24,822 bases of DNA from a virus: IMG/VR virus record IMGVR_UViG_3300017923_000011, positions 1 through 24,822 of that record. One strand, written 5' to 3'. Under the pieces are notes generated by a model. It was not told where the DNA came from. It made no database searches and saw only the letters and a program-made list of their open reading frames with translations. This document shows, one piece after another, positions 1 through 24,822 of the stretch (position 1 is the first letter of the stretch; each line of letters begins with the position of its first letter). The translations under genes were made by a program, and so were the position numbers.

Positions 1-1
1 A

Positions 2-271
2 TATAACACAAATAAAAAAAGTTTAGAATTATGTGATAATGGCTTAGCTTTAACAACAACAGATATTATATTTCCATTAAATAACAAAATTATATTGGTT
101 TTATATCCAAAAGAGCGGTTATTTGGAGAATTGTCAAAGCTTGATGGTAAAATTCAATACATAGATGAAAAAAGTTTCATAAAAAAAACAAATAGATATC
201 AAATGCTAAATTATTATAGACAAGCATATAGTCCTATTAGTTTTAAATTTAAAGAGAGAATCTGGTATTAA
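2..271 (+). CDS. 3' end of an unrecognised protein (possibly DUF4238-like), partial
   Basis: An open frame runs in from the left edge and stops with TAA at 269-271, giving about 89 residues of a C-terminus. The readable part contains a hydrophobic core segment, DIIFPLNNKIILVLYP, followed by a polar tail with NRYQMLNYYRQAYS. A 'PL' beta segment followed by an asparagine/arginine-containing helix resembles the end of DUF4238-type proteins, but this is a memory-based resemblance and weak. The gene is not co-transcribed with its neighbour in any obvious way, because a complete promoter follows at 313-341. It could be phage cargo or the last host-side gene. Confidence 0.55.
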   Translation, partial: YNTNKKSLELCDNGLALTTTDIIFPLNNKIILVLYPKERLFGELSKLDGKIQYIDEKSFIKKTNRYQMLNYYRQAYSPISFKFKERIWY

Positions 272-312
272 AAACTTTAATAATGAAATATAAAATAATT
301 GTAAATTTACTA

Positions 313-341
313 TAGACAGAACAAATGTTCGATAGTATAAT
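313..341 (+). promoter_or_regulatory. Sigma-A-type promoter with an embedded LexA (SOS) box
   Basis: TAGACA (313-318) and TATAAT (336-341) are separated by exactly 17 bp. Between them lies GAACAAATGTTC (319-330), which fits the Gram-positive LexA/DinR consensus GAAC-RNRY-GTTC. Placement between the hexamers is where LexA would block RNA polymerase. The promoter faces the regulator gene at 389, whose start is about 40 bases beyond the expected transcription start. Confidence 0.7.
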
Positions 342-388
342 ATAAATAAGCCTTTACGCCACGTATAATTTTAATAAGGAGGCTGTTT

Positions 389-943
389 ATGGAAACATAC
401 GGAGCATATATTAGTTCAAACTTAGCTGTAAGAGGGGTAAAGACCATGGAGAAAGGCCAGAAAAAAGACACTGAGCAATTTCACAAGACAAAGCTGCTTT
501 TGTCTATTTACAGAAATGTAGTGTGGAGAATTGAAAGCTCAATTCATGAAGTTAAGGATGTTGCAGATAGTTATGGTGGGAAGAGAATAACAGATTTAAT
601 AAATTTCTTAAGTCTGGAGTTAGATGAATACGATCTAATCAAAGATAAAAAAGAAGTTGAGGAAAGATTGATGTGTATAGCTGAAACAAAGCAGATGATT
701 GAAATAATAGATAAGGCTCTTAATCATCTTAAAACCCACCCAAAGCAGGGACAGGTTTACCACGACATAATAACCTATTCATACATAGATAGGGAAGCTC
801 TGTCTGATGATGTAATTATGAGAAAACTTAATCTTACCCAGTCTACATATTACAGATATAAAAAGAAGGCGACAGAACTAATGGGAATTGCTCTATGGGG
901 TTACATAATACCACCCCTAAAAGATTATTGGGACAAGATGTAA
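389..943 (+). CDS. ArpU/DUF1492-like phage transcriptional regulator
   Basis: A 184-residue soluble protein. The N-terminal two thirds are helical with regularly spaced charged residues (IYRNVVWRI, LDEYDLI). The C-terminal third has a helix-turn-helix-like ending: LSDDVIMRKLNLTQSTYYRY, followed by KKATELMGIALWG. This layout is known from the ArpU family of phage late-transcription regulators and related DUF1492 proteins. ATG 389 is chosen because AAGGAGG sits at 376-382. The gene is preceded by an SOS-type promoter and followed within 20 bases by an array of 11-bp repeats, the expected position for a target site of this family. Direct autoregulation is inference. It is related in type to the protein encoded at 12980-13399. 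Confidence 0.75.
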   Translation: METYGAYISSNLAVRGVKTMEKGQKKDTEQFHKTKLLLSIYRNVVWRIESSIHEVKDVADSYGGKRITDLINFLSLELDEYDLIKDKKEVEERLMCIAETKQMIEIIDKALNHLKTHPKQGQVYHDIITYSYIDREALSDDVIMRKLNLTQSTYYRYKKKATELMGIALWGYIIPPLKDYWDKM

Positions 944-959
944 AAAAAATTTCCAATAA

Positions 960-1036
960 TATGAAAGGAAAATGGCAGTGAAATGACAGTAAAATGAAAG
1001 TGAATTGACAGGGTTTTGAAATTGTTTTGAAAGTTT
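960..1036 (+). repeat. Seven 11-bp tandem degenerate repeats (iterated operator)
   Basis: Units start at 960, 971, 982, 993, 1004, 1015 and 1026, all 11 bp apart. The best copies are AATGGCAGTGA, AATGACAGTAA and AATGAAAGTGA; the outer copies are weaker (TATGAAAGGAA, ATTGACAGGGT, TTTGAAATTGT, TTTGAAAGTTT). The array lies directly after the ArpU-like gene and ends 8 bp before a -10 box at 1045. No good -35 box is seen, so it looks like an activator array. Confidence 0.75.
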
Positions 1037-1044
1037 AATCCTCC

Positions 1045-1050
1045 TATAAT
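1045..1050 (+). promoter_or_regulatory. -10 element of a repeat-activated promoter
   Basis: TATAAT at 1045-1050 follows the 11-bp array. The hexamer 17 bp upstream, TTGTTT (1022-1027), is a poor -35 box, which fits dependence on an activator bound to the array. Transcription would start near 1057 and enter a hairpin leader and then a terminator. Confidence 0.6.
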
Positions 1051-1088
1051 TAGTATAGTGAGAAGTATGTGTAAAAGTAAATAACAGG

Positions 1089-1137
1089 GCAAATAGCCGC
1101 TTTGGTTAAAATATAACTGAAGCGGCTATTTATTTGC
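1089..1137 (+). ncRNA. Long hairpin in a leader or short RNA
   Basis: AAATAGCCGCTT (1091-1102) pairs perfectly with AAGCGGCTATTT (1120-1131). An inner stem GGTT/AACT (1104-1107 with 1115-1118) extends the helix. GCAAATA (1089-1095) can alternatively pair with TATTTGC (1131-1137), so two mutually exclusive closures exist. It has no T tract of its own and precedes a separate terminator at 1149-1186. It may be a short phage RNA or an attenuation leader for the operon starting at 1238. Confidence 0.5.
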
Positions 1138-1148
1138 TCAAAAGGAGA

Positions 1149-1186
1149 GGCTCTAGTACCTGTAATGGGTGCTAGGGTCTTTTTTT
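1149..1186 (+). terminator. Rho-independent terminator
   Basis: A 12-bp stem, GGCTCTAGTACC (1149-1160) with GGTGCTAGGGTC (1168-1179) including three G-U pairs, has loop TGTAATG and is followed by seven T residues (1180-1186). It separates the ArpU-like unit from the replication operon. Confidence 0.85.
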
Positions 1187-1237
1187 ATGTTTATTTTTAG
1201 CACCTACTTCCTCTAAAAAATTCTAGGAGGAAGAAAC

Positions 1238-1672
1238 ATGAAAAGAGAAATTAAGATAGGAAAGCTGTCAGTTGAGGTAAGAGAAGAAATTTACAAAGAA
1301 TACTACAAGATGAAGCGCAGAGAAAGGTACCTTGAAGAAGATGTAAAAGTTGGTGCCAGCATCGTGGACCAGGAAACCGGAGCAGTTGTTGGATATAAAC
1401 CCAGTAAGGAAGATTCATTACAGAGGCTCTTGGAAAAAGGTAAAGACTTTGCCGATGAACATAACGTGGAAGAAATCGCTGAAGAAAAAGCCATGCTCTA
1501 CATTCTGCAGGAAGCCATGAAAGAACTGACCCGACAGGAAAAAGAATTAATAGATAATTTGTTTAATAAAAACATGTCTGTTAGAGATGCAGCAAGAAAA
1601 GAAAAAATCTCCCACGTAGCTCTTATGAAGAGAAGGGACAAGATATTAGAAAAACTTAGAAAGTTCTTTTAA
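1238..1672 (+). CDS. Sigma-70-like phage regulatory protein
   Basis: 144 residues with a strong AGGAGGAAGAAAC ribosome binding site before ATG 1238. The C-terminal half (about residues 90-144) resembles sigma region 4. LTRQEKELIDNLF is the usual first helix; NMSVRDAARKEKIS and HVALMKRRDKILEKL form a helix-turn-helix. The N-terminus is highly charged, and no region 2 is visible, so it is a small sigma-like phage regulator rather than a complete sigma factor. It is the first gene after the terminator at 1149-1186 and may set expression of the replication block. DNA-binding function is inferred from family resemblance. Confidence 0.7.
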   Translation: MKREIKIGKLSVEVREEIYKEYYKMKRRERYLEEDVKVGASIVDQETGAVVGYKPSKEDSLQRLLEKGKDFADEHNVEEIAEEKAMLYILQEAMKELTRQEKELIDNLFNKNMSVRDAARKEKISHVALMKRRDKILEKLRKFF

Positions 1673-1757
1673 ATTTCTGGTTACCAAAAGGACCTCCTCA
1701 TTGGCTATTAAGTGAAGGGTTGTTTTTAAAAAAATCAAAAAGAGAAAGGAAAGCAGA

Positions 1758-1898
1758 ATGAATAGAAATAAGGAAATTCAAGAAGAAATGGTCGGTGTCT
1801 TGACAGCCATTAGCATCGTATCAAAAAGACTGGCAAGAAAGATTATTGACCTTGATAAAGAAAATAATTTAAAAAAAGGAGAAATAAAGGATGAGTAA
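1758..1898 (+). CDS. Small conserved-type phage protein, 46 aa
   Basis: ATG 1758 is preceded by AGAAAGGAAAG. The product begins MNRNKEIQEEMVGVLTAI, continues with a basic amphipathic helix (SIVSKRLARKIIDLD) and ends in a charged tail. The stop codon overlaps the next start (ATG 1891) by 8 bases, indicating translational coupling. Small proteins of this type commonly precede the DUF2800 gene cluster in clostridial phages. No function can be assigned. Confidence 0.7.
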   Translation: MNRNKEIQEEMVGVLTAISIVSKRLARKIIDLDKENNLKKGEIKDE

Positions 1899-2244
1899 AA
1901 TCAAATTGGCCCTTGAAGTTGTAGAGGATCTTAAGTCCCTGGCTGCAAGCATTGAAACTTTGGTTAATGCTATGGAAACGAATGAAAAGGCATCTACTAA
2001 TGAATCAGCTGACGAAACATCTAAGAAAAAATCAAAAGTAAAAGCAAAACCAGAAGAAATTATAGAACCGGAAGTAAAGCAACCAACCCTGGAAGAAGTC
2101 AGAGTAGCCATGGCAGATAAAAGCAGAGACGGACACAGAGACGCGGTGAAAGCCATCATCACAAAATATGGTGCAAACAACCTATCATCCCTAGATTCTA
2201 AGTATTATTCAGCTGCCTTAAAGGAAGTGGGAGAGATTAAATGA
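1891..2244 (+). CDS. Small phage replication-cluster protein with a C-terminal helical domain
   Basis: 117 residues, start ATG 1891 with AAAAAAAGGAG upstream. The N-terminus is a predicted helix (residues 1-35). The middle (about 36-65) is a Lys/Glu/Pro-rich linker. The C-terminus (about 68-117) is a compact helical domain containing TLEEVRVAMADKSRDGH and ITKYGANNLSSLDSKYY. Homologues in clostridial phages are often labelled rRNA biogenesis protein rrp5, which is not supported by anything seen here. Its place between the small gene and DUF2800, with an ATGA overlap at 2241-2244, suggests a role in replication or recombination. Function unknown. Confidence 0.7.
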   Translation: MSKIKLALEVVEDLKSLAASIETLVNAMETNEKASTNESADETSKKKSKVKAKPEEIIEPEVKQPTLEEVRVAMADKSRDGHRDAVKAIITKYGANNLSSLDSKYYSAALKEVGEIK

Positions 2245-3377
2245 GTGGCTCATACAATGCCCATTCCATCTACTCCGCATCAGGAGCGCACCGTTGGATG
2301 TCTTGCCCTCCTTCAGCCCAATTGGAACAGCAGTTTCCCAATGAAACAAGCACCTATGCAGAGGAAGGAACAGCCGCCCATGACCTGGCTGAACACAAAT
2401 TAAAAAAAGCGCTGAGGATGCGGTCGAAAAAGCCGACAAGTCCATACCACTCAGATGAAATGGATGACATGACAGGCCTTTACGTGGAGTATTGCATGGA
2501 GCTAATTGAGAAATCAAAAGAAAATTGCAAGGACATTCAAATTCTAATAGAGCAGAAGCTGGACTTCAGCGACTATGTGCCTGAAGGATACGGGACAGGA
2601 GATTTAGTTGTCGTTGGAAATGGAACTCTTCATGTTGTGGATCTGAAGTACGGAAGAGGTGTCATTGTTTCAGCAGAAGAAAACCCGCAGATGATGCTCT
2701 ATGCATTAGGCGCACTGTCCCTTTTCGACATGCTCTACGATATTAAAAAGGTATCAATGGCAATTGTTCAGCCAAGGGTAGACAACTTCTCCACTTGGGA
2801 GATAACCGTGGAAGAACTTCTCAAATGGGCGGAGGAAGAATTAAAACCTAAAGCCTTACTAGCTAGCACAGGCGGTGGAGAGTTCTGCGCCGGAGATCAC
2901 TGTAGGTTTTGCAGAGCTAAGAACCAGTGCAGAGAAAGAGCTGTAAAAAACTTAGAACTGTTAAAATATGAATTCCAAGACCCGGCGCTTTTAACAGATA
3001 AAGAGATAGCAGAAATCATAGGCCTGGCATCTGAGTTATCTAAGTGGGCAGGAGACATCTACACCTACGCTACAGCTCTAGCAATAAATGAAGGCAGACA
3101 GTGGGACGGATTTAAACTGGTAGAAGGTAGAACCAGAAGAAAGTATACAGATGAAGCAGCAGTAGCTGACACGGCAAAGAAATCAGGATATACAGATATC
3201 TTCAAACAGAGTCTTATAACCATAACAGAAATGGAGAAGCTAATGAGCAAGAAGAAGTTTAAAGAAATCCTGGGAAACTTAGTTGAAAAGCCTAAAGGCA
3301 AACTTGCCCTTGTACCGGAAACAGACAAGCGTCAAGCTGTAGATCCCATCCAAGCAGAGTTTAAGGTGGAAGAGTAA
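2241..3377 (+). CDS. DUF2800 family protein (Cas4/RecB-like PD-(D/E)XK nuclease type)
   Basis: 378 residues, matching the family length. N-terminal HRWMSCPPSAQLE and YAEEGTAAHDLAEHKL are hallmark DUF2800 segments, the latter with the H of a RecB-type motif. GTGDLVVV followed by LHVVDLKYGRG gives the D...DxK catalytic core of the PD-(D/E)XK superfamily, and ENPQMMLYALGAL is the following Q helix. A cysteine cluster near residues 216-231 (FCAGDHCRFCRAKNQC) could bind zinc or an Fe-S cluster, as in Cas4/AddB relatives. It overlaps the previous stop by four bases. DUF2815 normally follows directly; here a homing endonuclease has been inserted between them. Likely role: exonuclease in phage recombination or replication. 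Confidence 0.88.
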   Translation: MSGSYNAHSIYSASGAHRWMSCPPSAQLEQQFPNETSTYAEEGTAAHDLAEHKLKKALRMRSKKPTSPYHSDEMDDMTGLYVEYCMELIEKSKENCKDIQILIEQKLDFSDYVPEGYGTGDLVVVGNGTLHVVDLKYGRGVIVSAEENPQMMLYALGALSLFDMLYDIKKVSMAIVQPRVDNFSTWEITVEELLKWAEEELKPKALLASTGGGEFCAGDHCRFCRAKNQCRERAVKNLELLKYEFQDPALLTDKEIAEIIGLASELSKWAGDIYTYATALAINEGRQWDGFKLVEGRTRRKYTDEAAVADTAKKSGYTDIFKQSLITITEMEKLMSKKKFKEILGNLVEKPKGKLALVPETDKRQAVDPIQAEFKVEE

Positions 3378-3381
3378 TCCT

Positions 3382-4214
3382 ATGGGAAGAAAAAGACTTA
3401 ATTTAACTGGTAACAAATACGGTGAGTTAACAGTAGTTGGACCAAATGGTGTTTCTAAAAGTGGTCATATGCTTTGGGATTGCATATGCAGCTGTGGAAA
3501 GTGGTTGATAATCTACGGAAACCAATTAACTGGAAGATCAGGAACAAAAGGTTGTAGAAGATGCTCCCAGTTAAAAAATATAAAAGGTCAAAAATTTGGT
3601 AAGTTAATTGCTATTAAAAGACTTGATGAAAAAAACAAAGGTATGAGCAAGTGGTTATGCAAATGCTCCTGTGGAAAATTAACGGAAGTAACTATAAACC
3701 ATCTTACAACAGGCACACAAAAAGTTGTGGCAACTGTCCGAGAAATACCTTCGTAAACAAAGGAGATTATTATGAAGGAACTACATTCAAAGGAGAAATC
3801 TTCATGTTTGACAAGGATGATTTCTATAAAGTAAGTGGCTACACCTGGTATGTAGATGCAAAAGGTTATATTGTATCTAAAAATATTGGGAAACTTCATA
3901 GATTATTAATGGGTGCGGAAACTCGAAGTTTACAAATAGATCATATCAACAGAAACAAAAAAGACTGCAGGAAGAAGAACATGAGATTTGCATTAAATAG
4001 AGAAAATTGTGCTAATTCAGCTACCTACAAATCAAATAAAAGCACAGGGCGTAAAAATATTTATGCGGTTGGAGATACTTACCGTGTAATTGTAAGAAAA
4101 GATGGAAAAAGCAGACATTTTGGATATTACAGAAATATCAATGAAGCAGTAAAAGTTGCAAATGCAGCTCGCAAAAAACTATTCGGTGAGTTTGCATTTA
4201 TTGATAAAAAATAA
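3382..4214 (+). pseudogene. HNH-AP2 homing endonuclease with zinc ribbons, frameshifted
   Basis: Two overlapping frames make one gene. 3382-3756 encodes two zinc-ribbon modules (CICSCGK ... GCRRCSQ and CKCSCGK ...). The following part, open from within the first frame to 4214, continues with SCGNCPRN, an HNH core (IDHINRNKKDCRKKNMRFA) and an AP2-like DNA-binding end (VRKDGKSRHFGYYRNINEA). The switch is at the A run 3719-3723. One extra A would restore a continuous reading through QKSCGNC, so a one-base deletion is inferred. The insertion separates DUF2800 and DUF2815, normally adjacent in related phages, which fits a mobile endonuclease. It could be inactive, or the break could be a sequencing error in a homopolymer. 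Confidence 0.8.
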
Positions 4215-4228
4215 TTGGAGGATAAATC

Positions 4229-4771
4229 ATGAGTAAAAAACAAAAAGTAGTAACAGAGAAAGTAAGGTTTTCATATTGTAATGTTTGGGAGCCAAAGTCA
4301 ATTAATGGAGGAGAAGCAAAATATTCAGTAAGCTTGATAATTGATAAAAGTGATAAGAAGACTCTATCTATGATAAAAGAAGCAATGGAAGAAGCTGAAG
4401 AAGCAGGGGTAGCTAAATACGGTTCGAAATTCAACAGTGGTTCTGGATTCAAAAGACCCTTAAGAGATGGAAACATTGACCGACCAGATGATCCTGCATA
4501 CAAGGATTGCTATTTTATCAACATTAACAGTAAAGAACCACCACATGTAGTTGATAAAAGAGTTAGACCTATTACAGACAGAAGTGAGTTTTATTCAGGC
4601 TGCTACGGAAGAGCAAGCTTTACAATTTATCCATTTTCAGCCTCAGGAAATAAAGGGCTAGCTTGTTACTTGGCAAATCTACAGAAGCTAGATGACGGAG
4701 AACCACTAGGCGGAAAGAGCAGAGCCGAAGATGACTTTGAGGTTGAAGAAGACGATGATTTCTTGGCTTAA
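4229..4771 (+). CDS. DUF2815 family, ssDNA-binding-like protein
   Basis: 180 residues with GGAGG before ATG 4229. KVRFSYCNVWEP at the N-terminus and YSVSLIIDKSDK are typical of DUF2815. GCYGRASFTIYPFS followed by NKGLACYLANLQKLDDGE forms the conserved beta-rich core. The C-terminus is strongly acidic and ends EEDDDFLA, the kind of tail used by single-stranded DNA binding proteins to contact replication partners. The family is thought to be OB-fold and related to T7 gp2.5-type proteins. It lies just before the DNA polymerase gene, consistent with coating ssDNA at the phage fork. Confidence 0.85.
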   Translation: MSKKQKVVTEKVRFSYCNVWEPKSINGGEAKYSVSLIIDKSDKKTLSMIKEAMEEAEEAGVAKYGSKFNSGSGFKRPLRDGNIDRPDDPAYKDCYFININSKEPPHVVDKRVRPITDRSEFYSGCYGRASFTIYPFSASGNKGLACYLANLQKLDDGEPLGGKSRAEDDFEVEEDDDFLA

Positions 4772-4800
4772 CAGTTTAAATAAGAGAAAGGTGTAAAGAT

Positions 4801-7684
4801 ATGAAGATACTTTCAATAGATATTGAAACCTTCTCGGATGTAGATCTAAGAAAGTGTGGTGTTTACCGCTATACTGATAGCCCAAAATTCGACATCCTGC
4901 TGTTATCCTACAGCATAGATGAAGGTTCGGTAGAACTAATTGATTTGACTAGTGGGGAAGAGATACCGGAGAAGATAATAGAAGCTGTTCTCAGTAGTAA
5001 TGTTATCAAAACAGCCTTCAATGCAAACTTTGAAAGGGTAGCTCTTATGAAATACCTAAGCAAACTACTTCAAAAAGAGATTTATCTAGACCCATCTTCA
5101 TGGAGGTGCAGCGAGGTTCAGGCGGCAATGCTTGGACTTCCTCTTCATCTTGAGGGAGTTGCCAAGGTCCTAAGTCTTGATGCACAGAAGATGTCTGAAG
5201 GAAAGACCCTTATAAGATACTTCTGTCTTCCATGCAAAGCAACTGCAGCTAATGGCGGAAGATCCAGAAACCTTCCCTCGGATGCACCGGACAAGTGGGA
5301 CCTGTTTAAACAGTACAACATCAGAGATGTGGAAGTGGAACTTGAAATCAGAAAGAAGATTAAAGACTTTCCAATACCAAAATCAGAACAGATCCTCTAC
5401 GAACTGGACCAACGAATCAACGACAGAGGAATAAAAGCTGATATGACATTAGTTGATGAAGCAATATCCTGTGATAGACAGTTTACGGTAGCAGCTACAG
5501 AAAGAGCATATGAACTTACAGGACTTGAAAATCCAAACTCAGTATCCCAGCTAAAGGATTGGTTGTCAGAACGGGGTGTGGAAGTAGAGAGTCTGTCTAA
5601 GAAGAATGTTAGGGAGCTGGTTGATGAAACAGATGGAGAAGTGGAAGAAGCCCTTAAACTGAGGCTTCTGATGGCTAAAACCAGTGTTAGAAAGTACGAG
5701 GCTATTGAAAGGGCAGTTTGTTCTGACGGAAGAGTTCACGGACTGTTTCAATTCTACGGGGCCAATCGTACAGGGAGGTGGGCCCGGCAGATTGGTTCAG
5801 TTTCAAAATATCCCACAGAACCACCTTTTAGACCTTAAGCTTGCTAGAAATTTGGTGAAAGAAGGACGATTTGATGATTTACAGATGTTCTTTGGCAATA
5901 CCCCTGGTGTCCTATCAGAATTGATAAGGACCGCCTTTATTCCTAAAGAAGGTCATAGGTTTATAGTAGCAGATTTTTCAGCCATAGAAGCAAGGGTACT
6001 GTCCTGGCTTGCTAAAGAAAAGTGGAGGATAGAAGTGTTTAAGTCCCACGGTAAGATTTACGAGGCTTCAGCATCTCAGATGTTCCACGTTCCTATAAAT
6101 GAAATAACTAAAAGCAGTCCGCTAAGACAGAAAGGTAAAATTTCGGAGCTGGCCTGCATTGCAGAAGGAGAACTTGTTCTAACAAATAGAGGACTAGTTC
6201 CAATTGAAAATGTAACTCTTAGCCATAAATTATGGGATGGAAACGAGTGGGTTAGTCATGAAGGTGTAATTTATAAAGGAAAGAAAGAGGTGATTGAATA
6301 TGGAGGACTTAAAGCAACAAGAGACCATCTCGTGTGGATCAAGGGGCAATCAAAGCCAGTACAATTTGAAAAAGCCGCCGCCAGCAGCTCACATCTCATA
6401 CAAACCGGAAATGGTGGAGAAAAGATACGGTTGGGTGAGAATTATCAGCCCAGAGAAGAGATGGAACAAGAAATGGAATCATTGTTATGTACTGACACAG
6501 TGCGAGGGCTGCAAGAGAATTCAGTGGAGTCATCTTGGAAATCTAAGGACTGGAAAATCAAAGGGATGTCAGAGTTGTTCACAGCCAATGCAAATTCCAA
6601 GGTGGTTAGATCGACGATTAACACAAGCAAGACAAAGATGTCAAAACCCAAACAATCCTCAATACCACAGATATGGAGAAAGAGGGATAGAGTTCAAATT
6701 CAACTCGATATTAGAAGCAGGACTTTGGATTCTTGCCAATGTGGAAAATGTGAAAAGAGAACTGGAGATGGATCGAATCAACAACGAGGGTCACTACGAA
6801 GAAGGAAATATAAGATTTGTAGAAAGAAGTATAAATCAAGCCAATCGGAAATTAACACTCTTAACCAGATGGAATCAGGAATACTGGCCTTATGCGAGAA
6901 GCGTTGTTTCAAGGAAACTAAGAGACGGTATGAACCGAGAACGAATCATAAAATCAGCAGAAGATGCAGTGATAAACAAAAGAAAGAACTGGCGATTAAT
7001 CGAGGCGAGGTTAGAGTTTATGACATACGAAATGCCGGAAGACATAATCGTTTCACCGTATCGGGAAAACTAGTACACAACTGCGGCTACGGCGGAGGAG
7101 TTGGAGCACTAAAGTCCATGGGTGCCTTGGAAATGGGAGTAGAAGAACATGAACTTCAAGGTCTTATTGATAACTGGCGAAGGGCTAATTCAAATATAGT
7201 AAATTTCTGGTGGAAAGTGGACAAGGCAGCTATTAAGGCGGTTAAAGAAAGAACCAAAACAAAGACCCATGGGATTATATTCACATATAAAAGGGGCATG
7301 CTTTTCGTAACCCTGCCTTCAGGAAGAGACCTGGTATATGTAAAGCCTAAGCTTATGCTTAACAAATTTGGAAGAGAAGGACTCACCTACGAAGGAATAG
7401 GAACCAATAGAAGGTGGGAGAGAATTGAAACCTACGGACCTAAGATAGTAGAAAACATAGTTCAGGCCGCATCAAGAGACCTATTATCTGAAGCTATGAT
7501 TAGACTTGATAAGGCTGGATTTTCAATAGTTGCTCATGTACATGATGAGATAATATGTGAAGCTCCAACAGGAAAGTCCAGTGTAGAGGAAGTGTGTAAA
7601 ATCATGAGCGAGAGTCCTAAATGGTCTGAAGGACTGCCTCTGGATGCAGATGGATATGAATGTGAGTTCTACAAGAAGGATTAA
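4801..7684 (+). CDS. Family A DNA polymerase with 3'-5' exonuclease, intein-interrupted and with one apparent base insertion
   Basis: Phage replicative DNA polymerase. Exonuclease motifs: SIDIETFSD (residues 4-12), AFNANFERVAL and YNIRDVEVELEI. Polymerase motif A is VADFSAIEARVLSWLA; motif C is VAHVHDEIICE. The first frame ends at 5838, but the family sequence RTGRWA-GRLVQFQN is restored if one C of the run 5783-5785 is removed. Downstream the phase is that of 5684-7684. The corrected precursor is 960 residues. Removing the 309-residue intein leaves 651, the usual size for this family. The intein sits inside motif B (O helix), between SELA and CGYGGG, so the enzyme should be inactive until splicing. 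Start ATG 4801 has AGAAAGGTG upstream. The frame break may be a sequencing error, since the rest of the gene looks intact. Confidence 0.88.
6155..7081 (+). other. Intein in polymerase motif B (309 residues)
   Basis: Cys1 (TGC 6155-6157) begins CIAEGELVLTNRGLVP, a splicing block A. Block B has the T-x-x-H signature in KATRDHLVW (intein residues about 54-61). Near the end, VRVYDIRNAGRHNRFTVSG is block F, and LVHN followed by Cys (TGC 7082-7084) is block G with the usual terminal His-Asn and +1 Cys. All residues expected for a class 1 cis-splicing intein are present. The central ~200 residues in this frame (about 6380-7000) are Lys/Arg/Gln/Ser-rich and look like an out-of-frame translation. The real protein in that stretch is an HNH endonuclease one frame over. 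Confidence 0.9.
6300..7073 (+). CDS. HNH homing endonuclease nested in the intein in an alternative frame
   Basis: Frame +1 relative to the intein, 257 residues from ATG 6300, which has AGAGGTG 7 bases upstream. A second ATG at 6411 lies just before the recognisable domain but has a weak site. The N-terminal domain is a zinc ribbon: RYGWVRIIS, CEGC and GCQSCSQ. The endonuclease core contains ARQRCQNPNNPQYHRYGERG, then LEMDRINNEGHYEEGNIRF and NQANRKL, the pattern of the phage DRIDNDGHYEPGN-type HNH homing enzymes. The C-terminus (about 60 residues) is basic and ends at TAG 7071-7073, overlapping intein block F. It probably cuts intein-free polymerase genes to spread the intein. Expression could be by internal initiation or by frameshifting; the window cannot say which. 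Confidence 0.85.
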   Translation: MEDLKQQETISCGSRGNQSQYNLKKPPPAAHISYKPEMVEKRYGWVRIISPEKRWNKKWNHCYVLTQCEGCKRIQWSHLGNLRTGKSKGCQSCSQPMQIPRWLDRRLTQARQRCQNPNNPQYHRYGERGIEFKFNSILEAGLWILANVENVKRELEMDRINNEGHYEEGNIRFVERSINQANRKLTLLTRWNQEYWPYARSVVSRKLRDGMNRERIIKSAEDAVINKRKNWRLIEARLEFMTYEMPEDIIVSPYREN

Positions 7685-7700
7685 TATAAAGGAGGAAACA

Positions 7701-7907
7701 GTGACTGCAAATCAATTTATAAGACACTTAAAGCAATACAGAAACATATTACCAAAGAATACTATAAAGACATTAAAAGGACAGGCTCTATCAGGAGATA
7801 TAGAAGGAGCAGCTAGAGGTTTAGAAAGAATACTAAAAAGATTAGAACCTATGAGAGGTGTAAATGATGAAATTTACAATATCAACAGGCAACAGCCGCA
7901 AAGATAA
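7701..7907 (+). CDS. Small phage replication-cluster protein, 68 aa
   Basis: GTG 7701 is preferred over an upstream in-frame ATG because AAAGGAGG lies at 7688-7695. The product contains TANQFIRHLKQYRNILPKN and TLKGQALSGDIEGAARGLERI, a conserved helical pattern seen in small proteins next to polymerase or VapE genes in clostridial phages. It overlaps the VapE gene start by 44 bases. No enzymatic motif is visible; function unknown. Confidence 0.65.
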   Translation: MTANQFIRHLKQYRNILPKNTIKTLKGQALSGDIEGAARGLERILKRLEPMRGVNDEIYNINRQQPQR

Positions 7908-10260
7908 ATTCTTCAAAGAACAGTCAGTGTCCTGGGAGGACTTTGTAAAAAGACTTTCCCGAACAACCATCACCAGTGAGACCCAGGAAGAGTACAGGAA
8001 GATGAAGAAGTACCAGCAAGACAATGTAAAAGACGTTGGTGGCTTTGTAGCCGGGAAGCTGAAGGAGGGCAGGAGAACTAAAGCCAGTGTAATTAACAGG
8101 TCCATGCTGACTCTGGATATGGACCACGGAGATGATGCAGTTTCGATTACAGAAAACTTCGAGATGCTTTATGGATACGCAGCAGTGATCTACTCCACCC
8201 ATAAATACACACAAGAAAATCCAAGACTCAGACTAATTATCCCTTTATCGAGAACTGTAACAGCTGACGAATATCAAGCAGTCAGCAGAATGATTGCTAA
8301 AGAAATAGGAATTGAATTATTCGATGATACAACCTACGAGCCCAACAGACTGATGTACTGGCCGAGTACATCTAGTGACGGAGAATATTTTTTCAGGGAA
8401 ATAAAAGGGGATTACTTAAATCCTGACAATATTTTAAAACTTTATGAGAATTGGCAGGACACATCATCTTGGCCGGTGTCTTCAAGACAGACAAAGCTAA
8501 TAGACAGGTTGATGAAAAAGCAGGCGGATCCCTTAAGAAAAGAAGGGCTTATAGGAGCCTTCTGCAGAAGTTACACAATAGAAGAAGCTATTGAGATTTT
8601 TCTCTCGGAGCTCTACCAGCCTAGCGTTATGGAGGAAAGATACGATTACATGCCAGCAGATTCCACAGCAGGAGTTGTTATTTACAGTAACAAGTACTCC
8701 TATTCACACCATGCGACGGATCCGGCTTGCAATCAACTGTGCAATGCCTTTGACCTAGTGAGAATACACCGGTTTGGATATCTCGATGAAGAATCTGAAG
8801 AAGGCAAGCAGCTTATTTCAGTTAAAGCTATGCTTGAATTTTGCACAACAGATGAAAGAGTAAGAAAGCAGCTGGCAAAAGAGAGAGAAGAAGAGATAAA
8901 AGAGGAATTTGAAAAGGTAGAAGATGTACTCCTTCCAGATGAAGAAGATGATCTGACTTGGCATCTGGAGCTGGAGCTTAACAAGAACGGTTCAGTTAAA
9001 GATACTCCTACAAATATTCTAACTATTATGAGATATGATCCAAGACTGCAGGGGATTGCTTACAATCAGATGAAACATCTGCTGGATGTAAAGAAAACTC
9101 TTCCCTGGGACCAGGTGAAGGATGGATGGAATGATTCGGACCATGCAAATTTAAAAATGTACCTTGATAAAAACTACGGCATATGGTCTCCGCCCAAGGT
9201 TAAGGATGCACTGCTTACAGCTGCTTCGGAGAGGGTTTTTCATCCAATAAAAGATTACCTCAAAGAACTTCCTGTTTGGGACGGAACCGAGAGGGTGGAT
9301 AGCCTTCTTATCGACTATCTAGGGGCAGAGGATAACTCCTATACAAGGGCTGTCATGAGAAAGACCCTGGTTGCAGCAGTAGCTAGAATTTATGAGCCGG
9401 GAATAAAGTTCGACTACATATTAGTACTCAACGGACCCCAGGGAATAGGAAAATCCACATTCTTTGCCAAATTAGCAGGGCAGTGGTTTTCAGATAGCTT
9501 AACCGTGTCGGACATGAGAGACAAGGCTGGGGCAGAAAAGCTTCAGGGTTACTGGATATTAGAACTTGGTGAGCTGGCGGGACTGAGAAAAATGGATGTT
9601 GAGACGGTAAAGTCCTTCATTACAAGAACGGACGACAAGTTTAGGCAAAGCTACGGAATCAATGTGGAGAACCATCCAAGGCAGTGTGTCATCGTAGGAA
9701 GCACAAACAACATAAGCGGTTTTTTAAGAGACATAACAGGAAACAGAAGGTTCTGGCCGGTAAGAGTTAATGATGGAGATAAAAGCATATGGAAAATGGA
9801 AGATATTGATCAAATATGGTCTGAGGCACTTCAGTATTATAGGAACGGTGAAACTTTAATACTCTCCGCTGAGGAGGAAAAGATCGCCTTTGAAGAGCAG
9901 AGAGATGCCATGGAGGCAGATGACAGAGAAGGTCTTATAGGAGATTACCTTGAAACCCTGCTGCCGGAAAACTGGGACGGTATGGACCTTTATGAGAGGA
10001 GAAGCTTCCTGGCCGGCGAGAGTGAATTTGGAACTTCAGTTCCTATAGGAGCAGTAACAAGAGAAAAAGTATGTGTTCATGAAATATGGTGCGAATGCTT
10101 GGGAAAGGATAAGACAAACTTAAGAAGGCAGGATTCCTTTGAGATTATAGGAGTTCTCATGAGAATAGGAGGATGGGAAACATATTCAGGAAACAAGCAG
10201 GGACAAACCAGGTTTCCTATTTACGGCAATCAAAAGACCTTCTGCAGGGTTAAAGACTAG
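7864..10260 (+). CDS. VapE-family primase-helicase (virulence-associated E type)
   Basis: 798 residues; ATG 7864 (or the next codon, also ATG) follows GAGAGGTG. The N-terminal part (about residues 80-190) has MLTLDMDHGDD and PRLRLIIPLSRTV, resembling archaeo-eukaryotic-type primase (RepB-like) segments. The middle is a charged linker (EEEIKEEFEKVEDVLLPDEE). The C-terminal half is the VapE P-loop domain. Walker A is NGPQGIGKST near residue 522, LQGYWILELGEL carries the Walker B acidic residue, and IVGSTNN is the sensor. RRFWPV follows, a hallmark of the family. Likely the phage replicative helicase-primase acting with the polymerase upstream. The iteron-rich noncoding region immediately downstream supports a role in origin firing. 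Confidence 0.9.
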   Translation: MMKFTISTGNSRKDKFFKEQSVSWEDFVKRLSRTTITSETQEEYRKMKKYQQDNVKDVGGFVAGKLKEGRRTKASVINRSMLTLDMDHGDDAVSITENFEMLYGYAAVIYSTHKYTQENPRLRLIIPLSRTVTADEYQAVSRMIAKEIGIELFDDTTYEPNRLMYWPSTSSDGEYFFREIKGDYLNPDNILKLYENWQDTSSWPVSSRQTKLIDRLMKKQADPLRKEGLIGAFCRSYTIEEAIEIFLSELYQPSVMEERYDYMPADSTAGVVIYSNKYSYSHHATDPACNQLCNAFDLVRIHRFGYLDEESEEGKQLISVKAMLEFCTTDERVRKQLAKEREEEIKEEFEKVEDVLLPDEEDDLTWHLELELNKNGSVKDTPTNILTIMRYDPRLQGIAYNQMKHLLDVKKTLPWDQVKDGWNDSDHANLKMYLDKNYGIWSPPKVKDALLTAASERVFHPIKDYLKELPVWDGTERVDSLLIDYLGAEDNSYTRAVMRKTLVAAVARIYEPGIKFDYILVLNGPQGIGKSTFFAKLAGQWFSDSLTVSDMRDKAGAEKLQGYWILELGELAGLRKMDVETVKSFITRTDDKFRQSYGINVENHPRQCVIVGSTNNISGFLRDITGNRRFWPVRVNDGDKSIWKMEDIDQIWSEALQYYRNGETLILSAEEEKIAFEEQRDAMEADDREGLIGDYLETLLPENWDGMDLYERRSFLAGESEFGTSVPIGAVTREKVCVHEIWCECLGKDKTNLRRQDSFEIIGVLMRIGGWETYSGNKQGQTRFPIYGNQKTFCRVKD

Positions 10261-10380
10261 AACTAGACTATGATAAATAAGCATTTGAAAAAACAGCACC
10301 TTTTCTAATAGATGAGATATCAAAATTACAAATCACTGTAAGGTGATTACATCAAATTGAAATTAATGAAATCAACAAAA

Positions 10381-10577
10381 AGATAATTACAAAGATAATT
10401 ACATGTCTAAATTCAGTAATTATAAGGGGTTAAAGGTAATAAGTAATTATGTAATTAAAATAACTAATAGAATAATAATAATAAATATATAACTATATAC
10501 ACGTAATTACGCACGTACACACGCGTAAGAGTTTTTAACCCCTTAATTACAGAGATAATTACAGACTTAATTACAAA
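10381..10577 (+). other. Putative phage replication origin with TAATTAC iterons
   Basis: The gene-free stretch 10261-10662 is rich in TAATTAC. Two 12-bp tandem copies start at 10381 and 10393 (AGATAATTACAA, AGATAATTACAT). Three more at 12-bp spacing have TAATTAC at 10544, 10556 and 10568, with a further copy at 10504. Between them lies a very AT-rich segment (10451-10500). AAGGGGTTAAA (10424-10434) and TTTAACCCCTT (10534-10544) form an inverted repeat about 100 bp apart. This fits an iteron origin with an unwinding region. No gene is seen in 10261-10380 or 10578-10650. Confidence 0.6.
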
Positions 10578-10662
10578 ATTTAAGATGGGATGTAATAAGA
10601 TTTTTGGAAATAAAACATGAACAGAAATTGAAAAACAAGAGAGAGAAAAAGAGGTGATAGGA

Positions 10663-10953
10663 GTGACGGAAAAAGAATTAGAGCAAAAGCTGGTAAGAGA
10701 AGTAAAAAGTAGAAAAGGGAGAGCATACAAGTTTATATCCCCAGGAATAAATGGAGTACCTGACAGATTGGTGCTTATGCCTGGAGGCAAGATAGGCTTT
10801 GTAGAAGTTAAGGCTCCTGGAAGGAAGATGAGACCAAATCAGATAAAGAGAAAAGGTGAGCTTGAGGAGCTAGGGTTTTTGGTTTATTGCCTGGATAATC
10901 CAGAGGACATAGGAGGTGTGTTGGATGGCATTGCCGGAAGTAGTACTTCCTAA
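10663..10953 (+). CDS. VRR-NUC domain nuclease
   Basis: 96 residues. GTG 10663 is chosen because GAGGTG (10651-10656) sits at proper spacing; GTG 10654 is an alternative. The PD-(D/E)XK core reads GINGVPDRLVLMPGG then IGFVEVKAPGRK, with D and E-x-K catalytic residues, and NQIKRKGELEELG forms the following helix. This is the stand-alone phage VRR-NUC (virus-type replication-repair nuclease) form, thought to be a Holliday-junction or structure-specific nuclease. It is followed directly by the SNF2 helicase; the two commonly occur together in Firmicutes phages. Confidence 0.9.
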   Translation: MTEKELEQKLVREVKSRKGRAYKFISPGINGVPDRLVLMPGGKIGFVEVKAPGRKMRPNQIKRKGELEELGFLVYCLDNPEDIGGVLDGIAGSSTS

Positions 10954-12325
10954 ATATAGGATAGAGTACAACCCTCATGAATACCAGACTCACTGCACAG
11001 ACTTTATTTTAGATAAACCATCTGCTGGTCTTTTTTTAGACATGGGATTAGGCAAGAGTGTTATTACCCTAACAGCTTTAGTTGAGCTAATGCAAGATAG
11101 GTTTGAAGTTTCTAAGGTTTTGGTTATAGCACCGCTAAGGGTAGCTAAAATAACATGGCTTGATGAGGTGTTAAAGTGGAAGCACCTTAAGAACTTAAGA
11201 TTGACAAGAGTTTTAGGCAGTGCTAAGGAAAGGACTATGGCCCTTTACAGAAAGGCTGACATCTACACAATCAACAGAGAAAATGTTCCCTGGCTGGTAG
11301 ACTTTTATAAAAACGACTGGCCCTTTGACATGGTGATTATTGATGAGCTTTCAAGTTTCAAATCGCCCTCAGCTAAAAGATTTAGGGCACTTAAAAAGGT
11401 AAGGCATAAAATCAAAAGGATAGTAGGATTGACGGGAACTCCAGCACCTAACGGGTTACTTGATATTTGGAGCCAGATTTATCTTTTAGATGGCGGGATG
11501 AGACTTGGCAGAACCTATAGTGGATATCGGGGCAGATATTTTCACCCGCAGAAATATGTGAATGGTGGGATACCTACTGACTATGCATTGAATGATGATG
11601 CTGAAGATAAAATATATGAAAAGATTTCAGACATCTGTATCAGTATGAAAGCTCTAGAGTATCTGAAAATGCCAAAGATTATATTCAACAAAATTCAAGT
11701 TGAACTTTCAGAAAAAGAGATGAAACTTTATAGAAAGCTTGAAAGAGATTTACTACTTCCTCTTGAAGACAGTGATGTGGATGCTGTCAATGCAGCAGTC
11801 CTTTCAAACAAGCTTCTTCAGATGGCAGGAGGTACAGTTTACGACGAAGACAAAGACGTACACCAGATCCACAATAGAAAACTTGATGCCTTGGAAGACT
11901 TAGTAGAAGCAGCCAATGGAAAACCTATATTAATCTACTACGGATTCAAACATGAAAGAGAGCGGATCAGAAAGAGGTTTGATGTAGGAGATATAAATAC
12001 TTCTGAAGATATAGATAAGTGGAATCGTGGAGAAATGAAAATAGCTCTTTGTCACCCCGCATCAGCTGGACATGGTCTTAACCTTCAAGAGGGAGGTTCA
12101 ACCATCATATGGTACAGCGTTACCTGGAGCCTTGAACTTTATCAGCAGGCTAATGCCAGACTGTGGAGGCAGGGTCAGAAACAAACCGTGGTGATTCATC
12201 ACATACTGGCAAAGGATACAATAGATCATAGGGTGATGATGGCACTTGATAACAAAGACACCGGCCAGAAGGCTTTAATAGAAGCAGTGAAGGCCAGAAT
12301 AGAAAACTTAAAAAATGGAGGATAA
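10925..12325 (+). CDS. SNF2-family DEAD/DEAH helicase
   Basis: 466 residues from ATG 10925, chosen over GTG 10916 because AGGAGGTG occupies 10911-10918. It overlaps the VRR-NUC gene end. Helicase motifs: Q-like HEYQTHCTDFI, motif I LDMGLGKSVITL, Ia VIAPLRVAKITW, II IIDELSSFK (near residue 139), III GLTGTPAPNGLLDIW, V SAGHGLNLQEGG and VI QANARLWRQGQ (near 412). This is the compact phage SNF2-like type, acting as an ATP-dependent DNA translocase in replication or recombination. Confidence 0.92.
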   Translation: MALPEVVLPKYRIEYNPHEYQTHCTDFILDKPSAGLFLDMGLGKSVITLTALVELMQDRFEVSKVLVIAPLRVAKITWLDEVLKWKHLKNLRLTRVLGSAKERTMALYRKADIYTINRENVPWLVDFYKNDWPFDMVIIDELSSFKSPSAKRFRALKKVRHKIKRIVGLTGTPAPNGLLDIWSQIYLLDGGMRLGRTYSGYRGRYFHPQKYVNGGIPTDYALNDDAEDKIYEKISDICISMKALEYLKMPKIIFNKIQVELSEKEMKLYRKLERDLLLPLEDSDVDAVNAAVLSNKLLQMAGGTVYDEDKDVHQIHNRKLDALEDLVEAANGKPILIYYGFKHERERIRKRFDVGDINTSEDIDKWNRGEMKIALCHPASAGHGLNLQEGGSTIIWYSVTWSLELYQQANARLWRQGQKQTVVIHHILAKDTIDHRVMMALDNKDTGQKALIEAVKARIENLKNGG

Positions 12326-12329
12326 GAAA

Positions 12330-12746
12330 GTGAGTGTAAATAAATATAACGCTGAAGGATATAAAGATCCAACGGTTTATGAAGCTTTAACCAATATAGA
12401 AAAACAAGGAAAAAGATATAAGAAGCTCGTGTTCATATGCAGTCCTTATGCAGGAGACATAGAAACAAATACTATGAGAGCAAAAAGATACGCTAGATTT
12501 GCTGTGATTGAAAATGCAGTGCCGATTATTCCCCATCTTATGTACCCTCAGTTTCTAAAGGAAGACAATCCTGATGAAAGAAGGTTGGGAATTGAAATGG
12601 GACTGATACTTATGAGCAAGTGTGAAGAAGTATGGGTATTTGGAAACAGAATATCTTCAGGGATGGGAATAGAAATCAGAAAAGCAAAGAAGTGGAATAA
12701 GAAGATTAGGTTTTTCAATACAAAATGCGAAGAAATAGGAGGATAG
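12330..12746 (+). CDS. DUF4406 family protein (nucleoside deoxyribosyltransferase-like fold)
   Basis: 138 residues from GTG 12330, preferred to ATG 12315 because GGAGG (12317-12321) lies 8 bases upstream. Recognisable segments are NKYNAEGYKDPTVYEAL, LVFICSPYAGD, NAVPIIPHLMYPQFL and VWVFGNRISSGMGIEI. The family resembles nucleoside 2-deoxyribosyltransferases and may act on nucleotides or nucleotide-derived signals. Substrate unknown. It sits in the replication operon, as in many phages. Confidence 0.85.
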   Translation: MSVNKYNAEGYKDPTVYEALTNIEKQGKRYKKLVFICSPYAGDIETNTMRAKRYARFAVIENAVPIIPHLMYPQFLKEDNPDERRLGIEMGLILMSKCEEVWVFGNRISSGMGIEIRKAKKWNKKIRFFNTKCEEIGG

Positions 12747-12752
12747 CCAGCT

Positions 12753-12983
12753 ATGATTGGAGAATGTTTTGCATATAAAAAGGGAGAATGTTTGGCATTA
12801 AAGGTGTCAGTTTGTAAAGGAGAAAAGTGCAGTTTTTATAAAACAAAAGAGAAGGCTGAAGAAGACAGGAGAAAAGCCATTGATAGAATTAAAACTCTGG
12901 ATGTCATAACCCAGAGAAGAATAATAGATAATTACTATGGAGGAAAAGTAAATCATATAGAAAAAGTCGAGGTGGATAGATGA
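12753..12983 (+). CDS. Small Cys-rich phage protein, 76 aa
   Basis: The N-terminal third has four Cys residues, in CFAYKKGECLALKVSVC and KGEKCSFYKT, suggesting a small zinc-bound fold. The rest is helical and includes AIDRIKTLDVITQRRI and DNYYGGK, a pattern seen in small proteins between DUF4406 and DUF1492 genes. The stop overlaps the next ATG (12980) as ATGA. No function known. Confidence 0.75.
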   Translation: MIGECFAYKKGECLALKVSVCKGEKCSFYKTKEKAEEDRRKAIDRIKTLDVITQRRIIDNYYGGKVNHIEKVEVDR

Positions 12984-13399
12984 GCATAAAAAACTATTTA
13001 TCTCAAGCAATATGGCTTGATCAGATGATAGACAGCAAGCTGGAACAGATGGAAACTCTTAAATCTTTAGCTATGAAGGTAACAACTAGTTTTACAAAAG
13101 AAAAGATATCAAGTGGAAACATTAATAAAAGTAATATGGAGAATATATTAGTAAAAGTTATGGACTTAGAAAATGAAATAAATAAGGACATAGACAGATT
13201 AGTAGATTTAAAGAGAGAAATTCAAGACATAATCAACCTAATGGAGGATATCAACCAGCAGCTTTTACTAGAGTTAAGATATCTTAATGGAAAAGGCTGG
13301 GATGAAATAGCAGTATCCATGGGATATGATCCAAGAACTGTTTACAGAATTCATGGAAAAGCATTAAAAGAATTCGAAAAATTAAAAAAATGTCAGTAA
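12980..13399 (+). CDS. DUF1492-type sigma-like phage regulator
   Basis: 139 residues, coupled by ATGA to the gene before. The N-terminus IKNYLSQAIWLDQMIDSKLE and the central LVDLKREIQDIINLMED are standard for DUF1492. The C-terminus is a sigma-region-4-like HTH: QLLLELRYLNGKGWDEIAVS followed by DPRTVYRIHGKALKEF. DUF1492 and ArpU proteins are associated with control of phage late genes. The last two codons overlap the first of three 10-bp repeats that lead into a promoter, so the gene and its probable target site are physically fused. Confidence 0.88.
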   Translation: MSIKNYLSQAIWLDQMIDSKLEQMETLKSLAMKVTTSFTKEKISSGNINKSNMENILVKVMDLENEINKDIDRLVDLKREIQDIINLMEDINQQLLLELRYLNGKGWDEIAVSMGYDPRTVYRIHGKALKEFEKLKKCQ

Positions 13400-13420
13400 A
13401 TGTCAGTGAATGTCAGTAGG
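13391..13420 (+). repeat. Three 10-bp tandem repeats, probable operator
   Basis: TGTCAGTAAA, TGTCAGTGAA and TGTCAGTAGG at 13391, 13401 and 13411. The first overlaps the end of the DUF1492 gene. The core TGTCAGT is one base from TGACAGT in the array at 960-1036. The array ends 9 bp before the -10 at 13430, matching the geometry of the first array. Confidence 0.75.
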
Positions 13421-13429
13421 CATATGTGT

Positions 13430-13435
13430 TATAGT
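13430..13435 (+). promoter_or_regulatory. Extended -10 of a repeat-activated late promoter
   Basis: TATAGT at 13430-13435 is preceded by TG at 13427-13428, an extended -10. There is no clear -35; the 10-bp repeats occupy that region. Transcription would start near 13442. Confidence 0.5.
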
Positions 13436-13453
13436 ATATGGTGTAGAGGTATA

Positions 13454-13538
13454 GAAAAATCCTGGAACACCATGTGCTGTAGTATATGCCTTAGCTATAT
13501 CAATTTGATTCTTAGGAAACGCAGCATTCTAGGATTTT
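13454..13538 (+). ncRNA. Structured leader or short RNA before a terminator
   Basis: AAAATCCTGGAA (13456-13467) pairs with TTCTAGGATTTT (13527-13538) over 12 bp with one G-U pair. An inner TGCTG (13475-13479) pairs with CAGCA (13522-13526). Between them small stems are possible, suggesting a branched fold. No coding potential or ribosome binding site is seen in 13400-13670. It may be a phage small RNA or an antitermination leader. Confidence 0.5.
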
Positions 13539-13567
13539 AAGCTCTGGTTGATTAGCCGGAGCTTTTT
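13539..13567 (+). terminator. Rho-independent terminator after the late leader
   Basis: AAGCTCTGG (13539-13547) pairs with CCGGAGCTT (13556-13564) over 9 bp with one G-U pair, loop TTGATTAG, T tract to 13567. Transcripts from the promoter at 13430 should end here unless read-through is promoted. Confidence 0.85.
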
Positions 13568-13681
13568 CTGTATCCAGCAAATAAAAACTGTATAGCTAAA
13601 TATAGTTTTATATATCAAACATAAATGATAGAATAGATGTGAATCAAAATATCATATATAAATTATTAATAAGGAGTAATC

Positions 13682-14443
13682 ATGTGTCTTGATTATCAAC
13701 AATGGATAAGAATTGAAAACTGTATTTTAAAAGACGAAAATTATAAAAAAGATGATTTGTTGAAAGAACTCGAGAGCCATAAGAGTGTTCTTCGATTAGA
13801 TGCTAAATATTTTAGAGCTAGATTAATCACTAAATCAAACGAGAATAAAATGAATAAATTTATGAGTGATGATAAGTATTTTGGTTTTCCTGCTTCTGGA
13901 TGTGGTGCACCGAATCCTGAGAATGAGATTAAACCAGGTCGATGCAATAGAGAAAATGAATCAGTACTCTATTTAGCGGAAGATAAATATACAGCTTTAG
14001 CTGAAGTGAGACCTGGGAAACGACAAAGAGTAAACATTGCTGAATTTAAGCTAAAAAGAGAAGCGAGAGTAATAGATATCATTTATAATGATTCGAACGA
14101 TCCGAATTCATTGTTTACTTGGATAGCTTTTTACTTTTACATTGTTTACAACGATAATGAAGAATATTATAAAATAACCCAGCATATTGCACAGATTATA
14201 AAAGAAGCTGGTTATGATGGGATAAGATTTAGTAGCTCGCTATCAGCAAATGGAATGAATATAGTTTTGTTTGATATAGAATCGGGAGAATGTTTGAATT
14301 CAAAAGTTTACCAGACAATATCATTATTGCATTATGCTGAAGAGCAAATACCAAGAGAAAACAATGAAAAACTATTACCAAGATCTATTACAAATAAATT
14401 TTCAAATAATCAAATAAATTGGTTCTTAGATCAATTCAATTAA
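13682..14443 (+). CDS. RES-domain protein (possible NAD+-consuming toxin-like cargo)
   Basis: 253 residues, start ATG 13682 with AAGGAGTAATC upstream. The RES signature is clear: FRARL (Arg, residues 44-48), PGRCNRENESVLYLAED, then YTALAEVRPG (Glu near 108), and a later SSSLSANGMNIVLF containing Ser/Asn. In characterised RES proteins these residues bind and degrade NAD+. A long C-terminal extension (after about residue 215) is not part of the domain. No Xre-type antitoxin gene adjoins, so it is not a standard Xre-RES pair. It lies between two terminators, AT-rich and isolated, as expected for a moron that is expressed independently. A defence or exclusion role is inference. Confidence 0.82.
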   Translation: MCLDYQQWIRIENCILKDENYKKDDLLKELESHKSVLRLDAKYFRARLITKSNENKMNKFMSDDKYFGFPASGCGAPNPENEIKPGRCNRENESVLYLAEDKYTALAEVRPGKRQRVNIAEFKLKREARVIDIIYNDSNDPNSLFTWIAFYFYIVYNDNEEYYKITQHIAQIIKEAGYDGIRFSSSLSANGMNIVLFDIESGECLNSKVYQTISLLHYAEEQIPRENNEKLLPRSITNKFSNNQINWFLDQFN

Positions 14444-14509
14444 TCGTAAAGATAAAAAAATACTTTAAAGGTCATATAAGAGTGACATACAGAATTGTAA
14501 AAATAACGG

Positions 14510-14541
14510 AAGCTCTGATGCAAAAACGATTAGAGTTTTTT
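14510..14541 (+). terminator. Terminator after the RES gene
   Basis: AAGCTCTGAT (14510-14519) pairs with ATTAGAGTTT (14529-14538) including two G-U pairs, loop GCAAAAACG, followed by T residues. It shares the AAGCTCTG opening with the terminator at 13539, so the RES gene is bracketed by similar hairpins. The rest of 14444-14654 shows nothing else. Confidence 0.65.
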
Positions 14542-14654
14542 ATATAGGTGGAATAAGGTTATGATAATTGTGAAATATTAAGCTCTATATTGTTAAGACG
14601 ATTAAAAAATTCTTTGTTTTTTATGTATTAAACTAAAAACAGGAGGTGGTCTTG

Positions 14655-15023
14655 ATGCCCTGGAAACCAAAAAGCATCTGTAACTATCCTGGGTGTCAAA
14701 CGCTGACCCATGATAGATACTGCGAGAAACACAAAAAAGAAATGATGAAGATTCAGAATGAGCGAAGCTCAAAGATGTACACCTATCAGTGGCGAAAAGC
14801 CAGCAAAGACTTTCTTAAGAAGCATCCCCTGTGTGTTCACTGCGAGAGAGAAGGAAGATTGATTCCGGCAACAGAGGTGGACCACATCAAAGCCCACGGT
14901 GGAAACCTTAAACTCTTTTGGAATAAAAACAACTGGCAGGCTTTATGTAAGAGCTGTCACTCCAAGAAGACTGCTGAAGAAGATGGTGGCTTTGGAAATT
15001 TTCCTAAACCTATGAGGGGGTAG
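14655..15023 (+). CDS. HNH endonuclease of the phage packaging type
   Basis: 122 residues. ATG 14655 is chosen because AGGAGGTGG (14641-14649) is at ideal spacing; GTG 14646 falls inside it. The N-terminus has a zinc knuckle (CNYPGCQ ... YCEKH). The core is the HNH: CVHCEREGRLIPATEVDHIK with AHGG, then NNWQALCKSCHSKKT. In HK97-like phages this HNH works with terminase at cos and is encoded just before the small terminase gene. Here TerS is 7.3 kb away because the methyltransferase, homing endonuclease, amidoligase and XRE modules intervene. Confidence 0.92.
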   Translation: MPWKPKSICNYPGCQTLTHDRYCEKHKKEMMKIQNERSSKMYTYQWRKASKDFLKKHPLCVHCEREGRLIPATEVDHIKAHGGNLKLFWNKNNWQALCKSCHSKKTAEEDGGFGNFPKPMRG

Positions 15024-15105
15024 GGGGTCTGAATCCCTACAGAAGCCTTAAAACGACAACGCGCCAGGGTAACGTGTGAAAAATCGCGAAAATCGCAAGG
15101 GGGGT
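15018..15105 (+). other. Candidate cos / packaging region
   Basis: Immediately after the HNH stop is a GC-rich noncoding block unlike its AT-rich surroundings. It contains TAGGG (15021-15025) facing CCCTA (15035-15039), direct repeats AAAATCGC at 15080 and 15089 (9 bp apart), and a G run at 15099-15104. cos sites of HNH-type phages usually lie here. The remainder, 15106-15265, is AT-rich with nothing recognised. Confidence 0.45.
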
Positions 15106-15265
15106 ATCTCCAGACAATTTTCAATAAGAATTAATGATTAATAATCGCCTATAAATTCTATGAATACTAGGTTATAGTGATTAATTAAACAGAAGTATGT
15201 AAAACAAAAATGAACTTAATATAACTTTAAAAACATATGATTTCATATAGTTTTTTAAGAAATTT

Positions 15266-15296
15266 AGCCTTTAGACTTAAGTCTAGGGCTTTTTTT
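15266..15296 (+). terminator. Terminator before the methyltransferase gene
   Basis: AGCC and TAGAC pair with GTCTA and GGCT across a TTAA loop, with a small internal mismatch, followed by seven T residues (15290-15296). It separates the HNH/cos region from the ParB-methyltransferase gene. Confidence 0.8.
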
Positions 15297-15319
15297 ATGC
15301 AATAAAGGGAGGAAATCTA

Positions 15320-16564
15320 ATGAAACATGATATGAATATAAGAAGAATACCAGTAACTGATATTAACCCTGCAGAATACAATCCTAGAAAGAATTTAAAG
15401 CCGGGAGATCCAGCGTATGAAAAACTTAGAAGGTCCATGACTGAGTTTGGATATGTTGAGCCAATCATATGGAATGAAGAGACAGGAAATATTGTTGGTG
15501 GACATCAGAGATATAAGATCCTTTTGGAAGAAGGACAAACAGAAGTTGAATGTGTAGTAGTTAAACTTTCTCCAGAAAGAGAGAAGGCATTAAATGTAGC
15601 TCTAAATAAAGTAACAGGAGACTGGGAGATTAAAGCTTTGGCAGATTTAATTAAAGGACTTGAAGCTCAGGATTTTGATGTTACCCTGACTGGATTTGAT
15701 GCTGCGGAGATTGAGGACCTTTTTACCCGGGTTCATGATAAGGATGTCAGTGATGATGATTTTGACGTTGAGGCAGCTTTAAAAGAAAACCCAATTTCAA
15801 GACAAGGCGATATTTGGCTATTAGGAAAACACCGACTTATGTGTGGGGATAGCACCAAATCTGAAAACTTTGACAAGTTGATGAATGGGAAAAAAACAAA
15901 CCTGGTAGTAACAGATCCCCCATATGGCGTTTCTTATGATGGAAGTCAAGGCTCTATACAAAACGATAATTTGAAAGATGATGAATTCTACGGTTTTCTC
16001 CATGCTGCATTTAAGAACATGGAAAGTGTTATGGCGGACGATGCCTCTATCTATGTATTCCATGCAGATACCAAAGGCTATATTTTCAGAAAGGCATTTC
16101 AGGATGCTGGATTCTATCTTTCTGGTGTCTGTCAGTGGGTGAAACAATCTTTGGTATTAGGACGAAGCCCATATCAATGGAAACATGAACCGTGTCTTTT
16201 TGGGTGGAAGAAAAAAGGAAAACACAAATGGTATGCAGGGCGATCTGAAACTACAATATGGGAATTTGATAAACCTTCTAAGAGCAGTCTTCATAGTACG
16301 ATGAAACCTGTTCCCTTAATTGCGTATCCCGTGAAGAATAGTTCAAGTGTAAATTCAATTGTTGTGGATCCTTTTGGGGGATCGGGGAGTACTTTAATTG
16401 CATGTGAACAAGTTGATCGAATTTGTTATATGGCTGAACTCGATGAGAAATTTGTAGATGTTATTACAAAAAGGTTTATAGACCATATTGGGACAGATGA
16501 AGATGTCTACCTCTTGAGAGATGGAGAAAAAATTCAATATAGAGATTTGCCAAAGGAGCAGTAG
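15320..16564 (+). CDS. ParB-like domain fused to a DNA methyltransferase
   Basis: 414 residues with GGGAGG before ATG 15320. The N-terminal ParB/sulfiredoxin-like part (about 1-120) includes VTDINPAEYNPRKN and IVGGHQRYKIL. The C-terminal part is a beta-class amino-methyltransferase: motif IV DPPYGV (near residue 199) precedes motif I VVDPFGGSGST (near 351), with MKPVPLIAYPVKNSS between. Both catalytic motifs are intact, giving a likely N6-adenine or N4-cytosine enzyme. No cognate restriction enzyme is adjacent, so it is an orphan phage methylase, probably masking phage DNA or marking packaging sites. Target sequence unknown. Confidence 0.92.
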   Translation: MKHDMNIRRIPVTDINPAEYNPRKNLKPGDPAYEKLRRSMTEFGYVEPIIWNEETGNIVGGHQRYKILLEEGQTEVECVVVKLSPEREKALNVALNKVTGDWEIKALADLIKGLEAQDFDVTLTGFDAAEIEDLFTRVHDKDVSDDDFDVEAALKENPISRQGDIWLLGKHRLMCGDSTKSENFDKLMNGKKTNLVVTDPPYGVSYDGSQGSIQNDNLKDDEFYGFLHAAFKNMESVMADDASIYVFHADTKGYIFRKAFQDAGFYLSGVCQWVKQSLVLGRSPYQWKHEPCLFGWKKKGKHKWYAGRSETTIWEFDKPSKSSLHSTMKPVPLIAYPVKNSSSVNSIVVDPFGGSGSTLIACEQVDRICYMAELDEKFVDVITKRFIDHIGTDEDVYLLRDGEKIQYRDLPKEQ

Positions 16565-16607
16565 ACATAATAGTTATGAGCTCTTTTTAATTTTAGTGGG
16601 TGATTAA

Positions 16608-17084
16608 ATGAAAGAAGTTGAAATTACACAAGGTAAAGTCGTTATGGTTAGTGATGAAGATTACAAAAAAATATCTAAATTCAATTGGTCTTATAGCGCA
16701 TCAACTGGTTACGCAGTTCGAAAAGGAAGAAAAAATCAAAACGAACCCCGTACCGTTCATATGCATAGAGCAATAATGAATGCTAAAGTGAATATGCAGG
16801 TGGATCATATTAATGGAAATAAACTAGATAATAGACGTTCTAATCTAAGATTTGCATCTGTACAGAAAAATGCATTTAATAGAAAAAAACCTAAAGTTAA
16901 ATGCACTTCTAAATATAAAGGTGTATTGAAGCGAAAAAATTCTATCAAGTGGGAAGCAAGGATAAAGTTCAATAATAAGGCGATATATTTAGGAAGGTTT
17001 GTTAACGAAGAAGATGCTGCTAAAGCCTATAATAAAGCTGCACTAAAATATTTTGGTGAATTCGCTAGGTGTAATAATATATAG
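16608..17084 (+). CDS. HNH-AP2 homing endonuclease, intact
   Basis: 158 residues. The N-terminal half has MVSDEDYKKISKFNWSYS, RTVHMHRAIMN and the HNH core VDHINGNKLDNRRSNLRFAS, with H, N and H in place. The C-terminal half is an AP2-like DNA-binding domain: SKYKGVLKRKNSIKWEARI, then YLGRFVNEEDAAKAYNKAA. It is free-standing, AT-rich and inserted directly after the methyltransferase gene. The related but frameshifted gene at 3382-4214 has extra zinc ribbons. Ribosome binding site (GTGGGTGA) is modest. Confidence 0.9.
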   Translation: MKEVEITQGKVVMVSDEDYKKISKFNWSYSASTGYAVRKGRKNQNEPRTVHMHRAIMNAKVNMQVDHINGNKLDNRRSNLRFASVQKNAFNRKKPKVKCTSKYKGVLKRKNSIKWEARIKFNNKAIYLGRFVNEEDAAKAYNKAALKYFGEFARCNNI

Positions 17085-17156
17085 AGTAGGAAAGAAATTA
17101 TTATATCAAAGATAGAAGAATCTAAAATAGTATACAGTATATTTTCAATAAATGAC

Positions 17157-17187
17157 TTGATAATTATCCCCTTTAGAGTGATATATG
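17157..17187 (+). promoter_or_regulatory. Amidoligase-module promoter, copy 1
   Basis: TTGATA (17157-17162), 19 bp, then TATATG (17182-17187) with TG one base upstream (extended -10). The spacer ends in CTTTAGAGTGA. It drives the amidoligase gene. Confidence 0.7.
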
Positions 17188-17231
17188 TATATAAGAAAAA
17201 AACACACTCAGGACCAGAAAGGGGAAAGAAG

Positions 17232-18155
17232 ATGGAAAACAAGGAATTTTTAAAAAGCAGATTTGGAATAGAAATAGAAATGACGGGAATCAAAAGAAGA
17301 AAGGCAGCAAAGATAGTAGCAGAACACTTAGGTGGAGAGGTAGAGGAACTTCACGATTACTACGGAACCTTTAAAATAGAAGGACCGGACGGAAGAATAT
17401 GGAAAATAATGTACGACGGAAGCATTTACAACCAGAGAAAATATGGAGGGCAGAAGGTTTCAGCATCAAAAGAATACAGCGTAGAGTTGGTAAGCCCCAT
17501 ACTGACTTACGAAAAAGACATGAAGGACCTTCAGGAGATGGTGAGAAAACTTAGAAAGGCCGGAGCCTTTTCAGAAAAACAAAACTGCACCGGCATCCAC
17601 ATCCACCTTGACGGACTGGAACACACTCCAAGATCCTTAAGAAACTTTATAAACATCATTTACTCAAGAAACGACCTTTTATACGAAGCCTTGCAGATAG
17701 AACAAAGAAGGATGAACTACTGCAAAAAGATGGATAAGAGCTTAGTAGAAAGAATGAACAAGGTAAAACCCACAAGCTTCAGACAGATAGAAGACATATG
17801 GTACAGAGGATACAGCGACAGAAGAGAAAGACACTACCATCAAAGCAGATACCACTTTTTAAACCTTCACAGCTTTTTCAACGGATGCGGTACGGTAGAA
17901 CTTAGAGGCTTCAACGGAACCCTCCATGCAGGAAAGATCAGAAGCTTTGTAGTACTAGCCTTAGGGATGAACCACCAGGCCTTAACCCAAAAGAGCGCCA
18001 GCAGTAAGAAACCTCAGATTGAAAACCCTAAGTTTTCCATGAGAACCTGGCTTAACAGAATCGGCTTCATAGGAAAAGACTTTAAAAACTGCCGAGAACA
18101 CCTTTGCAAGCATCTTGAGGGAAGCGCAGCCTGGAGATTTCCAAGAGCCGCATAG
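17232..18155 (+). CDS. Phage amidoligase-family enzyme (ATP-grasp/COOH-NH2 ligase type)
   Basis: 307 residues. ATG 17232 (GAAAGGGG upstream) is chosen over an in-frame start at 17157, which falls inside the promoter. RFGIEIEMTG at the N-terminus, the conserved Asp in IMYDGSIY, SVELVSPILTY, and NCTGIHIHLDGLEHTPR (metal-binding His) are standard amidoligase signatures. TVELRGFNGTLHAGKIRSF closes the catalytic domain. The family forms amide bonds between a carboxylate and an amine. After about residue 262 a separate domain follows (NPKFSMRTWLNRIG ... HLEGSAAWR) that recurs in the protein at 19556-20320. A gamma-glutamylcyclotransferase gene follows, a classic partner. Substrate unknown. Confidence 0.88.
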   Translation: MENKEFLKSRFGIEIEMTGIKRRKAAKIVAEHLGGEVEELHDYYGTFKIEGPDGRIWKIMYDGSIYNQRKYGGQKVSASKEYSVELVSPILTYEKDMKDLQEMVRKLRKAGAFSEKQNCTGIHIHLDGLEHTPRSLRNFINIIYSRNDLLYEALQIEQRRMNYCKKMDKSLVERMNKVKPTSFRQIEDIWYRGYSDRRERHYHQSRYHFLNLHSFFNGCGTVELRGFNGTLHAGKIRSFVVLALGMNHQALTQKSASSKKPQIENPKFSMRTWLNRIGFIGKDFKNCREHLCKHLEGSAAWRFPRAA

Positions 18156-18157
18156 TT

Positions 18158-18270
18158 AAGGCGGCTGAAAGCCACATAGGGGGAAACCCCTCTTAAGTCG
18201 GTAGAATGGATTGCCAATCAAGTTATAAAGGCACACAGGGAAAGCTGAAGGGGTAAAACCGCCCTTCAAG
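18158..18270 (+). ncRNA. Structured RNA candidate between amidoligase and GGCT genes
   Basis: The 131-bp gap is GC-rich and full of short hairpins: GGCT-GAA-AGCC (18163-18173), AGGGG-GAAA-CCCCT with a GNRA loop (18178-18191), GATT-GCC-AATC (18209-18219), and TGAAGGG/CCCTTCA (18246-18252 with 18262-18268). GGCGG (18160-18164) can pair with CCGCC (18259-18263), closing the whole element but competing with hairpins 1 and 4. No ORF or T tract is present. The GGCT start codon is 16 bases downstream. It may be a cis-regulatory leader, a processing site or a trans-acting RNA. Confidence 0.55.
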
Positions 18271-18286
18271 AAAGGATAGAGTAAAG

Positions 18287-18751
18287 ATGAAAGAAGAAAA
18301 AAGATTAAACATAGCCTACGGATCAAACCTTAATTTACAGCAGATAGCTGTGAGATGTCCGACTGCAAAGGTTTATGGAAAAGGAATTTTAAAAGGATAT
18401 AGACTTTTGTTTAAAGGTCAGAAGAACGGTGCCTACTGCACAGTAGAAAAGAAGAAAGGTGGAGAAGTTCCTGTAATAGTCTGGGAGCTTCAACCGGAAG
18501 ATGAAAGAGCCCTTGATTATTACGAGGGATTCCCTAGATTTTATGACAAGAAAGATGTGAAGGTAACTCTTGAAAATGGTAAGACAATTACAGCCATGGT
18601 GTATATTATGACTGACAAGGTACTCGACAGGATACATCTGAACCTGCCGAGCAAAGCTTATCTGGATACAGTGAAAAAAGGATATGAAGCTGCAGGATTT
18701 GATTTGAAATTTATAGACGAAGCTCTCGAGATAAGCGATAAAGCTATTTAG
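18287..18751 (+). CDS. Gamma-glutamylcyclotransferase-family protein (GGCT/AIG2 fold)
   Basis: 154 residues, start ATG 18287 with AAAGGA upstream. IAYGSNL (residues 9-15) is the substrate loop of the GGCT/AIG2 fold. ERALDYYEGFPRFYDKKDV carries the catalytic Glu (E80), and the C-terminus has LPSKAYLDTVKKGYEAAGFD. The family releases 5-oxoproline from gamma-glutamyl-amine bonds, so it could reverse or trim bonds made by the amidoligase encoded just upstream. It is probably in the same transcript, separated by the structured RNA candidate. Confidence 0.9.
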   Translation: MKEEKRLNIAYGSNLNLQQIAVRCPTAKVYGKGILKGYRLLFKGQKNGAYCTVEKKKGGEVPVIVWELQPEDERALDYYEGFPRFYDKKDVKVTLENGKTITAMVYIMTDKVLDRIHLNLPSKAYLDTVKKGYEAAGFDLKFIDEALEISDKAI

Positions 18752-18809
18752 AAACACCCATCGAAGTATATATAACCATAAAAATATACATTATTTCTTT
18801 AAATTCTTC

Positions 18810-18840
18810 TTGCAATTATGTGCTTTTAGAGTGATATATA
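18810..18840 (+). promoter_or_regulatory. Amidoligase-module promoter, copy 2
   Basis: TTGCAA (18810-18815), 19 bp, TATATA (18835-18840) with extended TG. The spacer ends CTTTTAGAGTGA. It faces the gene at 18880. Confidence 0.7.
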
Positions 18841-18879
18841 GTAGTACCAAAAGAATTTAAAAGCAAGGAGGAAAAGAAA

Positions 18880-19071
18880 ATGATGATAAAGAAAAAAGAC
18901 AGATTCGAAAACAATAGAGGTAAAATCTACGAGATAGCAGGTAAATGGGGTAGGGATTACATACTTTCACCGGTCAACGACGAAGATGACATCTGCCTAA
19001 TCTACAGCTTAGGTGAGATGGAAGATTTCATCAGTTCAAGAGATTTCAAAAGACTGGGAGGTATTAAGTAA
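18880..19071 (+). CDS. Small protein of the amidoligase module, 63 aa
   Basis: ATG 18880 (second ATG at 18883) with AAGGAGG at 18865-18871. The sequence is charged (KKKDRFENNRGKIYEIAGKW ... EMEDFISSRDFKRL) and resembles a compact beta-strand fold with a C-terminal helix. Its stop overlaps the next ATG as TAATG, so the two are coupled. No domain is recognised. It is controlled by its own promoter of the shared TTTAGAG type. Confidence 0.7.
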   Translation: MMIKKKDRFENNRGKIYEIAGKWGRDYILSPVNDEDDICLIYSLGEMEDFISSRDFKRLGGIK

Positions 19072-19385
19072 TGAGAGCATTATTTGGAAGAAAGATTTGC
19101 AACTTAAAAGAACTTAAACAACTTACTGACCAAGCTATAAAAGAAGGCAGGAAAGGCCAACCATGCACCATAATCAGAGAAGTAAAACTAAAGGACGATG
19201 ACTTCAGAGATTTTGCAAATGATTTTTTAAAAGACCAGACTTGGATAAACAAAGATGATGGCGGTATCAACGACAAAGGTGAAGTTCGATGCATACGAGT
19301 AACCAACATAGAAACTGATGAGAAGGTTCTGGTAAATACAGAAGGATACGATTATCCTTGCTACACAGCTTTAGAGCTTCAGTAG
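19071..19385 (+). CDS. Conserved-type protein of the amidoligase module, 104 aa
   Basis: The N-terminus (LFGRKICNLKELKQLTDQAI) is followed by KEGRKGQPCTIIREVKLKDD, DFANDFLKDQTWINKDDGG and GEVRCIRVTNIETDEKVLVN. The pattern DDGG...GEVxCIRV and YDYPCYTALEL recurs in small proteins near phage amidoligases; possibly the family called DUF6329, but this is from memory and uncertain. It is soluble, with no enzymatic motif visible. An 18-bp stem terminator follows. Confidence 0.75.
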   Translation: MRALFGRKICNLKELKQLTDQAIKEGRKGQPCTIIREVKLKDDDFRDFANDFLKDQTWINKDDGGINDKGEVRCIRVTNIETDEKVLVNTEGYDYPCYTALELQ

Positions 19386-19416
19386 TTATAAAGGGAATGG
19401 CATCATTTTTAACTGG

Positions 19417-19470
19417 TGCACTAAATTATCCGCATTCAATTTAGCAGTGCGGGTAATTTAGTGCATTTTT
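19417..19470 (+). terminator. Strong terminator, 18-bp stem
   Basis: The left arm 19417-19434 (starts TGCACTAAATTA) pairs over 18 bp with 19448-19465 (ends AATTTAGTGCA), one G-U pair, 13-nt loop, then five T residues. It closes the transcript of the genes at 18880-19385. Confidence 0.85.
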
Positions 19471-19493
19471 ATATAATAAAATTCAAAAATACC

Positions 19494-19524
19494 TTGCTAT
19501 ATTCTGTGTTTAGAGTGATATATA
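19494..19524 (+). promoter_or_regulatory. Amidoligase-module promoter, copy 3
   Basis: TTGCTA (19494-19499), 19 bp, TATATA (19519-19524) with extended TG. The spacer ends GTTTAGAGTGA. It faces the gene at 19556. Confidence 0.7.
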
Positions 19525-19555
19525 TAAGTAACAAATAAATAGGGAGGTATGTTAA

Positions 19556-20320
19556 ATGGATCGAAAAGAAATGATTAAAAAACTAGAAGAGCATCTCGGT
19601 GTAGAACCCAGATATTTAGGAGTTCCAACTTTTAATTATGAAATCAGAACGGCTAATGAAATATTCACTATCGACAGGCTTGGAAGTATTACAAAAGAAG
19701 ATGGAGAAGCAGTAACTATGGAAGAGATAATAAATAAACCTGAGGCAGAAGAAAGCAATGTTAGAGCAGGAAACAGCATCTTAACCAATCAAGAACAGGG
19801 TAAACTTAAAATTAAAATAGACATGAAAGATCATTCGGCTGACAGCATTAAGAACATTATTAACATGCTTTACAGCAAGCAGCATTTAATTATGATGTCC
19901 TTCCAGACTGAAGAATATTTCATTGATGATGATTTTGCTGAGGAATTAAACAAAGAAGAGATAAATGGTTTAGAAGAATTAAAAGCAGCTATTGAAAAAC
20001 TCGGAAGAGATAGATGTCCAGGATTTAAGATTGACTTTGAACAGGAAATATTTACTTTCTATCTTAACGGATCAAGATTAAGTTCTGAAAGAGCTAAAGC
20101 CTTTAAAGACTTATGTTTCCTTATTTCAGAATATTCCAAGACCTTAAACTGGGCTTCATACAAGCAGGCCCAAAATGACAATCCAAAGTACGCCCTTAGA
20201 ACCTGGCTTATCCGCATAGGCATGAATGGGCCTAAGTACAAGGAAAGCAGGAGGACACTCCTTAAGCATCTGGAAGGCAGCAGTGCTTTTAGAAAGGTCG
20301 GTGATAAGGATGAAGCCTAA
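19556..20320 (+). CDS. Virulence-related-type protein sharing the amidoligase C-terminal domain
   Basis: 254 residues, GGGAGG before ATG 19556. The N-terminus MDRKEMIKKLEEHLGVEPRY with YLGVPTFNYEI is a recognisable clostridial phage family often called virulence-related. The middle (about 80-190) is mixed alpha/beta. The C-terminus (about residues 209-246), NPKYALRTWLIRIG to HLEGSSAFR, matches 22 of 38 positions in the amidoligase C-terminus at 18024-18137. The shared domain suggests the two proteins bind the same partner or substrate. The next gene start (20310) overlaps the stop. Confidence 0.75.
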   Translation: MDRKEMIKKLEEHLGVEPRYLGVPTFNYEIRTANEIFTIDRLGSITKEDGEAVTMEEIINKPEAEESNVRAGNSILTNQEQGKLKIKIDMKDHSADSIKNIINMLYSKQHLIMMSFQTEEYFIDDDFAEELNKEEINGLEELKAAIEKLGRDRCPGFKIDFEQEIFTFYLNGSRLSSERAKAFKDLCFLISEYSKTLNWASYKQAQNDNPKYALRTWLIRIGMNGPKYKESRRTLLKHLEGSSAFRKVGDKDEA

Positions 20321-20498
20321 GTGTAAACTTATAGGAGAAGATGGTAATATCTTTAATCTTATGGGAATAGTATCAAGAACACTAAAAGAAGCCGGACAAC
20401 CAGAAAAGGCAGATGAAATGATAAGTAAAATCACAAAAGAAGCTAAGTCTTATGACGAGGCTCTAGCCATCTTAATGGAATACGTTGATGTTGAGTAG
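20310..20498 (+). CDS. Small protein of the amidoligase module, 62 aa
   Basis: ATG 20310 is chosen over the upstream in-frame start because the conserved part begins at MKPKCKLIGEDGNIFNLMG, and GATAAGG provides a weak site. A helical second half follows (TLKEAGQPEKADEMISKITK, EALAILMEYV). It overlaps the previous gene by 11 bases. This small family is often found near phage amidoligase genes; function unknown. Confidence 0.75.
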   Translation: MKPKCKLIGEDGNIFNLMGIVSRTLKEAGQPEKADEMISKITKEAKSYDEALAILMEYVDVE

Positions 20499-20507
20499 GA
20501 GGATGAA

Positions 20508-20717
20508 ATGGACAAGTTTTTAAATAAGAAATACTGCGACAAGTGTGGAGGAAGCTTAAAAGGCGGAAGGACCATGTCGATGTTTAATGAAGAGTGCATA
20601 TGCATGAGCTGCAAAGATAAGGAAACAAAGGATCCAGAATACAAAAAGGCTGTTGAAGCAGATCAGAAAGAGATTCGGAAAGGGAACTTTAATTATAAAG
20701 GAATCCGTGGTAAATAG
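20508..20717 (+). CDS. Small zinc-ribbon-like protein, 69 aa
   Basis: Starts at ATG 20508 with GGAGG upstream. Two cysteine knuckles, YCDKCGGSLKGGR (C10, C13) and CICMSCKD (C30, C32, C35), suggest zinc binding. The tail EADQKEIRKGNFNYKGIRG is conserved-looking. It follows the 62-aa gene by 9 bases in the same operon. Probably a nucleic-acid or protein binding accessory factor; unproven. Confidence 0.75.
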   Translation: MDKFLNKKYCDKCGGSLKGGRTMSMFNEECICMSCKDKETKDPEYKKAVEADQKEIRKGNFNYKGIRGK

Positions 20718-20796
20718 TTTAGAGATTGAAAAGTTATATGCATATAAAAGCAATGAAATTATGCAGATAAAAATTTGAATATGCAAATAATATTAC

Positions 20797-20827
20797 TGGA
20801 TATACTCTCTCTTTAGAGCTAATATGT
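20797..20827 (+). promoter_or_regulatory. Amidoligase-module promoter, copy 4
   Basis: TGGATA (20797-20802), 19 bp, ATATGT (20822-20827). The spacer ends CTTTAGAGCTA, so TTTAGAG is kept while the extended TG is lost. It faces the gene at 20856. Confidence 0.55.
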
Positions 20828-20855
20828 ACATACCTAAAGAAGAGGAGAATAAAAC

Positions 20856-21035
20856 ATGGATAAAAGAATAGAAAAGAAACTTGAAAAAATAGCTAAAGAA
20901 GAACTCTTTATAGAAACTCTTAAAACAAGAAATTCCGACGCCCTTGATTTTCATGATGTTTCTGTATGGGGAGTAAAGAAAGCTCTGAAACTTGCCTTTG
21001 AACTGGGAAGGTCAGAAAGTAGTAAAAACAAATAG
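20856..21035 (+). CDS. DUF6900-type small protein, 59 aa
   Basis: A short gene with AGAGGAG before ATG 20856. The product contains LEKIAKEELFIETLKTRNSD, ALDFHDVSVWGVKKALKLAF and ELG, matching the pattern I recall for DUF6900 small phage proteins (ETL-x-RNSD-x-LDFH). It is predicted to be two helices around a conserved turn. Last gene of the promoter-sharing amidoligase module. Function unknown. Confidence 0.75.
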   Translation: MDKRIEKKLEKIAKEELFIETLKTRNSDALDFHDVSVWGVKKALKLAFELGRSESSKNK

Positions 21036-21074
21036 TATTTATACCTCTCAAACTTTCTATATAAAGAATATGAA

Positions 21075-21653
21075 CTACAAGAGTTGTAAGTTGTTATCAT
21101 CTAAATACAAATTAGTTTTAACAACTCCAAGTTTATTTTTAATGGCTATCCTAAGATATATTTCTCGATCATCTTTTCCAGTTAGTACGTAACCGCTGAA
21201 AAGAAGTAACTTTTGAGTTTCATCAATATCAAGATTCATAGCCAAACAAAGCTTTAAAATATAATTCATGGAAATATTGTCAATATTCTTTTTTTTATTT
21301 AATACCTTATTTAAAGTTGTATAATTAACATTAGCTCTTTCAGATAGTTCCTTTTGACTTAAGCCGGATTCTGAGAATAGTTTAATTAGTAGGTTATGAA
21401 AAGAATCTTTGTTTTTAAATTTTTCAGCATATAATTCTATGTAATCAACTAGTCTTTCAATAAAGCTTTGTTCCTGCATATATTTATATGCTTCTCTCAT
21501 ATTAACTTGATCGTATTCAACACCTTCGGCAGGTTTAATTTGAAACATAGGAGGATAAAAAACGAAGTCTTCCATTACAATATTAGAGCTTTTAAGAAAC
21601 TTATTTTCATATTTTTTCAAGGTTTCCTTTAATTTTGCAAGTTCATTTTTCAT
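21075..21653 (-). CDS. XRE-family HTH protein, minus strand
   Basis: 192 residues on the minus strand. The first 80 residues are helical and include KPAEGVEYDQVNMREAYKYM. The HTH lies at about residues 89-145: GLSQKELSERANVNYTTLNK with MNYILKLCLAMNLDIDE. The C-terminus has a short unassigned tail. The start ATG (21653-21651) overlaps the stop of the small upstream gene as ATGA, so translation is coupled. As the only minus-strand unit in the window, convergent to the phage genes, it is probably an independently expressed moron. It could repress the divergent promoter at 21844-21853. Confidence 0.85.
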   Translation of the reverse strand: MKNELAKLKETLKKYENKFLKSSNIVMEDFVFYPPMFQIKPAEGVEYDQVNMREAYKYMQEQSFIERLVDYIELYAEKFKNKDSFHNLLIKLFSESGLSQKELSERANVNYTTLNKVLNKKKNIDNISMNYILKLCLAMNLDIDETQKLLLFSGYVLTGKDDREIYLRIAIKNKLGVVKTNLYLDDNNLQLL

Positions 21654-21805
21654 GTTTTTCTTGTAATAATTTCTGTAAGCATTAAAAAATATAAGTCCTT
21701 ATAAGTTAATTTGATATCTTTTTCATTTGTTTCACTTAATTGCAAATTAAAACTTAACTGATTGTCCTTAGATTCAGCCATACTAGGATTTTCTTTTTCA
21801 TTCAT
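21650..21805 (-). CDS. Small 51-aa protein coupled to the XRE gene
   Basis: A minus-strand ORF with ATG at 21805-21803 and GGGAGG upstream. The product starts MNEKENPSMAESKDNQLSF and ends with a hydrophobic helix (KDLYFLMLTEIITRKT). Its stop overlaps the XRE start. A small protein followed by an XRE protein is an arrangement seen in toxin-antitoxin or immunity pairs, but no toxin family is recognised. Confidence 0.65.
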   Translation of the reverse strand: MNEKENPSMAESKDNQLSFNLQLSETNEKDIKLTYKDLYFLMLTEIITRKT

Positions 21806-21827
21806 AGTTATTAGCCTCCCAGACCAA

Positions 21828-21861
21828 CTATTTATATATCTTTATTATATAATATAAATAG
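21828..21861. promoter_or_regulatory. Divergent promoter with a perfect palindromic operator
   Basis: CTATTTATAT (21828-21837) and ATATAAATAG (21852-21861) form a perfect 10-bp inverted repeat around ATTATATAAT (21844-21853). The latter is itself palindromic and gives an overlapping TATAAT -10 box on each strand. The likely binder is the XRE protein encoded next to it. Confidence 0.65.
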
Positions 21862-21889
21862 AGATATTAGAAATAAAGGAGGCAAAAAA

Positions 21890-22258
21890 ATGAAAAAGAC
21901 ATTAAGAATTATAAGTATGATTTTTGGATTTATATTTTTAGCAACGGGACTTGGAGGACTATTATTAACATTATCAGCTATAGGTGGAGATTTATATGCA
22001 GCAGCACTTGGAATACCACTAGGATTAATACTTAGGTATTTATCTTTATTGAACAGAGAATTAGATATTAGAATATTTACCATAGTTAGAGATGTGTCCA
22101 TAATATCCATATATTGGACGGGTTCTGTAGTTTTAATGATTATGAATGTTCCAAGATTAACTGAAAATGCCATGATTAGACTATTCATATTAGCTGTAAG
22201 TCTTGTTGCATTGATATTTAGCTTAAAAAAATTGAGTGATAAAAAATCTGCATCATAA
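21890..22258 (+). CDS. Small membrane protein, 122 aa
   Basis: Start ATG 21890 with AAAGGAGG upstream. Hydrophobic segments at about residues 8-30 (IISMIFGFIFLATGLGGLL), 34-54, 66-88 and 95-113 (LFILAVSLVALIFSL) suggest four membrane spans with a basic C-terminal tail. No family recognised. It is divergent from the XRE pair and shares its operator. Superinfection exclusion or toxin function is possible but unproven. Confidence 0.75.
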   Translation: MKKTLRIISMIFGFIFLATGLGGLLLTLSAIGGDLYAAALGIPLGLILRYLSLLNRELDIRIFTIVRDVSIISIYWTGSVVLMIMNVPRLTENAMIRLFILAVSLVALIFSLKKLSDKKSAS

Positions 22259-22288
22259 AAAATGGAATAAAAATTAAACTTTTAATTT

Positions 22289-22315
22289 AAAGTCTGATAA
22301 TAATCAGGCTTTTTT
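22289..22315 (+). terminator. Terminator before the terminase operon
   Basis: AAGTCTGAT (22290-22298) pairs with ATCAGGCTT (22303-22311) with an AATA loop, then a T tract. It isolates the cargo module from the packaging genes, which start with the AAAGGAGGTG site just after. Confidence 0.85.
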
Positions 22316-22341
22316 CTTTGCAAAAAAAGGAGGTGAAAGTT

Positions 22342-22851
22342 ATGGCAGGTAGAGGAAGACCACCTAAACCAACAGCAGTTAAAGAACTGGAAGGGAATCC
22401 TGGCAAGAGACCATTAAACAAGAACGAACCTAAACCAAAACAAAAAGCACCAAAATGCCCGTCATGGCTGGAACCGGATGCCAAGAAGGAATGGAGAAGG
22501 CTTTCTAAGGAACTGGAAGTTATGGGACTATTAACCAGAGTGGACATGGCTGCCTTTGCCGGGTACTGTCAGGCCTATGCCAGATGGAAAGAAGCTGAAG
22601 AGTTTATCTCAAAACACGGATCCATTTTAAAGACATCTTCAGGATATATTCAGCAGATTCCTCAAGTATCTATTGCTCAGCAGAATCTAAAACAGATGAG
22701 AAACTTCTGCTCAGAGCTTGGACTCAGTCCTTCGGCAAGAAGCAGACTAAACATCAGCAATGCCGGCAACACCATCGAAGGGGATGCTATGGAAAATCTT
22801 CTATCAAACGTACCAAGGGTAGAAGATATCATAAATAACAAAGATGACTAA
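22342..22851 (+). CDS. terS: Terminase small subunit, P27 family
   Basis: 169 residues from ATG 22342, preferred to an upstream TTG because AAAGGAGGTG lies just before. The N-terminus AGRGRPPKPTAVKELEGNPG and PLNKNEPKPKQKAPKCP are hallmarks of the P27 small terminase, binding DNA at the packaging site. The helical body (WRRLSKELEVMGLLTRVD, AAFAGYCQAYARWKEAEE) and LGLSPSARSRL follow. Directly upstream of the large subunit. Confidence 0.92.
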   Translation: MAGRGRPPKPTAVKELEGNPGKRPLNKNEPKPKQKAPKCPSWLEPDAKKEWRRLSKELEVMGLLTRVDMAAFAGYCQAYARWKEAEEFISKHGSILKTSSGYIQQIPQVSIAQQNLKQMRNFCSELGLSPSARSRLNISNAGNTIEGDAMENLLSNVPRVEDIINNKDD

Positions 22852-22866
22852 AAGGAGGAAGACCAT

Positions 22867-24423
22867 ATGCCATTTAGTGAAGCTCATGCCAATCATGCCA
22901 TAAACTTTATAGAACAACTGAAGCTGACCAAAGGCAGATGGGCGGGTCAGACTTTTAAATTGCTCCCGTGGGAGAAGGATCTTGTTAAAAAGCTATTTGG
23001 AACATTAAGAGAAGATGGGACAAGGAAATACAGAACTGCTTATGTAGAGATAGGTAAAAAAAATGGAAAAAGTGAGCTCGGAGCAGCCATTGCCCTGTAT
23101 ATGCTTATGGCTGATGGAGAGCCTAATGCTGAAGTATATGTAGCAGCCTGCGACAGGCAGCAGGCCAGCATTATCTTCAATACAAGTGTTAACTTTGTAG
23201 AAGGAAACCCCACCTTAACAAAAGTAACCAATTTGGTAAGGTCAACAAAAAGAATAGTATATCCAAAAACTGGAAGTTTCTATCAGGTCCTAAGTTCCGA
23301 TGTTAAATCAAAATCCGGGATCAATGCATCCTGCGTTATCCTTGATGAGATCTGGACCTATCCAAATCCAGATCTTGCTAAGATGTTAACCACTGGCTCG
23401 GGAGATGCTAGAACCCAGCCTCTCTTTTTATACCTAACCACTGCTGGAAATAAGCTCTCCGGTTATGGTTGGGAGATGCATCAAAAGGCTAAGAACATAT
23501 TTGAAGGCAAGAGAATAGACCCAACATTTCTATCTATCATATATGGCTTGGATGATGATGCAGATATTGCAGATGAAAAGAACTGGCATAAGTCAAACCC
23601 TAGTCTCGGACATACCATTACTATAGAAAGAGTAAGAGAACACTACAGCCAGGTGAAAGACGATCCGGCAGACCTTGCTTTATTTAAACAGCTACGCCTT
23701 AACATGTGGTTGAAGCAGGAAATCAAATGGATGCCTATGGATAAATGGGATCTTTGCAACTATCCAGTAGATCCGGAAGAGTTAAAAGGACGAGTCTGCT
23801 ACGGCGGGCTGGACCTGTCATCAACAAGCGATATCACGGCTTTTGTTTTGGTTTTCCCGCCCTTAGAGGAAGGAGACAAGTATCAGGTCCTACCCTACTT
23901 TTGGCTGCCGGAGGAAACTCTACATCAAAGGGTGAAAAGAGACGGTGTTCCCTACGATATCTGGCACAGACAGGGACTTCTTAATCTTACAGAAGGCAAT
24001 GTGGTGCATTATGGATTTATCGAAAAATTTATAGAAAGACTGGGAGAAAAGTATAATATTCGAGAGATAGTATACGACAGGTGGGGAGCCACACAGATGA
24101 GTCAAAACCTTGAAGGCATGGGTTTTACTGTTGTTCCCTTCGGTCAGGGATTTAAGGATATGTCTCCACCTACAAAAGATTTAATGCGGCTTATCTTAAG
24201 CAAACAGATTGCTCATGGAGGACATCCTGTTCTTAGATGGATGGCAGATAATATTGTAGTAAGAAGAGACCCGGCGGGAAATATCAAGGTGGACAAGGAA
24301 AAATCCTCCGAAAAAATAGATGGTGTTGTGGCTATGATTATGGGTCTTGCCAGAGCAGCAGTAAATCCTCCGGAGGATGATGGATCAATTTATGATGAAA
24401 GAGATATGATTGTACTGGGATAG
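22867..24423 (+). CDS. terL: Terminase large subunit
   Basis: 518 residues, AAAGGAGG before ATG 22867. The ATPase has Walker A GKKNGKS (residues 63-69) and Walker B CVILDE (156-161). The C-terminal RNase H-like nuclease has GLDLSSTSDITAF, EIVYDRWGATQMSQNLEGMG and a distal acidic site near VDKEKSSEKIDGVVAM. The gene looks complete and is the partner of the P27-type small subunit. It packages DNA through the portal encoded next. Confidence 0.95.
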   Translation: MPFSEAHANHAINFIEQLKLTKGRWAGQTFKLLPWEKDLVKKLFGTLREDGTRKYRTAYVEIGKKNGKSELGAAIALYMLMADGEPNAEVYVAACDRQQASIIFNTSVNFVEGNPTLTKVTNLVRSTKRIVYPKTGSFYQVLSSDVKSKSGINASCVILDEIWTYPNPDLAKMLTTGSGDARTQPLFLYLTTAGNKLSGYGWEMHQKAKNIFEGKRIDPTFLSIIYGLDDDADIADEKNWHKSNPSLGHTITIERVREHYSQVKDDPADLALFKQLRLNMWLKQEIKWMPMDKWDLCNYPVDPEELKGRVCYGGLDLSSTSDITAFVLVFPPLEEGDKYQVLPYFWLPEETLHQRVKRDGVPYDIWHRQGLLNLTEGNVVHYGFIEKFIERLGEKYNIREIVYDRWGATQMSQNLEGMGFTVVPFGQGFKDMSPPTKDLMRLILSKQIAHGGHPVLRWMADNIVVRRDPAGNIKVDKEKSSEKIDGVVAMIMGLARAAVNPPEDDGSIYDERDMIVLG

Positions 24424-24442
24424 AAGGGAGTGAACAATAATT

Positions 24443-24775
24443 ATGTCGAAATTATTCAAATGGTTAGCTAGAGCAAGGGCTGAACCTAAAGACAGTGTAA
24501 GCAGCGCACCTAACTTTTATATGGGGCAAAGCGTATCTGGGAAGATAGTAAATGAGAGAAGCTCCATGCAGACTACAGCAGTGTTTGCCTGTGTGAGAAT
24601 AATTGCAGAGACTGTGGCATCCTTACCTCTTCATACTTACAAGTACAAAGGGGATGGAAAGGAAAAGATGTACACCCATCCTCTATATAAATTACTTCAT
24701 GATGAGCCTAATCCGGATACCATAGAAAGTCAAGTAGGTAGTGTGAAAAGTTTTGTGTTTCGGCCTTCAAGTTAA
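24443..24775 (+). CDS. Portal protein, interrupted after about 90 residues
   Basis: HK97-type portal N-terminus. VNERSSMQTTAVFACVRIIA and ETVASLPLHTYKYKGDGKEK are typical, as is HPLYKLLHDEPNPD. The family continues MTSF(V/I)FRETLM..., but here NPD is followed by TIESQVGSVKSFVFRPSS and a stop at 24773-24775. SFVFR itself fits the family, so the break lies within or just around it. From NPD on the sequence becomes AT-rich and the last 47 bases (24776-24822) hold no gene. An intervening element (intron, homing insertion) or a deletion is likely; the window ends before it can be resolved. Confidence 0.8.
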   Translation: MSKLFKWLARARAEPKDSVSSAPNFYMGQSVSGKIVNERSSMQTTAVFACVRIIAETVASLPLHTYKYKGDGKEKMYTHPLYKLLHDEPNPDTIESQVGSVKSFVFRPSS

Positions 24776-24822
24776 GGTTTATAAGGAAATATTTAAAGAT
24801 CAAAAGATCAATAAATCAAAAT

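Follow-up and report, generated by a model that had tools for sequence, protein, structure and literature searches.

Translational-platform riboswitches and leaders occupy the 5' leader of the gene they control; their structure ends at the Shine-Dalgarno sequence (SD), and strands within it can mask the SD. Coupling and attenuation elements in polycistronic messages, as generally known, place a structure between the stop codon of a first gene and the SD of a second. Two other leader classes have short words in common with the RNA described here: T-box leaders, which contain GGUGGUA, and the c-di-GMP-I (GEMM) riboswitch, with the short look-alikes CACAGG.. and GGUAGG.

The present locus is the gap between two phage genes, encoding an amidoligase and a gamma-glutamyl cyclotransferase (GGCT), which appear to make and break, respectively, one type of bond. 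Its RNA combines features of the first two systems: a 5' leader position, structure running from the first gene's stop to the second gene's SD, and strands that can mask this SD. However, it lies between two cistrons of an apparent operon rather than at a transcript start; it matches no Rfam family; its SD masking is not conserved; and any ligand is hypothetical. Moreover, conservation of its sequence and fold goes far beyond that of usual coupling hairpins and extends across amidoligases about 41% identical. The T-box word is shared, but its GG bases sit in a helix (P1x, below) and vary with their partner (GGCGG, GUCGG, GUUGG). The gap RNA has no T-box Rfam hit, no Stem I, and no terminator, and its UGG changes with the P1x partner instead of forming an invariant UGGN bulge. 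The GEMM elements come in a different order, and the Rfam model was unmatched at any threshold tried. Both resemblances were judged to be sequence look-alikes only. Translational bypassing of the T4 gene 60 type, for which the conserved stop and a UUCG hairpin might speak, was set aside because GGCT has its own SD and start codon.

The window is the whole 24,822-nt stretch analysed (IMG/VR record IMGVR_UViG_3300017923_000011, positions 1 to 24,822). Its relevant features are as follows.

17172-17186, + strand: exactly repeated 15-nt motif TTTAGAGTGATATAT upstream of the amidoligase gene, a putative promoter or operator
17235-18155, + strand: amidoligase gene, upstream neighbour (PF12224, Pfam 2e-72; phrog_2443, PHROG 1e-97)
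18146-18166, + strand: H0, hairpin spanning the amidoligase stop, AGCCGC (18146-18151) with GCGGCT (18161-18166), read from the sequence
18171-18202, + strand: P1x, helix closing P2, of which the window keeps only GCC (18171-18173) with GGU (18200-18202)
18178-18191, + strand: P2 hairpin, AGGGG-GAAA-CCCCU, backed by covariation
18192-18206, + strand: conserved strand CUUAAG-NN-GGUAGAA, nearly invariant in 31 long-form copies, its core retained in the compact class
18205-18266, + strand: P5, a long arm closed by AAUGG (18205-18209) with CCCUU (18262-18266)
18210-18254, + strand: P3 and its loop within the P5 arm, long form only (P3 z -5.2)
18270-18277, + strand: SD of GGCT, GAAAGGAU, 3 nt after P5, read from the sequence
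18287-18751, + strand: GGCT gene, downstream neighbour (PF06094, Pfam 7.5e-15; phrog_2520, PHROG 2e-47)

A compact gap with structured RNA at 18158 to 18270 had been proposed by a sequence-only reading. The gap is indeed compact, bounded by the amidoligase stop codon (18153-18155) and the GGCT start (18287), and the element is there; its extent is wider, however, from the stop-codon hairpin (18146) to the GGCT SD (18277). The same reading had listed four hairpins, one with a perfect GAAA loop. That hairpin is present at 18178-18191, and as P2 it is kept in relatives; the other hairpins are not, and GGCTGAAAGCC is private to the window's neighbourhood. A GGCGG/CCGCC pairing had been thought to form a switch by competing with two of the hairpins. 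These strands can pair (18160-18164 with 18259-18263), but the covariation is marginal (z -2.1, -1.7), and outside the close clade the pairing is lost; the competition is not kept beyond close relatives.

The folding energy of the window copy is about that of dinucleotide shuffles (z 0.07 for 18150-18290; z -0.60 for 18158-18270). Thus the window sequence by itself is no proof of a fold, and folding energy was dropped as evidence for structure. The case rests instead on relatives, which fall into a long and a compact form.

Queries with the amidoligase and GGCT against the viral collection yielded about 70 contigs. In the window's clade and several more distant clades the gap measures 100-150 nt, and its core hardly varies: [CCACC]-hairpin-CUUAAG-NN-GGUAGAAGG ... 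GCCNACACAGG. Pattern and model searches of viral contigs and bacterial genomes added copies from Alkalibacterium, Vagococcus, Clostridium, Haloimpatiens, and Clostridia, with no genuine copy seen away from the amidoligase-GGCT locus; one covariance-model hit (L177) was judged a chance match. A covariance model trained on 16 copies, from which the window and its three nearest relatives (L002, L003, L063) were withheld, finds the window copy at 18162-18260 (41 bits, E 5.5e-8), a match that rests on sequence.

The window copy is of the long form, which has an additional conserved arm inside P5. It is diverged: P1x is reduced to GCC/GGU (four of five model pairs are non-standard), P5 contains one mismatch (relatives have AAGGG/CCCUU), and the P3 pairing is imperfect and partly non-standard. 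In relatives, P1x is CCACC(UU)/(AA)GGUGG with compensatory changes. The UAG stop (18153-18155) lies in the H0 loop, and H0 variants in relatives preserve the pairing. The P3 loop carries the near-invariant GGCACACAGG at 18230-18239, corresponding to ..GCCNACACAGG in relatives. Long-form P2 loops are mostly GAAA, GCAA, or GAGA.

Pairing was assessed by a swap test, which sets the energy of a strand's pairing with its true partner against that with partners taken from other copies. Since shuffling mates leaves relatedness in, sets of representatives are reported as well. Among 19 long-form representatives, P2 (z -4.5) and P3 (z -5.2) give clear values and P5 a weak one (z -2.1); P1x, which hardly varies there, shows no signal. 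Pair counts over 31 long-form copies agree with these results. Restricted to the 31 long-form cores, a phylogeny-aware covariation scan had too little power (best E 5.8), and the diverse compact class was therefore needed.

The compact form is far more widespread than the long form and accounts for the majority of loci sampled. Its core, CTTAAGSYGGTAGAAGG, matches at least 120 viral contigs. Among the matches listed were 100 new loci, 6 of them chance and 94 genuine; the amidoligase lies upstream in 92 of these 94 listed genuine matches, the other two ending at a contig edge, and GGCT lies downstream in 88. Pattern hits without an amidoligase (L142, L144, L146-L161 except L155, L157, and L158, L204, L220, L236, L249, L253, and L261) were rejected as chance matches, in coding sequence or unrelated places. 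A typical compact copy is CCACCUU..GACCGC-UUCG-GCGGUC-UU-AAGGUGG-UAG-AAGGG-UGAU-CCCUU-CGG-AAAGGAUGG. Five copies (L258, L267, L339, L340, L344) have a large GC-rich insert in the P5 loop, with P5 itself retained.

An unbiased search used compact-group amidoligase proteins and took the best 80 of 510 relatives. The element is present in 67 of 67 distinct amidoligase-GGCT gaps recovered by this amidoligase-only search, a figure that applies to compact-group amidoligases, the nearest relatives being those sampled. Within the 67, one copy was recovered by further search (L324), one has an atypical P2 (L355), and one is degenerate (L358).

Swap tests over 64 compact copies gave z -5.7 for P1x, -5.9 for P5, and -6.2 for H0, each tested as a whole region, and -12 for P2, a value inflated by the choice of its arms for pairing. 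With 18 representatives below 70% identity the values were P1x -2.7, P2 -5.9 (similarly inflated), P5 -3.6, and H0 -3.3; a control pair gave no signal. P2 of the long form exchanges A-U for G-C and C-G for G-C among relatives, and its swap test there gave z -7.5. Compensatory types in P1x include AAGGUGG/CCACCUU, UAGGUGG/CCACCUA, and UCGGUGG/CCACCGG. P5, present in 60 of the 64 copies, occurs as AAGGG/CCCUU, AGGAC/GUCCU, GGGCU/AGCCC, GGGGC/GCCCC, GGGGU/ACCCC, and AAGCA/UGCUU. Covariation across divergent members supports H0, P1x, P2, and P5, and the gap holds a genuine, conserved structured RNA. Collecting the gap from relatives, as the sequence-only reading had advised, revealed covarying helices and not a variable gap.

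These data also bear on whether the conservation might reside in DNA or protein. GC-rich inverted repeats conserved in mosaic phage genomes could mark a DNA-level element, such as a recombination seam or a cos-like or replication site, or else a coding remnant. However, the helices covary, the orientation is fixed, and no frame is kept. In 36 of 65 compact copies the P2 loop is UNCG, and each of the four bases occurs at N; loops of the UNCG and GNRA types belong to RNA and would not be preserved at a DNA site. Offsets from the stop codon and gap lengths are spread over all three frames, so the gap is not coding, and a coding remnant or leader peptide was ruled out because reading frames are not preserved. 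As a group, the DNA-level and coding explanations are disfavoured and very improbable.

Scans with Rfam 15 at curated gathering thresholds found no RNA-element match in the window, at nine further loci, or at eight compact-form loci, where the sole hit was a tRNA elsewhere than the element. Permissive scans gave sub-threshold, chance-level hits only. Full-text literature searches returned no paper linking an amidoligase to a structured RNA or riboswitch, and broader searching no description of this RNA. A catalogue of candidate RNAs from the human microbiome (PMC8040213) has a main text without these genes; its supplementary tables may hold an unnamed entry. Two papers on prophages carrying both genes (PMC11318856, PMC11253131) contain passages that cite Iyer et al. 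2009 for a proposed role of the amidoligase in cell-wall modification; those passages make no mention of an RNA. The earlier suggestion of an undescribed structured RNA is thereby borne out: with no Rfam 15 match, covarying helices, and a tie to the amidoligase-GGCT pair, the family is apparently undescribed.

The family is also old. In a tree of 60 amidoligases, rooted at the midpoint only, the RNA occurs on both sides of the deepest split, the far members being about 41% identical to the window protein. It is absent only from one clade (L030, L032, L033, L038, L039, L041, L045, L046, L049, L050), where a model search found no match and a short stretch bearing an AAGGAGG-type SD separates the genes. 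The nearest relatives of this clade (L180, L205, L279) keep the compact form. Loss of the RNA within the clade would be the simplest reading. The RNA is older and better conserved than the surrounding proteins.

What, then, does it do? The ancient fold, in the order H0, P1x, P2, UAG, P5, keeps a fixed place and ends about 3 nt before the SD of the next gene, an AAAGG-type sequence at the same place in most relatives. We put roughly even confidence in the gap RNA acting in cis, between the two cistrons, as the leader of the downstream gene in an amidoligase-GGCT operon. Because the element ends some 3 nt before the GGCT SD in an apparent two-gene operon, translational control of the second gene is the best reading, and the element most likely sets the level of GGCT translation. 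Among the findings that speak against a leader, the RNA-less clade gets by with its AAGGAGG SD, and in the window itself P1x is largely broken and P5 mismatched.

The operon is suggested by the 15-nt motif, TTTAGAGTGATATAT. The window contains three exact copies (17172-17186, 18825-18839, 19509-19523), versus 0.18 expected at up to two mismatches, located about 33-50 nt upstream of three gene starts. Corresponding positions in well over 100 related loci also carry the motif, which probably serves as a phage promoter or operator for the amidoligase-RNA-GGCT unit. Since it precedes the amidoligase and recurs after GGCT (18825-18839), the RNA probably lies inside a two-gene transcript. A second amidoligase-like ORF (19556-20320; phrog_2443, E 1e-47; no Pfam hit) has no copy of the RNA motif after it.

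How a leader would act can be sketched from its strands. The element would tune initiation of GGCT translation. The CCUU strands (the P1x 5' strand and the P5 3' strand) could mask the SD; a decoy AAGG strand would hold each CCUU strand and so leave the SD open. The amidoligase stop is where H0 begins (in one subgroup, a long P0 helix), and a ribosome terminating there may remodel the element, coupling GGCT output to amidoligase translation. This remodelling is proposed on account of H0 at the stop codon and of an alternative pairing in three loci (L287, L311, L318), in which the post-stop sequence forms about 13-14 bp with the loop and 3' strand of P5, a pairing incompatible with P5 itself. 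That subgroup is the clearest candidate for a two-state element.

Computed structures give a mixed picture. Predicted folds of the full gap often omit P5 (mean probability 0.17, rising to 0.70 without the 5' part), and the SD is mostly unpaired (mean 0.74 compact, 0.70 long). The anti-SD strand could mask the SD in 51 of 64 copies. Since this pairing does not covary (z about +1) and is lost in 12 copies that retain P5, masking is a possibility, not a conserved feature, and the anti-SD/SD pairing is unsupported as a conserved switch. A further scheme would be a phage riboswitch or stop-codon-coupled switch of a new class, balancing the bond-making and bond-breaking enzymes, in which three AAGG strands (post-stop, the P5 5' strand, and the real SD) compete for one CCUU. 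We consider this scheme unlikely.

Another candidate is a metabolite riboswitch: the P5/P3 arm of long-form copies would bind a gamma-glutamyl compound or something related to it, and so open or close access to the GGCT SD. The near-invariant apical loop of that arm (..AAAGCCNACACAGGC..), carried on a helix whose 3' strand could pair with the SD, and the enzymatic nature of the controlled gene would fit. However, the compact form lacks this loop and keeps hardly any of the conserved unpaired core usual in metabolite aptamers; SD masking is not conserved; and known riboswitches are unmatched. Such sensing is rather improbable.

In some loci without GGCT, the element is likewise positioned on the following gene's ribosome-binding site: that of a DUF4314-like gene in four of the listed matches (L179, L189, L191, L208), and of another gene in L354. 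In one contig (L182) the sequence breaks off inside a DUF4314-like gene. A second, reduced copy in L278 precedes a second GGCT gene, which does not follow the amidoligase. Such placement fits control in cis over how the second gene is translated.

These loci bear on a protein-binding control site, at which the amidoligase, GGCT, or another phage or host protein would bind P1x-P2-UAG-P5 to repress or activate the second gene. With few hairpins in linear order, a conserved strand (UUAAGGUGGUAGAAGG), and little conserved unpaired sequence, the element resembles many protein-binding leaders, and it is located at a ribosome-binding site. Yet the candidate binder is only hypothetical, and persistence of the element where another gene replaces GGCT speaks against GGCT autoregulation; we regard a protein site as doubtful. 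The same loci weigh on the idea that the element serves RNA processing or stability, or is released from the operon transcript as a small RNA of its own. Stable hairpins between cistrons with separate fates are a common theme, and the core sequence is conserved; but the spacing to the next SD is fixed even when the next gene changes, and no terminator (GC hairpin plus U run) was found in the gap on the + strand. Processing is quite unlikely, and a translational leader remains the preferred reading.

With this RNA, a very common group of phages from the human gut (several of its records are labelled Ca. Heliusvirales) gains an apparently undescribed family. The RNA points to a need for balance between two apparently opposed enzymes, and offers a way into what the amidoligase-GGCT pair does for the phage. 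It corrects annotation as well: in database records, short false genes or an over-long GGCT are placed across the RNA. Named gut-phage records carry the compact RNA. For example, a false 30-residue gene (CDS0069) is annotated over it in Terrisporobacter phage TPDSL_ph1 (L363, 2730-2822), and the annotated GGCT begins inside it in Dorea phage NatCom_31361 (L364, 2487-2550). TPDSL_ph1 is a prophage reported active in a cultured bacterium, so the RNA is open to testing.

Elsewhere in the window, a family A DNA polymerase ORF (5684-7684) contains an intein-like insert (CIAEGELVLTNRG ... GKLVHN-C), overlapped in another frame by a long ORF (6294-7073) that looks by eye like an HNH-type endonuclease and has no Pfam hit. 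The polymerase frame (4801-5838, 5684-7684) breaks near 5830 and resumes in another, reflecting a frameshift or a sequencing or assembly error. RES-domain proteins are often the toxin of a toxin-antitoxin pair; one is encoded at 13682-14443 (PF08808), and the only Cro/C1-type helix-turn-helix gene noted is distant, at 21075-21653.
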